This document shows, piece by piece, positions 1 to 64,000 of a stretch of 64,000 nt of DNA; position 1 is the stretch's first letter; each line of letters starts with the position of its first letter. This DNA comes from Bacteroidota bacterium (lineage in GTDB: Bacteria; Bacteroidota; Bacteroidia; Cytophagales; Cyclobacteriaceae). Location of the stretch: the NCBI GenBank assembly GCA_016866235.1, contig VGMW01000001.1, forward strand, positions 248,001 through 312,000, read 5' to 3'. The notes below the pieces were generated by a model. That model made no database searches and had not been told where the DNA came from. It saw only the letters and a program-made list of their open reading frames with translations. The translations under genes were made by a program, and so were the position numbers.

Positions 1-1
1 G

Positions 2-232
2 GCTTATTGGTTAAAAAGAAAGTGTATTACAATTCGCAGTGAAACTGAGTGGATCGAGACATTAAAAGGCAGCTGGAATGAGCTTATTTTTGATCATTTG
101 CCATTTATTGGCTCAGCTTTGAGAAATACACCAATTGAAAGTGAATATCAAACTAGTCTTTATGGAGAAGGTGATGCTTCCGGGCAAGTATCTAAAACTA
201 TTTTTACGTTTTTAAAATCTCTTAAAAAGTAA
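2..232 (+). CDS. wecB: UDP-N-acetylglucosamine 2-epimerase, C-terminal fragment (gene cut by window edge)
   Basis: The frame is open from the first bases and ends at TAA 230-232, giving about 76 residues. The fragment reads like the C-terminus of the non-hydrolysing UDP-GlcNAc 2-epimerase family: a stretch ITIRSETEWIET followed by a SLYGEGDASGQV segment, which matches the family's conserved TLR-x-ETEW and LYGDG-A motifs. In that family the enzyme interconverts UDP-GlcNAc and UDP-ManNAc in the cytoplasm, a first step toward ManNAc-derived surface sugars. It lies on the same strand as the polysaccharide locus that follows, which fits that role. The N-terminal part is outside the window, so completeness cannot be judged. 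Confidence 0.8.
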   Translation, partial: AYWLKRKCITIRSETEWIETLKGSWNELIFDHLPFIGSALRNTPIESEYQTSLYGEGDASGQVSKTIFTFLKSLKK

Positions 233-376
233 ATAAGTCTTCTTTAAAAATTGGTCCTCTATAATTATCCACATTGGCTTATAAAAGAGCGAGATTTGAA
301 TATCTTGATGGTGATATATTTTTATTAGCCGTATTTGGATAAGCTGAATTCAATTGATAAGTGCAATTTTTGAAAC

Positions 377-412
377 AACGGTAAAAAAGCTTTTGAGGGC
401 TTTTTTACCGTT
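377..412 (+). terminator. Perfect hairpin inside the IS left end, upstream of the transposase
   Basis: AACGGTAAAAAAGC at 377-390 pairs perfectly with GCTTTTTTACCGTT at 399-412 around an 8-base loop. The 14-bp stem lies between the left inverted repeat and the transposase start. Such hairpins in insertion sequences commonly stop transcription entering from outside or block translation of read-through mRNA. That role is inferred here, and there is no long T-run after the stem. Confidence 0.45.
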
Positions 413-442
413 TCCCCGCGTAGTGCAATCTTTGGATTGTCT

Positions 443-1454
443 ATGGCCAAAACTTACAACCACCTCGGTTCGGCACAAAGGTATCGAATCGAAGCCTTTA
501 TGAAATCAGGCTTGAAACAAAAGGAAATTGCCGAGAAACTCGGTGTACACCCTTCTACCATTAGCCGGGAACTTAATCAGAATACACCTAAACGAGGCTG
601 CCTTGCCGGAATTTATGATGCCGATAATGCTCAACGAAGGACCCGCTTGCGACATTCCATCAAGCCTAAGCATCAGGTATTTGACCATGCTATGAAGCAA
701 ATGGTAAAGAGGTACTTGGAGAATGAAAAATGGAGTCCTGAGCTTATTAGTAAATGCCATGAGGGCCCAATGGTCAGTCATGAGTGGATTTATCAATGGA
801 TCTGGAATTGTAAGTTCAGTAACAAGCGAAATGACCGGCCATACAAGGGTCTATATGAATATCTACGGCATGGGCGCAGACGCCGAAAAAGGGGCATCAG
901 GCATGATAATCGAGGAGTAATACCAAATCGAATACCGATTGAAATGCGACCTGCAGTAGTTGGGAAAAGACGAAGAATTGGAGATTTGGAAGTTGATCTG
1001 TTGATGGGTAAAAAGCACAAAGGAGCGATCCTGGTAATGACCGACCGAGGTAATGACCGACCGAGCCACCTTGCACACCAAACTGCTTAAGCTAAAGAAC
1101 AAAGAATCAGAAACGGTTTATGAGGCCTCTGTGAAATATCTTATGGAGAGTAATTACCCTATCAGGACACACACCTTTGATAACGATAAGGCATTTAGTG
1201 CCCATGAAAGTATTTGCAACAAACTTGGAGCTAAGAGTTACTTCACAAGGCCCTACACCAGTCAGGACAAAGGCACCGTTGAAAATCGAATTGGAGTGCT
1301 GCGAAGGTTTTTTCCAAAAGGTATAGATTTGAAAAAGGTAACTCACCATCAGGTTTCCAGAGCAGAAGACTTACTAAACAACAGACCAGTAAAAAAGTTT
1401 AACTATTTAACCCCTAACCAAGTGCTACAGGGAAAAATTGCACTTATTACTTGA
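443..1454 (+). pseudogene. IS30-family transposase, frameshifted by a 16-bp tandem duplication
   Basis: The N-terminal part (ATG at 443; a TTG lies 6 bases upstream) carries a helix-turn-helix typical of IS30 (QKEIAEKLGVHPSTISREL), then the region with KWSPELIS and the first catalytic acidic segment EVDLLMG. The frame is lost at about 1050 and would end at 1090. The C-terminal half continues in the next frame, 1053-1454, with TFDNDKAF, the SQDKGTVENRIGVLRRFFPKG segment holding the last catalytic Glu, and NNRPVKKFNYLTP. The break is caused by an exact tandem copy of GTAATGACCGACCGAG (1034-1049 and 1050-1065). Removing one copy restores one continuous transposase of about 331 residues. An ATG in the second copy (1053) could restart translation of the C-terminal half. 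Confidence 0.85.
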
Positions 1455-1497
1455 ACTTAGAATTGATTATTTGACTTGGATTAGGACGCTTTGAAAA

Positions 1498-1638
1498 ATG
1501 TGGCAATTGCTAGAAAATACCAATTTAGTTTCCATGCCGGAGTTTAAGTTTCTTGAAAATAGACAAAGCTATTTCCGATTTTTTAAACGCCACTTTGCCA
1601 AAAAATTCAAGAAATATTTGTTCTTTGAAGATCTTTAA
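1498..1638 (+). other. Small ORF, 46 codons, in the 1455-1733 gap; coding status doubtful
   Basis: The 279 bases between the IS and the asparagine synthetase gene hold one ATG-started frame. Its product is rich in Phe, Lys and Arg (for example RFFKRHFAKKFKKYLFF). I recognise no family. It could be a remnant of a gene, a real small basic protein, or chance. Nothing else stands out in this gap, and no terminator or promoter was identified. Confidence 0.2.
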
Positions 1639-1733
1639 TTTAGACCAATAGTCTTTTAAAGAGGAGTTCACAACGACTGCAAAACCAATTTAGGATTACC
1701 ATTGTATTTAATGAATTTCAATCGGTCTCTATT

Positions 1734-3629
1734 ATGTGTGGTTTAGTAGGATACTTTGCTCCCTCAGGCACCTTGCATGAGGATTCTTTTCGCGCTTCTT
1801 TGCAAGCGATTGCTCATAGGGGTCCGGATGATGAAGGAATTAACTATTTCGAAGGCACAAACGGCATAGTTTGTTTAGCTCATAGACGATTAAGCATCAT
1901 TGATTTATCGGCCAACGGTCATCAGCCATTCTTCGATAACACTGGCCGTTATGCAATGGTTTACAACGGGGAAGTCTTCAATTATACGGAACTTCGTACC
2001 GATCTGGAAGCTTTGGGTATTACTTTCCGAACTAAAACTGATACCGAGGTAGTCCTTGAGTCTTGGAAATACTGGGGTAACGATTGTTGGCGGAAATTCA
2101 CGGGTATGTTTAGCGTGGTGATTTATGATAGGAAGATTCAAAACTTAGTGATGGCTAGAGACCCCTTTGGTATAAAGCCATTGTATTATCGGTGTGAACA
2201 AAATTCTGTTTTTTTTGCTTCGGAAATCCCTGCATTGATCAAATTATTACCATCGCGTCATTATCTAAATATTCAGAGGGCAATTGAATATCTTGTCTTT
2301 GATAATTATGATAATGACGAAAAGACATTTTTCGAAGGAGTATCTCAACTTCTACCAGGTCATTTCTTGTCGTTTGATTTATCGAAAGATCTTTTAAAAA
2401 CGCATCCAGTAAGATGGTGGATACCGGACATAGCACAAAGAACAACATTAACTTTTACAGAGGCGACTGAAAAGTTGAGAGAGCTTTTTTTACAAAGTGT
2501 CAGATTGCATTTACGTAGCGATGTTCCGGTAGGTGCTGCCCTTTCTGGGGGTATAGACTCTTCTTCAGTGGTTTGTGCAATGCGTTATCTCGAACAAGAG
2601 ATGCCAATACATACTTTTACCTATGTTGCAGCCGGCACTAATCTCAATGAAGAAAATTGGGCTGATTTTGTAAATAAACGGGTTAATGCGAATGTCAACA
2701 AGGTCTACATTCAGTCGGATGATCTATTGAAAGATCTAACCGATTTAATTAGGACTCAGGGAGAGCCATTCAGTGGAACAAGTATTTATGCACAGTATCG
2801 AATCTTTAAGCGCGCCAAAGAAAAAGGGATTAAAGTAACCCTCGATGGCCAGGGAGCTGATGAGTTGCTGGGTGGTTATTACGGCTATCCTGAGAGGAGG
2901 ATTCGGAGTTTTATGGCCTCCAATAGCTGGATTAGGGCCCTTAATTTTTCGAAAAACTGGGCTGGGCGTTTGGAACGCAGTGCTTCTGAACCTTGGCTAC
3001 ATGCTATTGCTTCCATGATGCCCGAGAAAATGTTATTTAGACTGGCTAGGCTGCTTGGAAAGGTTGAGATCCCTTCATGGCTAGATCTTAAAATGCTTAA
3101 GAATCAGGGAGTAGTCCTGAATTCACCAAAAACTGCTAGCGTGGTCAATTCTAGGGATCGAAAACTTATGGAGCAATTGGCCAATGAATTAATAGCGCTA
3201 AGGATTCCAAGGTTATTGAGATACGCCGACAGAAATTCCATGCGGTTTTCAATTGAAAGCAGGGTGCCATTTTTAACTATTGACTTGGCTAATTTTATGT
3301 ACGGACTTCCTGAGGAATTTTTGGTATCTGATAAAGCAGAATCTAAGCACATATTTAGAGAAGCTATGCGAGGCATAGTTCCAAATGAAATCCTAGATCG
3401 AAAAGATAAAATTGGATTTGAAACTCCAGAGAGAGAATTGATAAAAAAAATGGGTTTAATATTTAATGATAACTTATTGTCGCTGGGTAAGTTGCCGTTT
3501 TTGAAAACAGAATTATTGACCAAGCAATACAACGACGCCTTTTTTGATTCTCCTAGCTTGAATAATCGTCATTGGAGAATAATAAATCTGATAATTTGGA
3601 TGAATATTTTTGATGTGCAATGCAAATAG
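1734..3629 (+). CDS. asnB: Asparagine synthase (glutamine-hydrolysing) family protein
   Basis: The 631-residue protein starts MCGLVGYF, leaving Cys2 as the N-terminal nucleophile of a class II glutamine amidotransferase domain (about residues 2-190). The C-terminal synthetase domain has the PP-loop LSGGIDSSS near residue 268 for AMP/PPi binding. The family moves glutamine-derived ammonia onto a carboxylate. Within polysaccharide loci, AsnB paralogues are widespread and are thought to amidate sugar acids or peptide substituents instead of making asparagine. Its position just before glycosyltransferase and sugar-amidation genes favours that role, but free asparagine synthesis cannot be excluded. 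Length and domain order are normal for the family. Confidence 0.88.
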   Translation: MCGLVGYFAPSGTLHEDSFRASLQAIAHRGPDDEGINYFEGTNGIVCLAHRRLSIIDLSANGHQPFFDNTGRYAMVYNGEVFNYTELRTDLEALGITFRTKTDTEVVLESWKYWGNDCWRKFTGMFSVVIYDRKIQNLVMARDPFGIKPLYYRCEQNSVFFASEIPALIKLLPSRHYLNIQRAIEYLVFDNYDNDEKTFFEGVSQLLPGHFLSFDLSKDLLKTHPVRWWIPDIAQRTTLTFTEATEKLRELFLQSVRLHLRSDVPVGAALSGGIDSSSVVCAMRYLEQEMPIHTFTYVAAGTNLNEENWADFVNKRVNANVNKVYIQSDDLLKDLTDLIRTQGEPFSGTSIYAQYRIFKRAKEKGIKVTLDGQGADELLGGYYGYPERRIRSFMASNSWIRALNFSKNWAGRLERSASEPWLHAIASMMPEKMLFRLARLLGKVEIPSWLDLKMLKNQGVVLNSPKTASVVNSRDRKLMEQLANELIALRIPRLLRYADRNSMRFSIESRVPFLTIDLANFMYGLPEEFLVSDKAESKHIFREAMRGIVPNEILDRKDKIGFETPERELIKKMGLIFNDNLLSLGKLPFLKTELLTKQYNDAFFDSPSLNNRHWRIINLIIWMNIFDVQCK

Positions 3630-3658
3630 CGGCTTGAGGATAGCCACTAATTAACTAA

Positions 3659-4831
3659 ATGATGAGTAAAAAGAGTGCGCTTCTTCTAACATTTAGTGAC
3701 CCTATTGGTGACCCAAGGCCAAAAAGGGCATTCGAATTACTGAATCAGATGGGATTTGTGGTAGATATCGCAAGCTTTGCGATGTTGGGTAAGCTAAATG
3801 CAAACCGGGAATTTATTATTCTTCAATCTAGCGGTGCCAGATTGATTTCTATAATCAGAAAGGGAGTCATTGCTTTTTTACTAATAATCAGCAGGTTGTT
3901 TCCATTTACCCTTTTTAGAGATAATATTATTAATTTTTGGTTCAGATTACGTCCTGTTTCGCGAGTGATGCGAGAATTTACTTATGATGTCATTTTAGTG
4001 GAGGATCTGTTTTTCTTACCGGTCATCATGCAAGGTAAAAAATCATCAAAAGTGATATTTGATGCTAGAGAGTATTATCCGCGACAACGCGAGGATAGTT
4101 TAGTTTTTCGCATAGTCGAAAAACCAATACGAATCTATTTGTGCAAAAAGTACCTTAAGCAATGTGATCTTTTTCTTACTGTTTCTTGGGGGCTAGCACA
4201 TGAATATTTTCGAGAATTCGGGGTTAGTGGTCATGTGATCCGTAGTACGCCTTCTGAGGTGGTATGTAGAATAAATGAAACTCCGATGAATAAAATCCGA
4301 ATGGTGCACCATGGCGTTGCCAATCGAAATAGGAAGCTGGAAAACATGATTCATTTGGTAAAATTACTTGATCTTAGGTTTTCATTGGATTTGTATTTGC
4401 AGGGAGATCAGGTATATATAAGTGAATTGGAGGGATTAATTACTCAGTCGTCTAGGGTAGCGATTAAAAAGCCTGTTCCTTTTAATGACATCATTCCCAT
4501 GCTTAGAAACTATGACTTGGGTTTGTTTTACGTTGAGCCAACTACTTTTAATTTGGCTCACTGCTTGCCTAATAAGCTCTTTGAGTTCATTCAGGCAAGA
4601 TTAATGGTTGCGATTGGCCCATCCCCGGAAATGTCTAGAATTGTCAGGGAGTTTGATTGCGGTGTGATTTCTGATCGATTTGAATTAGTAGCAATGGCTG
4701 AATCGTTGAATAAACTTGACGCCAATAGGATCAGGGAATTTAAAAATAATAGCGATAAAGCAGCGCGTCAGCTCAACTGGGGAGAGGAGGGTAAAATCTT
4801 ACAAAGGCTAATTCAAGTGACATTAAATTGA
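3659..4831 (+). CDS. Glycosyltransferase, GT4-like (GT-B fold)
   Basis: The 390-residue protein has no signal peptide. Its N-terminal half reads like a GT-B acceptor domain (DPIGDPRPKRAFELL, then VILVEDLFFLPV). Its C-terminal half carries the donor-binding pattern of retaining GT4 enzymes, with FNDIIPMLRNYDLGLFY and then LPNKLFEFIQARLMVAIGP. It likely adds one sugar to the lipid-linked repeat unit at the cytoplasmic face of the membrane. Two adjacent ATGs (3659 and 3662) are possible starts. Donor and acceptor cannot be read from sequence. It follows asnB by 29 bases and probably shares its transcript. Confidence 0.75.
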   Translation: MMSKKSALLLTFSDPIGDPRPKRAFELLNQMGFVVDIASFAMLGKLNANREFIILQSSGARLISIIRKGVIAFLLIISRLFPFTLFRDNIINFWFRLRPVSRVMREFTYDVILVEDLFFLPVIMQGKKSSKVIFDAREYYPRQREDSLVFRIVEKPIRIYLCKKYLKQCDLFLTVSWGLAHEYFREFGVSGHVIRSTPSEVVCRINETPMNKIRMVHHGVANRNRKLENMIHLVKLLDLRFSLDLYLQGDQVYISELEGLITQSSRVAIKKPVPFNDIIPMLRNYDLGLFYVEPTTFNLAHCLPNKLFEFIQARLMVAIGPSPEMSRIVREFDCGVISDRFELVAMAESLNKLDANRIREFKNNSDKAARQLNWGEEGKILQRLIQVTLN

Positions 4832-4869
4832 TGGCTGCTACTTTTTTTGAACCAGGTTGAAATAATCAA

Positions 4870-5490
4870 ATGAATACCATTACAATTATTGATTACGGTA
4901 TAGGTAATCTGAATTCTGTTGCTAATATGATTAGATATGTAGGAGGCAAGTGCATTATATCATCAGATTTAGACACTATAGTGAAGGCGGAAAAATTACT
5001 TCTACCTGGTGTAGGCGCATTCGATATGGGCATGAGTAAATTAACTTCCTCAGGGATTAAAGATCTGCTTAATGACTTAGTTATTCAAAGAGGCATACCA
5101 ATATTAGGGATTTGTCTTGGAATGCAGTTGATGACTCAAAAAAGTGCAGAAGGGGAACTTGAAGGTTTAGGTTGGATAGAAGCAGAAGTAAAAAAGTTTA
5201 CCTTTAATGGAGAAATGAACCTCAAAATTCCACATATGGGTTGGAATAATGTGGAAGTGAGTAAGGATAATTTGTTAATTAAAGAGGGGGAGCACAAGGA
5301 GCACAGATTTTATTTCGTCCACTCTTACTTCGTTGATGCTAAGAATACAACGGATATTATGTGTTTAACCAGGTATGGACATGATTTCTGTTCTGCTTTC
5401 AGTCATCAAAACATATTTGGGGTTCAATTTCATCCTGAAAAAAGTCACAAATATGGAATGTCGTTGATGAAGAAATTTATACAAATCTAA
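4870..5490 (+). CDS. hisH: HisH-like glutaminase subunit of a sugar-amidation system
   Basis: This 206-residue class I glutamine amidotransferase has the nucleophile elbow GICLGMQ with Cys82 and the catalytic pair His188/Glu190 in FHPEKS. It closely resembles HisH, which releases ammonia from glutamine for imidazole glycerol phosphate synthase. Here there are no other histidine genes. It is followed after 3 bases by a HisF-like gene and then by an N-acetyl sugar amidotransferase. That trio (WbuX/Y/Z, or WbpG/HisH2/HisF2 in Pseudomonas) is known from O-antigen loci, where it converts an acetamido or carboxyl sugar into an amidine or amide. The ammonia-supply role is therefore inferred from neighbours. 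Confidence 0.88.
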   Translation: MNTITIIDYGIGNLNSVANMIRYVGGKCIISSDLDTIVKAEKLLLPGVGAFDMGMSKLTSSGIKDLLNDLVIQRGIPILGICLGMQLMTQKSAEGELEGLGWIEAEVKKFTFNGEMNLKIPHMGWNNVEVSKDNLLIKEGEHKEHRFYFVHSYFVDAKNTTDIMCLTRYGHDFCSAFSHQNIFGVQFHPEKSHKYGMSLMKKFIQI

Positions 5491-5493
5491 GAC

Positions 5494-6252
5494 ATGTTAC
5501 TACATCGTGTAATTCCAGTATTGCTATTAAAAAATAACGGTTTAGTAAAAACAACTCGATTTAAGGACCCAAAATATGTAGGTGACCCAATAAATGCAAT
5601 TAAAATATTCAACGATAAAGAGGTGGATGAATTGTTGGTCCTAGACATACTGGCTTCAAAATATCAGAATGAACCAAATTTTGAATTGATTGAACAGATT
5701 GCTGGAGAGTGTTTCATGCCTTTAGCCTATGGGGGCGGAGTAACTACTTTTGAGCAAGCAAAACGACTCTTTTCGCTTGGAATTGAAAAGGTTTGCTTAC
5801 AAACTAGCGCAATTGAGAATCCAAGTCTGATAACTAAGTTGGCTGAGTATTATGGAAGCCAAAGTATCGTTGTATCAGTTGATATTAAGAAAAACTGGTT
5901 AGGAAAATATGAACTTTATCATTCTAGTAAGTCGAAAATAGTGGTATTGAATTGGAAGGAGTTTTTAAAGAAAATAATTGAGGCGGGGGCAGGTGAAATT
6001 GTATTGAATGCTGTTGATAAAGACGGCACGCTAAGCGGTCCTGACTTGGAATTGATTAAAATGGCCTCTGCTTTATCAAAAGTTCCATTAGTAGCCATTG
6101 GGGGTGTTTCGAGTCTTTTAGATATTAAAGCAGCGATAGGTGCCGGAGCAAGTGCAGTAGCCGCTGGTGCGTATTTTATTTATCATGGTCCCCATCGTGC
6201 GGTTTTAATAACCTATCCAAAGCGGCATGAATTACAATCTTTGTTTAATTAA
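5494..6252 (+). CDS. wbuZ: HisF-like protein, WbuZ type (ammonia channel partner)
   Basis: The 252-residue TIM barrel aligns with HisF residue by residue. Asp51 (VLDI) and Asp130 (VSVDI) sit at the canonical numbers, and phosphate-binding AIGGV and AAGAYF segments are present. The catalytic Asp11 of true HisF (CLDVK) is replaced by Leu11 (VLLLK), so cyclase chemistry on the histidine intermediate is unlikely. This matches what is known as the WbuZ group in sugar-amidation clusters. Its likely role is to bind the HisH-like glutaminase and pass ammonia to the WbuX amidotransferase encoded next. Spacing to both neighbours is under 10 bases, consistent with one operon and a stoichiometric complex. 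Confidence 0.88.
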   Translation: MLLHRVIPVLLLKNNGLVKTTRFKDPKYVGDPINAIKIFNDKEVDELLVLDILASKYQNEPNFELIEQIAGECFMPLAYGGGVTTFEQAKRLFSLGIEKVCLQTSAIENPSLITKLAEYYGSQSIVVSVDIKKNWLGKYELYHSSKSKIVVLNWKEFLKKIIEAGAGEIVLNAVDKDGTLSGPDLELIKMASALSKVPLVAIGGVSSLLDIKAAIGAGASAVAAGAYFIYHGPHRAVLITYPKRHELQSLFN

Positions 6253-6260
6253 ATAGACTT

Positions 6261-7388
6261 ATGGAGATGCCGTATCATACAAAATTTCAAGTATGCACAT
6301 ATTGTGTAATGGACACAACAGTAAATGATATCGTTTTCGATGACAAAGGTATTTGCAACTATTGTACCGAGTTTATTGAAAGGTCTAATCATATCATTTT
6401 CGAAAGTAGTGAACGCAAGCAAAAGCAATTGATAAATTTGGTGGAAAGGGTAAAAAAACAGGGAAGAGGTAAACAATACGATTGCGTTGTAGGTGTTTCG
6501 GGAGGTGTTGATAGCTCCTGGACACTTGTTCAGGTAAAAAATCTTGGATTGCGGCCACTTGCTGTACACATGGATAATGGGTGGAACTCTGAATTGGCAC
6601 AAAATAACATTGCAAACCTGGTTCAAGTTTTAGGTGTTGATCTGTACACCCATGTGATTGATTGGGAGGAGTACCGTGGGTTGATGCAGGCGTTTTTCAA
6701 TGCAGACGTTTTGGATGTGGAATTACTCTATGACAACGCCATGTTGGCGGTGAATTTCAGGCAAGCAAATAAATATGATCTGAAACATATCCTTTCAGGA
6801 AGTAATCAAGCAACGGAGGGCATGAAGTTCCCCGAAGGATGGAATTGGCTTAAATTAGATAAGAGGAATATTAAAGCCATCGCTAAGAGTGGCGGCATAA
6901 ATCGGTTGAATACTTATCCCGCTATTGGGCTCTTCGAGTTTATCTGGTACGCTGCGGTAAAAAAAATCAGGTGGGTCTCTTTCCTCGATTTCATCGACTA
7001 TAACAAGGAATCTGCTTTGATGGAATTGGAAAAGAGTTATGGGTATAAACGTTATCCTTACAAACACTATGAGTCAATATTTACGCGCTTCTATCAAGGT
7101 TATTTGTTGCCCATGAAATTTGGAGTGGATAAGCGCAAGCTCCACCTTTCAAATTTGATTGCTTCTGGTCAGCTCAGCAGAGAAGATGCGCTCAAAAGTT
7201 TGGTAGGTTTGCCTTATCCTTCACAAGATGATCTGAAACAAGATATTTCTTATTTCCTTAAAAAAATGAATTGGAGGCAAGAGGATTTGGACATCTACCT
7301 TAAACGGCCACAACGTTCCCACTTGGAATTCCCTAGTGATAAGCCCTTATGGCAAAGACTTAAGCCTTACTATAGACGTTTTAATTAG
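6261..7388 (+). CDS. wbuX: N-acetyl sugar amidotransferase (WbuX/WbpG/PseA family)
   Basis: The 375-residue enzyme has an N-terminal zinc site with two CxxC pairs (Cys12/Cys15 and Cys32/Cys35) and then an ATP-pyrophosphatase PP-loop, GVSGGVDSSW, at about residues 78-87. Members of this family activate a nucleotide-linked N-acetyl sugar with ATP and use ammonia to form an acetamidino (or amide) group, as on ManNAc3NAc-uronic acid, pseudaminic or legionaminic acid derivatives. The ammonia would come from the HisH/HisF-like pair directly upstream. The actual sugar is unknown; no pseudaminic or legionaminic synthase genes are in this window. Length is normal. Confidence 0.9.
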   Translation: MEMPYHTKFQVCTYCVMDTTVNDIVFDDKGICNYCTEFIERSNHIIFESSERKQKQLINLVERVKKQGRGKQYDCVVGVSGGVDSSWTLVQVKNLGLRPLAVHMDNGWNSELAQNNIANLVQVLGVDLYTHVIDWEEYRGLMQAFFNADVLDVELLYDNAMLAVNFRQANKYDLKHILSGSNQATEGMKFPEGWNWLKLDKRNIKAIAKSGGINRLNTYPAIGLFEFIWYAAVKKIRWVSFLDFIDYNKESALMELEKSYGYKRYPYKHYESIFTRFYQGYLLPMKFGVDKRKLHLSNLIASGQLSREDALKSLVGLPYPSQDDLKQDISYFLKKMNWRQEDLDIYLKRPQRSHLEFPSDKPLWQRLKPYYRRFN

Positions 7389-7535
7389 CCTCCTTTCTTA
7401 AGCAATTCTGCTGCCGCAGATTATATTGGTTGAAAATTGGGATTTATTTCACGTTATTTTCACTAAGAAGAAAAAGTATTACGGTATGGGTTTCTGATTT
7501 TTGATCGAGCTGTATTAGATCAAGAATTTTAATTT

Positions 7536-7720
7536 TTGACCGAAAATATTACTGTAGAACATAACCGGTACGGAGACATTCCAGAGTATTTTGAAAAAAG
7601 TTCTGATAAATGGTCAAAAAGAAATTCGGCAACTATCAAGTCTATAATTTGGTACATTTTCAGGATGGTATGATCTATCTTAAAGAGCATCCTTCTAATG
7701 ATACAATTTTGGTGGTGTGA
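7536..7720 (+). other. Possible decayed coding remnant in the 7389-7911 gap
   Basis: The 523-base gap holds no full gene. Two short overlapping frames look protein-like. One spans 7536-7673 (45 residues, with NRYGDIPEYFEKSSDKW). The other spans 7610-7720 (36 residues, with FGNYQVYNLVHFQDGMIYL). A single frameshift near 7610 would join them into about 60 residues, which could be the end of a lost gene. I do not recognise the family. The rest of the gap is AT-rich without an evident RNA, terminator or promoter. Confidence 0.2.
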
Positions 7721-7911
7721 ATATTTAGTGCCTTCGAAAACGGTTTTATGAAATTGATAAGGCGCGCCCCGAAGACTTCAGATGCTGCAACAGTTTTAAA
7801 TTGAAGTTTATAAATTCGTTTTTATGGCTCTTTGAATCTTATTTCGTTCAAAAATTATTCTATTTAGTAGTTTCAAAAATTTATATTCGATTTTAATCAG
7901 TTATAACCAGT

Positions 7912-9114
7912 ATGTTAGTTTTAAAACTAAGGATTTTAATCTCTCATTTTCTTAAAACACCCATACGAGAGTTTTTTATTCTTTTAATTTCCTTTTCTGT
8001 TTTCTTCCCTTTTATCCCATCACTTATAGCGGGCAGTGATACACAGCCTCTTTTGATGCTCACAGCTATTTTGGTAATTCTAATTTTTATTTTGTGGCCA
8101 AAGTTTCTTGAGGCTTATGAGAATAGGAATGTTTCGGTTTTGAAAATAATTTTTTTGATAATTATTGTTGCGTTTTTAAGCGTTTGTCTCAACACCATAA
8201 TTTTAAATAAAGCAGTAGTATTTAGTCGCTTGGCTTCTTTTGTCCAGTTTTTAATGGCTTTAACTTTTGCATACTTGGGATCAATGAAGTATTTCGCTAA
8301 ATATATTGGCGGTGTATTTTGGGCATATTTAATCTTTACTGTTGTATACTTCTTATCAAATGGTTTGGTCGAGACCATCCTGATAAAATCCAGAGATTCC
8401 GGTACAAGTTCCATTTTAGCGTTGACAGGTCGTGGTGCTCGTACTTTGAGTCCTGAACCTTCATTTTTTGCAAATCAATTATTTAACTTAATGCTCATTA
8501 CTTTACTTATAATCGAGCGTGATTTAGCCGTAATTAAGTCTAATATTAAAATTTTATGGTTTATTCTAACTATTTGTCTTTTATGCACCTTAAGTGGATA
8601 TGGATTTTTAATCGTTTTTTTTATCAGTCTTGTTTTTTACTTTAGATTTTTCATAGTAAGCGCTATCATTCTCTTAATTACATTTCCTTTATGGATTTCA
8701 TATTTAGAGCACTATTCACAATTTCGTGCGCTTAGATTAATATTTAGGGTTTTAACGGAAAATCCGGCTTTAGTTTTACGCACTGATGCAAGTATTGCTA
8801 CTAGGCTCAGTTCATTCTTTAATTATTTTGAAAGCTTCGGAAATAATTTTCTTTTTGGTGACGGCTTCTCTCTTTTACAGACTGGCGGATTAATAAGTAT
8901 CATTTCATCAATAGGTTTAATCGGCCTTTTATTATTATATGCAGTACTTAGAAATATCTTAACATCAATATCCAGCGTCCATTTAAGAGCCTTATTAGTA
9001 TTCTGGTTTCTTCTCAATCTACTGGCGGGACCTATCGGAATTCCTTCAATTGGTATAATTATGGGTTTAATATTGCGGCCATCTGATTCTTTAGCACATC
9101 AATCAGATGAGTAA
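7912..9114 (+). CDS. Polytopic membrane protein, O-antigen polymerase (Wzy)-like
   Basis: The 400-residue protein is strongly hydrophobic, with about ten predicted membrane segments (for example FFILLISFSVFFPFIPSLI, then LIILLTICLL-like stretches). A longer polar loop follows the middle segments (SGTSSILALTGRGARTLSPEPSFFANQL). In polysaccharide loci this topology is typical of Wzy polymerases, which join lipid-linked repeat units at the periplasmic face. Sequence conservation among Wzy proteins is low, so the call rests on topology and context. Two other polymerase/ligase-like proteins occur in this locus (24097 and 26325). It overlaps the next gene by 8 bases, so the two are probably translated together. 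Confidence 0.6.
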   Translation: MLVLKLRILISHFLKTPIREFFILLISFSVFFPFIPSLIAGSDTQPLLMLTAILVILIFILWPKFLEAYENRNVSVLKIIFLIIIVAFLSVCLNTIILNKAVVFSRLASFVQFLMALTFAYLGSMKYFAKYIGGVFWAYLIFTVVYFLSNGLVETILIKSRDSGTSSILALTGRGARTLSPEPSFFANQLFNLMLITLLIIERDLAVIKSNIKILWFILTICLLCTLSGYGFLIVFFISLVFYFRFFIVSAIILLITFPLWISYLEHYSQFRALRLIFRVLTENPALVLRTDASIATRLSSFFNYFESFGNNFLFGDGFSLLQTGGLISIISSIGLIGLLLLYAVLRNILTSISSVHLRALLVFWFLLNLLAGPIGIPSIGIIMGLILRPSDSLAHQSDE

Positions 9115-9988
9115 GGTTTCAATCTTGCTTGCTGTGCATAACTGTGCAGAATTTTTATCTGCAGCAATTCAATCTGTCCTTAAACAAACTTATTCCAATT
9201 GGGAATTAATTATTGTAGAAAATGGATCCTCTGATTCAACCCTTCAAATAGCTCGGGATTATTCTAAACAGGACATGCGTATTTTATGTTTTCAACTTCC
9301 TGAGAAAGGTAAATGTGCTGCTTATAATTTAGCTTTCGCCAATTGTACAGGCGATTTTATTTGCTATTTCGCTGGAGATGATTTGCTTGTTGAAAATAGT
9401 TTAGAACAAAGAGTAGAGTATACCAGAAATCATCCCTTTAATTTTTCAACATGCTTAATAGAGACCATTTCTGAAAATCCTAAGTATGATGGTGTGCTTT
9501 TCCCGAAGCAAAAGAAAACTATGAATTTTTCGGGTGGAGCACTTTTCTTTTTAAGATCACTTGGTGAAAGAATCTTTCCAATCCCTGTCAATTTACCCAA
9601 TGAAGATACGTGGACGATGCTTCATCTTAAAGCCTTCGGATTGGGTAGGCCGGTGACTCAAGTTTTGTATAGGTACCGTATACACCTTTTAAATTCTTAT
9701 GGCTATGATTTATCCTTTCAGGAAAAAAGACGAAGGTTTATAGAACGAATGAATGCTTATCGATTGTTTAAGGCGAAATATCCAAATCTTTCCGATCACA
9801 GCTTTATCGATTATATAAATGCCTATATCCAGGCACTCAATATGTTTGAATTAGGTTTTAATTTAAAAATTCTCCTTTTGCCCCATCTTCCGATACGTCA
9901 AAGACTTGTATTTATTTATTTTTCCAGTCCATTACTATATTTCCTTCGAAACAGGTTCTTTCGAAAGTTGAGCGGTTTCTTTGGTTAG
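9107..9988 (+). CDS. Glycosyltransferase family 2
   Basis: This 293-residue GT-A enzyme starts VSILLAVHNCAEFLSAAIQSVLKQTY, and the nucleotide-binding core continues to IIVENGSSDST. The metal-binding DXD-like site appears as FAGDDLL near residue 87. A hydrophobic or basic C-terminal tail (LLPHLPIRQRLVFIYFSSP) may hold it at the membrane. It would transfer a sugar from a nucleotide donor to the growing repeat unit in the cytoplasm. Linkage and donor are unknown. Its ATG lies inside the end of the upstream wzy-like gene. Confidence 0.82.
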   Translation: MSKVSILLAVHNCAEFLSAAIQSVLKQTYSNWELIIVENGSSDSTLQIARDYSKQDMRILCFQLPEKGKCAAYNLAFANCTGDFICYFAGDDLLVENSLEQRVEYTRNHPFNFSTCLIETISENPKYDGVLFPKQKKTMNFSGGALFFLRSLGERIFPIPVNLPNEDTWTMLHLKAFGLGRPVTQVLYRYRIHLLNSYGYDLSFQEKRRRFIERMNAYRLFKAKYPNLSDHSFIDYINAYIQALNMFELGFNLKILLLPHLPIRQRLVFIYFSSPLLYFLRNRFFRKLSGFFG

Positions 9989-10121
9989 CTTTCTATTTTT
10001 ACCTCAGTTTTTAAATAATTTTTTTCAAATTGCGCCCCGAAGTCTGTAATGATTAGACTTTCAGTGCATATTTGATTACTATAGTTTATTATTATTCGAA
10101 ATTATCCTAGCCAAAAATCGT

Positions 10122-11117
10122 ATGAAGGTTTGTGTTACAGGTGGAGCTGGTATGATAGGTTCATCATTGGTTAAAAAGTTATGTGAAAGTGGATATGAAG
10201 TTCAGGTAATTGATAATTTATGGAGGGGAAGTAAATCATACCTCGAACAAATTAATGGGTGGTCATTGGATCTGAATTTTCATCATATTGATCTTGCGGA
10301 CCCAGGTTCCCTAAGTAGGGTTACAAAGATTTTTAGTAGTTGCGAAGTTGTCATTCATCTTGCTGATATTGTTGCAGGCATTGGATATGTATTCAATCAC
10401 CAATATGAAATTTTCAAAGTAAACAATCATATTAATAGCCTTGTATTTGAAGCTTGTGCTGCTTCCAGGATTCGTAAAGTAGTTTATGCCGGAACCGCCT
10501 GCTCGTTTCCTAAGCAACTTCAAAACGGGTTAACCTCTATTTTGCGAGAAGATCAGCTTTTCCCTGCCGAGCCTGAGTCATCTTATGGCTGGAGTAAATT
10601 AGCTGGAACGCTTGAGCTCAATTATTTGTGCATGAATTCGGAAATGGAAGGAGTTACGTTAATGCTTCATAATGTTTATGGAATTAATTGTGATTTAAGT
10701 CCAAAACGTTCTCAGGTTATTCCATCCTTAATTAGAAGGATGTTGGAGTTAAGAGATGGTGAGTCGCTTACAGTTTGGGGCAGTGGTCGCCAGGGTAGGG
10801 CGTTTGTTTATGTCGATGATATCGTAAATGCTTTTCTTAAGGCGATTGAAAAGGATAACCTCCCACAAATAATTCAGATCGGTCCTGATACCTGCACATC
10901 AATTCGGGACCTAGCTTATTTGTTAAAAGATGAAGTGCTTTGTAAGCAAATAGACATCTTCTTTGATGAAACTAAGCCTGAAGGAGATGCAGGTCGTTGC
11001 GCCGACTATTCCCTTGCTAAGAATGTTTTGGGTTGGTCGCCGGGCGTCGATTTAAAAACAGGACTGGCCCAAACAACAAATTGGATAGCACAGGCACTCA
11101 AGAGTGCGGAGGTATGA
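10122..11117 (+). CDS. NAD-dependent epimerase/dehydratase (extended SDR), GDP-mannose 3,5-epimerase-like
   Basis: The 331-residue protein has the Rossmann fingerprint VTGGAGMIGSSL at residues 5-16, catalytic Tyr/Lys in SYGWSKLAG, and C-terminal substrate-binding motifs HNVYG and WGSGRQGRAFVYVDD. The motif spacing (CSFPKQ..., then PAEPESSYGWSK) resembles GDP-mannose 3,5-epimerase more than GalE, but this is recall of family features, not an alignment. It would make or isomerise a nucleotide sugar for the polysaccharide. It is separated from the previous gene by 133 bases and ends in an ATGA overlap with the next glycosyltransferase. Confidence 0.75.
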   Translation: MKVCVTGGAGMIGSSLVKKLCESGYEVQVIDNLWRGSKSYLEQINGWSLDLNFHHIDLADPGSLSRVTKIFSSCEVVIHLADIVAGIGYVFNHQYEIFKVNNHINSLVFEACAASRIRKVVYAGTACSFPKQLQNGLTSILREDQLFPAEPESSYGWSKLAGTLELNYLCMNSEMEGVTLMLHNVYGINCDLSPKRSQVIPSLIRRMLELRDGESLTVWGSGRQGRAFVYVDDIVNAFLKAIEKDNLPQIIQIGPDTCTSIRDLAYLLKDEVLCKQIDIFFDETKPEGDAGRCADYSLAKNVLGWSPGVDLKTGLAQTTNWIAQALKSAEV

Positions 11118-11872
11118 AGATCTCTGTTGTCATTCCTAATTTTAATGACTTAAGAATTAAGAGATCGTTTGATTCGCTCTTCGCTCAATCTTATAAAAAC
11201 TTTGAGGTAATTGTTGCAGATGGCGGATCAACAGACGAGCGCCTTCTTAAAATTTATGAGTCCCATAAAATTGATGTGCTGATTCATGAGCGTGATGAAG
11301 GAATATTTGATGCCTTGAATAAAGGAATTGATAAAGCCTCAGGTGATATCATCTTCTTAATGGGGTCAGATGATTACCTGGCCGATAAAGATGTATTTTC
11401 TGATGTTGTGCAAAGATTTCAAGCGAAAAATCTGTTGCAGGGAGTTTGTATTGGTTGCGAATTTGTTAACGCAAAGGGCGAAGTAATACGAAGCTGGAGG
11501 CCTAATAAGGTCAGTTCTTCCAGAATCAAATGGGGAATTCTTCCGCCCCATTTCTCGCTATTTCTAAAACGTGGAGTTTATCAAAGTGTGGGTAAATTCA
11601 ATTTCAAAGAATCCAATAACATAGCTTGTGATATTTTTTGGATGTTGGATATGGGCATTGCATTACCCGAACTTTTAATTGATGTTCTTAAGGAACATTA
11701 TTTAGTAATGCAATATGGCGGGGCTAGTACTGGTTCCTTTCGTGCAGTTTGGATGCAATTTCTTTTTTCATTCAGGTATTCATTTAAGCGGCGTATGCAC
11801 CTGCCAGTTTGGTTTGTATTTTCGCCAATTCGGACATTTTCTAAAATCTTTCAGTTTAGATTTTTTAAATGA
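11114..11872 (+). CDS. Glycosyltransferase family 2
   Basis: The 252-residue protein starts at the ATG at 11114, overlapping the upstream stop as ATGA; the longer open frame upstream lies inside the previous gene. It begins MKISVVIPNFNDLRIKRSFD, then VIVADGGSTDE, and has DEGIFDALNKGI and the acidic site MGSDDYL, all typical of GT2 enzymes of the WcaA/WcaE type. It would add a sugar to the repeat unit. Translational coupling on both sides (ATGA overlaps at each end) links it to the two flanking SDR genes. Confidence 0.85.
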   Translation: MKISVVIPNFNDLRIKRSFDSLFAQSYKNFEVIVADGGSTDERLLKIYESHKIDVLIHERDEGIFDALNKGIDKASGDIIFLMGSDDYLADKDVFSDVVQRFQAKNLLQGVCIGCEFVNAKGEVIRSWRPNKVSSSRIKWGILPPHFSLFLKRGVYQSVGKFNFKESNNIACDIFWMLDMGIALPELLIDVLKEHYLVMQYGGASTGSFRAVWMQFLFSFRYSFKRRMHLPVWFVFSPIRTFSKIFQFRFFK

Positions 11873-12765
11873 CTTGTTTCGTTACTGGGGCATCTGGCTT
11901 TATTGGCAGTAACCTTGTTCTTTTTCTGAAACAGGTCGGCATTGATTCATTTGCCATTGACAAACACTCTCTTAAGCAAAAAAAATTCCCGATTCTATCA
12001 GGCGCTGTTATTCATTTGGCTGGAAAAGCTCATGATTTAAAAAGTACTTCTTTGATTGAGGAGTACAACCTTGTAAATTTTGAATTAACAAAGGGTCTGT
12101 TTGATGAATTTTTAAAAAGTGAGGCTGAAGTATTTGTTTTCATAAGTTCAATTAAGGTATTAGATGATAAGGCTGGTGATTTTTTAGATGAAAGATGTAA
12201 ACTTGAGGGCAATTCACCTTATGGTGTTTCAAAAAGAATAGCTGAAGAATATATTTTGACTAATGGTATTAATTCAAAAAAGAGAATTTACATTCTTCGA
12301 CCCTGTATTGTCTATGGAAAAGGCCATCGTGGGAATCTGGAGCTTTTAAATAAGTTCGTGAAATTTAATTTGCCATGGCCTTTAGGCTCATTCGATAACT
12401 GTAGATCCTTTTGTAGTGTAGATAATTTGAATTTTGTTATTTCTGAACTAATTAAAAATAAAAAAATTGATTCTGGAATCTATCACATTGCTGATGATGG
12501 ATGTATCTCAACCAATGATTTGATTAAATTAATTGGTGCGGCTCAAAATAAAAGGATTAGAATTTTAAACCTTAACAAGAAACTAGTCAGGATTATTGCC
12601 AGGATCGGTGATAAGTTCAACTTACCATTTAATTCAAGCCGACTGGAAAAATTGACTTATAGTCTAAAGGTTAGTAACGCTAAAATAAAAGCAGCGATTG
12701 GTCAGCCTCTTCCAGTTAAGATTAATGAGGGATTAACACAAATGTTCTCAGAGCTGCAATCGTGA
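11869..12765 (+). CDS. NAD-dependent epimerase/dehydratase, WbpV-like SDR
   Basis: The 298-residue extended SDR has the cofactor motif VTGASGFIGSNL at the N-terminus, HLAGKAHD where the NNAG-like segment lies, and catalytic YGVSK. In Pseudomonas and rhizobia, WbpV/WreQ-type reductases finish UDP-N-acetylquinovosamine from the product of a 4,6-dehydratase. A WbpM-class dehydratase and a sugar-1-phosphate transferase follow directly here, which is the arrangement expected for making and priming with QuiNAc or FucNAc. That assignment is inferred from context. It overlaps the upstream gene by 4 bases. Confidence 0.7.
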   Translation: MTCFVTGASGFIGSNLVLFLKQVGIDSFAIDKHSLKQKKFPILSGAVIHLAGKAHDLKSTSLIEEYNLVNFELTKGLFDEFLKSEAEVFVFISSIKVLDDKAGDFLDERCKLEGNSPYGVSKRIAEEYILTNGINSKKRIYILRPCIVYGKGHRGNLELLNKFVKFNLPWPLGSFDNCRSFCSVDNLNFVISELIKNKKIDSGIYHIADDGCISTNDLIKLIGAAQNKRIRILNLNKKLVRIIARIGDKFNLPFNSSRLEKLTYSLKVSNAKIKAAIGQPLPVKINEGLTQMFSELQS

Positions 12766-12780
12766 AACCCTTGGTTTTTA

Positions 12781-12822
12781 GATAGCTACACGCTATCGGT
12801 AGACCTAACCCACCAATTGGGT
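12781..12822. other. Two small inverted repeats between the WbpV-like and dehydratase genes
   Basis: GATAGC at 12781-12786 pairs with GCTATC at 12792-12797 over a 5-base loop. ACCCA at 12808-12812 pairs with TGGGT at 12818-12822. They lie in the 129-base gap before the likely dehydratase start (12895). They could form RNA hairpins affecting mRNA processing or the next gene's translation, but no T-run follows, so a terminator is unlikely. Function is unproven. Confidence 0.25.
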
Positions 12823-12894
12823 CGATATCTCTAGCCAATTAGGTTGGTGTTAAAAGGTTTTTATTCTCTACTTTTGTTGTTTGATTTCGTAAGA

Positions 12895-14076
12895 ATGTTT
12901 GATCTAATTGGCCGCCAGGGCCCATTGCTTGATGGTGACATACGAAAATTTGATTCTACCCTTATTGAGGTGGTTTCAGGTTCCTCTTTTTTGGTCGTGG
13001 GTGGCGCCGGATCTATTGGGCAGGCAGTTGTAAAACAGATTTTTTCACGTAATCCGAAAAAATTACTTGTCATTGACATTAGTGAAAATAATCTCGTTGA
13101 GCTTGTACGAGATATCCGAAGTTCACTTGGTTATGTTTCAGGGGATTTTCGAACTTTTGTTGTCGATGTGGGTTCAGGTGATTTTGAGCATTTCCTTAAA
13201 AAAGAGGGGCCCTTCGATTTTATTTTAAACTTGTCTGCATTAAAACATGTACGAAGTGAGAAAGACGAGTTCTCGCTTATGCGACTAATTGAAACCAATA
13301 TTTTTAATGCGGTTCGATGTCTTACCTTGCCGGCTGCTTCAGGTTCAAAGAAATATTTTGCAGTTTCTTCTGATAAAGCAACAAATCCCGTCAATATGAT
13401 GGGGGCGTCGAAACGGATAATGGAAAAATTTATTTTCCGCCACTCAGACCTCTTGACTGTCTCAACAGCTCGCTTTGCTAACGTAGCCTTTTCCGACGGT
13501 AGTTTGTTGCATGGATTTAATTTAAGAATTCAAAAGCGTCAGCCTTTTGCCGCCCCTAACGACGTGAAAAGATACTTTATAACTCAGGAAGAATCTGGGC
13601 AAATTTGTCTACTGACGGCAATTCTGGGAGATAACCTGGATACTTTTTTCCCAAAATTAAGCAACCAGTTAAACCTTATTACTTTCTCTGAAATTGCTAC
13701 TCGTTTCTTAAATAGATTGGGATTTGAGGCTTTTGAATGTGAAAATGAAAATGAAGCTAGATTGAGTTTAGATTCCTTGGTAGCGCAGGGTAAATGGCCT
13801 TGTTATTTTTTCAAAAGTGATACAACAGGTGAAAAAGATTTCGAGGAGTTTTATTCAAACAATCAGACAATTGATTGGGAAAAGTTTGAGAACCTCGCTG
13901 TGATAAAAAATATAGCCGGTACTGATTTTAAACTATTGGATGATTTTTATTCCAATGTCACTAAGTTGAGGCGTCGTGGAGGCTGGACAAAGGAAAACCT
14001 ACTTGAAGAATTTTTTCAACTGCTACCAGAATTCAAGCACGAGGAATTAGGTAAAAATTTAGATCAAAAAATGTAA
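12895..14076 (+). CDS. UDP-N-acetylglucosamine 4,6-dehydratase family (short WbpM/CapD-like SDR)
   Basis: I prefer the ATG at 12895 (393 residues, MFDLIGRQGPLL) over the TTG at 12844. The cofactor site is VVGGAGSIGQAV. The WbpM-type catalytic Ser-Met-Lys arrangement is seen in VSSDKATNPVNMMGASK. The family abstracts water from UDP-GlcNAc to give a 4-keto-6-deoxy sugar for QuiNAc, FucNAc or bacillosamine-like products. No N-terminal membrane domain is present, so this is the short soluble form. Beyond about residue 300 the protein has an extra C-terminal part (residues after FFPKLSNQLNLITF) whose role I cannot name. The stop overlaps the next start (TAATG). Confidence 0.82.
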   Translation: MFDLIGRQGPLLDGDIRKFDSTLIEVVSGSSFLVVGGAGSIGQAVVKQIFSRNPKKLLVIDISENNLVELVRDIRSSLGYVSGDFRTFVVDVGSGDFEHFLKKEGPFDFILNLSALKHVRSEKDEFSLMRLIETNIFNAVRCLTLPAASGSKKYFAVSSDKATNPVNMMGASKRIMEKFIFRHSDLLTVSTARFANVAFSDGSLLHGFNLRIQKRQPFAAPNDVKRYFITQEESGQICLLTAILGDNLDTFFPKLSNQLNLITFSEIATRFLNRLGFEAFECENENEARLSLDSLVAQGKWPCYFFKSDTTGEKDFEEFYSNNQTIDWEKFENLAVIKNIAGTDFKLLDDFYSNVTKLRRRGGWTKENLLEEFFQLLPEFKHEELGKNLDQKM

Positions 14077-14738
14077 TGCAAAGGTTTTTTGACATAGTGC
14101 TTTCTAGCTTGGCATTGGTGGTACTTATGCCGGTTTTTGTTTTAATAATTTTGATTCTAAGGTTTACCGGTGAGGGTGAGGTTTTCTTTATTCAAGACCG
14201 GATTGGTTTAGGAAAAAAACCATTTAAGCTATTCAAATTCGCTACCATGGTTAAAAATAGCTCTAACCTCGGAAGTGGCGATATCACTGTAAATAATGAT
14301 CCAAGAGTGTTGCCTTTTGGTAAATTTCTGAGGAAGACCAAGCTGAATGAGTTTCCCCAGATAATTAACGTTTTTCTCGGCTCAATGAGTGTTGTTGGTC
14401 CCCGGCCACTTACTAAAAAAGTCTTCGGGTATTATACATTGTCTCAGCAAAATCAAATTGCTGAATTGAAACCCGGTCTTACGGGGATAGGATCAATTTT
14501 TTTCAGAGATGAGGAAAGATTTTTAAATCGTAATACTGATCCTGAAAAATTTTACATGGAAAATATATCCCCATATAAAGCGGAATTGGAAATATGGTAC
14601 AGTCGAAACAATTCGATAAGAAACTATTTTTTGCTTATACTTTTAACAATCTATTCCATTATAAACCCGGAAAGTGATTTGCATTTCCGCGTCCTTAAAA
14701 AATTACCTGCTCCACCAAGAGTTTTTTTAAATCAATAA
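14076..14738 (+). CDS. Bacterial sugar transferase (initiating phosphoglycosyl transferase, WbaP/PglC-like)
   Basis: The 220-residue protein matches PF02397-type transferases. One N-terminal membrane helix (LSSLALVVLMPVFVLIILIL) is followed by GEVFFIQDRIGLGKKPFKLF, RKTKLNEFPQIINVFLGSMS and VGPRP. These monotopic enzymes place a sugar-1-phosphate from a UDP sugar onto undecaprenyl phosphate, starting the repeat unit. Only the short catalytic core is present, as in PglC, without the WbaP N-terminal domain. Its start overlaps the dehydratase stop, which suggests it uses a 6-deoxy-N-acetyl sugar made by the preceding genes. A second, unrelated initiating enzyme lies at 29670. Confidence 0.9.
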   Translation: MQRFFDIVLSSLALVVLMPVFVLIILILRFTGEGEVFFIQDRIGLGKKPFKLFKFATMVKNSSNLGSGDITVNNDPRVLPFGKFLRKTKLNEFPQIINVFLGSMSVVGPRPLTKKVFGYYTLSQQNQIAELKPGLTGIGSIFFRDEERFLNRNTDPEKFYMENISPYKAELEIWYSRNNSIRNYFLLILLTIYSIINPESDLHFRVLKKLPAPPRVFLNQ

Positions 14739-14762
14739 GGTTTGAGTCCGAATTTAAGTGTA

Positions 14763-15743
14763 ATGGAAACAGTAGCTGTTCTAGGGGGAAGCGGATTTAT
14801 TGGAAAATCTTTTTTAAAAAGGTTAAAATCATCCAAAAATTATAATGTAGTATCTTTTGATAAGGTGCCTTTATCGGGGCTCGATGTTGTAAGTGAGGTT
14901 GGAGATATAAGAGATCAAAATGATCTAAAGCGATTTTTTAGTAATCATAACCCACATATAGTAATAATTCTTGCTGCGGAGCACGGAGACAATGTTAGTC
15001 CCAGAAGCTTGTATTGGGATGTTAATGTTGAAGGCTCCAGAAAAATTGCTGAGATTGCCAATCAGCACCGGGTTAAGAAAATAATCTTCGTAAGTTCTGT
15101 GGCAGTTTATGGGTTTGCGCCAATTGGGACAGACGAGAACGGTATAATCAATCCATATAATGAATATGGTAGAACAAAATTTGAGGCTGAAACACTTTTT
15201 GTAAAGTGGCAGAACAGCGATCCTGATTCCCATTCATTACTGATACTGAGGCCTACTGTAGTTTTTGGCGAAGGCAATAGGGGAAATGTATTCAATTTGT
15301 TTCGTCAGATAAGGTCAGGAAATTTTGTAATGGTTGGTAGGGGTCGGAATCGCAAATCTTTGGCGTATGTAGAGAATCTTACTGCTTTTCTCGAGTATTG
15401 CTTAGGACTCAATTTCAAGTATCGAGTCTTTAACTTTGTGGACAAACCTGATTTTGAAATGACAGGCCTGGTAAGCCAAATAAGAGAAATTTTAGGCATG
15501 GATTCCAAAATTTCCTTTCGTATCCCATTTTGGTTAGGATACCTGCTTGGCAGGTCACTGGACCTCATTTCCCTTTTTACAGGAAAAAAATTTGCTGTCA
15601 GTGGCATAAGAGTGCTTAAATTTTGTTCTAATTCTGTATTTAGCACTTCCTTAAACGAGACTGGATTCCAGGCTCCTTTTCCTATAGATCAGGCACTTCA
15701 AAGAACAATATATTATGAGTTCCCTGAGCTGAAAAAGAAATGA
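14763..15743 (+). CDS. NAD-dependent epimerase/dehydratase (extended SDR)
   Basis: The ATG at 14763 gives 326 residues starting METVAVLGGSGFIGKSFLK, so the cofactor motif sits where expected; a TTG at 14742 would add 7 residues. The motifs VSSVAVYG and NEYGRTKFEAE (catalytic Tyr/Lys) and VFGEGNRGNVFNL are typical of UDP-glucose 4-epimerase or 4-ketoreductase-like SDRs. It may reduce the 4-keto intermediate from the dehydratase two genes upstream, giving two candidate reductases (with 11869) in one locus. Substrate is not readable. It is the last gene of the compact run that began at 10122. Confidence 0.72.
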   Translation: METVAVLGGSGFIGKSFLKRLKSSKNYNVVSFDKVPLSGLDVVSEVGDIRDQNDLKRFFSNHNPHIVIILAAEHGDNVSPRSLYWDVNVEGSRKIAEIANQHRVKKIIFVSSVAVYGFAPIGTDENGIINPYNEYGRTKFEAETLFVKWQNSDPDSHSLLILRPTVVFGEGNRGNVFNLFRQIRSGNFVMVGRGRNRKSLAYVENLTAFLEYCLGLNFKYRVFNFVDKPDFEMTGLVSQIREILGMDSKISFRIPFWLGYLLGRSLDLISLFTGKKFAVSGIRVLKFCSNSVFSTSLNETGFQAPFPIDQALQRTIYYEFPELKKK

Positions 15744-15806
15744 TTATTTGTTGAAAGATCATAGTTAGTCCGATTTGATTTCAATGGTATTTTAATTGAC
15801 AGAAGT

Positions 15807-16472
15807 TTGAGTATCGTTCAAAAATATTTGAATTTTTTGCGTTTCTGTAATTTCTGGATATTCATTTTCTTCTGTGAAAACATTTTCACATCATGTGCAG
15901 AAGGGAGTGAGGAGTTTGAAATAATTGCATTTGAATCTAACCTAGAGTCAAAAAATCTAGAAGGTATTTATAATGGCAGGTTATTAGAATTTCAATCTAA
16001 ATTTCTTTTGGGTCCGTATAATAACGATGGGTTTTTCTTTTATGCGTATCAATTAAACAGTCATCGTTATTTGAAAATTACATTCGATTTGTATATTCAT
16101 GATAGTTGGGATGGTAATTATGCCTTCCCAGATGGCCCTGATTTATGGCTGATTAAAATTGATGGCCAGGAGGTTTTTCGTACCACGTTTTCTAATGATC
16201 CTTCACGTATGAAGCAGTCCTACCCTGGTACATTCCCGGATATTTATGATCCTCGAACTGGATCAATCTTAATTCTGCCAGGTTTGTGTTTGCAGCCGGA
16301 TAAGCCGAATGGAACAACAGTCTATAAATTCGAAATCAAGGTTGCGCATAATTTAGAGTTGGCTAGAATTGAAGTTAGTGACTTACTTACTCAGCCAAAT
16401 TCCGGAAATCCGTTATGTGATGAAAGTTGGTCAGTGGGTAACATTAAAGTCTCTACTATTGGTCTTAAATAG
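15807..16472 (+). CDS. Hypothetical exported protein
   Basis: This 221-residue protein has no family I recognise. A TTG at 15807 is the only reasonable start. The N-terminus is hydrophobic (FLRFCNFWIFIFFCENIFTSC) and could be a signal peptide; a Cys in FTSCAEG might be a lipidation site but the lipobox is poor. The body looks like a beta-rich secreted domain (YLKITFDLYIHDSWDGNYAF, GPDLWLIKIDGQEVF), a pattern seen in extracellular binding domains. It precedes two Wzi-like outer-membrane proteins, so it may act in surface polysaccharide attachment. That is inference only. Confidence 0.5.
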   Translation: MSIVQKYLNFLRFCNFWIFIFFCENIFTSCAEGSEEFEIIAFESNLESKNLEGIYNGRLLEFQSKFLLGPYNNDGFFFYAYQLNSHRYLKITFDLYIHDSWDGNYAFPDGPDLWLIKIDGQEVFRTTFSNDPSRMKQSYPGTFPDIYDPRTGSILILPGLCLQPDKPNGTTVYKFEIKVAHNLELARIEVSDLLTQPNSGNPLCDESWSVGNIKVSTIGLK

Positions 16473-16473
16473 T

Positions 16474-18177
16474 ATGGATCTTTTAACCATATGGAGACCG
16501 CGCTCTTACATAAATTTGTTTCCCAGTATCATCCTATGCTTATTATCCTTATTTTATAAGGATTCTTTGGGACAAACTCTTCCTTTGGGTTTTTTCTTTG
16601 GCGACGAAATACCTAGAACTGCTCAATTATTGGGTGATATAGATTCGAATCATTCCTTATTAATAAGACCAATCAACGCTAAGGAATTGTTTCAGAGCCG
16701 AAAAGGTAAAGATTCAGTTTACGCTTTAGGAAATTTAAATTTTGCATACGTTAAACACGAGTTTAGGTGGCAACAATCAAAAATTCGTTTAGGGTTATTA
16801 CCTATTGCATTTAAAACTCAATGGAATACAAAGTTGCCGACCTCCACTCTTGATGGCTCCATGATTCCTTCGAGAGGTTTGCAACAGCTATTTACTGGTG
16901 GGGTGTATGCTAAGGCCGGCCCAATTACAATTCAATTGCAGCCAGAATGGGTATGGGCCCAGAATAAGGCATTTGATTTCCTTGATGTTTATAATTCACA
17001 ATATGAACTAAGAAAAAGATATTGGTTGGTTTCCGAATCACCTGAAAGATTTGGAGAAAAAGCTTTTCAATATAAATCATTTGGCCAGTCGTTCTTTAGG
17101 CTACAAACTGGTCCTGTTGCCTTTCGCTTTTCTAATGAAAACATCTTTTGGGGACCAGGTCAATTCAATAGCTTAATTTTTTCAAATAATGCTCCGGGAT
17201 TTAAACACGTTTCATTTGAATCATCTAGGCCAATCAATATAGGAGTCGGTTTTACGGAGTTTCAATTAATAGGCGGAATTCTGGAAAATTACGGGGATAA
17301 TTCATTACCATTTATTTCAAGACGAAATGAGGAGCGCTACGTAAATGCCTTGAGTTTAACTTTTATGCCTAAGTGGGTCCCTGGTCTATTCTTAGGATTT
17401 GAAAGATTTTTTCAGCAATACTGGGATGACAGGGAAAACAATTTTCGTGGTTGGTTGCCTGTTTTCGAAGGTTTACAGAAAAAGAGGTTCGCATCCGGGT
17501 TTTATAATGATTCGTATGACCGTAGAGCACAAGATCAGCAGATGGCAGTTTCAGTTCGTTGGCTCTTTCAAGAGTCTAATGCGGATATATATTTTCAATT
17601 TGCAAGAGGGGATCATGCCTATAATTGGAGAGACTTGCTCATGTCACCTGATCATACCCGTGCCTACCTGGCTGGCTTTAAAAAAATCTTTACCATGGGT
17701 GGCGATAATAAATTTTTCCAAATCAGAGCCGAGGTTTCACGGTCAGAGGAATCTCCTAATTATTTAACCCGATACGGTACAAATGGTGGTTATGGTTGGG
17801 GTGGGCATATCCCAATAACTCAAGGCTCTACCAATTTTGGTCAGCAGTTGGGGAACCTTTATGGGCCAGGTGGTAATGCAGATATTATTGAATTTAGTTT
17901 CCTAAATGGTTTAAACAAATATGGAATTTTATTTGACAGGTATGAGCATCAAATGGATTTCTATAGGCAAATGGTTCTTAATAAAAAAGATGCAAAACCT
18001 TGGATTGATTACGGCGTACAGTTCCAATACACCAAATCAATAGGAATGTTTATTTTCAATTCAAGTTGGAAATTTATTGGCATTCAAAACTATCAATGGA
18101 ATCTGCTTGACGCGGTATGTGAATGCAGTTTTAAGTCAAATATGAGCATTGCAGTAAACGGCATCTATCGATTTTAG
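16474..18177 (+). CDS. Wzi-like capsule assembly outer-membrane protein (first of a tandem pair)
   Basis: ATG 16474 (567 residues) starts just after the upstream stop; the longer frame overlaps the previous gene and was rejected. A signal peptide-like segment (INLFPSIILCLLSLF) ends near DSLGQTLP. The rest alternates polar and aromatic residues as in a beta-barrel, with the Wzi signature IFWGPGQFNSLIFSNNAPGF and C-terminal FKSNMSIAVNGIYRF ending in Phe. Wzi proteins sit in the outer membrane and help bind group 1 capsule to the surface. A similar gene follows, suggesting duplication. No frameshift is seen. Confidence 0.8.
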   Translation: MDLLTIWRPRSYINLFPSIILCLLSLFYKDSLGQTLPLGFFFGDEIPRTAQLLGDIDSNHSLLIRPINAKELFQSRKGKDSVYALGNLNFAYVKHEFRWQQSKIRLGLLPIAFKTQWNTKLPTSTLDGSMIPSRGLQQLFTGGVYAKAGPITIQLQPEWVWAQNKAFDFLDVYNSQYELRKRYWLVSESPERFGEKAFQYKSFGQSFFRLQTGPVAFRFSNENIFWGPGQFNSLIFSNNAPGFKHVSFESSRPINIGVGFTEFQLIGGILENYGDNSLPFISRRNEERYVNALSLTFMPKWVPGLFLGFERFFQQYWDDRENNFRGWLPVFEGLQKKRFASGFYNDSYDRRAQDQQMAVSVRWLFQESNADIYFQFARGDHAYNWRDLLMSPDHTRAYLAGFKKIFTMGGDNKFFQIRAEVSRSEESPNYLTRYGTNGGYGWGGHIPITQGSTNFGQQLGNLYGPGGNADIIEFSFLNGLNKYGILFDRYEHQMDFYRQMVLNKKDAKPWIDYGVQFQYTKSIGMFIFNSSWKFIGIQNYQWNLLDAVCECSFKSNMSIAVNGIYRF

Positions 18178-18187
18178 CTGGGTTACA

Positions 18188-19891
18188 ATGAATAATATTA
18201 GGTTTTATTTTGGTTTTTGTAACAGGTGTAAAATTATTTTTTACTTGCTTATTATTAATTGGTCTGCTTTTGGTCAAGCTATTCCATTAAACCCAGGTTT
18301 TTTGCGTGATTATATCCGAAGGCAGCAAATTTTGGGTCACTCCGATAGCTTGGTTTCATTTTCGATTTTACCTTTGAACTTTAACAAGCACCCGGAGCTT
18401 CAAAAAAAATTTATTTCAGAGGAAAATTCTAAATCATTTAGAAGTTCTGATTCAATTCATTTTCAGTTTTACCCGGTAGTTTCAGAAAATCTTTGGAATT
18501 CGAGTCATCCTTATGGTGATAATCTTGGTTCTATGTTTTCTGGACGGGGATTTCAGACTAGGTTTACTTCTGGTGTTTTTGCTCAAAAGGGAAGTTTTAA
18601 TATTCAGTTCATGCCTGAACTGATCTTTGCAGAAAATAAATTCTTTGAACAATTTGCGCCTGATCTTCATCCGTATTTTTGGTACTATATGTCCGCTTGG
18701 TGGAATAAGATTGATCTGCCAACTAGGTTTGGAACTAAACATTTATTTAAATTCTTTCCTGGGCAGAGTAAGCTGGCTTTTCAATCAAAAAAATTTGAAT
18801 ACGCTCTTGGCACTCAAAATATTTGGTGGGGGCCTGCCAAGCGTAATTCCGTATTGATGGGTAATTCCTCTCCTGGCTTTCCCCACATTAGTTTTAAAAC
18901 GAAGGATCCGGTTCTGTCAAAAATCGGGTCTTTTGAAACTATGGTATTTTCAGGACTTTTATCAGACTCCAATCAAAAACCACCAAGTGAATTCTTTATT
19001 AAAAATATTTATGATAAAGTGTTTGTTCCAAGAAATAAGGAAAATCGTTATTTCACTGGATTTAACTTGGTATATCAGCCGCGTAGTTTAAACGGGCTTT
19101 TTTTTGGACTTTCAAGAACGTCTCAATTATACTTTAGTCAAATTAGTTCTGCCTGGAACTTAACACCTTTTTTTAATGGAGTAGCTGAAGACAATGTGAA
19201 TGCTGACCTTGTTCGGACTCAAAATCTAGCTTTAACATCTTTGTATTTCAGAATGCTGATGAAAAAATCTAATGCTGAATTTTATGGTGAGTTTGGAAGT
19301 CAAAATTCAAAACAAGGTGCTCTAGTTTGGCTTAGCCCATTCAGCTCTGGTCAAAAAATGTTTACGGTTGGTGTGAATAAAATTCTAAAAATTCGAGAGG
19401 ATTCTGGTATTAGCCTCGATTTTGAAACCAGTGAAAATGGATTGAGAGATAGGGCGTTAATTAGGAATAAGAGTAGCTTCTACACCCATAATATTATAAG
19501 ACAAGGCTATACGCATAGTGGTAGAATGCTAGGGGCAAATATTGGCCCGGGTGCCAATGTCCAATTTGCACAAGCTACATGGTTTGATGGTATTAATTCA
19601 ATTGGATTGTTTCTCGAAAGAAGAGTTCATAATAATGACTTTTATTATTTTTCTTATGAATTACCCTTTCCTGATTCACGGGGACACTGGGTTGATTTGA
19701 GCGCGGGGATTTCAGCTAATTTTGATTTTAAGAACATAATAGTTGGTTTATCTCTAACTGCTATTAAATCCTTTAACTATCAATGGGTTATTTTTATGAG
19801 ACCCGGAATTCCTTTTAGTGATGGGAGAGATGTAATGAATTACCATGCTTCATTAAGTATCCAATGGATGCTTTGGAAGGGTGTTAACTAA
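18188..19891 (+). CDS. Wzi-like capsule assembly outer-membrane protein (second of a tandem pair)
   Basis: This 567-residue protein has the same length as its upstream neighbour. A signal peptide (IIFYLLIINWSAFGQ) is followed by PLNPGFLRDYIRRQQILG, which aligns with the start of the first Wzi-like protein (PLGFFFGDEIPRTAQLLG). It has the equivalent signature IWWGPAKRNSVLMGNSSPGF. The two share motifs but are clearly diverged, so the duplication is old. It likely forms an outer-membrane barrel for polysaccharide attachment. Having two copies could serve two polymers or two linkage steps. It starts 10 bases after the first copy's stop. Confidence 0.78.
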   Translation: MNNIRFYFGFCNRCKIIFYLLIINWSAFGQAIPLNPGFLRDYIRRQQILGHSDSLVSFSILPLNFNKHPELQKKFISEENSKSFRSSDSIHFQFYPVVSENLWNSSHPYGDNLGSMFSGRGFQTRFTSGVFAQKGSFNIQFMPELIFAENKFFEQFAPDLHPYFWYYMSAWWNKIDLPTRFGTKHLFKFFPGQSKLAFQSKKFEYALGTQNIWWGPAKRNSVLMGNSSPGFPHISFKTKDPVLSKIGSFETMVFSGLLSDSNQKPPSEFFIKNIYDKVFVPRNKENRYFTGFNLVYQPRSLNGLFFGLSRTSQLYFSQISSAWNLTPFFNGVAEDNVNADLVRTQNLALTSLYFRMLMKKSNAEFYGEFGSQNSKQGALVWLSPFSSGQKMFTVGVNKILKIREDSGISLDFETSENGLRDRALIRNKSSFYTHNIIRQGYTHSGRMLGANIGPGANVQFAQATWFDGINSIGLFLERRVHNNDFYYFSYELPFPDSRGHWVDLSAGISANFDFKNIIVGLSLTAIKSFNYQWVIFMRPGIPFSDGRDVMNYHASLSIQWMLWKGVN

Positions 19892-19940
19892 AATCTTCCT
19901 TGGATAACATTGAATTCGGTAGTAAATTTGTCTTTAATGC

Positions 19941-20777
19941 TTGCAAGTGGATGATAAGAAAGCTTCTTTAACTGCTTCTGTTGTATTGTTTAAGACGAAT
20001 CCAACAGTTGTTAAGCGAATTATCGACTGTTTCGAACGATCATCCGTAAAGTCAAAGCTTTATTTAATCGATAATTCTCCGGATCGTTCCCTTGAATCCT
20101 TTTGTCAAAGAGATTTCTGCACTTACATCTTTTCTGGCAAAAATTTAGGTTATGGTAAAGCCAATAATTTGGCTATAAAGGAAATTCTTTATGACGCTAA
20201 GTATCATTTGGTTTGTAATCCAGATATATTTTTTGATGGTGATGTGCTTGAGCGTCTTATAGACTTTATGAATAAAGATGATTCTATAGGTCAAATCATG
20301 CCTCGCATACTTTATCCAGATGGGACAATTCAGCATTTGTGTAAGATGTTGCCTACGCCGATTGATTTATTTTTTAGGCGATTTGTACCTTGGTTGGGGG
20401 TTGCTAAAAAACGCAATCAGGATTATGAACTTCGGTCATCTGGATATAATAAGGTGATGAATGTCCCTTATTTGTCTGGATGTTTTATGTTCCTAAGAAC
20501 TTCGGCCCTCAAAAAAGTTGGCTTGTTTGAAGAGAAAATTCATCTCTATATAGAAGACGCTGATCTGACAAGAAGGATACATAAGTTTTTCAAAACAATT
20601 TTTCTACCAACCATCTCAGTCTATCATGATTATGGGAAAGGTTCGTATAAGTCAACCCGATTGACTTTATGGAATATCCATGGAGCGACAGTTTATTTTA
20701 ATAAGTGGGGATGGTTTAAGGACACAGAGCGCGACCAAATCAATCAGGAGTTGCGTGAATTATATTTATCAAATTGA
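19941..20777 (+). CDS. Glycosyltransferase family 2, rhamnosyltransferase-like
   Basis: The 278-residue frame starts at TTG 19941 or GTG 19947; no ATG is available in frame near the N-terminus. It carries LTASVVLFKTN, LYLIDNSPDRSLESF, the donor segment FSGKNLGYGKANNLAI, and the acidic site NPDIFFDGD. A later segment has SGCFMFLRTSALKKVGLFEE and IEDADLTRRIHK. These are the hallmarks of GT2 rhamnosyltransferase-like enzymes (WbbL/RfbN type). It would add one sugar, perhaps rhamnose or another deoxy sugar, to the repeat unit. Donor identity is inferred only weakly. Confidence 0.82.
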   Translation: MQVDDKKASLTASVVLFKTNPTVVKRIIDCFERSSVKSKLYLIDNSPDRSLESFCQRDFCTYIFSGKNLGYGKANNLAIKEILYDAKYHLVCNPDIFFDGDVLERLIDFMNKDDSIGQIMPRILYPDGTIQHLCKMLPTPIDLFFRRFVPWLGVAKKRNQDYELRSSGYNKVMNVPYLSGCFMFLRTSALKKVGLFEEKIHLYIEDADLTRRIHKFFKTIFLPTISVYHDYGKGSYKSTRLTLWNIHGATVYFNKWGWFKDTERDQINQELRELYLSN

Positions 20778-20922
20778 TTTTCTTTTTAGTTAGAATTTAT
20801 AATAGCAGTCCGCTTCGTGTCGGCTTTATATAGTTTTCTTAACTCGATGCTTTATGATATTTTTAGCACTGTCTTAAATATTTCCTAGAGAATCTGTTTT
20901 AATAATCAATAAAAGCTTTAGA

Positions 20923-22179
20923 GTGAGTAGAAGACTGGTCTTGCGGAATTTCTTTGCGCTCTCAGGTGTCCAAATTGTAAATTATTTGGTCCCAATTGTA
21001 GTGGTTCCCCTTTCCTTGAAAATAGTTGGTTTGGAACAGTTTGGTCGCGTTGTATTACTGCAATCAATAATTTGGATTCTTACCTCGGTTGTAGAGTATG
21101 GATTTCCTGTTTCAGGCGCAAGGCAGATTGCATGGCTTGAATCGAAAATTGATGGCTTGTCGAAAATAGTAAGCCACATAATGTTAGCCCGATTATACTT
21201 TTTTATCGCTGTAGGTGTTATTATGATTTTGGCAACGTTACCTATTTATAGAAATTGGTTATCTACAACTGAGTTGATGGTTGTTATGCTTGGGATATTA
21301 GGGAACACGATTAATCCCTCTTGGTTTCACCACGGAATTCAAAGGATGGAGTTCATTGCGTTTTGGAATGCTATTTCCAAAGTCGTCTATTTAATTGCTA
21401 TCATTTTTCTGGTCAGAGCGCCTTCAGATTACTTACTAATTATTGGACTTTACGGATTGATTAATGTTTTAGTCTCAGGGGTGATTTTACGATTCATCTA
21501 TAGTAGGTATGAACTGACTTTTCTTTGGCCAACATGGTATGATATAAAATATCAATTTAAAATTGCTTTACCGCTATTTGTGCCCAGTATTGGATCAGCT
21601 ATTATTATCGGTGCTAATCCAATAGTTTTATTTCTTTTTAGTTCAGGTCAGAATTTAGGTGAATTTGGAGTGGTTGAAAAAGTGTCTATTGCTTTTTGGC
21701 AGATTGCAAGTTCTTTTAATCAGGCTACTTTTCCTCAAGTTTGTAAACTTGCCTCATGCAATTCTTCTGCATTTGATTATAAGCGATTCTATTTTAGGAT
21801 TTATTTACCATTTATAATCATTTTTCTCTCAGCTATTACCCTGATTAGCTTTTTTAATCACGAAGTTATTAGTTTAATATTTGGGTTAAACAATGAAATT
21901 GCTGATGGGATGTTGATCAAGATAATCTGGGTCCCATTTTTAATTGCTCTAAATATTCCGGCAAATCAAATGTTGTTGGCCTTTTCGATAGACGGTGTTT
22001 ACAATAAAATATTTTTGCTCACACTTATAATTTATCTCATTTCGGGAATCTTCCTTACAATAAATTACTCGGCGGATGGCACAATAGCGGCAATGATAAT
22101 TACACAGTTCTGTCTGACTGCTTTATTGTATTTGGGTTTTTACCAATTTACATTCCTTAATTTTCGAAACAATCGATGA
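20923..22179 (+). CDS. wzx: Oligosaccharide flippase, Wzx/RfbX-like (MOP superfamily)
   Basis: The 418-residue protein starts at GTG 20923. It has about twelve hydrophobic segments. The N-terminus, LVLRNFFALSGVQIVNYLVPIVVVPLSLKIVG followed by EQFGRVVLLQSI, matches the first helices of RfbX-type flippases. These move undecaprenyl-linked repeat units from the cytoplasmic to the periplasmic leaflet for Wzy. A 145-base gap separates it from the previous gene, the second largest break in the right half of the locus, but no promoter could be named. It is the only flippase in the window. Confidence 0.85.
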   Translation: MSRRLVLRNFFALSGVQIVNYLVPIVVVPLSLKIVGLEQFGRVVLLQSIIWILTSVVEYGFPVSGARQIAWLESKIDGLSKIVSHIMLARLYFFIAVGVIMILATLPIYRNWLSTTELMVVMLGILGNTINPSWFHHGIQRMEFIAFWNAISKVVYLIAIIFLVRAPSDYLLIIGLYGLINVLVSGVILRFIYSRYELTFLWPTWYDIKYQFKIALPLFVPSIGSAIIIGANPIVLFLFSSGQNLGEFGVVEKVSIAFWQIASSFNQATFPQVCKLASCNSSAFDYKRFYFRIYLPFIIIFLSAITLISFFNHEVISLIFGLNNEIADGMLIKIIWVPFLIALNIPANQMLLAFSIDGVYNKIFLLTLIIYLISGIFLTINYSADGTIAAMIITQFCLTALLYLGFYQFTFLNFRNNR

Positions 22180-22186
22180 TTTAGAA

Positions 22187-23158
22187 ATGGATGTTTTTAA
22201 ATGTATAGTTTGCGACGGCTCATTTCATGAAGTGGATTTGATTGTTTCCGAAAAAATGTTTGGGTTGAGTGGTGTGTTTAAGTATAAAAAATGTTTGAAA
22301 TGCAACACGTTACAACTCACCAATCCACCTAATTCCTTAGAGCGCTTCTATCCTGATACTTATTATAGCTTGACTGAGAAGGTGACTAATAGAAATAAAA
22401 TTAGCAATTGGCTTCGATTTCAACGTGATACATTTGAATTGGGTCGCTTTTCACTATCAGGAGCTGTCGCCACCATTTTAGTTCCTAACCTATCCTTCAG
22501 GTATTTTCGAAGTATGACTAATATAAGCCGAGCATCACGAATTCTGGATGTTGGATGTGGAAGCGGTCAGTTTTTGTATAATCTAAAAGCACATGGTTTT
22601 AAGTCATTGACTGGAATTGATCCTTATATGTTGGATCGGAAAACTACTGAAGTAACTGGTGGCCTTAATTTGTGGGCAAAAGAACTTCATCAAATTAATG
22701 AGACCTATAATTTACTAATCTTTAACCATGTATTTGAGCATCTACCTAATCCCAATAAGACTTTACTTGATGCCAAAAAGTGTATCCCGATTGGTGGATA
22801 CATACTGATTCGTGTTCCTTTATCAGATTCTTTTGCTTATGCTAAGTACTCCGAAAATTGGGTTCAACTTGATGCCCCCAGACATTACGTTCTTTACACT
22901 AGGCGTGCTCTGATAGATTTGTTTTCTAAGCACGGATTTTTGTGTTTAAAGCAGGATGATGATTCTAGTGACTTTCAATTTTGGGGTAGTATTTTATATC
23001 AGGCAAATGAAAAATTAAGCCCTTATATTTCGAATAAAACCGCGGTTCTCAATTATTTTGGAAGGATAAGGTTGCTGTATTTTAAAATGTTGTCTCGCTT
23101 ATTAAATATATTTGGAAGAGGGGATCAGGGAATTTTCCTTTTCCAACGTATAGCCTAG
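22187..23158 (+). CDS. Class I SAM-dependent methyltransferase with N-terminal zinc-ribbon-like Cys pairs
   Basis: The 323-residue protein has CIVCDG at residues 6-11 and CLKCNT near residue 40, a likely zinc ribbon seen in many sugar methyltransferases. The SAM-binding core is ILDVGCGSGQFLYNLKAHGF, followed by HVFEHLPNP and a later PRHYVLYTR. It probably methylates a sugar of the repeat unit or its nucleotide precursor, possibly also capping the chain. Target atom and sugar are unknown. It follows the flippase by 7 bases and touches the next gene's GTG. Confidence 0.8.
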   Translation: MDVFKCIVCDGSFHEVDLIVSEKMFGLSGVFKYKKCLKCNTLQLTNPPNSLERFYPDTYYSLTEKVTNRNKISNWLRFQRDTFELGRFSLSGAVATILVPNLSFRYFRSMTNISRASRILDVGCGSGQFLYNLKAHGFKSLTGIDPYMLDRKTTEVTGGLNLWAKELHQINETYNLLIFNHVFEHLPNPNKTLLDAKKCIPIGGYILIRVPLSDSFAYAKYSENWVQLDAPRHYVLYTRRALIDLFSKHGFLCLKQDDDSSDFQFWGSILYQANEKLSPYISNKTAVLNYFGRIRLLYFKMLSRLLNIFGRGDQGIFLFQRIA

Positions 23159-24093
23159 TGGATCGTTATAAGCATGATTTAACTATCATTATTCCATTTT
23201 TTTTTGGGAATAAGTCTTTACTTAAGCTTCTTAATTCCTTTGTAACCTCTGGGTTGTTCAATGAGGGTACTTTAGCTGTGGAATTGATTTTGGTTAATGA
23301 TTCTCCTCAAATTAGTGTTGGGGAGATCGAAGTAATATTAGAGTCTTTTTTTTGTTATTTCAGACGAACTGAAATAATTCAAAATAATATTAATGTAGGT
23401 GTAGCGGCAAGCCGCAACAAGGGCCTGGATTCTTCCACAGGTCAATGGATTTACATTATTGATCAGGACGATGAGGTGTTGCAGAGCTTTTCTCAGGTTG
23501 TTAGGAAGGCTTTAAAGGGTAATTTTGATTTTATTCTGATGAATGGGCTTTATTGTTTTGAGCTTTATAAATCAAAGACGCATCCAATTTATTTTTTTAA
23601 GCCTTTACTAAACCTTAGAAAATTAATTCGCGCTGAAATTATTCGATCACCCGGGCAGGTTTTGATTAAGAGGGAACTATTACGCAATCTAAAATTTCCT
23701 GAGCCGCCGGGTAAATTCTATGGTGCCGATGATCGCTTTTTTTGGATTATACTTTTTGCAGAATATCCTTTTTTAAAAGTATTATATGATGCAGGCTTTT
23801 CTTATAAGGCAAATATTCATCTTTCAAATACAGGGGCCGATTCAAAAAAATTATGGTTATCTTCCTTAAGTCTTTGGGATGATTTTGTTAGTAAATATAA
23901 CTTTAGTCAAAATGGCCTGGTCAATAGAAATATACTTCTGTTGAAATTTCGACTACGGCAATTTGACGGTATGACTATAAAAGATTTCTTCGTTGGTTTA
24001 TATGAATTTATAAGGCACTCCTGTGATTTAAATAAAATATTCAGATTTTGTTCCAAAAAAATTATTCAGTTGAAGTCTATCGCCTTGTTTTAA
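23158..24093 (+). CDS. Glycosyltransferase family 2
   Basis: The 311-residue protein starts at GTG 23158, the last base of the upstream TAG. It has an N-terminal LTIIIPFFFGNKSLLKLLNSF, the segment NNINVGVAASRNKGLD, and the acidic site IIDQDDEV, all GT2 features. A later AENRF-like region is replaced by FYGADDRFFWIILFAE. It would add a sugar to the polysaccharide repeat. It is slightly unusual in having a basic, membrane-prone C-terminal tail. Donor and linkage are not readable. Confidence 0.8.
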   Translation: MDRYKHDLTIIIPFFFGNKSLLKLLNSFVTSGLFNEGTLAVELILVNDSPQISVGEIEVILESFFCYFRRTEIIQNNINVGVAASRNKGLDSSTGQWIYIIDQDDEVLQSFSQVVRKALKGNFDFILMNGLYCFELYKSKTHPIYFFKPLLNLRKLIRAEIIRSPGQVLIKRELLRNLKFPEPPGKFYGADDRFFWIILFAEYPFLKVLYDAGFSYKANIHLSNTGADSKKLWLSSLSLWDDFVSKYNFSQNGLVNRNILLLKFRLRQFDGMTIKDFFVGLYEFIRHSCDLNKIFRFCSKKIIQLKSIALF

Positions 24094-24096
24094 AGA

Positions 24097-25215
24097 ATGT
24101 TAATCTCCAGAAATAGTTTGGTTTCTTCTTGTTTATGGATAATTGCATTATCGGCGAACTTTACAATTCATAATCTATTCGTAGTTCCGCCTGCCGTTAT
24201 TTTATTTCTATTAGGGTTAGTAGGCTTAGGACTATTTGCTAGTAAAGTGGTTCTAGATAGGACTATTTTCATACCAAGCTTAATAGCTGCATTATTTTTG
24301 GTTATTCAGCCTTTCCTGGGTGCGTCTATTGCTGGATTGTTGGGTGCTGTTTTAGCCATTTTGTACTATCCAATAATTGTTTCTTTTGGTTTCAGTCTTA
24401 CGAAGGAAAACTTAGAGAAGATTAGTTTGGTCTTTATAAAGTCTGGCGTTGTTGTATTATCGTCCGAAACAATTTGGAGGTTGTTGCATCCAGATCTCCG
24501 GTATCGCCAGTTTTTACGAATTGATGATACCCGTTGGATTTACATGTTTAAAATGAACAGCTTCATGTATTCTGATAGTAATATCACTGGGCTCCATTTA
24601 ATTGTTCTTATTTTCACCTTATTCTATCTCAAGTTTATTCTGAAGAAAAATTTCTTTTTCCTTCAATTTACCTTAATTGGCTTGCTCGTTTTAACTTTTT
24701 CCAGAGCTGCTTGGATTGCGTTTTTGGTTGGGATGATTTTTATCTTCTTCATTCGACGTCGTGGCTACCTTGCTCGATTTATAGTATTGGTTGCTTCTTT
24801 TATTGCACTGACAGCCATCTACTGGTTTTATTTAAGGCCAATTATTATTGGGGATTTCAGTTTTAGAGCAAAGTATAATATGATTGATCTTGTGATGTTT
24901 TATTTTTCTAAAGCTGGTATTGTAGATCTTTTGGTAGGGGTCGGATTTACAAACTCAATTCGTGAATTAGGCATTTATGCTCATAATATCTTTCTGGTGT
25001 ATTTTATGGAGACAGGCATAATAGGATTAATGCTATGGATTATCCTGCAGGTTCATTTAATTACCTCTTCCAAATTTTCTGTTTTAATATTAATGGTGCC
25101 TTTTTTTGTTGCCACATTGTCTGCTTCGGCAACTTTCATGCCTTATCTCTATACTGCAGTGGCCTTGATTTATCTGTGGAATAGAGGTAATGAAAGAATT
25201 GTTAAACATGATTAG
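24097..25215 (+). CDS. O-antigen ligase/polymerase family membrane protein
   Basis: The 372-residue protein has about ten membrane segments and the segment LVLTFSRAAWIAFLVGMIF, a pattern (SRAAW) common in PF04932 ligase/polymerase proteins. A large loop follows before HNIFLVYFMETGIIGLMLW, also typical. It could be a Wzy polymerase or a WaaL-like ligase joining the polymer to lipid A core. It is the second of three such proteins in the locus. Its end overlaps the next gene by 8 or 26 bases depending on that gene's start. Confidence 0.72.
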   Translation: MLISRNSLVSSCLWIIALSANFTIHNLFVVPPAVILFLLGLVGLGLFASKVVLDRTIFIPSLIAALFLVIQPFLGASIAGLLGAVLAILYYPIIVSFGFSLTKENLEKISLVFIKSGVVVLSSETIWRLLHPDLRYRQFLRIDDTRWIYMFKMNSFMYSDSNITGLHLIVLIFTLFYLKFILKKNFFFLQFTLIGLLVLTFSRAAWIAFLVGMIFIFFIRRRGYLARFIVLVASFIALTAIYWFYLRPIIIGDFSFRAKYNMIDLVMFYFSKAGIVDLLVGVGFTNSIRELGIYAHNIFLVYFMETGIIGLMLWIILQVHLITSSKFSVLILMVPFFVATLSASATFMPYLYTAVALIYLWNRGNERIVKHD

Positions 25216-26344
25216 TAAATCTAGAATCTTGTTTATTATTTCTACCCTCGATAGGGTTGGACCTACTAATGTTTTATTTAATCTTATAAGGTATTTAAAT
25301 CGTGATAAATTTGACTGTGCTGTTTTAACCCTTTCCCCTGAGAAGAAGAGTTCCAGACTATCTGATTTTATTTCTTTAGGGATACCCATTTTCCAGGTTA
25401 ATCAGAATAGATTCTTTTGGTTATTCAGCTCAGCGAGGATTCGAAAATTTATTAAATCATATAATCCTAAGATTTTACACAGTCACTCTTTTCGTGCTGA
25501 TTTTGAGATTTTTCGCTTACGTGGAAATCGATTGAGAATTGCTACACTCCACGCCGATCTAAAAGATAATTATTGTGATACCTATGGTTTGCTTGGTGGA
25601 TATTTACTAGCGCTTTTAAATTTTAAAGTGCTTAGAAATTTCGATTGGGTAGTTTCATGTTCAAAGCAACTTCATACTAAGTATATGATGGATTTTTCTA
25701 AGTCATTTATCTTTAATGGTATTGATGAAACAGAATTTTCAGTGCCCGGACCAGACCGGATTAATAGTCTTAAAAGTAAGTTGCTTATTCAAAGCGATAA
25801 AGTTATTTTCTTATTCATTGGGTCTTTTATTGACCGAAAGGATCCTGAGACTATAATTAGAGCATTTCAGGGGATGCAATTAAAAGAGCAATCACTTTTG
25901 ATTCTAGTGGGAGATGGTCTGTTGTATAGAATTCTACAGCGCCGATATCGCCACGAAAAGTTGATTGTATTTAGAAACTTTACAACAGGAATCAACGATT
26001 TCTTTTCAGTAGGTAATGTTTTGATTTCTGCTTCCAAATCTGAGGGTTTGCCAAATGTTGTATTAGAGGCGATTGGTACTGGAAACAACCTTCTCTTATC
26101 TAAAATTCAAGGTCATCTTGATATTATTGAAAATATCCAATGTGAATATGATCTTTTTGAAATTGGGGATGTAACAACCTTAACAGGTTTAATGGATAAA
26201 AGCGTTAAGTCCTTAATGGATACGGCATATGGCCGAAATAAGCAGGTTAGCTTGGGTTCTTTTACTGCTAGAAATATGGCTGAAAATTATGGTGATTTGT
26301 ATGAGCTTTTAATCAGGCAAAGATTTGGGTCAGCAGAAATCTGA
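25208..26344 (+). CDS. Glycosyltransferase family 4
   Basis: ATG 25208 gives 378 residues beginning MISKSRILFIISTLDRVGPTNVLFNL, the usual GT4 start; ATG 25190 would add 6 residues. The acceptor domain has ILHSHSFRADFEIF. The donor domain has FIGSFIDRKDPETIIRAF and the retaining GT4 Glu-x7-Glu pattern SKSEGLPNVVLEAIGTG. It transfers a sugar with retention of configuration at the cytoplasmic membrane face. Overlap with both neighbours indicates coupled translation. Confidence 0.87.
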   Translation: MISKSRILFIISTLDRVGPTNVLFNLIRYLNRDKFDCAVLTLSPEKKSSRLSDFISLGIPIFQVNQNRFFWLFSSARIRKFIKSYNPKILHSHSFRADFEIFRLRGNRLRIATLHADLKDNYCDTYGLLGGYLLALLNFKVLRNFDWVVSCSKQLHTKYMMDFSKSFIFNGIDETEFSVPGPDRINSLKSKLLIQSDKVIFLFIGSFIDRKDPETIIRAFQGMQLKEQSLLILVGDGLLYRILQRRYRHEKLIVFRNFTTGINDFFSVGNVLISASKSEGLPNVVLEAIGTGNNLLLSKIQGHLDIIENIQCEYDLFEIGDVTTLTGLMDKSVKSLMDTAYGRNKQVSLGSFTARNMAENYGDLYELLIRQRFGSAEI

Positions 26345-27611
26345 AATATTTGAAGAGGCTCTTATTATAAGTGCACTTTATCTTGGGCTATTGGTCCATA
26401 AAATATTTATTTGGCCAGTTGCAATTGTGCTGATATACCAAATCTTTAAAAATGGCTTTAAGCCTAGAAACAAATTTAATGGAGCTTTATACTTTTTTTT
26501 CTTTCCATGTTATATCGTTTTGCCTGGCTTAATAATTGATTTGTTGGGTGGTGAGTTTCTGAGTGGTCTAAAGCAAGCTGAGCCACGCATTATAATTATT
26601 ATCGTGATATTGGCTATGATTTACCTGCCCTATTTTAATGATCGAAATAAAAATATTCGATACTTTATTTGGATTGTTTTGGGAATGGTGATTTATTCTA
26701 TTTGGATTTCTTTTTACCAAGGTTTTATTTACAGAGGCGTGGTGATCCATCAATGGGATTATTTAAACACGGTCAAATTCTATAAGCTTTTTGATAATAC
26801 TGAATTTAATTGGGCCTTCCTATTTTATAAAAAACTTACCGAAACTGTGGGGTATGATCCACTTTATTTAGGCCTGATTATTTTTTTAGGAATTTTAGGA
26901 AGCGTGAGTTTGATTTTTTCCGGACAGCCAAGTAGTAAGTGCAAGTATATTTGGTATTTCACTTTGTTTGTATTCACAATTTATTTATGTCTTATTTCAG
27001 CTAAGGCTCCGCTTCTATTATTAATCCTATCCTCACTTATCTTTATTTGTTTCCGATTTAGAAAAGCATTCTCGGTCTTAAGTTTAAAAATATTTCTTCC
27101 TTTAATCATTTTATTAGGTTTTGGTTTTGCTTTAGTACCTGAATTCATATTCAGGATTAGGAATGAATCATTTCCGAATAATATTTCTATTGCTGATAAC
27201 CTCAGAAATGATTCTTTTAGCGATTCACGTATTTCTATTTGGAAGGTATCAAGCGAAATAGTCTGTAAGAAGCCAATTTCAGGTTTTGGGCTAGCGGGAG
27301 GCCGGCGATTTAGTGAATCCTATTTCCTGGAGAAGCAAATCCCTTATTATAATTCACATAGCGAGTGGTTGAATACCATTTTAACCTCGGGGATATTGGC
27401 ACTTGTGTTATGTCTTTTATCAATTATGTTTATTTCGCAGCATGTCTGGACAGCCCGGAGTGTTTATTTTATAGTAACCTGTTTGTCGATATTTTTGATC
27501 ATGTCAATTGAAAATTTATTTACTCGCTTTCATGGCTGTGTTTGGTATTCACTCACATTACTACTTTTTTTGCCTTGGGAGCATTACCTTAAGGCTAAAG
27601 GCTTTAACTAA
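26325..27611 (+). CDS. Polytopic membrane protein, O-antigen ligase/polymerase-like
   Basis: The 428-residue frame starts at TTG 26325, 20 bases inside the previous gene; no upstream ATG fits. About eleven membrane segments are seen. The segment NDSFSDSRISIWKVSSEIV followed by PISGFGLAGGRRFSESYF and NSHSEWLNTILTSGI is characteristic of PF04932 proteins, where Arg and His residues of this periplasmic loop matter for catalysis. It is the strongest ligase/polymerase candidate of the three in this locus. Whether it acts as Wzy or WaaL cannot be decided. Confidence 0.75.
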   Translation: MGQQKSEIFEEALIISALYLGLLVHKIFIWPVAIVLIYQIFKNGFKPRNKFNGALYFFFFPCYIVLPGLIIDLLGGEFLSGLKQAEPRIIIIIVILAMIYLPYFNDRNKNIRYFIWIVLGMVIYSIWISFYQGFIYRGVVIHQWDYLNTVKFYKLFDNTEFNWAFLFYKKLTETVGYDPLYLGLIIFLGILGSVSLIFSGQPSSKCKYIWYFTLFVFTIYLCLISAKAPLLLLILSSLIFICFRFRKAFSVLSLKIFLPLIILLGFGFALVPEFIFRIRNESFPNNISIADNLRNDSFSDSRISIWKVSSEIVCKKPISGFGLAGGRRFSESYFLEKQIPYYNSHSEWLNTILTSGILALVLCLLSIMFISQHVWTARSVYFIVTCLSIFLIMSIENLFTRFHGCVWYSLTLLLFLPWEHYLKAKGFN

Positions 27612-27675
27612 AGTATTTTAAGGCTAAGTTTGGTTAACTATAATTATTAGCTTTAACCTTTTGAATCACCTATAT

Positions 27676-28737
27676 ATGAAAAATTCAGCTGATCATTCAA
27701 TGGATGAGGTAGATGTATCGTCTGTCATTGGTAATTTATCATCAGGAATTAATCGATTGCTTTATCTGATATTTAAAAGATTAGCTGCGCTCCGAAATTT
27801 GATAATAAGTAGGAGGCGAGTATTCCTAATAAGCTGTTTGCTTGGAATTTCGGCATCATTGGTTTATCTAAAATTTTATGATAGGCCCGCTTATCGCTCT
27901 GAATTTTTGTTGAAAAGTTCGTTTTTAAACTTTGAGATTCTAGGCAATTTCGTTGAAAACCTAAACAGTCTTTGCGAGGAGCGTGAGCGACTAGCAATGG
28001 CAAAGACTTTAAATATTTCAATTGAACTAGCCAAATCTATAAAGAAAATAGAGGTTGAAGAGTTTTACTCCGAGCGTGAATTATTAAATGGCGAGATGCT
28101 TAAGCAGCAGTTAATGAATGAGTTGAGTTCCTTACGTGGAAAGCAAAAAGATATTGAGCCTGATGAAGTGCATGAAAAAAACATGAAGGATGTGATAAAA
28201 AAATTAGGTAAGGTATTTCAGCAAACTTTTAAAATTTCTGTATCGGTTTATGGGGATCCTACTAATATTCGTCTAGTCCAGCGCGCAATTGAAGATTATT
28301 TATTAACCGTCGGCTTTATCAAGCGTCGTTTTGAAGCCGGGGTTAATAGTCATTTAAAGGAGAAAGAATACCTCAAAATGGAAATGAGAAAACTTGACAG
28401 TATAAAAATTGCATTTGTCGATAGGTTAAAGTCCAGCCCTACTGCATCTTCCGGCCTCGAGAAATCTGGTTTTGTAGTCGGTGACCGATATATCCTCGAT
28501 CCTATGCAGGTATATATATTAGGCAATGAATACCATGAGAGGATTATTGCCTTGGATGAAGAGACGGCAATCGGAACAGATTTTGAGATTGTTAATGATG
28601 CAATCGAGGTGCATCATAGGGATAATTTAGAATATTATGAGGTTTTAATCCTGGCTATTCTCTCTTCTTTTGTCCTCGGAATATTATTTGTGTGGATTAA
28701 GGAGGTTGATTCATTTCTAAGTAACCTCCATGATTAA
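27676..28737 (+). CDS. Wzz-like polysaccharide co-polymerase without kinase domain
   Basis: I chose ATG 27676 (353 residues); TTG 27661 would add 5. A membrane segment near residues 50-65 (VFLISCLLGISASLVYL) and another near the C-terminus (VLILAILSSFVLGILFVWI) bracket a charged, coiled-coil-rich periplasmic region. That two-helix topology is the mark of polysaccharide co-polymerases (Wzz), which set chain length. No PxxP-rich second helix or Walker kinase motif follows, so it is unlike Wzc. Similarity to named Wzz proteins is weak, and the call rests on topology and neighbours. Confidence 0.55.
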   Translation: MKNSADHSMDEVDVSSVIGNLSSGINRLLYLIFKRLAALRNLIISRRRVFLISCLLGISASLVYLKFYDRPAYRSEFLLKSSFLNFEILGNFVENLNSLCEERERLAMAKTLNISIELAKSIKKIEVEEFYSERELLNGEMLKQQLMNELSSLRGKQKDIEPDEVHEKNMKDVIKKLGKVFQQTFKISVSVYGDPTNIRLVQRAIEDYLLTVGFIKRRFEAGVNSHLKEKEYLKMEMRKLDSIKIAFVDRLKSSPTASSGLEKSGFVVGDRYILDPMQVYILGNEYHERIIALDEETAIGTDFEIVNDAIEVHHRDNLEYYEVLILAILSSFVLGILFVWIKEVDSFLSNLHD

Positions 28738-28778
28738 ATTAAGTTGTTAATGGGTTGGTACTTTTCAAAGCGCCTGTC

Positions 28779-29531
28779 ATGACACTCAGTGGAATCGTAA
28801 TTACCTTTAATGAGGAAAAAAAAATAGCTCGCTGCCTTGATTCGATGAGCGGTCTTGTTGATGAAATTGTTGTCGTTGACAGTTTCTCAACTGATTTAAC
28901 TGAACATATTTGTAGGGAAAGAAAAGTGCGTTTTTTTCAGAGAAAATTCACCAATCACATAGACCAAAAAAATTTTGCGATTGGTTTAGCTACGGCTGAT
29001 TATGTTCTTTACTTGGATGCAGATGAGTACCTATCGTCTGATTTAAGGAGTTCGATTGGTAATATCAAAGAAATTGGCTTGAAGGATGCGTATTCAATGG
29101 ATCGAATTTCCTCCTATGGTGGCGAATGGATACGGCATGGTTCTTGGTTTCCTGATACTAAAATCCGTATTTGGAATAAAAGATCTGGATCATTTGGTGG
29201 ATATAATCCACATGATCACGTCCTTTTAAAAAAGGATGTTCAAGTTAAAAAGTTGAAAGGACTTTTGATGCATGAGAGCTATGCGAATAGTCTTGAGGGT
29301 TTAAAAAAAATCGTTTCTTACTCCGAGATTTATTCAGATGAACAGGTTTTTAAAAGATCAATCAGTAGGTTTGGTATTTTCACTCACTCTGTTTTTGCGT
29401 TTTTTAAAAGTTACATACTTAAACTTGGAATCTTAGATGGTTTTAATGGTTGGGTCGTTGCGATTTTTTGTTTTAATCATACATTTTTTAAGTATGCCCG
29501 TTTGCACGAAAAAAACAGAAACCGTAAATAG
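28779..29531 (+). CDS. Glycosyltransferase family 2, WaaE/KdtX-like
   Basis: ATG 28779 gives 250 residues starting MTLSGIVITFNEEKKIARCL; the TTG at 28755 would add 8 with no support. The motifs VDEIVVVDSFSTD, NFAIGLATADYVLYLDADEYL and GSWFPDTKIRIWNK are typical of the WaaE subgroup of GT2 that adds glucose to LPS core or decorates O-antigen. The C-terminus is hydrophobic, suggesting membrane association. It is the last transferase of the locus before the WecA-like gene and is followed by a 138-base gap with no obvious signal. Confidence 0.86.
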   Translation: MTLSGIVITFNEEKKIARCLDSMSGLVDEIVVVDSFSTDLTEHICRERKVRFFQRKFTNHIDQKNFAIGLATADYVLYLDADEYLSSDLRSSIGNIKEIGLKDAYSMDRISSYGGEWIRHGSWFPDTKIRIWNKRSGSFGGYNPHDHVLLKKDVQVKKLKGLLMHESYANSLEGLKKIVSYSEIYSDEQVFKRSISRFGIFTHSVFAFFKSYILKLGILDGFNGWVVAIFCFNHTFFKYARLHEKNRNRK

Positions 29532-29669
29532 GACTTTTTGGTTGCGTCATTCCTGATTTTTTAATTGAATCTCCTTAGTTCTGTTTTTTAGTTTACTTAG
29601 TTATGTATTTGAATTGTTTTTTATAAATAATTAACCTTACTTAGACCTTTGGTTAACTACATTTAATAG

Positions 29670-30740
29670 ATGAATTTTCAGTTGGATTTGGCGGCCGCAT
29701 TGACTTCATACGTTCCTTCAGTTCTTTTGTTTCCTGTTTTTACGAAACTTCTACACAGGTGGCAATTGATGGATGAACCTGATGAAAGGAAAATGCATAC
29801 AAGACGCACTCCTGCCTACGGAGGCTTATTAATTTTTGTGGGTTATCTTCTTTCTGTCATTATCTGGACGCCTTTCAGCGAATGGTATCATCTAAAGTTT
29901 ATTATTCTTACTCAAGCTATAATGGTTTTATTTGGTTTAAGGGATGATTGGACCGAGCTTAAACCTTTAGAAAAGCTTTCAGGTCAGATTTTAGCTTCTT
30001 TTATTATTATCTTTTTAGTCGATGTTCGAATTGAAGGATTTTATGGCTTGATTTCGGAGAATGCATTCCATTCCATACCAAGCTTTGGAATTTCGTTACT
30101 TGTAATTATTGGTCTTATAAATGCTTTTAATCTGATTGATGGCATAGACGGATTGGCTGGAAGTATTGGTGCTTTGGCTTTATTTTTCTTTGGTGTTTGG
30201 TTCAGTCTGCTCGGGCAAGTAACTTTCGCTATACTTTCTTTTGCACTCTTAGGGGCAATAATGGCATTCCTTTTCTTTAACTGGCAGCCCGCCAGTATTT
30301 TTATGGGTGATACGGGATCACTATTTATTGGTGTAACTGTTGCAACCATTGCACTGAAAGCGATGAATTTAAATTATGAATTGCCATCCGGTCATTTTGC
30401 TAAATTTGAAAACACCATTACTATTGGACTTTGTATTTTATGCTTTCCTATTTTTGATACAATTAGGGTAATGTTGATTCGTACTATTATTAATGGCACA
30501 TCTCCTTTTAGACCAGATCGAAGACATATTCATCATTTATTGGTAGATCGAGGACTTAGTCATCAGCAGGTTGTATTTCTTATTTTCACCTTCAATTTAA
30601 TTTTAATACTTGCTGCTATTATTTTTCGAAATTTTGAAGATATAAACACGCTACCCATTTTGCTCGTTATTCTATTATTGTTATCGTCGATACTTAATAG
30701 ATTAAAAAAGGTTGAATCCACTCCTGCTAATATTGAATAG
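29670..30740 (+). CDS. MraY/WecA-family undecaprenyl-phosphate sugar-1-phosphate transferase
   Basis: The 356-residue polytopic protein has the family motifs DEPDERKMHTRRTPAYGGLLIF, FGLRDDWTEL (catalytic Asp pair), NAFNLIDGIDGLAGSIG, MGDTGSLFIG and a cytoplasmic RPDRRHIHHLL loop. These enzymes (WecA, TagO, WbpL) move GlcNAc-1-P or a related sugar phosphate from UDP onto undecaprenyl phosphate. It is the second initiating enzyme in the locus after 14076, of an unrelated fold. It may start a different polymer, or one of the two may be the real primer for this cluster. It is the last gene of the locus. Confidence 0.9.
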   Translation: MNFQLDLAAALTSYVPSVLLFPVFTKLLHRWQLMDEPDERKMHTRRTPAYGGLLIFVGYLLSVIIWTPFSEWYHLKFIILTQAIMVLFGLRDDWTELKPLEKLSGQILASFIIIFLVDVRIEGFYGLISENAFHSIPSFGISLLVIIGLINAFNLIDGIDGLAGSIGALALFFFGVWFSLLGQVTFAILSFALLGAIMAFLFFNWQPASIFMGDTGSLFIGVTVATIALKAMNLNYELPSGHFAKFENTITIGLCILCFPIFDTIRVMLIRTIINGTSPFRPDRRHIHHLLVDRGLSHQQVVFLIFTFNLILILAAIIFRNFEDINTLPILLVILLLLSSILNRLKKVESTPANIE

Positions 30741-30970
30741 GTAAATAAAGCAAAGTGCATTGGATAAATTCCCTTTCATCGTGAACGATCGATAACTAGG
30801 TAACCACTCGTTTATAATTCTTTCTTAACTGAAGGTTAATTCTACGTTTTCGTGAGTCCTTCAGGCTCTTTTAAAAAACTTTCTGTTATTTATTAAATAA
30901 ATTATTGAAGGCCCTATCCTATAATTGTATGGGGTTCATCATTAGAAGAGGAATATTATTCACTTAATAC
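30741..30970. other. Intergenic stretch between the polysaccharide locus and the GIY-YIG/tRNA array
   Basis: These 230 bases are AT-rich. I see no ORF above a dozen codons, no clear terminator with T-run and no tRNA-like fold. The right border marks the sudden start of the 335-bp repeat at about 30973, inside what would be the middle of a GIY-YIG gene. Confidence 0.4.
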
Positions 30971-31105
30971 ATGTACACGAAGGGCTTAAGACCATGGAAA
31001 CTTTTCTTTTTAGAAAGCTTTCCTGATTGGTCGGCGGGACGTAAAAGAGAAATATATTTGAAGTCTGGTGTCGGAAAGGAATTCCTTAAATCTCAGGTCC
31101 CGTAG
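30971..31105 (+). pseudogene. GIY-YIG endonuclease, 5'-truncated copy 1
   Basis: Only the C-terminal 44 codons remain (TKGLRPWKLFF onward to LKSQVP), after a chance ATG at the repeat border. The two GIY-YIG strands and the catalytic Arg region are missing, so it cannot be an active nuclease. Its stop codon lies in the first tRNA-like sequence. Confidence 0.75.
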
Positions 31106-31182
31106 TTCAACGGATAGAATAGAAGTTTCCTAAACTTTTGATCCTGGTTCCCTGCCTGCCGGCAGGCAGGGATTCTGGGCGG
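31096..31182 (+). pseudogene. tRNA-Arg(CCT)-like sequence 1 with palindrome in the T-loop
   Basis: The first 48 bases equal the intact tRNA at 31766 (acceptor 5' strand, D-arm, anticodon arm with CCT). The T-stem is changed to CCTGG/CTGGG, which still pairs with two G-T wobbles. The T-loop TTC...GATT is split by inserted bases that form a 24-bp palindrome. After GGGCGG the sequence diverges, so the acceptor stem cannot close. It should not work as a tRNA. Confidence 0.8.
31149..31172. repeat. Perfect 24-bp palindrome, copy 1
   Basis: TCCCTGCCTGCC at 31149-31160 is followed at once by its exact reverse complement to 31172. It is GC-rich in AT-rich surroundings and interrupts the T-loop of the tRNA-like sequence by 20 bases. 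It looks like a REP-type palindromic element; copy number elsewhere in the genome is unknown. Confidence 0.85.
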
Positions 31183-31200
31183 TAAAAATTATTTATTTGA

Positions 31201-31440
31201 ATGGTTGAGGTTTACGCGATAATGAGTGAGTCATGTAAAGAGATTTATGTTGGGATGGCTCGAAGTGCTGTTAAAAGACTCAAGGAACATAATGCGGGAA
31301 AGAACAGGTACACGAAGGGCTTAAGACCATGGAAACTTTTCTTTTTAGAAAGCTTTCCTGATTGGTCGACGGGACGTAAAAGAGAAATATATTTGAAGTC
31401 TGGTGTCGGAAAGGAATTCCTTAAATCTCAGGTCCCGTAG
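31201..31440 (+). CDS. Mini GIY-YIG nuclease family protein, copy 2 (only full-length copy)
   Basis: The 79-residue protein has the GIY-YIG core: VYAIMSESCKEIYVGMA (first and second strands, with VYA and YVG in place of GIY and YIG), then SAVKRLKEHNAGKNRYTKG with the catalytic Arg region, and RKREIYLKSGVGKEFLKS with the conserved Glu. This is the short stand-alone UPF0213/YhbQ-like form that is frequent in Bacteroidota. The family cuts DNA in a divalent metal-dependent way; targets are unknown. A TGA directly precedes ATG 31201, so the start is firm. The last two codons and the stop TAG are inside the next tRNA-like sequence. Confidence 0.85.
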   Translation: MVEVYAIMSESCKEIYVGMARSAVKRLKEHNAGKNRYTKGLRPWKLFFLESFPDWSTGRKREIYLKSGVGKEFLKSQVP

Positions 31441-31517
31441 TTCAACGGATAGAATAGAAGTTTCCTAAACTTTTGATCCTGGTTCCCTGCCTGCCGGCAG
31501 GCAGGGATTCTGGGCGG
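31431..31517 (+). pseudogene. tRNA-Arg(CCT)-like sequence 2 with palindrome in the T-loop
   Basis: This is identical in layout to the copy 335 bases upstream: a normal 5' half with anticodon CCT, an altered but pairable T-stem, an inserted palindrome in the T-loop, and loss of the acceptor 3' strand. It follows the full-length GIY-YIG ORF, whose stop lies at its bases 8-10. Confidence 0.8.
31484..31507. repeat. Perfect 24-bp palindrome, copy 2
   Basis: Same sequence as at 31149-31172, exactly 335 bases downstream, again inside the T-loop of a tRNA-like sequence. As RNA it would form a 10-12 bp GC-rich hairpin. Confidence 0.85.
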
Positions 31518-31556
31518 TAAAAATTATTTATTTGAAAGATTGAGGTTTACGCGATA

Positions 31557-31775
31557 ATGAGTGAGTCATGTAAAGAGATTTACGTTGGGATGGCTCGAAG
31601 TGCTGTTAAAAGACTTAAGGAACATAATGCGGGAAAGAACAGGTACACGAAGGGCTTAAGACCATGGAAACTTTTCTTTTTAGAAAGCTTTCCTGATTGG
31701 TCGACGGAACGTAAAAGAGAAATATATTTGAAGTCTGGTGTCGGAAAGGAATTCCTTAAATCTCAGGTCCCGTAG
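31557..31775 (+). pseudogene. GIY-YIG endonuclease, copy 3, start codon lost
   Basis: At the place of the copy 2 ATG (31201) this copy has AAG (31536), preceded by a TGA stop, because of two base changes (AATGG to AAAGA). The first usable ATG is 31557, giving 72 residues that lack the first GIY strand (VYAI). The rest is nearly identical to copy 2. An ATT at 31539 could be a rare start. It is probably inactive or poorly made. Its stop codon lies 10 bases inside the intact tRNA-Arg. Confidence 0.65.
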
Positions 31776-31837
31776 TTCAACGGATAGAATAGAAGTTTCC
31801 TAAACTTTTGATCCCAGTTCGATTCTGGGCGGGACTA
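31766..31837 (+). tRNA. tRNA-Arg (anticodon CCT)
   Basis: Folded by eye, 72 bases: acceptor GGTCCCG with CGGGACT (one G-T pair), D-stem GTTC/GAAT, anticodon stem GAAGT/ACTTT with loop TTCCTAA so the anticodon is CCT at 31799-31801, a 4-base variable region, T-stem CCCAG/CTGGG with loop TTCGATT, and discriminator A. CCA is not encoded. It reads AGG codons. The first 10 bases overlap the 3' end of the GIY-YIG copy 3 frame. Confidence 0.95.
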
Positions 31838-31854
31838 CAATAAAATAAGATTCC

Positions 31855-33234
31855 TCACCGCTGCGAAGGAAAACTCATCGTAACGGTAGTTCCGGAGTTC
31901 TCCTTACTCTCGATAATTACGGTGCCACCATGGATCTCTACAAATTGCTTAACAACCACCAGGCCCATGCCGGTGCCCTGAATGCCGGAAACATTGGATG
32001 CGCGATAGAAGGTCTGGAATAACTTGCTTTTCTCTGCGTCCGGAATCCCAATACCATAATCCCTAAGCACCACCCTTACCTCACCCGGCTCAAAAATCAA
32101 GCTCATTTCAGGGGCAGCAGCATCCTTTGAATATTTTAATGCATTGCTGATCAGGTTGCTGAAAATATGGGTCAACAACGCTGCATCACCACTAAATGGC
32201 CTGCTTTGACCCATAACCCTCAAAACAACCTCCCTGGGATCGTTCCAGTTTGATTTGTTTTGAATCATATCCCGAACAAAATTCACCAAATCCAGATCCT
32301 CCGGCTGATAGGTGATCTTACCAGACTCAAACCGCCCCATCAACAAAATATCGTCCATAAGTCGGGTCAGCTTGGAAATCTCTGTGGTAATCCTGCCCAA
32401 ATGTTTTTCAAGCTTATCCTTATGATCCCCTACAACGTCGCCCAACTTAATGGCCAGCAATTCCGCATTGGCCTGAATGGTGGTAAGCGGTGTTCTGAAT
32501 TCATGAGAGGTCATCGAAACCAGCCTTGACTTCAATTCCGTTAATTCTTTTTCTTTTTCCAGTGCTCGACGGAGATCCTCCTCTGCTTTTTTCCTGATGT
32601 TGATGGTATTGGCAAGTATATCGTTTGCCCTTCTGAGATTTCTTTCTGTTTCCTTTTGCTGCGTGATGTTTACCACTGATCCATCATAAACATCAATAAG
32701 GCCGTTTCTGGCCACCTTAACCATACTGATCAACACCCAGATTCGTCCCTGAGGACCACCCTTCATTTGCGTCTCCTCATTTTTGAGGACGCCATTTATC
32801 TCCAAAATCGATTTAAGTGTAAACCAGGTTTCCGGATCAGCAAAAAATCCTTCAATGGTCTGGCCGGTCAGGTCCTGCCATTGATCTGAGCTGACCAACC
32901 CCACAAATGCCCTATTGGCAAATAGAATTCTTCCGTTGGATTCAAGTCTGAAAACGCCTTCACTCAGGTTCTCGTTAATTGATTTCAGGATTTGCTCACT
33001 TTCCGATAGACGCTCCAGCGCCTGAGCCTTTTCTAATCTTATTTTTTCATTGAGCGCAGTTAATTCGCCGGAAGTCAACTCCAGCGAACGCTCAAGCAAT
33101 TCCCTGTCGCGCTCAGAAAATCTGTACGTTTCATTTACGGCCTGCAAAAATTCCTGTATACCGGGATCATCGGTTTTCCCGTCCAGAAATTTTTGTATTT
33201 GCCGCTTAAGCGTTTTCGAAAATTCTTCGGCCAT
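31855..33234 (-). CDS. PAS-domain sensor histidine kinase (soluble)
   Basis: The 459-residue protein has no membrane segment. A coiled coil covers about residues 35-85 and a PAS domain about residues 85-200 (EGVFRLESNGRILFANRAFV). A second coil leads to the HisKA dimer domain with phospho-acceptor His244 in SHEFRTPL. The ATPase domain has FSNLISNALKYS, DYGIGIP and GTGMGLVVVKQF. It autophosphorylates in the cytoplasm; no response regulator is next to it. Its start overlaps the stop of the FIST gene by one base, so the FIST protein is probably its signal partner. A phosphotransfer target must be encoded elsewhere. Confidence 0.92.
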   Translation of the reverse strand: MAEEFSKTLKRQIQKFLDGKTDDPGIQEFLQAVNETYRFSERDRELLERSLELTSGELTALNEKIRLEKAQALERLSESEQILKSINENLSEGVFRLESNGRILFANRAFVGLVSSDQWQDLTGQTIEGFFADPETWFTLKSILEINGVLKNEETQMKGGPQGRIWVLISMVKVARNGLIDVYDGSVVNITQQKETERNLRRANDILANTINIRKKAEEDLRRALEKEKELTELKSRLVSMTSHEFRTPLTTIQANAELLAIKLGDVVGDHKDKLEKHLGRITTEISKLTRLMDDILLMGRFESGKITYQPEDLDLVNFVRDMIQNKSNWNDPREVVLRVMGQSRPFSGDAALLTHIFSNLISNALKYSKDAAAPEMSLIFEPGEVRVVLRDYGIGIPDAEKSKLFQTFYRASNVSGIQGTGMGLVVVKQFVEIHGGTVIIESKENSGTTVTMSFPSQR

Positions 33235-34373
33235 CAGATCTCTTTATAGGTCGTAATGGTCATGGTTTGATTGTGCAGTTCACACCGAGAAACGCGGACT
33301 ACGGGTGATATTTCACCATTGGAATAAAATCCGCTCACCATGGTATCCGGACCAAACATGGAAATGGCCTCATCCACTTCATCTTCAACCCGTTGGTTCA
33401 GCACAATTTTTCTTCCTACACAGCTGATCAGTAAAGCAAAATCGGGCTTTGAATCCATATGCGTCGTCAGACTTTCATTGGCAGCCAAACCTGCTGCATC
33501 AATGACTTTATCAAAATTCGCTTTCATCAGTTGGACCCTCGCACCCTGAGGAAGATTCCCCGCAAAAGTCATACTCTGGGTGGCTTCATCTACTGAAAGA
33601 ATGGTTCTGACCAGGCTTTCGTTGGAATCACTGACTTTCATATTCAAGGGGAACAACAACGCTGAGCCTGGCAATTCTGCACTCAGATCACCCAAATACG
33701 TTTTATATAGCTCCAAGGCATTTTGTCCATCAAGTTCATACAGGACATTTCGGTCTGATTTGGTTACAATCCTTTCCGGGCCGAAGGGATCCCAACCACC
33801 TCGGGTTCCATGTCCGATCTGTAATGAGTTGCCATAAAATCCAATACCTACTACATTTCCCTGGGCTGGATACTGGTTGAGACCTACCAGGGTTCTGATG
33901 AATCGGGCATTGTCACCAGCCAAGCCTCCGGTAATCGGAATTTTAGTTCCGTTATTTTGATTCAGTCCGCCAACAAGCTCGCTGCCATTAACCAACATTC
34001 CATCAGAAATAATCAGTACGTGGCAGAGGTCTTCACCCTGAAGATCCTTAAAAATGCTTTTGCCCAATTCAAAAGCAGATGATGCTTCCTGGATATTTTT
34101 TTGAACGTATTTAAGTTTGGTCTTTTGAAATTCAAGCGCAGAAACGACCACCGCCTGATCCAGTACCTGATTTTTTAAAATATCTCCAGAAGTACTTGCA
34201 CAGACAATATTGGCATTGGGATATCGGTTTTTCAAATATTCATAATTGGCGGAATTTTCAATTAACTCAAGTGGCGCAAAGGCCAGGACCAGTTGAGGAT
34301 TAATTTCAGGAGCGCCGGTAGTTTTCCAATCGCTGCCCGTGTTTTGGTTTAATACCAACTGTTGTACTCTCAT
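33234..34373 (-). CDS. FIST-domain signal-input protein
   Basis: The 379-residue protein has FIST N features (residues about 30-200: LVLAFAPLEL, NANIVCASTSGDIL, HVLIISDGMLVNGSELVGGLNQ, ITGGLAGDNARF) and FIST C features (residues about 220-360: ALELYKTYLGD, FALLISCVGRKIVL, VSGFYSNGEISPV). FIST proteins are proposed cytosolic sensors, probably of small molecules such as amino acids, and are often fused or adjacent to kinases. Here it is translationally coupled (ATG/TGA overlap) to a PAS histidine kinase. The ligand is unknown. Confidence 0.88.
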   Translation of the reverse strand: MRVQQLVLNQNTGSDWKTTGAPEINPQLVLAFAPLELIENSANYEYLKNRYPNANIVCASTSGDILKNQVLDQAVVVSALEFQKTKLKYVQKNIQEASSAFELGKSIFKDLQGEDLCHVLIISDGMLVNGSELVGGLNQNNGTKIPITGGLAGDNARFIRTLVGLNQYPAQGNVVGIGFYGNSLQIGHGTRGGWDPFGPERIVTKSDRNVLYELDGQNALELYKTYLGDLSAELPGSALLFPLNMKVSDSNESLVRTILSVDEATQSMTFAGNLPQGARVQLMKANFDKVIDAAGLAANESLTTHMDSKPDFALLISCVGRKIVLNQRVEDEVDEAISMFGPDTMVSGFYSNGEISPVVRVSRCELHNQTMTITTYKEI

Positions 34374-34522
34374 ATTTCCTGAAGTTTAGAGGAATTTTGG
34401 TTGGAATGAATTCAAAAAGTGGAAAACAGCACCTAAAGTCTATCGGCTATACAAATTGGCAAATTCTTCATGAATAAAAAAGGAGCAAACAATGATTCGG
34501 TAAAATTTCCGATTTTTAAGGG

Positions 34523-34921
34523 ATGAATGTCTACTCCAGTCCCAACTCGGATCTATTTTGGGAACCAGCAACACAAAGACTACTGTTTGTATGGAGGTCT
34601 TCGGCTAAAAGGCTGAACGAAGAGGATGTTCAGGCAGAGTTTCTCAGGCTATTATCCTTTGTAAAGCAATATGGCGCCAAAACCATCGTGGTGGATGGCA
34701 AGCTTTATCCGTATTACGGCAATTTCGATTTGCAGGGCTGGATTGATTTTGAGTTTCTAAGGCTAGCTGCAAATTCTGGTATTAGTAGGGTGGCCATGAT
34801 AGCCAATCCATATGAAATTGATGTCCTTAAAAAAGAGAAGCTTTTTGAATCAAGCGAACTCAAGCAAGAATATTTTCACGATGTCGATGCTGCCATACAA
34901 TGGGCGGATAAGTCCAACTGA
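34523..34921 (+). CDS. Hypothetical protein, STAS/SpoIIAA-like
   Basis: The 132-residue protein is divergent from the FIST-kinase pair with a 149-base gap. Alternating strands and helices (LLFVWRSSAKRL, AKTIVVDGKLYPYYG, ISRVAMIANPYEIDVL, YFHDVDAAIQWA) fit the SpoIIAA-like fold. The ending YFHDVDAAIQWA is common in such proteins in Bacteroidota. Function is not known. Because many FIST-kinase systems carry small accessory proteins, a signalling link is possible, but only position supports it. Confidence 0.55.
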   Translation: MNVYSSPNSDLFWEPATQRLLFVWRSSAKRLNEEDVQAEFLRLLSFVKQYGAKTIVVDGKLYPYYGNFDLQGWIDFEFLRLAANSGISRVAMIANPYEIDVLKKEKLFESSELKQEYFHDVDAAIQWADKSN

Positions 34922-34950
34922 CCAGCTTTTCAACATTTAAATTGATTTTT

Positions 34951-35832
34951 ATGATCCGATCCATGACAGGTTTTGGAAATGCTGTGTTCTCCGGAGCGCT
35001 TGGAAACCTTTCGATTGAAATCAAGTCACTGAACTCAAAATTCCTGGACTTATCCATTCGGTTGCCGAAGGCCTATTCCGATTTTGAAACAGAATGGAGG
35101 TCGGTTATTGCGGATAAGCTTGAGCGAGGTAAGATTACTGTAAATGTGGAGTTGACCAAAAGTGGACAGCAGGAATTACACCAGTCTTATAACCTTGATC
35201 TCTTTAAAGCCTACTATGGTGAATTAAAGAAATTGGCTACTTCAGTTTCCTCAGAGGTAAGTGATCAGCTTTTTAGTTTGGCATTACATTCTCCAGATGT
35301 CATTCAATCCGCACAAAAGGAAACCATCTCCTCCGATGAAAAAATGCTCATTAAGGATTTATTAATCAAGGCCATTGATGAATGTGATCGTTTTAGGATT
35401 TCTGAAGGTAAAATCCTAGGAGAAAAACTTTCGGAATACATCGCGCATATAAAAGTTGGACTCAAGGAGGTCAAATCACTGGATCCTACAAGAGTAGAAA
35501 AGATCAGAGCCAGGATTACGGGGCGATTAACTGAATTTTTTGGGTCAGAGGGCTTTGATTTGAACCGGTTGGAGCAGGAAATGATCTATTACATTGAAAA
35601 ACTTGACATCACCGAGGAAATAGTTCGGCTGAGTGCACATCTGGATCATTTTCTTCAACTCCTTCAACAACCTCAATCGAATGGTAAGAAGCTTGGATTT
35701 CTTGCACAGGAGATCGGACGAGAGATCAACACCATTGGATCAAAAGCAAATGATGCTGTCATGCAGGTCCACGTCGTAAAGATGAAAGATGAGCTGGAGC
35801 GCATCAAAGAGCAGCTCAATAATATTTTATAG
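34951..35832 (+). CDS. yicC: YicC-family endoribonuclease
   Basis: ATG 34951 gives 293 residues starting MIRSMTGFGNAVF, the standard YicC beginning; the TTG at 34942 is unneeded. The N-terminal YicC domain has EIKSLNSKFLDLSIRLP. The C-terminal DUF1732 part has EEIVRLSAHLDHFLQLL, KKLGFLAQEIGREINTIGSKAND and ends VKMKDELERIKEQLNNIL. In E. coli YicC is an endoribonuclease that affects sRNA turnover; in other species it is linked to late stationary-phase survival. Length matches. The gene is normal. Confidence 0.95.
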   Translation: MIRSMTGFGNAVFSGALGNLSIEIKSLNSKFLDLSIRLPKAYSDFETEWRSVIADKLERGKITVNVELTKSGQQELHQSYNLDLFKAYYGELKKLATSVSSEVSDQLFSLALHSPDVIQSAQKETISSDEKMLIKDLLIKAIDECDRFRISEGKILGEKLSEYIAHIKVGLKEVKSLDPTRVEKIRARITGRLTEFFGSEGFDLNRLEQEMIYYIEKLDITEEIVRLSAHLDHFLQLLQQPQSNGKKLGFLAQEIGREINTIGSKANDAVMQVHVVKMKDELERIKEQLNNIL

Positions 35833-35837
35833 AACTG

Positions 35838-35857
35838 AAAACAATTCGTGTTGTTTT
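35838..35857 (+). terminator. Possible rho-independent terminator after yicC
   Basis: AAAACAA (35838-35844) pairs with TTGTTTT (35851-35857) over a 6-base loop, followed by TT. The stem is weak, with two pairs containing C or G. It lies between convergent yicC and the rRNA methyltransferase gene, where a terminator would be expected. Confidence 0.35.
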
Positions 35858-35879
35858 TTCAAAGGACACTAGGATATAA

Positions 35880-37070
35880 TTAATTGAGTTTTCTAAGTCT
35901 GGCCATGTAAAATCCATCGGTGCCTTCTGACGGAAATAAACTTCGCTCTTCCTCCAGAATAAAATTTGGATTTGTTTCTAAGAAATTCTTCACCTGAAAT
36001 CCATTCTCGGAGGGCAGGATGCTGCAGGTGGCATACACCATCGTGCCGCCCGGCTTTAAAATCCGGTGGTAAAGGTTAAGGATTTCCTTTTGCTGGTTTT
36101 TGGTTTCCTCAATGGATGCCATGCTCAGCTTCCATTTGGCATCTGGATTTCTCCTCAAAACGCCTAGACCTGAGCAGGGTACATCCAACAGTAATCGGTC
36201 TGCGGAATGTTCAAGGCGCTTGATGGTTTTTGTGCCTTCAATAATCCGGGTTTCAATGTTGCTGCTGCCAGCCCTGCGAGCCCTCTTTTTAAGTTCATCA
36301 AGTTTCCAGCCGGCAGTATCCATCGCAACAATCTTCCCCGAGTTTCCCATGATGCTCGATAGATGCAGCGATTTTCCTCCCGCGCCAGCGCAGGCATCAA
36401 CAATTCGCTCCCCTTGTTGCGGATTCAGAAAAAGTGCCACCTGCTGGGAGGCAGCATCCTGGACTTCAAATAATCCTGACTGAAAGGCAGTGGACCGAAA
36501 AATATTTTTCCTTTCAACCAATTCGATAGCCGTGGATGGATGATCAAGTGCTGTTGCCTCAATTCCTTCTTCGTGTAGTTGCTTAAGTAGTCTTTGTCGA
36601 TCGGTTTTAAGCGTATTCACGCGCAGGTGGACCGGTGCCGGATTGTTAAGTGATTCCAATTCTATTGGCCATCGTGTGCCCAATTCTAATTCCCCTAGCG
36701 TATCCAGCCAGTCCGGAATGCTCATCCGGATTTTTCTCGGGAAGGAGTCTGACTTAATTTCTGAGACAATTTTTTCCTTCTGGTAATCGGAGAAAATATT
36801 CCAACCAGGGAGTTCATTAAACTTCCATACCAGATAAACTGCTACCATGGCTTCTAAGTTGTTTTCAGAAGTCTTGGCGATGGCTGCCAGCCAGCGACGC
36901 CAGCGTACGATATCATAAATGGTTTCAGCGATGAAACGGCGATCTCGTGAGCCCCAGCGAGGATCCTGTTTCAGAAGACGTTCAATTACTTTATCGGCGT
37001 ATTCCTGGTCGGTGAAGATTCTGTCCAATCCATCTAAAACAGCATTTACCAGGTTAGGGTAGAGTTTCAC
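35880..37070 (-). CDS. RsmB/NSUN-family RNA (cytosine-5) methyltransferase
   Basis: The 396-residue protein starts at GTG (37068-37070). Its N-terminal part (about 1-150) is helical and may bind RNA. The SAM-binding motif VDACAGAGGKSLHLSS is near residue 225. The two catalytic Cys motifs are DVPCSGLGVLRRNPDAKW and YATCSILPSENG. It is closest to RsmB, which makes m5C967 in 16S rRNA, but the N-terminal NusB-like domain is not convincing, so another rRNA or tRNA target is possible. It is convergent with yicC and divergent from the isomerase gene. Confidence 0.88.
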   Translation of the reverse strand: MKLYPNLVNAVLDGLDRIFTDQEYADKVIERLLKQDPRWGSRDRRFIAETIYDIVRWRRWLAAIAKTSENNLEAMVAVYLVWKFNELPGWNIFSDYQKEKIVSEIKSDSFPRKIRMSIPDWLDTLGELELGTRWPIELESLNNPAPVHLRVNTLKTDRQRLLKQLHEEGIEATALDHPSTAIELVERKNIFRSTAFQSGLFEVQDAASQQVALFLNPQQGERIVDACAGAGGKSLHLSSIMGNSGKIVAMDTAGWKLDELKKRARRAGSSNIETRIIEGTKTIKRLEHSADRLLLDVPCSGLGVLRRNPDAKWKLSMASIEETKNQQKEILNLYHRILKPGGTMVYATCSILPSENGFQVKNFLETNPNFILEEERSLFPSEGTDGFYMARLRKLN

Positions 37071-37125
37071 CTTTGATGATTTTTTGCGAATTTGGTCAGC
37101 GCTACTTTAACAAACACCTGCAAAT

Positions 37126-38040
37126 ATGAAAAGAAGAAATTTTATTCGTGAAGCGACCTTTGGTTCTGCTTTACTGGGACTTTCCTTTAATCAAGACAGT
37201 CAAGCCCAATCTGTGGCAAAACCTGCAGGTGAGCTTTTTAGGCTCAACTATGCTCCCCATGATGGTATGTTTTCTTCCCATGCTGGTAAGGTATTTACGG
37301 ATCAGATAAGGTTTATGGCGGATCAGGGTTTCAGAGCGATTGAGGACAATGGACTTCTCAACCGGAGTTTGGCTGAACAGGAGGCCATTGGCAAAACGCT
37401 GTCTCAGTTAAACATGACCATGGGTGTTTTTGTGGTCGATGGTGGTGACAATTGGAAAATTTCACTAACCACAGGTAAAAAGGATTTTCTGGAAAATTTT
37501 CTTGCTACTTGTCGTAAGTGTGTTGAAGCTGCGAAACGGGTGAATGCGAAATGGATGACCGTGGTACCTGGATTTTTTGAGCGAAAACTTCCATTGGATA
37601 TTCAAACGGCTAATGTGGTTGAGGCCTTAAGGCGTGGAGCAGAAATTTTTGAGCCGCACGGCCTGATTATGGTGTTGGAGCCGCTCAGTGATACGCCCGA
37701 ATTATTTTTAAGACATGCTCCCCAGACTTACATGATTTGTAAAGCAGTCAACAGTCCGTCTTGTAAAATCCTGTATGACGTATACCACATGCAGCGCAAC
37801 GAAGGGCATTTGATTCCAACCATTGAACAATGTTGGGACGAGATTGCCTATTTCCAGATCGGGGATAATCCTGGAAGAAAGGAGCCAACAACAGGGGAGA
37901 TCAATTACAAGAATATTTTTAAGTACATCCATTCAAAGGGTTATAAGGGCGTTATGGGGATGGAACATGGGAATTCTATGCCTGGAAAAGAAGGCGAACT
38001 TGCCTTGATAAAAGCTTACCGCGAGTCAGATCAATTTTAA
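37126..38040 (+). CDS. Hydroxypyruvate isomerase-like TIM barrel protein with Tat-type signal
   Basis: The 304-residue protein begins MKRRNFIREATFGSALLGLSF, a twin-arginine-like leader, so it is probably exported. The mature part is an AP2Ec/xylose isomerase-like TIM barrel with metal-binding residues in MVLEPLSD, ILYDVYHMQRNEG, FQIGDNPGR and GVMGMEHGNS. Hydroxypyruvate isomerases interconvert hydroxypyruvate and tartronate semialdehyde; exported members in Bacteroidota may act on other sugars. It is followed after 11 bases by a CHAT-TPR gene, but a functional tie is not evident. Confidence 0.8.
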   Translation: MKRRNFIREATFGSALLGLSFNQDSQAQSVAKPAGELFRLNYAPHDGMFSSHAGKVFTDQIRFMADQGFRAIEDNGLLNRSLAEQEAIGKTLSQLNMTMGVFVVDGGDNWKISLTTGKKDFLENFLATCRKCVEAAKRVNAKWMTVVPGFFERKLPLDIQTANVVEALRRGAEIFEPHGLIMVLEPLSDTPELFLRHAPQTYMICKAVNSPSCKILYDVYHMQRNEGHLIPTIEQCWDEIAYFQIGDNPGRKEPTTGEINYKNIFKYIHSKGYKGVMGMEHGNSMPGKEGELALIKAYRESDQF

Positions 38041-38051
38041 TCGGGCGTGAT

Positions 38052-40850
38052 ATGCTGAGGGTAATCCTTATCCTGTTTTGCTGCTCAGCTGGCACTTTGT
38101 TTGGTCAGGATTGCGGGAGATTGCTTACCGGAGCGATTGGTCGTGCCGGCTCTGACAAAAAAGCTAGACTTGATTCTCTGGATTTTCAATTTGCTATAAC
38201 GGTAAGTGAAAACACCGGATTGATTGATGCTTCCCAAAAAGGAGAGATTAGCGCTAACCTTCTCTACTTGATGCGTGATGAGGGTGAAAAAACAGCATCC
38301 GAACGTGCGCGGGACACGCTTAATGCAGCCATTCAAAATTATAAGCTTCGATTTTATTGGTTGGCAGAATCAGGGTTTTTTGATGTAAAGCGCATGATGG
38401 AACGGGATGGATTAACTGGTGAGATTAATTATATCCGGTGCATCTCGAATATAGGTTTGCTGGCGATGATCAGGGGAAAGACCACTGAGGCGGAGAAGTA
38501 CTTGAAGGAGGCCACGGGAATGTCGCTTAGGAAACTTGGTGACCGCTCCGCAGGCTATGCAGCCAATCTCAACAATTCAGCCAAACTCCAACAGTTGCTT
38601 GGCAATTACAATGAGGCAGAGAAGTTATTCAATCAGTCGTTTCGGCTGGTTGGATATAATTATGGGGAGACCAGTCTTCAGGCGGCGATTGTTCAAAACA
38701 ACATTGCTATGCTTAATCTGACCATGGGAAGAAAGAACGAGGCGATCCAGCGCATGGAAAAGTCTTCAGCCGCGGCTGCTGCATCTTTCGATTCAGGACT
38801 AAAAGGGAAAAAGTCATTTGAAAACCGAATGTTCTTGTCCAATCTTGCTTTGGTGTATCAGTCGGCAGGAAAATTTTTGGATGCGGAAAAAACTTTTCTG
38901 GAGATCAAATCCATTTTCGAAAAAAGACAACAGTCCAATAATCCTGAATATGCCGGGATGCTTCGTCAGCTCGCACTACTTTATATTAAAATGGGTAAGC
39001 CCGAAAGTTCGGAATCTCTTTTGATTTCCTCTCTCGATATTTTTAAAAAGAAGTTTACCGAAATAAGTCCAGCCTATGCTTCAGCCTTACACGATTTAGG
39101 TGTTTTAAATCGAATAACAGGCAGACTAACTGAATCAGAGACAAATCTTCAAAAGGCTTTAACGATAAGGCTAAAAGTTTTGGGTGACCGTCACCCGGAT
39201 TATGCCAAATCTCTGGAGGAGCTTGGATTAACCCAATGGAAGGCTGGTGGACTGGCTAAGGCGTATCAAAATCTGAAGGCCTCGGCTGATTTGAGCATCA
39301 GTTTTATCAATCAGTATTTCCGGCCCATGAGCGAGGTTGAAAAAACCAGGTATTGGGAATTGTTGCAACCCTCGTTTCAAAAATTTTATGCCTTTGCGAT
39401 TGATTATGCGCCTCAATTTCCCTTGGTCATGAGGGATGTTTTTGAGTACCAGATGGTAACCAAGGCTATTTTATTGGGCTCAACTTCAAAAGTTAAGCGA
39501 GCAATATTAAGCAGTGCTGATAGGGTATTGATTCGGGATTATAACCAATGGATTCGCAGGAAAGAGGAACTGGCAAGATTGTACAGTTTTTCAAGAGAAG
39601 ATCTTGAAGCACAAAAAATCAACCTGAAATTATTAGAGCAACAGGCCAATAACCTGGAAAAGAGTTTATCGGATCGGTCTATTCAGTTTACCGATGGATT
39701 CGTGGCAAAGACCACTTCCTTTTCCGATGTGGCCTCGATTCTTGGAGATCAGGAAATGGCCCTTGAGATGATTAGGCTCCGACTGGTCCGAGATGACCAG
39801 TCTGAAGAAATAAAGTATTTAGCGCTAGCCGTAAAAAAGGGAATGCAGGTTCCTGCCTTTATCGTTATGGACCAGGGTAAACTGCTAGAGACTAAATCGG
39901 CGAAGGTTTATAAAAATGCCATTCAGCAGAGGGTTGCTGACCCAGTTTCATTCACTCAATACTGGAAGCCGCTCGTAGGTTTAACCGATAAGGTTAAACG
40001 AATTTATTTTTCGGCGGATGGTGTCTACAATCAGATCAACCTTAATACCATTCGAACACCGGAAGGGAACTTTGTGTTGGATTTGTTTGAAGTTGTTTTT
40101 CTGGGAAATCCACGAGAGGTGATTGGTTTAAAAGCACCAGTAATTGAGGCTTCAGTTAAAACAGCCTTTCTTTTAGGGTATCCTGATTATGGAGGGTATG
40201 TTGTGCCCCTTCCCGGAACAAAAGTTGAATTGGAAGGGGTGTCTAAAATACTTTCTGCTGCAGGGTATAAAATCAATTTGAGGCAGCAGGCCGAGGCGAG
40301 TGAAGCAAACATAAAATTGATTCAGTCACCTTCAATTGTTCATCTGGCAACCCACGGATATTTTTTGGCTGATCATGAAGTTGGTGATGGATTTTCCATG
40401 GGGATCGAAGCTGAAAATGCTCGAAGCAATCCTTTGCTAAGATCGGGTTTGATTCTATCTGGCGCAGGAAGGACGTCTTCTGATACCTCGCGGGTTGATT
40501 TTAGCACATCGGATAATGGAATTCTCACTGCTTATGAAGCGATGAATTTGAATCTGGAGGGCACCTCACTTGTGGTGTTAAGTGCTTGTGAAACTGGTCT
40601 TGGAGAGGTAAAGGCCGGTGAGGGGGTTTATGGTCTGCAACGGGCATTTTTAGCCGCGGGAGCAAGGTCTTTGGTAATGAGTCTCTGGAAGGTGGATGAT
40701 ACGGCTACTCAGGAACTGATGAGTTTTTTTTATGCCGCGATGTTGAAAAATCCAGATCGCCCACAGGCTTTCCGGTCTGCACAAAAACTATTGATGCAAA
40801 AGTATCCCGACCCTTATTATTGGGGGGCGTTTTTGTTATTGGTTAAATAG
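38052..40850 (+). CDS. TPR-CHAT protein (putative caspase-like protease), exported
   Basis: The 932-residue protein has a signal peptide (LRVILILFCCSAGTLFGQ). About residues 110-420 form TPR repeats (for example AAIVQNNIAMLNLTMGRKNEA, SASALHDLGVL-type units). A helical linker precedes a C-terminal CHAT domain, about residues 640-930, with catalytic His768 (HLATHGYF) and Cys846 (LSACETGLGE). CHAT proteins are caspase-HetF-like peptidases; some TPR-CHAT proteins act in defence with CRISPR (Craspase), but the exported bacteroidetal type is far more common and its target is unknown. No defence genes are adjacent. Complete and intact. Confidence 0.92.
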   Translation: MLRVILILFCCSAGTLFGQDCGRLLTGAIGRAGSDKKARLDSLDFQFAITVSENTGLIDASQKGEISANLLYLMRDEGEKTASERARDTLNAAIQNYKLRFYWLAESGFFDVKRMMERDGLTGEINYIRCISNIGLLAMIRGKTTEAEKYLKEATGMSLRKLGDRSAGYAANLNNSAKLQQLLGNYNEAEKLFNQSFRLVGYNYGETSLQAAIVQNNIAMLNLTMGRKNEAIQRMEKSSAAAAASFDSGLKGKKSFENRMFLSNLALVYQSAGKFLDAEKTFLEIKSIFEKRQQSNNPEYAGMLRQLALLYIKMGKPESSESLLISSLDIFKKKFTEISPAYASALHDLGVLNRITGRLTESETNLQKALTIRLKVLGDRHPDYAKSLEELGLTQWKAGGLAKAYQNLKASADLSISFINQYFRPMSEVEKTRYWELLQPSFQKFYAFAIDYAPQFPLVMRDVFEYQMVTKAILLGSTSKVKRAILSSADRVLIRDYNQWIRRKEELARLYSFSREDLEAQKINLKLLEQQANNLEKSLSDRSIQFTDGFVAKTTSFSDVASILGDQEMALEMIRLRLVRDDQSEEIKYLALAVKKGMQVPAFIVMDQGKLLETKSAKVYKNAIQQRVADPVSFTQYWKPLVGLTDKVKRIYFSADGVYNQINLNTIRTPEGNFVLDLFEVVFLGNPREVIGLKAPVIEASVKTAFLLGYPDYGGYVVPLPGTKVELEGVSKILSAAGYKINLRQQAEASEANIKLIQSPSIVHLATHGYFLADHEVGDGFSMGIEAENARSNPLLRSGLILSGAGRTSSDTSRVDFSTSDNGILTAYEAMNLNLEGTSLVVLSACETGLGEVKAGEGVYGLQRAFLAAGARSLVMSLWKVDDTATQELMSFFYAAMLKNPDRPQAFRSAQKLLMQKYPDPYYWGAFLLLVK

Positions 40851-40866
40851 GTCATGGTAATTAATT

Positions 40867-42294
40867 ATGGTTAAGCGAATGAGGACATCAGTAACATTTT
40901 TTCTTTTTATTTTTTCTCTTCAGGTTTTTGGTCAGGGGATTCAGCCAACTGAGGTTTTAAATCCAAAGAAAACTTCGAATGGTTATGTCAGCGATGTCTA
41001 TGGATTGTTGGATAAAGTTGAAACAGATTCTATAACAAGAATTTTAGATGCCCTGGAGCGAAGGACTACGGTACAATCAGCTGTGGTGGTATTGAATTCG
41101 ATAGGAGATCAGGATGTTTTTACTTTTTCGCAAGACCTGTTTAACCATTGGGGTATTGGTCACTCAGAAAATAACAATGGATTATTGATACTTCTAATTA
41201 TCGATCAAAAAACGGTACGCATTCATACGGGTTATGGTTTGGAAGGTTTGTTACCCGATGCAACTACAAAGAGAATTCAGGCTGAGGAAATGGTGCCTCA
41301 TTTTAAGAAAGGTGAATTTGGAAAGGGTCTATTAATGGGAGTGCAAAAAATTGTCAGGATCCTGGAATCACCAAAAGCCATCGAGGAGGTAAAAACAGTT
41401 CAGGATAATGCGGTTGATTTAGAAATGATAAGATGGATTTTATTTTTTCTTGCCTTGACTACTATAGCAATTTGGTATTGGATCAAGCGAAGGAACAAGC
41501 ACTTTGATGCTGCAACCGATAAAAATAATTTTCCTTCGGAGCGAATTGGTCAGGGGTTGTGGTTAATTTTTTATGGCGTTGTCCCGGTCTTACTAATGGT
41601 TATTGGCTTATGGATCATTGGTGACCTACCCACCTTTTTCCTGGCGGTTTATGGTTATGCTGCGGTAATGTTTTTTTGGCGTCGACTGCGAATGGGGCGG
41701 GAACTAAGGGAAATGGAGGGTAAAAAATTATTTAGAAGAGCTTATCAGTATCTGGAGCACCGTCAGACCATGTATATCGTATTATCGGTCATATTTCCAT
41801 TGCCTTTCCTAATCCTGATTCCGTTTTATTTTCGGAAAAAGCAGCAATACCGAACCTGTGCCCGTCCGTGTCACAAATGCGATAAGGTCATCCACGCCAG
41901 GCTTGATGAAAAAACAGATGATGAGCATCTGAGCCTTTCACAAAAATTTGAGGAATCAATTGAGTCATTGGATTATGATGTGTGGTTTTGCCGTTCCTGT
42001 GGTGCCAAAGAAATCCTACGATATCCGGGTAAGAAATCTGGCTATGAGGAATGTCCAAAGTGTGCTGTGCAGGCTTATTATCTGGAGTCCGCCATAACGC
42101 TGGTATCGGCCACGACTTCATTGGAGGGGCTGAGAGAGGAGACCAAAGCATGTAAGTATTGCGGCCTTGTGGCCAAGCGCAAGTATTCAGTTCCAAAACT
42201 TGAAACCAGTACCTCGGGTGGAAGTGGCAGCTCCGGCTCTGGAAGTTTTGGCGGTGGGCGATCCGGTGGCGGAGGCAGCAGTAGTTCCTGGTGA
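40867..42294 (+). CDS. TPM-domain membrane protein with C-terminal zinc-ribbon pairs and Gly/Ser tail
   Basis: The 475-residue protein has a signal peptide (VTFFLFIFSLQVFG), a TPM domain at about residues 35-170 (YVSDVYGLLDKVETDSI, GLLILLIIDQKTVRIHTGYGLEGLLPD), then about four membrane helices. The cytosolic C-terminal part has four CxxC knuckles (CHKC, CRSC, CPKC, CKYC), presumably zinc ribbons, and a Gly/Ser-rich end, SFGGGRSGGGGSSSSW, common in YgcG-type proteins. TPM domains have been linked to phosphatase activity and photosystem or membrane maintenance. It follows the CHAT gene by 16 bases, so the two may be co-transcribed. Confidence 0.85.
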   Translation: MVKRMRTSVTFFLFIFSLQVFGQGIQPTEVLNPKKTSNGYVSDVYGLLDKVETDSITRILDALERRTTVQSAVVVLNSIGDQDVFTFSQDLFNHWGIGHSENNNGLLILLIIDQKTVRIHTGYGLEGLLPDATTKRIQAEEMVPHFKKGEFGKGLLMGVQKIVRILESPKAIEEVKTVQDNAVDLEMIRWILFFLALTTIAIWYWIKRRNKHFDAATDKNNFPSERIGQGLWLIFYGVVPVLLMVIGLWIIGDLPTFFLAVYGYAAVMFFWRRLRMGRELREMEGKKLFRRAYQYLEHRQTMYIVLSVIFPLPFLILIPFYFRKKQQYRTCARPCHKCDKVIHARLDEKTDDEHLSLSQKFEESIESLDYDVWFCRSCGAKEILRYPGKKSGYEECPKCAVQAYYLESAITLVSATTSLEGLREETKACKYCGLVAKRKYSVPKLETSTSGGSGSSGSGSFGGGRSGGGGSSSSW

Positions 42295-42322
42295 AATACT
42301 TTTCCGGAGCGCTACACTCTAA

Positions 42323-42739
42323 TTAAGAGAAAACCCTGAGTTCAGGAGATTTGAAGCTTGTATTGTACGAACGCAATGGTACCTGTGCAGGTCCTCTTAA
42401 TACTGCACCGGATGTGCTGAACTCACTTCCGTGTGCGTTACAAATCATTTTTGAAGCAGAGGCTGAGTATTCAACAGCAACATTATTGTGCGTGCATGAT
42501 TTCGATAATGCAACAAAAGAGTCGGTTCCAGTTCTGGCGATAATAACTCCATCCTTGTAAACGAATCCTCCTACACTTTTCAGCGGACTAAAGGAAGCAT
42601 CCTCGATATTGATGGTAAAATCAATTCCATTGGTTGGGGTAACAGAATCGTTATCGTCTGAACAGCTTACCAACCCACAGTAAGCGCAGACTGCGACTGC
42701 ACCTGTGCCCAATTGTTTTAAAAATTCAGCTCTTTCCAT
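42323..42739 (-). CDS. Rieske [2Fe-2S] domain protein, probably membrane-anchored
   Basis: The 138-residue protein starts MERAEFLKQLGTGAVAVCAYC, with a Cys-containing hydrophobic N-terminus that may be a lipid anchor (LVSCSD could be the lipobox) or signal. The cluster ligands are in SCTHNN and CNAHGSEF (C-x-H and C-x2-H). This is a small ferredoxin-like Rieske protein, not a bc1 subunit; it likely transfers electrons to an unknown partner. It is convergent with the TPM gene. No electron-transfer partner is nearby. Confidence 0.88.
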   Translation of the reverse strand: MERAEFLKQLGTGAVAVCAYCGLVSCSDDNDSVTPTNGIDFTINIEDASFSPLKSVGGFVYKDGVIIARTGTDSFVALSKSCTHNNVAVEYSASASKMICNAHGSEFSTSGAVLRGPAQVPLRSYNTSFKSPELRVFS

Positions 42740-42814
42740 AGTTGAATGATTTTGGTTTCAGAAATGGTTTTACGTGACTTCAAATAACATTTCAAATATC
42801 GCGTAAATTGCCAA

Positions 42815-44848
42815 ATGAATTTCAAAATCGTCAGTGAGTTCACTCCAACAGGTGACCAGCCTCAGGCTATTGAACAGCTGGTTCAGGGAGTAAATTCAGG
42901 CGAGCCTGCTCAAACCCTGTTGGGCGTTACGGGTTCTGGAAAAACTTTCACCATGGCAAATGTCATTGCCAGATTAAATAAACCAACGCTGATTTTGAGT
43001 CATAACAAAACATTGGCTGCTCAGTTGTATGGTGAGTTCAAGCAATTTTTTCCTGAGAACGCTGTTGAATATTTTATTTCATACTACGATTACTATCAAC
43101 CTGAGGCTTACATTCCGACCTCCAACCTTTACATCGAAAAAGATCTCTCGATCAACGATGAAATTGAAAAGCTAAGGCTAAGTGCCACAGCATCGCTTCT
43201 AACCGGCCGGAGGGATATTGTGGTTGTAGCTTCTGTATCCTGCATTTATGGGATTGGAAATCCTGAGGAGTTCGGGAAAAATAAGGTTCAACTTCGGATT
43301 GGTGACACCATTGCAAGAAACCGGTTACTTTTTCAATTGGTGGATATACTTTACAGCCGCACCGAGTTGGAATTTAAGCGCGGTAATTTCAGGGTTAAAG
43401 GAGATACCGTTGATGTTTTCCCTGCTTACACCGATTATGCTTTAAGAATTTATTTTTTTGGTGATGAAGTGGAGGCAATTCATATCATTGATCCCACCAG
43501 CGGATTAAAAATTTCAGAGGAACAAGCCGTCACGATCTTTCCCGCTAACCTATTTGTTACCGGTAAGGAATTGTTGCATGCTGCTATACGGGAAATTCAA
43601 GGTGATCTGGTTACACAAATTGCCATGTTTGAAGAAGAAAAGCGCCACCTGGAAGCACACCGAATCAAGGAGCGCACAGAGTTTGACCTTGAAATGATGC
43701 GGGAACTCGGCTATTGCAGTGGAATTGAAAATTATTCCAGGTATTTCGATCGCCGTCAACCGGGTCAACGCCCGTTTTGTTTGTTGGATTATTTCCCGGA
43801 TGATTTTTTGATGATCATTGACGAGAGCCATGTCACCGTACCGCAGATTCGGGCCATGTGGGGAGGGGATCGAAGCCGTAAGGTTAACCTGGTTGATTAT
43901 GGTTTCAGGCTCCCTGCTGCTTTGGACAACCGTCCATTAACCTTCGCTGAATTTGAATCCATCGTGAAGCAAATTGTCTACGTTAGTGCTACGCCAGCCG
44001 AGTATGAATTGATTAAGTCAGATGGTGTGGTGGTGGAGCAGTTGGTTCGTCCCACCGGTCTTCTGGATCCTGAAATTGATGTCCGTCCAACGAAGCATCA
44101 GATCGATGACTTGCTGGAGGAAATTGATGAAAGGGTTAAAAAAAAGGAACGTGTGTTGGTGACGACCCTTACAAAGCGGATGGCCGAAGAGCTAACGCGA
44201 TACATGGATCGGGTATCTGTGAAGTGTCGTTACATACATTCTGAAGTCGATACCCTGCAAAGGGTAGAACTTTTGAGGGAATTGCGGCTGGGTGTTTACG
44301 ATGTATTGGTTGGTGTAAACCTTCTTAGAGAAGGTTTGGACCTTCCCGAGGTTTCATTGGTGGCTATTTTGGATGCTGATAAGGAAGGTTTTTTGCGAAA
44401 CCAGCGGTCATTGGTGCAAACAATAGGTCGTGCAGCCAGGAATGTGAATGGTAAGGTGATTATGTACGCTGATAAAGTTACTGAGTCGATGGACAATGCG
44501 ATTAAGGAAACAAATCGACGCAGGGAAGTTCAAAAGGCATACAATGAAAAACATGGCATTATACCCCGTACGGTTACCAAGTCTGCCGGTGAAATACTGT
44601 TGCAAACCAAAGTAGCGGATTCAAAGAAGAGTGCGGTAAAATATTACAATGAACCTCAAGAGTTGAGCCTCGTTGCCGATCCGGTCACCAGCCTGATGCC
44701 GGCAGCAGATTTGGAAAAATTAGCGGCTCGGACCAAAAAAGCGATGGAAAAGGCAGCCAAGGAATTGGAATTTATGGAAGCTGCAAGGCTAAGGGATGAA
44801 TATTTGGCTTTGGTTAAATTGATCGGTGAGAAGTCAGCCACGAAATGA
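42815..44848 (+). CDS. uvrB: Excinuclease ABC subunit B
   Basis: The 677-residue protein has full UvrB architecture: Walker [16 protein letters not shown], the beta-hairpin [16 protein letters not shown]-like [12 protein letters not shown], helicase motif [19 protein letters not shown], and the C-terminal UVR motif [21 protein letters not shown] that binds UvrC. It verifies damage during nucleotide excision repair with UvrA and UvrC. Length and motifs are normal. It is divergent from the Rieske gene over 75 bases, and its stop overlaps the next gene's start. Confidence 0.98.
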
Positions 44849-45813
44849 AATTTTCAGTTGTCATAGCGGTTTATAACCGTCCGGATGAAGTTCATGATTT
44901 GTTAACAAGTCTGGTTAATCAGGATTATAAAGACTTTGAAGTGATTGTGGTGGAAGATGGTTCGGTGATACCATGTAAGGCGGTGGTTGAGGCGTTCACT
45001 TCAAAATTGAGTGTCACTTACCTGCAAAAATCCAACTCTGGTCCTGGTCCTTCAAGGAATCTTGGAATGAAGATGGCCAAGGGAGAATACCTTGTGCTTT
45101 TTGATTCAGATTGTATCATTCCGCCGCAGTATTTTTCAGAGGTATTGTCGTTCATGGAATCCAATCAGGTTGATGTTTGGGGTGGTCCGGATGCCGGACA
45201 TGAAAGTTTCTCAACAATGCAACGTGCGATGGCGTTCACCATGTCTTCTATTTTGACGACTGGTGGAATTCGTGGTGGCAGGAAAACCATGAAAAATTTT
45301 CAGCCAAGAAGCTTCAACATGGGCGTCCGAAAAGCTGCTTTTGAGCAAACTGGTGGATTTCAACTTGAACGTTACGCGGAGGATATCGAATGGAGCATCC
45401 GATTGCGTAAATTAAATTTTAAGGTTGTACTTATTCAAGGTGCGTTTGTTTGGCATAAGCGGCGGACTGACCTAATTCAATTTTTTCATCAGGTCTATAA
45501 TTTCGGAAAGGGAAGGGTAGAGGTCTCTGAACATCATCCGGAAGCTTTAAAAATCACCCATTGGTTCCCGTCTTTTTTTACCCTTGGACTGGTATTGTTT
45601 CCTCTTTTATTCTTTTTTGATTCCGGGTGGTTTGAGTTTTCGCTAAAGTTTTTTCTGGGCTATCTTATTTTGATTGCACTGAGTGCGACCATTACAACCG
45701 GTTCTATGGTGGTCGGTATTCTTTCGATACCAAGTGCTGTGGTTCAGCTTACGGGCTATGGATTGGGATTCCTCAGTCAATGGCTTCGAAAAGGCCTTAA
45801 CCGAAAGACTTAA
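44845..45813 (+). CDS. Glycosyltransferase family 2, membrane-associated
   Basis: The 322-residue protein starts in an ATGA overlap with uvrB. GT2 motifs are [53 protein letters not shown] (DXD site) and [14 protein letters not shown]. Two hydrophobic segments near the C-terminus ([12 protein letters not shown] and [19 protein letters not shown]) suggest membrane insertion. It is a lone transferase outside the polysaccharide locus. It is translationally coupled to a DNA-repair gene for no evident functional reason. The substrate is unknown. Confidence 0.87.
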
Positions 45814-46457
45814 TTTTTATATGGTTTTTGAAGCGCTGCAGTGGAATATTTACTGCAGATCGGGCACTGCTTCCAGTCGTGTTTCTTTGCTGGACAAAAG
45901 GCTCTGCCGAAATAGATGATTTGAAGGTGCAGGTTTTTCCAGGACGATTCAGGAAAAAGTTTTTTTAAATCCTTTTCGGTTTGCTCAACATTTTTTCCTG
46001 AGGACAAGCCCCAGCGCCTGGCCAGTCGGTGGATGTGGGTATCAACAGGGAATGCAGGAACATCGAACCACTGCGTCATTACCACTGAAGCGGTTTTGTG
46101 ACCTACTGCGGGTAGTGACTCAAGGGCCTCCATGGAATTCGGTACTTGTCCGCCATATTTTTCGATTAAGATTTTGGATAACCCATAAATACCTTTTGAT
46201 TTCATGGGTGACAATCCGCATGGTTTTATGATTTCCCGTATTTCCTCCTGAGTAAGCTTTGCCATATCGTAGGGATTGTCTGCTTTACTGAACAGCAGTG
46301 GGGTAATTTTGTTCACCCGCTCATCGGTACACTGAGCAGAAAGTAAAACCGAAATTAAAAGCGTATAAGCATCTTTATGATGTAAGGGCGGTTCAACGGT
46401 TGGATATAGTTTATCAAGAATTCTATGGATTGAACGTGCCTTTTCTTTTTTGGTCAT
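45810..46457 (-). CDS. nth: Endonuclease III (DNA glycosylase/AP lyase)
   Basis: The ATG at 46457 gives 215 residues starting MTKKEKARSIHRILDKLYP; the longer frame is not needed. It has LLISVLLSAQCTDERVN, the helix-hairpin-helix LESLPAVGHKTASVVM with catalytic Lys, and the catalytic Asp in VDTHIHRLARRWGL. At the C-terminus three Cys are clear (FCPAKKHDWKQCPIC) but the fourth ligand of the usual 4Fe-4S loop (C-x6-C-x2-C-x5-C) is not seen; the first spacing is nine residues. It removes oxidised pyrimidines in base excision repair. Its stop shares a TTAA with the convergent glycosyltransferase stop. Confidence 0.93.
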   Translation of the reverse strand: MTKKEKARSIHRILDKLYPTVEPPLHHKDAYTLLISVLLSAQCTDERVNKITPLLFSKADNPYDMAKLTQEEIREIIKPCGLSPMKSKGIYGLSKILIEKYGGQVPNSMEALESLPAVGHKTASVVMTQWFDVPAFPVDTHIHRLARRWGLSSGKNVEQTEKDLKKLFPESSWKNLHLQIIYFGRAFCPAKKHDWKQCPICSKYSTAALQKPYKN

Positions 46458-46597
46458 GACTTTTTGGTGGGTGGTTCGAATCGAATCGGAGAAGCTAAAA
46501 TATCCCCTAACGACCGTAGTTCCCAATGTAAAATTGTTGTTGTTATTATTTGTGTCGGAGGTTAATATTGCTCCTCCAAAAACCGTAAACCAAAGGA

Positions 46598-47782
46598 ATG
46601 AAAACCATCGATCAGATCAGTTTCAAGGGAAAGCGAGCCCTCATCAGAGTTGATTTTAACGTACCGTTGGATAAATCTTTCCATGTTACGGACGACAATA
46701 GAATTCGTGCCACCATCCCAACCATTAAAAAAATTCTGTCTGATGGCGGTAGTTGTGTTTTGATGTCGCATCTGGGAAGACCTAAGGAGGGCCCGGAGGA
46801 TAAGTATTCTTTGCGCCATACCATTTCGGTAACGGAGGCGCTTCTGGGTTCAAAGGTTCTTTTTGGTGGAGATTGTATCGGGGAGGAGGCCTACCGATTG
46901 TCTAGTGCCCTTAAACCGGGAGAAGTTTTGTTGCTTGAGAATTTGAGGTTTTACAAGCAAGAAGAAAAGGGGGACGAGGACTTTGCTAAAAAATTAGCCA
47001 GGCATGGCGACATCTATGTGAACGATGCTTTCGGTACAGCACACAGGGCCCATGCATCAACCACCATTGTGGCAAAATTCTTTGAAGTGAAATGTGCTGG
47101 CTATGTTCTCGCTGCCGAGGTGGGCAATGCAGACAAGGTGATGAAGAGTGCGGAAAAGCCTTTTACAGCGATAATGGGTGGTGCTAAAATTTCTGATAAG
47201 ATCCTGATTATCGAGCAGCTGCTGAATCGTGTGGATCATCTGATTATTGGTGGTGGCATGGCCTACACCTTTTTCAAAGCCATGGGGGGAACCATCGGAA
47301 ACTCTTTGGTAGAGGCTGATAAACTTGAGCTGGCATCATCATTGATTCAAAAGGCAAAAGATCTTGGTGTCCAATTGCACTTACCGGTGGATTCAGTGGT
47401 CGCAGATAAATTCGATGTTGCGGCCAATACCTCCATCTCCGATAACATGCACATTCAGGATGGATGGATGGGGCTAGACATTGGCCCGAAGGCTGCAACA
47501 ACCTTTGCTTCGGTTATTGAAAATTCCAAAACAATACTTTGGAATGGACCAATGGGAGTTTTTGAGATGGAACCCTTTTCTGCGGGAACTAAAAAAACTG
47601 CTGAAGCCGTAGCACGTGCCACCAAGAATGGGGCTTTTTCTCTAATAGGCGGAGGTGATTCAGCTGCTGCAGTGGCTAAGTTTGGCTTGGCCGATCAGGT
47701 CAGTTATGTTTCAACTGGGGGTGGAGCCCTGCTTGAATACTTTGAGGGTAAGGAATTACCAGGCGTGAAGGCTCTGGATTAA
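46598..47782 (+). CDS. pgk: Phosphoglycerate kinase
   Basis: The 394-residue protein has all family landmarks: [95 protein letters not shown] and the nucleotide-binding [10 protein letters not shown]. It makes ATP and 3-phosphoglycerate from 1,3-bisphosphoglycerate in glycolysis, in the cytoplasm. It is transcribed away from nth across 140 bases. Its TAA overlaps the convergent recQ stop by the shared TTAA. The gene is ordinary. Confidence 0.98.
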
Positions 47783-49701
47783 CGTGATCTGGCTGGATTC
47801 AGATTGACGCGCCATTCGCTATCATAGACCAGTACCCCGTTTTCGACCAGCTCTCTTATCGTTTCAATCAATAAGGACGGATTGTTTGGGGATATTTTTT
47901 CTTCCAAAGCATTTAATGTCATTGGTCCTGTCGAGGTTAAGGAAATAATTTGATTGTTGTACTCAGCTTTAAGCGAAGCAATATTCTCACTTGTGGAGGC
48001 AATGCATAGATCGCACTGGCCACATTTTTTCCTGACCTTTTCATTAAAATATTCCAGGATAAATGCCTGCCTGCAGCTGATGGTATCGGTGGTGTAGGTT
48101 CGCATGGCATTCATTTTTTCCCATGCGTTTTGTTTCCGCGACTGAAGTCTCTGGACATCCAGCGGAAGTCTGCTGGCATCAAACCTTTCTTTCAGGTAGG
48201 TTATTCTTGGGAGGTCAGATGAGGGGTAATACCGCAGAATCTTTAGTTCGGAAAGCTGCTTTAAAAGTGAAATGATTTCTGATTTAGAGGTACCGGCCGC
48301 AATGGCCAGCGCACCTTCGGAAATCACCACCCAATCTTCAAACAACACAGCCCCATACATTCGAAGCAGTGGTTGTAAGACCACCTCGAATTTTTCATGG
48401 GTCAACTGAAAGTCATACAGTCGATTTCGGTCTGCACCAATCTGCAAGCGGGAAGGTCTTAAAATCTTTTCTTCAAATACAATCAGCCCCGATTCCTCCA
48501 GTCTTTTCAGGGCAGGGAAAGCATCAGCAACTTTAAAATTGAATCGTGCAGCAAATTCAACGATGTCGAATGGAAAACTTATGCCTGAACCTGCGCCCTC
48601 AGCCAACTGGAAGTAATTGGCCAGTGCCTGGTAAACCTGCTTGAGATAGGTTGTGGTTGGATAAGCCTGTTCAATGCGTTTTTCCAGATTGATTAAATCT
48701 CCCTGTTGAACCAGCAACAGCGCATACGACTTATTTCCGTCACGGCCCGCACGACCAGCTTCCTGATAGTACGATTCAAGGGTTTCAGGTAAATCGGTGT
48801 GCACCACCAACCTTACATCTGATTTATCGATTCCCATCCCAAAGGCATTCGTGGCCACCATAACGGCTGCGCCACCATCAGTCCACATTTTTTGTCGCTT
48901 TTTTCGTTCCTCCTGATCAAGTCCTGCATGGTACCAGACGCTCGAAATTCCATTCTCCTCTATTAGCGCTGAAAGCGTTTCAGCAGCCCGTCTTGATCGC
49001 ACGTAAACGACGGCCGATCCCTTAATTTTTTTAAGAGCAGCCAGGAGTTTTTCCTCCTTGTTTTCTGCACGACGAACCGAGAAAGAAATGTTCTCACGTA
49101 GAAAACTTTTTTTAAAAATCGCAGTCTTGTTCATCCGTAACCTCAATACAATATCCTCACAGACTTTTTCAGTTGCTGTTGCCGTTAGGGCAATCATGGG
49201 TGTCTGGGGATGCCATTGCCTGATCTCACCGATCTCCAGGTAGGAGGGCCTGAAGTCATATCCCCATTCAGAGATGCAGTGGGCCTCATCTACCGCTATC
49301 ATCGATAATTTGAGCTTACGGATGCGTTCTTGAAATAATTCAGACTTGAGCCTTTCAGGGGAACAATACAATAATTTCACCTCGCCGTAAATACAGTTGT
49401 CGAGCGCTACATCAATCTGATGGTAAGACATTCCTGAATGGATCATTATGGAGGAAATCCCTTTTTTACTCAGCTGTTGAATTTGGTCCTCCATCAGTGC
49501 GATAAGTGGGGATATCACCAGGCAGGTGCCGGGGAGCAAAACGGCGGGCACCTGAAAGCAAACGGACTTACCTCCACCGGTGGGTAAAAGAGCAAGGCAA
49601 TCCTGTCCACTTAAAACCGCTTCAATGATTTCCTTTTGGGGGGTACGAAAGGATTCGTGTCCCCAATACTGCTTAAGTACTGCTTCTGGTGTGGGCTTCA
49701 A
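47779..49701 (-). CDS. recQ: ATP-dependent DNA helicase, RecQ family
   Basis: The 640-residue protein likely starts at TTG (49699-49701), with no ATG near. It has motif 0 FRTPQKEII, Walker [15 protein letters not shown], motif [21 protein letters not shown], motif [10 protein letters not shown], and the [10 protein letters not shown] arginine-finger motif. The RecQ zinc site is present (Cys in SCRQAF and KKCGQCDLC), then a winged-helix-like C-terminus; no HRDC domain is evident. It unwinds DNA 3' to 5' in repair. It is downstream of comEC by 34 bases on the same strand. Confidence 0.92.
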
Positions 49702-49735
49702 AGTGGTATTCAGGGCTAAATTAATTACTTATTGA

Positions 49736-51736
49736 CTACCACTTTTTACACCAGGCGCCGGATTCATGGACACTGTAGGGCTCGATGCCCAATTTCTTTA
49801 ATTTTTCTTTAAGCTTCTGAAGTGATTTACCCCGTAAACTGGAATCTAGAATGAAGGTATCGATTTGATGGGTGCTACTTTTTTTGAATTCGATGTTTGC
49901 CGCATGCTTGCCCAAAATCAAAACATCGGCATGTTGATTGGTGAGGTTGAAATTTCCATGATTCAGATAGAAGATTTTTTGATCTCCAAATTTGAAAATC
50001 ATGGCTCTGCTGGAATCACCATTTAATACTTTTAGGGTTTCCTTTTGCTTTTTTTTGATTCGTTGGAAATATTGGTGCAGTTGACCAGAATCGGTGTAAA
50101 TACCAGTAGAATGAAATCCATTTTGGAACACTGCTGCTGATTTACCAGGGATTCTGAAAACGCATAGGTTTTGCTTTTGTGCTTGAACTATATGGTTGTT
50201 GAAGGAAACAGCTGAGCCCGCCACCGCAAAAATTAGGCTTCCATAAATCCACCTGATTTGATGTCTGGTGACCCCCAACGTTAAACAGACAATCAGAAGA
50301 AAAAGAAATATTCCCTCCATCGTACTCAGTTCGGCTGGCAGGACGCTACCTGGCAAATCACTGAAAAATTCGGAAATACCGATCATCATTTGGATTAGCC
50401 ACGAAAGTCCAAGGGCAAGAGCCTGGCCAACCAACGGGATCGGATCGAGTGCCATAAGAATAATTCCAATGATTAGTCCCAACGAGGAGAGGGGTATAAT
50501 GATCAGGTTGGCAGGTATAAAATACAATGGGAATTCGCCGAAAAGCACCAGGCTTAAGGGGAGGGTGAGCAATTGGGCTGACAGCGTCATGGCGATGGTG
50601 CTCCACAGGTAGTATCCAACTTTTGTTAATGGTTCAAATGCCATAACCAGTCGGGGGTAAACCCAAACAATTCCAGTAACGGCTAAAAAAGAAAGTTGAA
50701 ATCCTGGCCGCTCGATCATCCAAGGATCAAAAATTAAAAGGATAAAGGCCGAGGAAGCCAGCGTGTTAAAAACATTTGTTCTCAGGCCTAGGGGTTTGGC
50801 GATGGTTAGAAAAGAATACATGGTGACTGCCCGCAAAACCGAAGGGGATAACCCGGTTAAAACAGCATAAAGCCATAAAACGACCAAACTGGTTCCGGTA
50901 ATTATCCACTTTCCTTTTTTTAGGTACGATACCGGGCGCAGCAGTAGTAAAAGGATTCCACAGATGATGCTAACATGCAATCCTGAAACTGCTAAAACAT
51001 GCAGTGTTCCGGTGGCGGCAAAATCATCAGTTAGCTCAGGTGTCATTTCCGTGGTATTACCAAGGACCATGGCAAGAACAATGGATCTTTCTTTCACATT
51101 TTTAAAATGCTCCAGGATAATTTTTTTACAATAACCATCTATCCATTCAATTATGGTTTTTTGTGCTATTGGTTTTGCATCTAGGGAAATGAACTTGCCT
51201 GTCTGAAGATTATGGGTGAAAAAAACATTCTGTTTTTCTAGCCATTTTTTATAATTGAAATCAGAGGGATTCCATGGAGGTCGAATGGTGTCCAGGGGAC
51301 CAAGGATTAATACCTTTTGTTTTTTAAAGAAGGAGTTTTCGGGGGAGCCGTAGACCAGGCATTTACCTGTCACAGTTTTCCACTCGATGTTGTTTCGGAT
51401 GGACAGGATCTGCACCATCGTGCGTGAAAATGTTGGATTGATTCGGGTGTCTTCGGCGACTTCCGCCAGCATCGCTGTAGCATTCTGGATTTCTTGATGC
51501 GCGATATGGTCCTCTCTAAGCCTTTCATCCCGAAGTTCTGGCAGCAATACGCCAATGGTCCATAAAAAAAGAAGTGCTGTTAATCCACTTAGTAATTTGG
51601 ATCTATTGGATACGCCAAATAGATACAGGAGAAAGAAAAAAACCAGCAATACCATTCCGGCTTCGGCGGGACTTTCAAAGGAGCAAAAAGAGGCGGTCAG
51701 GATGCCGGCTAATAGCCAAAGCAAAACCCTGATCAT
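49736..51736 (-). CDS. comEC: ComEC/Rec2-family competence DNA channel protein
   Basis: ATG at 51736 (666 residues) is chosen over TTG at 51763. The N-terminus has two membrane helices; a DUF4131/OB-like region follows, with VTGKCLVYGSPENS and DTIRPPWNPSDFNYKKWLEKQNVFF. The multi-helix competence domain has LAVSGLHVSIICGIL and LTGLSPSVLRAVTMYSFL, the strongest ComEC signature. The C-terminal domain is short and lacks the HxHxDH metallo-beta-lactamase motif of full-length ComEC. It would carry single-stranded DNA across the inner membrane during natural transformation. Confidence 0.92.
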   Translation of the reverse strand: MIRVLLWLLAGILTASFCSFESPAEAGMVLLVFFFLLYLFGVSNRSKLLSGLTALLFLWTIGVLLPELRDERLREDHIAHQEIQNATAMLAEVAEDTRINPTFSRTMVQILSIRNNIEWKTVTGKCLVYGSPENSFFKKQKVLILGPLDTIRPPWNPSDFNYKKWLEKQNVFFTHNLQTGKFISLDAKPIAQKTIIEWIDGYCKKIILEHFKNVKERSIVLAMVLGNTTEMTPELTDDFAATGTLHVLAVSGLHVSIICGILLLLLRPVSYLKKGKWIITGTSLVVLWLYAVLTGLSPSVLRAVTMYSFLTIAKPLGLRTNVFNTLASSAFILLIFDPWMIERPGFQLSFLAVTGIVWVYPRLVMAFEPLTKVGYYLWSTIAMTLSAQLLTLPLSLVLFGEFPLYFIPANLIIIPLSSLGLIIGIILMALDPIPLVGQALALGLSWLIQMMIGISEFFSDLPGSVLPAELSTMEGIFLFLLIVCLTLGVTRHQIRWIYGSLIFAVAGSAVSFNNHIVQAQKQNLCVFRIPGKSAAVFQNGFHSTGIYTDSGQLHQYFQRIKKKQKETLKVLNGDSSRAMIFKFGDQKIFYLNHGNFNLTNQHADVLILGKHAANIEFKKSSTHQIDTFILDSSLRGKSLQKLKEKLKKLGIEPYSVHESGAWCKKW

Positions 51737-51763
51737 GGCAACCGGTGTCCAACGAAATCTCAA

Positions 51764-51854
51764 AGCTGAAAAGTCCGAAAGCTAGCGCGCAATCGGAATT
51801 ATCAGGATTGTAAAGTAATGCTTAGCAGGATTTTTTAGGAATGAGGCGGATGGA
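51764..51854. other. Short gap between HD gene and comEC
   Basis: These bases contain only ordinary AT-balanced sequence. No ORF, RNA or inverted repeat was recognised. Confidence 0.3.
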
Positions 51855-52394
51855 TCAAATGCCCAACTCAGCTTTATTGGTTTTGAGCACTTCAATGATG
51901 AATGTGATGTGATCGGAAAGCTCGACCCCCAACATTTCGGTGCCTTTATAAACTTCGTCTCGTTCAACCTTGGCGGCAAAACCTTTATCCTTCAGTTTTT
52001 TGATCACCGATTTGTTTTCAAGCGTAGAAATTCCTTCTGGTCGTACCTGGGCGCAGGCAACAATAAAACCGGTTAATTCATCACACGCCAGAAGCGCTTT
52101 GTCCATAAGGTTCAGATACGGAACATTCCATTTCGTGTAGTGCGCAGAGATGGCGTGGGCAATGGTTTCTTCGCCCATTTCCTTGAGTTTATTAACAATA
52201 ATGCCTGGATGTTGGTCGGGAAAGCGTTCATAATCGGCATCATGAAGCAATCCTGCAATGGCCCAGGCATCCTTATCCTCACCTAATTTTTCTGCGTAGG
52301 CCTCCATCACAAGCTCCAGTGTACGCATGTGGCGCAACAGGGCAGGTGAGTCGGTCATGGATTTCAGCAATATTCTTGCCTCCTCTCTGGTCAT
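51855..52394 (-). CDS. HD-domain phosphohydrolase family protein
   Basis: The 179-residue protein has the HD metal-binding pattern: His in RHMRTLELVMEAYAEKLG, then the HD pair in AGLLHDADYERFPDQHP, a downstream His in HAISAHYT and Asp in ALLACDELTGF. It resembles the small predicted hydrolases that act on nucleotides or phosphate esters. The substrate is unknown. It follows the TPR gene by only 6 bases on the same strand and may be co-transcribed with it. Confidence 0.85.
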   Translation of the reverse strand: MTREEARILLKSMTDSPALLRHMRTLELVMEAYAEKLGEDKDAWAIAGLLHDADYERFPDQHPGIIVNKLKEMGEETIAHAISAHYTKWNVPYLNLMDKALLACDELTGFIVACAQVRPEGISTLENKSVIKKLKDKGFAAKVERDEVYKGTEMLGVELSDHITFIIEVLKTNKAELGI

Positions 52395-52400
52395 GGAAAA

Positions 52401-53540
52401 TTATTTTTTAGAGGCCTTTCTCTTTTGTAAAATGTAATTAACCAGCAGAACGGCAGTGAGAATGGAAATTACCATCAGAGTAATGGCAAGACGGGTACGT
52501 TGCAATTCGATGGCCTGAATGGCTTCATCTTTTTTAAGCCGCTCAATTTCTTTTTCTTTTTCATGGATGTCAATCAACATTTCCATCTGTGCTATTTTCT
52601 TTCCGCTTTCCTCACTAAAAATTCTTTCTCTGGATTGCTCGAACTTCAGCATGTTTTCATAAGCCTCCTTCATTCGATTTTGTCTGGCGAAATTCACAGC
52701 TAGTGTTTTGTAAATCTCCGGTTCATACACGTAGGCCTGTAGCTGCTCGCTTAGATCCAGTGCTTCGACCAATGCCTTTTCCGACGCTTTTAGATTTCCT
52801 GAACTCAGCCACGCGCTTCCCAATCCGATGCGGATGCTTAGGAGGCTTTCACCTTTCTGCATTCCGGTGGCCAGGGTTGCTGCCTGATTTAAAATTTCCA
52901 CAGCCTTAGCATGGTCTCCTTTTCTCAGATACATGGTTCCGATATTGATCAAGGGATCCGGGGACGATAATCCTGAACGCTCTCCAAGGGCTACGGCCTC
53001 CTCAAAATATTTAAGTCCCTCCTGGTGTTTGGTCACTTCATCGGTCACATTTCCCAGGTTGTTTAACGCCCCAATGAGTTTGGCTGTATCACCCAGCTCC
53101 CTGAATAATTTGGCAGCATCTTCAAAGTATCCCTTCGCCTTGGCCGCATCTTTTTTCAGCGAATAAACTGTTCCAATATTATTATGGGTTGCCGCTAAGC
53201 CGGGTTTTTCATTTGATTTTTTGAATAAACCCTCCGCTGTAATGTAAAACTCAAGCGCTTTGTCCAATGCACCGTGGTTTCTATACACAACGCCAAGGTT
53301 GTTGTAGGCTGAGGCCATACCATGGGTATCACCAATTTCGGTTGCCAGTGCCAATGCTTCCCTGGTATATCCTGAGGCACGTACAGGATCCTGATCGATC
53401 CATGCACCAAAAAGTAGATTCAGGGTTTTAACTTTTTCTGCTCCTTCTACGCTAGAAAGTTTCTTTTCCAGTTCAGCGGCGGTTTGGCCAAAAGATGGCA
53501 TAACCAACCATAGCATTATACTGAAGGCGAAATATCTCAT
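52401..53540 (-). CDS. Exported TPR protein with C-terminal membrane helix
   Basis: The 379-residue protein has a signal peptide (YFAFSIMLWLVMPSFGQ). About eight TPR-like repeats follow (for example GMASAYNNLGVVYRNHGALDKALEFY and LIGALNNLGNVTDEVTKHQEGLKYFEEAV). A coiled coil (IHEKEKEIERLKKDEAIQAIEL) leads to a single membrane helix (LAITLMVISILTAVLLVNYIL) and a short basic tail. This layout equals the sensor half of bacteroidetal TPR histidine kinases or LuxR regulators, but no kinase or DNA-binding domain is attached. It may be a stand-alone periplasmic adaptor. Confidence 0.85.
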   Translation of the reverse strand: MRYFAFSIMLWLVMPSFGQTAAELEKKLSSVEGAEKVKTLNLLFGAWIDQDPVRASGYTREALALATEIGDTHGMASAYNNLGVVYRNHGALDKALEFYITAEGLFKKSNEKPGLAATHNNIGTVYSLKKDAAKAKGYFEDAAKLFRELGDTAKLIGALNNLGNVTDEVTKHQEGLKYFEEAVALGERSGLSSPDPLINIGTMYLRKGDHAKAVEILNQAATLATGMQKGESLLSIRIGLGSAWLSSGNLKASEKALVEALDLSEQLQAYVYEPEIYKTLAVNFARQNRMKEAYENMLKFEQSRERIFSEESGKKIAQMEMLIDIHEKEKEIERLKKDEAIQAIELQRTRLAITLMVISILTAVLLVNYILQKRKASKK

Positions 53541-53634
53541 GATCAGTGGGTTTGAGAACGCTAAAATTACTGAAATAACTGACTTTTATAAAGCACCTTT
53601 GCAGGGTTCATTTCTTTTAAAAGGCTTTTATACC

Positions 53635-54150
53635 ATGAGTGACTTTTTTAGTATTCGTTCCTTCTTCCGTTTGACTCTTTTTTATTTCACCACGATTATG
53701 GCCATGGTGGCAAGTGCTCAACACGCTGACACTGACGTGATGGCACCGATCCATAAAATGTTCGAGGCCATGGCCAAGGCCGATACAGCGCTTCTTCAAA
53801 GTACCTTTCATTCCGACGTCACCTTCGCAACAGTGGTTGTTTTGCCAGATGGAAACTTAAAACTCACCCGCGAAAATGGACCCCAAAATTTTAAAATGGC
53901 CATTGCCAAATTGAAACCAGGGTTCCTTCAGGAACCGATTTTTGACTACAAGGTATTTTTTGCAGATGGTTTTGCTCAGGTTTGGGCCCCATACGCTCTT
54001 TTTGCCGGCGGTCAATTCAGGCATTGTGGGGTTGATGCCTTTCAATTGGTGCTGACTCCTGATGGTTGGAAAATAATTCACCTTGCTGATACACGGAAAA
54101 AGGAAAACTGTCAGGTGCCCGATCATATCATGAAGGCTTATAGCCGTTGA
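53635..54150 (+). CDS. Exported NTF2/SnoaL-like protein
   Basis: ATG 53635 gives 171 residues with a signal peptide (FRLTLFYFTTIMAMVASAQ). The mature part, IHKMFEAMAKADTALLQSTFHSDVTFATV, then FQLVLTPDGWKIIHLADTRKKENC, fits DUF4440/SnoaL_3-type NTF2 folds. Such proteins bind small ligands or act as enzymes with unknown substrates. A longer frame upstream has no support. It is divergent from the TPR gene over 94 bases. Confidence 0.8.
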   Translation: MSDFFSIRSFFRLTLFYFTTIMAMVASAQHADTDVMAPIHKMFEAMAKADTALLQSTFHSDVTFATVVVLPDGNLKLTRENGPQNFKMAIAKLKPGFLQEPIFDYKVFFADGFAQVWAPYALFAGGQFRHCGVDAFQLVLTPDGWKIIHLADTRKKENCQVPDHIMKAYSR

Positions 54151-54209
54151 GGCTACAATGTTTTCGCTTTACATCTAAATCAATTTCCTTTGTCAACAAA
54201 TCCAGATTT

Positions 54210-55352
54210 ATGAAACTCGGTACCAAAGCAGTTCACTCCGGAATTGAGCCAGATCCTACCACGGGCGCTATCATGACCCCGATTTTTCAAACTTCAACCT
54301 ATGTTCAGGAATCCCCTGCGCGCCATAAAGGCTTTGCCTACGCACGCGGCGCGAATCCAACCAGATCTGTATTGCAGCGAAGCATTGCAGCTATGGAAAA
54401 TGGTAAACATGCCATTTGTTTTGGTTCTGGTATGGGTGCTACCGATGCTGTGATCAGAATGTTGAAACCCGGAGATGAGGTCATTACTGGCAACGATTTA
54501 TACGGCGGCACGTATCGACTGTTCACCAAAATCTATGAGAAATACGGAATTCGTTTCCACTTCACGGATCTAACCGACATCAGCAAAGCCGAGCCGCTGA
54601 TCAACAAAAATACCCGGTTGTTTTGGTTGGAGACGCCCTCCAATCCGCTGATGCGCATCACCGATATCGCAGACCATGTTCAGCTTGCAAAAAAGCACGG
54701 CATAATGGTGGCGGTTGACAATACCTTTGCCTCGCCCTGTCTTCAAAATCCATTGGATTTGGGTGCAGACATTGTTATGCACTCAGTGACCAAATACCTT
54801 GGTGGCCACAGTGATGTGATTATGGGTGCGCTTATTGTTAATGATGACAAGCTTCAGCAGGATCTTCAGTTTATTCTTAATTCCTGCGGAGCGATCCCTG
54901 GCCCGCAAGACTGCTTCCTGGTTTTAAGGGGAATCAAAACCATTCATTTACGCGTCGAGCGGCATTGTAAAAATGGCCGGTTGGTAGCAGAGTATCTGCG
55001 TCAGCATCCATCGGTAGGAAAGGTTTTTTGGCCCGGATTTACAGACCATCCAAACCATTTGGTGGCTGCCAAACAAATGAAGGATTTTGGCGGTATGCTT
55101 TCCTTTGTGCTTAAGGATGATAATACGGAAAAAGCCATTCGGGTAATGGAGAAGTTTAAACTCTTCTCATTGGCTGAATCACTCGGAGGCGTGGAATCCT
55201 TGGTTAATCACCCGGCGTCAATGACCCACGCCAGCATTCCAAAGGAGGAACGATTGAAATCTGGTTTAAGTGATTCCTTAATCAGACTTAGCGTGGGTAT
55301 CGAAGACCATGAAGACCTGATTGAGGACCTTCGTCAGGCGCTGGAGAATTGA
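54210..55352 (+). CDS. Cystathionine gamma-synthase/lyase-family PLP enzyme
   Basis: ATG 54210 gives 380 residues beginning [24 protein letters not shown], the usual family start; the upstream TTG extension was rejected. Motifs are [37 protein letters not shown] and the PLP-binding Lys in [12 protein letters not shown]; the C-terminus has [17 protein letters not shown] and [15 protein letters not shown]. It belongs to the cystathionine gamma-synthase or gamma-lyase group in methionine or cysteine metabolism; the two cannot be separated by eye. Its gene overlaps nothing and is convergent with the next one after 2 bases. Confidence 0.93.
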
Positions 55353-55354
55353 TT

Positions 55355-56566
55355 TTATAATTTCTCAATCGCCTTCAGCGTATTAGCAATTTCCTCTTCG
55401 GTGTTGTACGCCGATAGCCCAAGACGCGTTACGCCACCGCCTTCCAGAAGGCCGAGCACTTCGATTGCACGTTGAGCGTAGAAGTGTCCATCCCATGCAC
55501 AGATGTTTTCAGTGGCAAGTTTTTTGCAAACCTCCTCTGCGGTTAAGCGATTGTGAACAAAGGAGACAGTAGGTGCTCGAAGTCCTGAATTGAAATCAGT
55601 TCCTATGACTTTTACACCGGGTGTTGAAGAGAGCCCTGAATAAAGTTTTTCAGCAAGTTTTCTCTCATGAGTTCCGATATGACCATAAGCATTTATTAGG
55701 CGGCTGCGTTCATTTTCTCCTTCACCAAAGCTCCATAAGAATTGAGCCGCAGCATCAACTCCGGCGAGTGCGGCATGGTTTAGCGTTCCGGTCTCAATTT
55801 TATCCGGTGCGGTTTGGCCAGCCGTACGGAGGTGGTCGGTTGGGATGTTGTCCAAAAGACCGGGTCTGCTGTAGAGAATGCCGACATGTGGGCCATAAAA
55901 TTTATAGGCTGAACAAAGCAGAAAATCACATCCAATTTTACAGACGTCAATTGAAAAATGTGGAGCATAATGCACTGCATCCAACAACAACCAGGTCCCT
56001 GTTTTGTAGGTTAGTTTTCGTGCTGTTTCTATGTCGTTCACTGTTCCAATGGCATTGGAAGCCATGCCCATCGCCAACAATCTGGTCCTTTCACTGAGCT
56101 TGCGTTCCATATCCTCATAGTCAAGCCGACCATCTGGTTTTAACCGGACTTCCTTGATGATGATCCCTCGTTCACGCAAAGAAAGCCATGGACCACGATT
56201 GCCTTCGTGATCCAGCTGAGTGATAAGAATTTCGTCTCCTGGTTGGAAAATTCGACCCATTCCTCTGGCCAGCGCGAAATTCAGCGTAGTCATATTTTGG
56301 CCGACTGAAATGGTATTGGGGTGCTCAGCTCCTAAAAATACCGACATGGATTTGCGCATGCTTTCGATGGTCTCGTCCGTTTCGCGGGTCGTTATAAACA
56401 CGCCATGGGTGTTGGAATTCGATTGGTGGTAATAATGTGTTATAGCGTCCGTTACCTGAGAAGGGACCTGCGTGCCTCCCGGTCCATCCAGGAAGGTGAG
56501 TGGCTTATTTTGGTATACTCTTTTCAGAGATGGAAAATGTTTTCTGAATTCCTGTACTGAATACAT
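55355..56566 (-). CDS. Cysteine desulfurase-like aminotransferase V protein (TIGR01976/VC1184 type), catalytic Cys replaced
   Basis: The 403-residue protein has family features FLDGPGGTQVPSQV, SNSNTHGVF, ISVGQNMTTLNFALA, LLLDAVHYAPHFSID and the PLP Lys in CSAYKFYGPHVG. SufS/CsdA enzymes carry a catalytic Cys in the segment GHHCAQ. Here the same place reads GHFYAQ (after NICAWD), so Cys is Tyr. It is therefore unlikely to be a true cysteine desulfurase; the VC1184 subgroup has unknown function. The reaction may be another PLP-dependent lyase or transaminase. No frameshift is seen. Confidence 0.9.
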   Translation of the reverse strand: MYSVQEFRKHFPSLKRVYQNKPLTFLDGPGGTQVPSQVTDAITHYYHQSNSNTHGVFITTRETDETIESMRKSMSVFLGAEHPNTISVGQNMTTLNFALARGMGRIFQPGDEILITQLDHEGNRGPWLSLRERGIIIKEVRLKPDGRLDYEDMERKLSERTRLLAMGMASNAIGTVNDIETARKLTYKTGTWLLLDAVHYAPHFSIDVCKIGCDFLLCSAYKFYGPHVGILYSRPGLLDNIPTDHLRTAGQTAPDKIETGTLNHAALAGVDAAAQFLWSFGEGENERSRLINAYGHIGTHERKLAEKLYSGLSSTPGVKVIGTDFNSGLRAPTVSFVHNRLTAEEVCKKLATENICAWDGHFYAQRAIEVLGLLEGGGVTRLGLSAYNTEEEIANTLKAIEKL

Positions 56567-56667
56567 TTTTTTAGGGTTAACGGTTCAATATCGCTTATTC
56601 CGCCTGAATCTGAAATCAACCGGAATAAATTCCGGACGTACATTGTACCTTAGGTGTCATTAAGTCA

Positions 56668-58962
56668 ATGACTGAAAGACGCTCTTCTATTTTATATTCT
56701 TTTCCGGTTCAGCTGTTGTTGACCCATTTCAAACGGAATCAACTAATGATTCTGGGTTGGTTGGTTTTACTGGCTATGGTCACCGGTAATTTTGGGAAAT
56801 ACTTAGGAATACCCTACCTGTTTCTGGATCCTGAATACATGGACCGGGTAAACTTCACCAGTTTTTTCATCATGGGTCTGACCACAGCTGGTTATGCTGC
56901 TGCCTTCAACATCACCAGTTACATAACGGAGGGCCACAGATTTTCGTTCATCGGTGCCTTGCCCAGACCATTCACCAAGTTCGCGCTGAACAACAGCATT
57001 TTACCGATGGTTTTCATATCGGTATATATTTTTCAAATGGTTGCTTTTCAAGTCAGCAATGCCAACATCGGGATTTTAGATTTAGCGGTAAACATCAGCG
57101 GATTTCTTTTCGGTCTGCTTTCCCTCACTGCACTACTTTACACGTACTTCTTTTTCACCCAAAAAGATATTTTCAGGTATGTGGTATGTCGACTGGACGC
57201 ACGATTGAAAAAAACCGTCCCGATCACCAAGGCCAGCGCTTTAAGAAAGTTGGACATTGCCCGCAAAAAACAGGAACGTGTCGATAACTACCTCGACTAT
57301 GATTTCAGCATCAAAAAAGTTGGGACAGAAAAAGAGTTTTACGATAAGCAATTGATTGTACAGGTTTTCGATCAAAACCATTTCAATCTGGTGGTGATTG
57401 AACTTACTTTGTTTTTATTCATTTTACTGCTTGGAATTTTTAAGGACGTCCCCGCCTTTCAGATTCCTGCTGCAGCAACTTTCATGATTTTTTTAACCGT
57501 CTTTGTAATGATTGCCGGGGCGTTTGGTTATTGGTTTGGGGGTTGGTCGGGAACCGCTGCGCTCATTCTTTTTTTGGTGATGAATTATTTGATCGGCATC
57601 GAGTTTTTTTCGAGGCGGTTTGAGGCTTTTGGTTTGAGCAATAAAGATGTCCCGGTAAAATACTCCAGGCAGAATCTGGTTCTTTGGTCCGATTCTGTCG
57701 CTATTAAAGACGATAAAAGTTTAACCCTTCAACAATTAAATAATTGGAGGGCTAAGTTTAAGGAGCCACCAACCATGGTTTTACTCTGTACCAGTGGCGG
57801 AGGTAAGCGATCTACATTATGGAGTTTTGCAGCCTTGCAGGAAGCTGACCGCCAAACGAATGGTCAACTTATTAATCATAGTGTCCTGATAACGGGTGCC
57901 TCCGGCGGCCTGATTGGTGCTAGCTATTATCGGGAACTCTGGTACCGTAAAAATGAAGGCCAGCCAGTTGATCCGTATGCCGGTTCCTATCTTCAGGATA
58001 TCTCATCTGATAACCTGAATCCGCTGATTTTTAGCCTGCTTGCAAACGATATATTTTCTGGAAGCAGAACATTTAAGTACGGCGGTTTCTCATACCGAAA
58101 AGACCGCGCCTTTACATTCGAACAGCAACTCAATAAAATTACTGGAGACCTGATGGATAAGCCTTTGGGCGAATACCGTGCTCCGGAGCTTTCCGGTAAA
58201 ATTCCAATGATCGTACTGGCGCCTACCATCGTAAACGATGGTAGAAAACTCTACATCGCCTCCAGACCAGTTTCATTTTTTCCAGGCAGTAGTTCAGTTT
58301 TCGAATCGTATGATGGAAATAAAATTGCTGGGGTCGACTTTCATAGGATGTTTGAAGGGCGTCAGCCGGATAGTCTCAGATTTCTTTCAGCCCTGAGGAT
58401 GAGTGCCACCTTTCCTTACATTACCCCCAATACAACGTTGCCCTCCGATCCACCCTTATTAATAATGGACGCTGGTATTTCAGATAATTTTGGGGTTTCT
58501 GATGCCGTTCGGTTCTTATTTGTCTTCAGGGATTGGATCCAGCAAAACACATCCGGTGCATTGGTCCTCTCCATTCGTGACTCTCCTAAAATCCGCGAGA
58601 CCAAAAAATTAAGCGGTCAGTCGATTGTGGATCAGATTACTCAGCCGATCAGCAGTGTCTACAACAACTTTGAAAATTTCCAGGACATCAATAGTGATTT
58701 CTTAATGACTCAATCACCAACCTGGCTTAAGGTGCCGGTGTATCGTGTTGATCTCGAATATGAGGCCTCGGATTATGTTTCAATCCTGGGCAAAATGGAC
58801 AGCATCCGTCAAAACAGCGCGAGGGCCTCATTAAGTTGGCGATTAACCAACCGCGAAAAGCGTGGCATCATTGCCAACCTCAAGTCTGCAAAAAACCAGA
58901 AGGCATTGGAAAAAATCCGGACGCTGGTAGGATCCGGATCAATATCCATCGAAAAAAAGTAA
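56668..58962 (+). CDS. Patatin-like phospholipase with N-terminal membrane domain
   Basis: The 764-residue protein has about seven hydrophobic segments in residues 25-320 (for example MILGWLVLLAMVTGNFG and LVVIELTLFLFILLLGIF). The C-terminal part is a patatin domain. The oxyanion loop is CTSGGGKRSTLWSF, the nucleophile Ser is in TGASGGLIGA (GxSGG), and the dyad Asp is in IMDAGISDNFG (usually DGG/DGA). It probably hydrolyses lipids at the inner membrane. A long linker (FEAFGLSNKDVPVKYSRQNL) joins the domains. The combination is uncommon but found in Bacteroidota. Complete and intact. Confidence 0.88.
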   Translation: MTERRSSILYSFPVQLLLTHFKRNQLMILGWLVLLAMVTGNFGKYLGIPYLFLDPEYMDRVNFTSFFIMGLTTAGYAAAFNITSYITEGHRFSFIGALPRPFTKFALNNSILPMVFISVYIFQMVAFQVSNANIGILDLAVNISGFLFGLLSLTALLYTYFFFTQKDIFRYVVCRLDARLKKTVPITKASALRKLDIARKKQERVDNYLDYDFSIKKVGTEKEFYDKQLIVQVFDQNHFNLVVIELTLFLFILLLGIFKDVPAFQIPAAATFMIFLTVFVMIAGAFGYWFGGWSGTAALILFLVMNYLIGIEFFSRRFEAFGLSNKDVPVKYSRQNLVLWSDSVAIKDDKSLTLQQLNNWRAKFKEPPTMVLLCTSGGGKRSTLWSFAALQEADRQTNGQLINHSVLITGASGGLIGASYYRELWYRKNEGQPVDPYAGSYLQDISSDNLNPLIFSLLANDIFSGSRTFKYGGFSYRKDRAFTFEQQLNKITGDLMDKPLGEYRAPELSGKIPMIVLAPTIVNDGRKLYIASRPVSFFPGSSSVFESYDGNKIAGVDFHRMFEGRQPDSLRFLSALRMSATFPYITPNTTLPSDPPLLIMDAGISDNFGVSDAVRFLFVFRDWIQQNTSGALVLSIRDSPKIRETKKLSGQSIVDQITQPISSVYNNFENFQDINSDFLMTQSPTWLKVPVYRVDLEYEASDYVSILGKMDSIRQNSARASLSWRLTNREKRGIIANLKSAKNQKALEKIRTLVGSGSISIEKK

Positions 58963-58970
58963 GGGATTTG

Positions 58971-59041
58971 AGGTGCTGAGCGGATTCGAACCGCTGTAGG
59001 AGCTTTTGCAGAGCTCAGCCTAGCCACTCGGCCACAGCACC
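58971..59041 (-). tRNA. tRNA-Cys (anticodon GCA)
   Basis: On the minus strand 71 bases fold into a cloverleaf: acceptor GGTGCTG with CAGCACC, anticodon stem GAGCT/AGCTC with loop CTGCAAA (anticodon GCA), T-arm AGCGG-TTCGAAT-CCGCT, and discriminator T (U), the identity base for tRNA-Cys. CCA is not encoded. It lies just downstream of rpsA and its terminator, on the same strand. Confidence 0.96.
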
Positions 59042-59045
59042 AAAA

Positions 59046-59069
59046 GACATCCCGCCAAAACGGGATGTC
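59046..59069 (-). terminator. Rho-independent terminator of rpsA
   Basis: A perfect 9-bp stem GACATCCCG/CGGGATGTC with a 6-base loop. Read on the minus strand it follows the rpsA stop by about 10 bases and is followed by TTTT, directly before tRNA-Cys. Confidence 0.8.
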
Positions 59070-59079
59070 CGATCTAAAA

Positions 59080-61101
59080 TTACTCAGCCTTTGGTTCTTC
59101 AGGCTTAGAGGCCTGGGCTGACATTTTCTCTTTCAAGGCAGTAAGTGCTTCAAGATCCCCCAGGGTTGATTTCTCAGACTCCTGATTGATCTTCTCAATG
59201 GTCTTTCCTTTAGGTGCTGCCGCCTTTTTCTTAGGCGCTGCAGGTTTCTCCTCTTCGGTAGACCAGGTAGCCTTGAGGCTTAAAAGAATCTTTCTGTCCT
59301 CTTTAGAGAACTCAAGAACCTTGTACTCGGAGGCTTCACCAACTTCTGGTTTGGTGTTGTCCTCACGAACAAGATTCTTTGAAGAACAGAAGCCTTCAAG
59401 GCCATAGGGCAATTCAAGAACTGCACCTTTGTCATTCTTACCGGTGATTGTACAACGGTGTACAGAACCCACGGTGAAGATATTTTCAAAGGTATCCCAA
59501 GGGTTTTCTTCCAGGTGCTTGTGGCTCAGTGCCAATCTTCTGTTGGCTGCATCGAGCTCAAGAACCTTTACCTCAAGTTTTTCACCCACTTTGGTGAACT
59601 CCGAAGGGTGCTTAACCTTTCTGGTCCAGCTGAGGTCTGAAACGTGCACAAGTCCATCGATACCTTCTTCCAATTCAAGGAAGAGTCCGAAGTTGGTCAG
59701 GTTGCGAACCAAACCGGTGTGAACAGATCCAGTTCCATACTTAGAAATGATGTCCTGACGTGTCCATGGATCTTCAGTCAATTGCTTGATGCCAAGTGAC
59801 ATCTTGCGTTCGTTGCGGTCGATGGTGAGTACCATGGCTTCGATTTCGTCGCCAACTTTAATGAAGTCCTGTGGATTGCGAAGATGCTGTGACCAGCTCA
59901 TTTCGCTTACGTGGATAAGGCCTTCTACGCCCGGCATGATTTCCAGGAATGCTCCGTAATCGGCAACATTGGCAATTTTGCCTTTAACCTTAGAACCAAC
60001 CTTGATGTCTTCGGCAAGGCCAGCCCATGGATGAGGCGTAAGCTGCTTCATGCCAAGTGAAATCCGTTTTTTGTCCTCGTCGAAATCAAGTACAACCACC
60101 TTAATGGTTTGGTCGAGTTTAAGCAGCTCTTCCGGATGGTTGGTGCGTCCCCAGGAGATATCGGTAATGTGCAACAAGCCGTCTACACCACCCAGGTCGA
60201 TGAACACACCAAAGTTGGTCATGTTCTTGATAACGCCTTCCAACACCTGACCTTTTTCGAGGTTGGTGAGGATAGCCGCCTTTTGTTGTTCGATGTCCTT
60301 CTCGATGAGAACCTTGTGCGACACCACGACGTTGTCGTTGGTGTAATTGATTTTCACCACCTTGACTTCAATGTTCTTATTAACATAGATGTCGAAATCA
60401 CGAATAGGCTTTACATCAATCTGTGAGCCAGGCAGGAACGCCTCAATGCCAAATACATCGACGATCAATCCACCCTTGGTTCTACGCTTGACAAATCCTT
60501 CTATTACTTCATCTTTATCCAGTGCTTTCTGAACATACTCCCAGCCTTTAACAAGCTTAGCCTTTCTGCGGCTGAGCACCAGCTGCCCCATAGCGTTTTC
60601 ACGCTCCTCAATGAAAAGATCGACTTCATCACCAATCTTCAGGGCGGGTTGATCTTTAAATTCAGCCAATGGAACCAAGCCATCTGATTTGAAACCGATG
60701 TTCAAAATCACATCGCGTTCGTTGATGCCAACCACTACTCCTTTTACAACTTCAGCATTGGCTACCGTTGCAACGGTTCCGGAATAAAGCTTCGTAAGCT
60801 TATCCCTCTCCTGTGCGTTGTAACCTTCGCCGAATCCTTTTTTATCGAATGATTCCCAATCAAAATTTTCCGGAGAAACAAAAGCAGGCACAGGTGCCTT
60901 TTTTCCTACTGTGGTCAGAACCACAGGTACAATACCATCTTCCTCCTCAGCCTTTTTTTGCTGTTTGAAACGGGCTAGTTCATCCTGCTCCAACTCTGCC
61001 TCTGCTGATTTAACATCAAGGGGAGCCGGCTCTTCTTCCTTCGCCAGTTTCTTGTTGAGGGCTTCCTTAGCTGCCTCTTCTGATTTTGAAATTTTTGCCA
61101 T
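59080..61101 (-). CDS. rpsA: 30S ribosomal protein S1
   Basis: The 673-residue protein has an acidic/basic N-terminal extension (about 1-110) and then six S1 OB-fold repeats, each with the pattern V-G-x-V-x-G-x-V and a V-S-x-L-S-W segment (for example GVDGLLHITDISWGRTNHPEE, GVEGLIHVSEMSWSQHLRNP, GIDGLVHVSDLSWTRKVKHP). The C-terminus is rich in Ala, Lys and Pro. S1 binds mRNA on the 30S subunit and unfolds it for initiation. Bacteroidota S1 is known to be long. Its leader carries a hairpin (61129-61149). The gene is complete. Confidence 0.97.
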   Translation of the reverse strand: MAKISKSEEAAKEALNKKLAKEEEPAPLDVKSAEAELEQDELARFKQQKKAEEEDGIVPVVLTTVGKKAPVPAFVSPENFDWESFDKKGFGEGYNAQERDKLTKLYSGTVATVANAEVVKGVVVGINERDVILNIGFKSDGLVPLAEFKDQPALKIGDEVDLFIEERENAMGQLVLSRRKAKLVKGWEYVQKALDKDEVIEGFVKRRTKGGLIVDVFGIEAFLPGSQIDVKPIRDFDIYVNKNIEVKVVKINYTNDNVVVSHKVLIEKDIEQQKAAILTNLEKGQVLEGVIKNMTNFGVFIDLGGVDGLLHITDISWGRTNHPEELLKLDQTIKVVVLDFDEDKKRISLGMKQLTPHPWAGLAEDIKVGSKVKGKIANVADYGAFLEIMPGVEGLIHVSEMSWSQHLRNPQDFIKVGDEIEAMVLTIDRNERKMSLGIKQLTEDPWTRQDIISKYGTGSVHTGLVRNLTNFGLFLELEEGIDGLVHVSDLSWTRKVKHPSEFTKVGEKLEVKVLELDAANRRLALSHKHLEENPWDTFENIFTVGSVHRCTITGKNDKGAVLELPYGLEGFCSSKNLVREDNTKPEVGEASEYKVLEFSKEDRKILLSLKATWSTEEEKPAAPKKKAAAPKGKTIEKINQESEKSTLGDLEALTALKEKMSAQASKPEEPKAE

Positions 61102-61128
61102 AAACGAAAAACGCCCTGCATTACATGT

Positions 61129-61149
61129 TTTCGGTCGGGCTTACCGAAA
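61129..61149 (-). promoter_or_regulatory. Hairpin in the rpsA leader
   Basis: TTTCGGT at 61129-61135 pairs with ACCGAAA at 61143-61149 over a 7-base loop, 27 bases upstream of the rpsA start. S1 genes in other bacteria are autoregulated through leader structures, so a role in S1 feedback is possible. On the plus strand it would be followed by a T-run. No experimental support is visible. Confidence 0.35.
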
Positions 61150-61188
61150 CACTTTTTTGGTTAAACAAGCCATTTTCACAATGAAAAT

Positions 61189-61211
61189 AGCCCTCCCATT
61201 TTGGAAGGGCT
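61189..61211 (-). terminator. Terminator of the E2 gene
   Basis: On the minus strand AGCCCTTCC and the matching GGGAGGGCT form a stem with one mismatch and a short loop, followed by ATTTTC. It sits 53 bases past the stop of the dihydrolipoamide acyltransferase gene and before the rpsA leader. Confidence 0.7.
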
Positions 61212-61263
61212 GCAAATGTAAGAGAAACAAGGGTTTTTTCCGAATGCAGGAATCCTGCTTAAA

Positions 61264-62562
61264 TCAGGCTAAAGCAGGCGTTTCAAACTTCTCCAGGTAA
61301 TCAGCAACGCGCCTGACGAAACTTCCGCCCAATGCCCCATCGATCACCCTATGATCATAAGAATGGGATAAGAACATTTTGTGCCGGATCGCAATTACAT
61401 CTCCATTAGGGGTTTCAAGCACCGCTGGCTTTTTTTGGATGGCGCCCAAAGCGAGGATGGCTGCTTGTGGCTGCATGATGATGGGCGTACCCATCACATT
61501 GCCAAAGGATCCGACATTTGAAACGGTATAAGTGCCATTGGTCAAATCATCCGGCTTCAACTTATTTTCCCTTGCTCTTCTCGCTAAGTCATTAATCGCA
61601 CGCGCCAGTTGTGTGAGGTCGAGCTTATTGGCCTGCCGAACTACGGGTACAATCAGGTTTCCGGTTGGAAGCGCAACAGCAACACCGATGTTTATTTCTT
61701 TCTTAACAACAATCCGGTCTCCATCGACCTGAATGTTAATCATTGGAAAATCCTGAATGGCTTTGGCCACCGCCTGAACAAAAACAGGGGTGAAGGTTAA
61801 GTTCTCGCCAAATTTTTTGAGGAAGTCTCCTTTTTTTTCCTCTCGCCAATGTACAATGGAAGTTACATCGGCTTCAACAAAAGAGGTAACATGTGGTGAA
61901 ACCCGTTTACTGTCCACCATGCGCTCGGCAATCATCCTGCGCATTCGATCCATCTGAAGAATTTCATCTTCTGGCCCAATTACTGCTGGAACCAGTGGTG
62001 CTGATAATGTTCCGCTGGGGGATGCAGGTCTTCTGAATTGTAAAAAACTTAAAAGATCCTTTTTGGTTACCCTGCCGCCTGCGCCAGTTCCTGAAATGGA
62101 TTCAAGTTCGATCCCGGAAAGTTTTTCTTTTTTGGCAATTGTCCTGACAAGTGGAGAATAGAAACGGTTGGTCATTCGCCGCGAAGCGATCAATTCCTGT
62201 TTTGGTTGCGTTGCTGTTGATATGGTTACGGGTGCCATAACCGGTACCACGGTCGGCGTGGAAATTTTTTCAACGGGTTTCGCCGGTGCAGATGGTTTTG
62301 AGGGTTGTTGTTGAACTGCAACAGTTGTTTCGATGATTGCGATGGCCTTACCCACCTGAACCACCTCACCTTCTCTGGCGAGTATTTTCTTAAGCGTACC
62401 TGGATAAAGGCTTGGCACCTCGGTGTCAACTTTATCGGTCGCCACTTCAAGAACAGATTCATCCTGGCCAATCGGGTCGCCCGGCTGCTTAAGCCACTTT
62501 AGGATGGTGGCCTCCATAATGCTTTCGCCCATTTTGGGCATGATCAATTCTACTTCAGCCAT
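61264..62562 (-). CDS. Dihydrolipoamide acyltransferase, E2 of a 2-oxoacid dehydrogenase complex
   Basis: The 432-residue protein has one lipoyl domain (residues 1-80, lipoyl Lys44 in VATDKVDTEV), a Pro/Ala/Thr-rich linker, the E3-binding domain (YSPLVRTIAKKEKLSG, then SGTGAGGRVTKKDLLSFL), and the catalytic domain ending with SYDHRVIDGALGG (His/Asp active site). It moves acyl groups to CoA in the pyruvate, 2-oxoglutarate or branched-chain complex; which one is not clear from motifs, although single-lipoyl form and length favour the branched-chain or 2-oxoglutarate type. No E1 or E3 genes are adjacent, so the complex is encoded dispersed. Confidence 0.93.
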   Translation of the reverse strand: MAEVELIMPKMGESIMEATILKWLKQPGDPIGQDESVLEVATDKVDTEVPSLYPGTLKKILAREGEVVQVGKAIAIIETTVAVQQQPSKPSAPAKPVEKISTPTVVPVMAPVTISTATQPKQELIASRRMTNRFYSPLVRTIAKKEKLSGIELESISGTGAGGRVTKKDLLSFLQFRRPASPSGTLSAPLVPAVIGPEDEILQMDRMRRMIAERMVDSKRVSPHVTSFVEADVTSIVHWREEKKGDFLKKFGENLTFTPVFVQAVAKAIQDFPMINIQVDGDRIVVKKEINIGVAVALPTGNLIVPVVRQANKLDLTQLARAINDLARRARENKLKPDDLTNGTYTVSNVGSFGNVMGTPIIMQPQAAILALGAIQKKPAVLETPNGDVIAIRHKMFLSHSYDHRVIDGALGGSFVRRVADYLEKFETPALA

Positions 62563-62740
62563 AAATCAAGGCCCAAAGTTATGACATTGCCGACCAATCT
62601 GCTTTAAATTTTGAGGCTCTATAACCAAACCAATAGTCCTTGAAAATTGAGGTTCTAGATGCCGTAAAATTCATTTCCTGGTAAACTCAAAAGCTGTTTC
62701 ACGATAATTATTCTCCATATCTTTAACGATCGTACTTATT

Positions 62741-63514
62741 ATGAAGATCAGTTTGAAAGGAAAGCAAACAATTATAACCGGAGGAGGAAGCGGGATTGGT
62801 TTGGCAATGGTCAAGTCCTTTGTTGATGCGGGGTCCTTTGTGCATGTATTGGATTTCCGTGCAGACGAGGCTACCACCAACCTTCTTAAAGCAGGCATTG
62901 ATGCCGTGTCGGTGAAGGTGCACAAATGTGATGTATCATCACAAGAAGATGTCTCAAAGGTGATCAATTCAATTCAAGGGAAAATTGAAATACTGATCAA
63001 CAATGCAGGAATTGCCCACATTGGAACAGCGGAATCAACCGAGGAAACTGACTTTGATCGACTGGTAAGTGTGAATATTAAAGGCGTGTACAATTGTTTG
63101 CATGCTGTAATTCCTAAAATGAAAATCGCCGGAGGAGGTGTTGTGTTGAACACGGCCTCCATAGCCGGTAGTTTAGGGATTTCGGATCGATTCGCGTATA
63201 GCATGACCAAGGGTGCGGTACTTGCCATGACGTTATCAGTGGCAAAAGATTTTCTCTCCTATGGCATCCGGTGCAACAGTATTTCTCCAGCCCGAATTCA
63301 CACTCCGTTTATTGACGGCTACTTAGAGAAAAATTATCCTGGCCGAGAAGAAGAGATGTTTGAAAAGCTTTCAAAAACACAACCGATTGGACGAATGGGT
63401 AAACCCGATGAGGTTGCAGCACTGGCGCTTTTTTTATGTTCAGATCAGGCCGGCTTCATTACCGGTACTGATTATCCGATCGACGGCGGCTTTGTAAAGC
63501 TTAATGGCGGTTAA
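62741..63514 (+). CDS. SDR-family oxidoreductase, sugar-acid dehydrogenase-like
   Basis: The 257-residue classical SDR has the NAD motif TGGGSGIGLAM, the NNAGIAH structural motif, catalytic Ser in NTASIAG and the Tyr/Lys pair YSMTK. The end has TGTDYPIDGGF, also typical. The next gene encodes a fumarylacetoacetate hydrolase-family protein. That pairing occurs in the oxidative L-fucose (and rhamnose) pathway, where an SDR oxidises 2-keto-3-deoxy-L-fuconate and a FAH-fold hydrolase cleaves the diketo product. The role is inferred from the pair; other 3-hydroxy-acid or alcohol substrates remain possible. Confidence 0.85.
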   Translation: MKISLKGKQTIITGGGSGIGLAMVKSFVDAGSFVHVLDFRADEATTNLLKAGIDAVSVKVHKCDVSSQEDVSKVINSIQGKIEILINNAGIAHIGTAESTEETDFDRLVSVNIKGVYNCLHAVIPKMKIAGGGVVLNTASIAGSLGISDRFAYSMTKGAVLAMTLSVAKDFLSYGIRCNSISPARIHTPFIDGYLEKNYPGREEEMFEKLSKTQPIGRMGKPDEVAALALFLCSDQAGFITGTDYPIDGGFVKLNGG

Positions 63515-63556
63515 GGTCTACTGCTTTTTTCACCTTTCTAATACATAAACAACTAT

Positions 63557-64000
63557 ATGAAACTGGTACGTTTTGGAAATCCTTCCAATGAAAAGCCTGG
63601 TGTCCTTGTGGATTCAGGGAAAATTCTGGACGTCAGTCCAATCATTTCTGATTACGACGAAAAGTTTTTTGGAGGAGAAGGCATTTCAAGGTTAAAAAAT
63701 GAATTGGTAAAAGGTAATTTGTCTTTTGTGTCGGATGGTCAACGGCTGGGAGCGCCCATTGCCCGTCCGTCGAAAATTATATGTGTCGGCTTAAATTATT
63801 TGAAGCATGCCCGAGAGAGTAATATGGCTGTGCCTACTGAGCCAATTATTTTCTTCAAAGCCACGAGTTCAATTGTTGGTCCGGATGATGAAATCATCAT
63901 TCCAAAAGGCAGCGCCAAAACCGATTGGGAAGTTGAACTGGCTGTGGTGATAGGAAAAAAAGCATCATACGTTTCTGAAGAAGATGCTCTGAATCATGTT
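63557..64000 (+). CDS. Fumarylacetoacetate hydrolase family protein, N-terminal part (cut by window edge)
   Basis: The frame opens at ATG 63557 and runs off the window after 148 codons. It begins MKLVRFGNPSNEKPGVLVD, then KIICVGLNYLKHARESN and PIIFFKATSSIVGPDDEIIIP and TDWEVELAVVIGK with the metal-binding Glu pair. This is the FAH fold of 2,4-diketo-3-deoxy-fuconate hydrolase or ureidoglycolate lyase-like enzymes. It lies 42 bases after the SDR gene and likely forms one catabolic operon with it. The C-terminus is not visible. Confidence 0.9.
   Translation, partial: MKLVRFGNPSNEKPGVLVDSGKILDVSPIISDYDEKFFGGEGISRLKNELVKGNLSFVSDGQRLGAPIARPSKIICVGLNYLKHARESNMAVPTEPIIFFKATSSIVGPDDEIIIPKGSAKTDWEVELAVVIGKKASYVSEEDALNHV

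Follow-up and report, generated by a model that had tools for sequence, protein, structure and literature searches.

A short tandem array in the chromosome of a Bacteroidota bacterium (family Cyclobacteriaceae) raises the question of why a very small GIY-YIG nuclease gene should be repeated together with pieces of a single tRNA gene. The array lies in a stretch of 64,000 nucleotides (contig VGMW01000001.1 of assembly GCA_016866235.1, positions 248,001 to 312,000 of the forward strand), here termed the window, in whose coordinates all positions below are given. An earlier note on this DNA had read in it a tandem period of 335 bases, and TRF recovers precisely this period (30969-31814, 2.5 copies, 98% matches); the five differences it had counted between units 1 and 2 (about 98.5% identity) are likewise found, as 5/335 bases counting from 30973 and as 6/335 in the TRF frame. 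The note had also placed tRNA-Arg(CCT) sequence at each unit end, the last copy alone being intact. ARAGORN and Rfam bear this out, with a single intact tRNA-Arg(CCT) at the array end (31766-31838) that scores 61.6 bits in Rfam versus 22.5 bits for each broken copy (cut-off 29), and a genome-wide search for tRNA-Arg(CCT) gave one full match and two partial ones, which are the array's broken copies. The further claim of a mini GIY-YIG ORF in every unit holds in part: GIY-YIG sequence is present in all three, but a full-length ORF starting with ATG only in unit 2. The features are as follows.

30969..31303, + strand: unit 1 of the 335-bp array, its left end truncated within the ORF (TRF, repeat search).
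30971..31105, + strand: C-terminal half of the mini GIY-YIG ORF, all that unit 1 encodes of it (44 aa), with its stop inside the tRNA copy (PF01541, E 0.0015, 19.2 bits, under the cut-off of 22.6).
31096..31182, + strand: spare tRNA-Arg(CCT) copy 1, consisting of positions 1-55, the palindrome and the 3' part of the T-arm to about position 67, without the acceptor 3' end (partial match 1-55; Rfam 22.5 bits).
31151..31170, + strand: CCTGCCTGCCGGCAGGCAGG, a perfect palindrome that lies in the T-loop of spare copy 1, at TTC^GA (exact genome search, repeat search).
31201..31440, + strand: full-length mini GIY-YIG nuclease ORF of unit 2, 79 aa (PF01541, E 3.8e-14).
31431..31517, + strand: spare tRNA-Arg(CCT) copy 2, of the same make-up as copy 1 (partial match; Rfam 22.5 bits).
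31486..31505, + strand: palindrome CCTGCCTGCCGGCAGGCAGG in spare copy 2 (exact genome search, repeat search).
31557..31775, + strand: GIY-YIG ORF of unit 3, which starts at an internal ATG (72 aa) and lacks unit 2's ATG at the matching place (ORF list, PF01541).
31766..31838, + strand: intact tRNA-Arg, anticodon CCT, the genome's only full match to tRNA-Arg(CCT) (ARAGORN; Rfam 61.6 bits).

The broken tRNAs extend well beyond a short 5' piece, as each retains approximately positions 1-67 of 73, the 3' end being replaced by other sequence, and in the T-loop of both, between TTC and GA, sits the 20-bp perfect palindrome CCTGCCTGCCGGCAGGCAGG. The exact palindrome has only two places in the whole 2.77-Mb genome, both in the array, and was therefore rejected here as a genome-wide dispersed repeat. 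The stop codon (TAG) of each GIY-YIG ORF in the array falls within the 5' end of a tRNA copy. Besides the GIY-YIG ORFs the array contains no ORF of at least 40 aa, no integrase and no partner gene within the 335-bp unit, and an Rfam scan of 30700-32000 returned three tRNA and two sub-threshold mir-127 matches and nothing else. A group I intron in the tRNA is excluded, since the intact tRNA is contiguous and the Rfam scan gave no such match; an integrase island at the tRNA is excluded by the lack of an integrase gene within the array. An assembly artefact or chance repeat is unlikely here, as the units differ among themselves (5-6/335 bases), and the tandem arrays of this class are unlikely to be artefacts of assembly alone because a relative assembled as a single contig (G160) carries two separate three-copy arrays.

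The nuclease domain is recognizable in all three units, with PF01541 matches at E 3.8e-14 in unit 2, 4.4e-11, and 0.0015 in unit 1; in unit 3 the first in-frame ATG (31557) comes after the GIY tyrosine. The unit 2 protein retains the residues that are invariant in our alignment A1 (Y5, Y16, G18, R26 and H30), as well as the nearly invariant E62 and K66, with a glycine at the nearly invariant A58. We take the conserved positions (Y5, Y16, G18, R26, H30, E62 and K66) to be the catalytic residues of the GIY-YIG core. The Pfam match spans residues 4-67 of the 79-aa protein, in which there is no room for a separate DNA-binding domain. The gene does not reside in an intron or intein, as the ORF lies between tRNA copies and the intact tRNA is uninterrupted. 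Among proteins of solved structure the closest to profile A1 are the UPF0213 proteins BH0048 (PDB 1zg2; E 3.1e-18, positions 1-68 of 70) and EF2693 (PDB 1ywl; E 1e-16), beyond which the nearest are the SLX1 structure-specific nucleases; with these as the nearest solved sequences, recognition of folded DNA is left open. A single-sequence structure prediction was poor (mean pLDDT 53) and was left unused. The mini GIY-YIG ORFs are under purifying selection: dN/dS was below 1 in 77/77 nuclease pairs (median 0.29), also within arrays. A single array of eight copies contributes 28 of these pairs, and in several pairs identical copies are counted more than once.

The window's array is not the sole instance in its genome. 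A genome search with PF01541 gave eight places, of which two fall in large ORFs and two in the window's array, while two more form a second tandem array with a period of 373 at a tRNA-Val(TAC), in the order intact tRNA, ORF, 3' tRNA piece, ORF, 3' tRNA piece and partial ORF. This array is preceded by four ORF-less, tRNA-Val-like copies of 80 bp, and in all six spare tRNA-Val copies a CCCGACTT/AAGTCGGG palindrome replaces the anticodon arm (by eye); with at most one mismatch this palindrome has 6 places in the genome, all confined to the tRNA-Val array. Another mini GIY-YIG ORF lies 170 bp from a tRNA-Met, and the last place is a broken mini ORF with no tRNA near it.

Recurrent association with tRNAs in other genomes was the test that the earlier note had proposed for its own inference, and such association was found far beyond tRNA-Arg. 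In a set of 29 genomes (the window's own, 18 of the same genus and 10 of the same order), where domains were selected by Pfam and not by proximity to tRNAs, 105 domains were counted, 95 of them mini (open frame below 250 aa) and 10 larger, other large-frame ones being excluded. An intact tRNA lies within 150 bp of 48 of the 95 mini domains; the count rises to 50 at 300 bp, to 61 at 600 bp and to 62 at 1400 bp, and the nearest intact tRNA is always on the same strand (62/62). By comparison, none of nine UvrC-like genes of about 600 codons in this set is tRNA-associated, and one larger-frame GIY-YIG gene (286 aa) is. A tree of 83 proteins (those of at least 55 residues, out of 96) places 17 of the non-associated ones in a single clade without tRNAs; it rests on few columns, and many of its forks are unresolved. 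Several of the remaining non-associated ORFs were seen by eye to lie at contig edges or next to tRNA pieces or the 3' end of an apparent tmRNA gene.

At the level of the phylum, profile A1 at E 1e-8 matches 92/148 Bacteroidota genomes. We examined 85 loci (29 + 56) from the top of a longer list of profile matches; as A1 was built almost solely from tRNA-associated proteins, the phylum rate is biased upward, a selection from which the genus/order set is free. These 85 top-listed loci hold 126 domains. A tRNA is found no more than 100 bp away from 64 of them and no more than 800 bp away from 102, all 102 being on the same strand as the tRNA and together covering 26 anticodons; 73/85 loci have a tRNA within 800 bp. 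Arrays of ORF plus tRNA piece are common, with at least two same-strand domains (partials counted) at 24/85 of these loci and eight in the largest (L186). As to carriage by phages or plasmids, the window's protein had no more than weak similarity to sequences in 10 Rhizobium phage records (35.9-37.5% identity) and no match on plasmids, and the three-row Arg alignment A2 had no confirmed match in viral contigs; the plasmid and viral searches cover these queries alone and exclude the other isotype lineages.

An array such as the one in the window could arise by ordinary tandem duplication, in which an old small gene beside a tRNA was co-duplicated by unequal recombination and the spare tRNAs decayed without any nuclease action; the 98% identity of the units and the matching place of the palindrome in them agree with this. 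Duplication is indeed a likely last step in the making of this array. However, it leaves unexplained why the arrangement recurs at tRNAs with 26 anticodons in one phylum, and as a full account it is already disfavored, with what we judge to be a slim chance of being right.

The loci fall into two mirror-image classes: class A, to which the window belongs, has the order 5' tRNA piece, ORF, intact tRNA, and class B the order intact tRNA, ORF, 3' piece. When sites with a tRNA within 200 bp were scored for a piece of their own tRNA on the far side of the ORF (score at least 30), such a piece was found in class A at 14/14 sites of the genus set and 14/17 of the phylum set, and in class B at 20/32 and 48/53, versus 0/46 and 0/70 with shuffled tRNAs. 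No piece reached this score at 12/32 (genus) and 5/53 (phylum) class B sites and at 3/17 class A sites of the phylum set. The common layout, intact on one side and a piece on the other, matches the idea in the earlier note that every copy of the unit breaks a tRNA but an intact one is always retained. The outer end of the tRNA is exact in most pieces, beginning at the first base in 25/28 of class A and ending at the last base in 50/68 of class B, in keeping with an insertion event in which one side of the tRNA is restored. For the same reason duplication of the full tRNA followed by random decay is not preferred, though it is not excluded for single cases. At some class B sites, in certain relatives, the terminator 3' of the tRNA is also duplicated (by eye), and a purely local duplication explains those sites equally well. 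Besides the sites without a piece, three other observations count against a tRNA-targeting element: the small protein leaves no space for a DNA-binding domain of its own, the breakpoint in the tRNA is variable, at about position 17-67, such that no single cut site is visible, and the intact tRNA beside the element resembles an uncut target in which no protective change was noticed (by eye).

Fidelity to a tRNA isotype was examined in a tree of 118 nucleases, each at least 60 residues long and no more than 400 bp from its tRNA, with a single entry for every combination of locus and tRNA. Isotype labels require 36 changes on this tree (minimum 13) against a mean of 81.4 for shuffled labels, and host-family labels 53 (minimum 11) against 64.0, with 0/200 shuffles as low in either case. 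Both sets of labels are clustered on the tree, and tRNA isotype is so to a far greater degree than host family. As host-family labels also cluster, part of the isotype signal can be descent. The tree rests on only 70 columns and many of its forks, especially the deep ones, are poorly resolved; clustering is weak for Asn, Ala and Gly (35, 15 and 12 of 500 shuffles as low).

A profile search of genome contigs gave as the best match to the window's nuclease, and its closest named relative, a protein of Terrimonas pollutisoli with 67% identity, encoded at a tRNA-Arg(CCT) with the layout and palindrome of the window. Terrimonas belongs to a different order, Chitinophagales, and three Arg-associated homologs from the window's own genus show 53-56% identity. 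All eight loci of this search lie next to a tRNA (within 528 bp), four at Arg and four at Glu; the query had three rows, and 2/8 loci are genomes that supplied two of them. Ordinary tandem duplication explains neither this match nor isotype clades that span host families.

Occupancy within the genus is patchy. An intact tRNA-Arg(CCT) was retrieved from 22 genomes of the genus, and in four of these (G000, G001, G006 and G181) a GIY-YIG ORF lies beside it, and G006 has a second copy of this tRNA without the ORF. Patchy occupancy and isotype fidelity are compatible with homing into gene-free alleles, and no more than compatible; a comparison of three array-flanking proteins with 23 tRNA-Arg(CCT) loci of relatives gave no match next to this tRNA and no clean pair of occupied and empty sites with shared flanks, which also counts against a mobile element.

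Isotype fidelity would also be in keeping with a role at the level of the RNA, in which the protein is a tRNA-cleaving nuclease of the host or of a mobile defense system, with the spare tRNAs as decoys, or else a domesticated regulator of tRNA gene dosage. The same-strand arrangement, which permits co-transcription, the purifying selection even inside arrays and the retention of spare tRNA copies with added hairpins speak for it as well. Its presence is patchy, however, the 335-bp unit, to which our examination was confined, contains no partner gene, and the characterized relatives named here are known to cut DNA, SegB among them (PMC13096335). We consider such a role quite improbable.

The palindromes of the spare tRNAs form a pattern of their own. 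Defining a hairpin as GC-rich with an arm of at least 7 and a loop of at most 5, we found one on the far side at 23/46 genus and 34/70 phylum sites, versus 6/381 and 14/555 control windows; on the side of the intact tRNA, with the tRNA masked, the counts are 8/46 and 10/69. A search for clean inserts (14-62 nt, at least 60% of bases paired, flanked by two matching 8-mers) in 168 tRNA-region pairs recovered 68 in 56 loci, and a single one, in 1/168 pairs, with shuffled tRNAs. The inserts of the window and of the tRNA-Val array failed these limits and are not among the 68, that of the window because two nearby substitutions break the flank rule. With loop ranges defined by tRNA length and not by folded structure, 24/68 inserts fall in the T-loop range versus 9.2 expected, 14 in the D-loop range versus 10.3 and 10 in the anticodon-loop range versus 9.2, and the loop excess is hence a T-loop excess. 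Furthermore, 23/68 inserts lie directly 5' of GA versus 5.9 expected, a number not reached in 5000 simulations, and the preference for GA is seen both inside the T-loop range (12/24, 2.7 expected) and outside it (11/44, 3.8 expected). The Arg elements recurrently carry a palindrome of the form CCTGCC..GGCAGG in several host families, with exceptions such as an Arg(CCT) element without a hairpin (L151) and one with a different hairpin (L185). The exact CCTGCCTGCCGGCAGGCAGG palindrome is found in 1-3 copies in 7/30 genomes of the genus, and 4/11 of its places in relatives are not obviously within tRNA remnants.

ORF-less tRNA pieces with hairpins also exist (L211, L212 and L222, by eye); in L222 an older tRNA-Arg is seen by eye to contain, within its anticodon region, a complete tRNA-Arg with an extended inverted repeat.

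Ordinary tandem duplication offers no explanation for hairpin inserts. They could be accounted for by a process resembling that of REP-associated transposases, in which the mini GIY-YIG protein mobilizes short palindromes by cleaving the loop of a hairpin immediately 5' of GA, tRNA genes being preferred landing places as hairpin formers and the broken tRNAs being cassettes of palindromic substrates. The insert excess in the T-loop range and 5' of GA, the persistence of the GA preference inside and outside that range, the single palindrome family accompanying Arg elements in several host families, the ORF-less pieces just described and the position of SLX1 structure-specific nucleases as nearest solved relatives beyond UPF0213 all lend this some support. 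The proposal is weakened by the restriction of the loop excess to the T-loop, the D- and anticodon-loop ranges being hardly enriched. Against it also stand the 45/68 inserts that are not 5' of GA, the rarity of the exact palindrome in the genus and its places outside obvious tRNA remnants, and the roughly half of remnant sides, including that of L151, that lack a strong hairpin. Moreover, we know of no GIY-YIG enzyme that transposes hairpins. On present evidence we regard this explanation as unlikely.

Taken together, the reading that we favor, with somewhat better than even confidence, is that the array in the window is a tandemly amplified, minimal selfish element that lives in the tRNA genes of Bacteroidota; cleavage, binding and movement are inferred, and neither the cleavage nor the mobility of the element has been shown. 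Such an element would consist of one small GIY-YIG endonuclease gene (about 80-100 codons) and a piece of its own target tRNA gene, the product being a putative free-standing, homing-like nuclease with the cognate tRNA gene as both target and cargo. We infer that the cognate tRNA gene is either cleaved or else bound and opened by the nuclease, upon which repair directed by tRNA homology would insert the ORF. The incoming tRNA sequence would restore one intact tRNA, allowing the host to survive, and the displaced piece would be what is now seen as a broken tRNA. Tandem arrays would then be generated by subsequent recombination among the tRNA copies, perhaps initiated by the nuclease as with phage SegB. 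In what order these events took place, and where the hairpins come from and what they do, is likewise inferred; in the spare copies the hairpins probably make these useless as tRNAs and as partners in recombination or cleavage.

A more far-reaching proposal, which we put forward only tentatively and hold to be doubtful, is that these are phylum-wide minimal mobile elements whose GIY-YIG protein, a catalytic domain alone, recognizes tRNA genes by isotype and inserts its own gene in such a way that the tRNA is rebuilt; the element would then be amplified in tandem, and the displaced tRNA copies would be marked by short hairpins that are cleanly inserted, mostly in the T-loop and 5' of GA, with ORF-less derivatives as the non-autonomous forms. 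Mobility by placing a hairpin into a loop is, to our knowledge, found in no described transposon. Free-standing GIY-YIG homing endonucleases are known, and the hairpin inserts are the part that could prove categorically new; they raise the question of what places palindromes cleanly into tRNA sequences.

If the favored reading is true, many of the mini GIY-YIG genes of Bacteroidota are parasites of tRNA genes, and a single gene of 80 codons, in an element of about 300 bp, is enough to make up a complete selfish unit. The reading would account for arrays of broken tRNAs in this phylum, for its surplus tRNA fragments and for contigs that break at tRNAs, provide a chromosomal counterpart of SegB-driven tRNA amplification in phages, and offer a source of many small nucleases, each of which may recognize one tRNA gene family.

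Among the literature matches listed, judged by title, none describes tRNA-splitting GIY-YIG elements in bacterial chromosomes; the search covered the open literature, with subscription papers largely and bioRxiv preprints wholly outside it. Several known systems nevertheless share individual features with the array. Free-standing GIY-YIG homing endonucleases have a separate DNA-binding region beside the catalytic core, unlike the window's protein. The UPF0213 proteins 1zg2 and 1ywl, whose PDB entries are named as hypothetical proteins, are of similar size, and the similarity of 1zg2 to profile A1 extends over the whole domain. Integrase islands insert into a tRNA gene and leave one intact tRNA and one partial copy; the present unit differs in having no integrase, in an element size of about 300 bp and in a partial copy that may be on either side. 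In the REP/RAYT systems small palindromes accompany a nuclease-type gene, but the RAYTs are HUH/Y1 enzymes, whereas the protein here is a GIY-YIG nuclease (PF01541) and the palindromes lie inside spare tRNA copies. In fungal mitochondria, a mobile ORF encoding a free-standing homing endonuclease interrupts a gene and makes it whole again by supplying the gene's end itself. Mobile ORFs that bring along such a duplicate of the end of the gene they invade are the subject of PMC3630166. They concern mitochondrial protein genes at another scale, unlike the bacterial tRNA genes considered here.

The nearest precedent is SegB of phages T4 and T6, a free-standing GIY-YIG homing endonuclease of the phage tRNA region. 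Chihara et al. (PMC13096335) report that it drives the tandem amplification of a segment with tRNA-Tyr, and that the 5' end of the tRNA and the 3' end of segB share microhomology. According to the same paper, segB co-localizes with tRNAs in phages, with no isotype preference reported for the family; its passages on SegB and tRNAs describe no split tRNA genes, and no word beginning with "palindrom-" occurs in the text (PMC13096335). The mini GIY-YIG proteins differ in being encoded in bacterial chromosomes and not in phage genomes, and in their size, mostly 79-100 aa. What the two have in common is a GIY-YIG nuclease adjoining tRNA genes, and the stop codon of the window's ORF within the 5' end of the tRNA recalls the segB/tRNA microhomology.

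The genome from which the window derives (G000) carries a second tandem GIY-YIG/tRNA array, located as follows (coordinates here and below count within the named locus):

Contig C2, locus L011, about 1990-3240, minus strand: tandem GIY-YIG/tRNA array at tRNA-Val(TAC), the second in G000

This array contains two GIY-YIG ORFs, part of another, and four tRNA-Val-like copies of 80 bp each that lack an ORF. In all six of its spare tRNA-Val copies, as read by eye, a CCCGACTT/AAGTCGGG palindrome occupies the position of the anticodon arm.

An array with a larger number of copies was recovered in another genome:

Genome G081, contig C34, locus L186, 1300-4500: GIY-YIG array of eight copies

It adjoins an apparent tRNA-Met lacking its 5' half, as judged by eye, and ARAGORN detected no intact tRNA in the locus; yet pairwise comparisons of the copies yielded dN/dS values of 0.07-0.29 in 27 of the 28 pairs and 0.50 in the remaining one. 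Several contigs of draft genomes start or stop within or close to GIY-YIG ORFs or their tRNAs (loci L080, L085, L099, L104, L028 and L166), which suggests that assemblies frequently fragment or collapse such arrays.

A distinct arrangement, with its structure likewise read by eye, involves tRNA-Arg:

Genome G018, contig C162, locus L222, about 1410-1620: nested tRNA-Arg

Here one tRNA-Arg, its acceptor stem extended by an inverted repeat, is nested within the anticodon region of another, older one; this older copy is now split and has a palindrome in its T-loop as well. A search for a GIY-YIG domain in this locus found none.

At about 1340-1900 of locus L058 (genome G007, contig C4), a mini GIY-YIG ORF is bordered, by eye, on one side by the apparent 3' end of a tmRNA gene and on the other by an incomplete duplicate of this end. 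Because of this placement, known only from sequence, tmRNA genes may be further targets.

Finally, a separate clade of mini GIY-YIG proteins of about 100 aa has no tRNA nearby (17 loci, including L025, L027, L030, L032, L033, L055, L086 and L087). Alignment of left against right flanks revealed direct repeats of the surroundings on either side of the ORF at 13 of these 17 loci (score at least 40); a control pairing of flanks reached this score in 1 of 17. Possibly this clade serves dispersed repeats.
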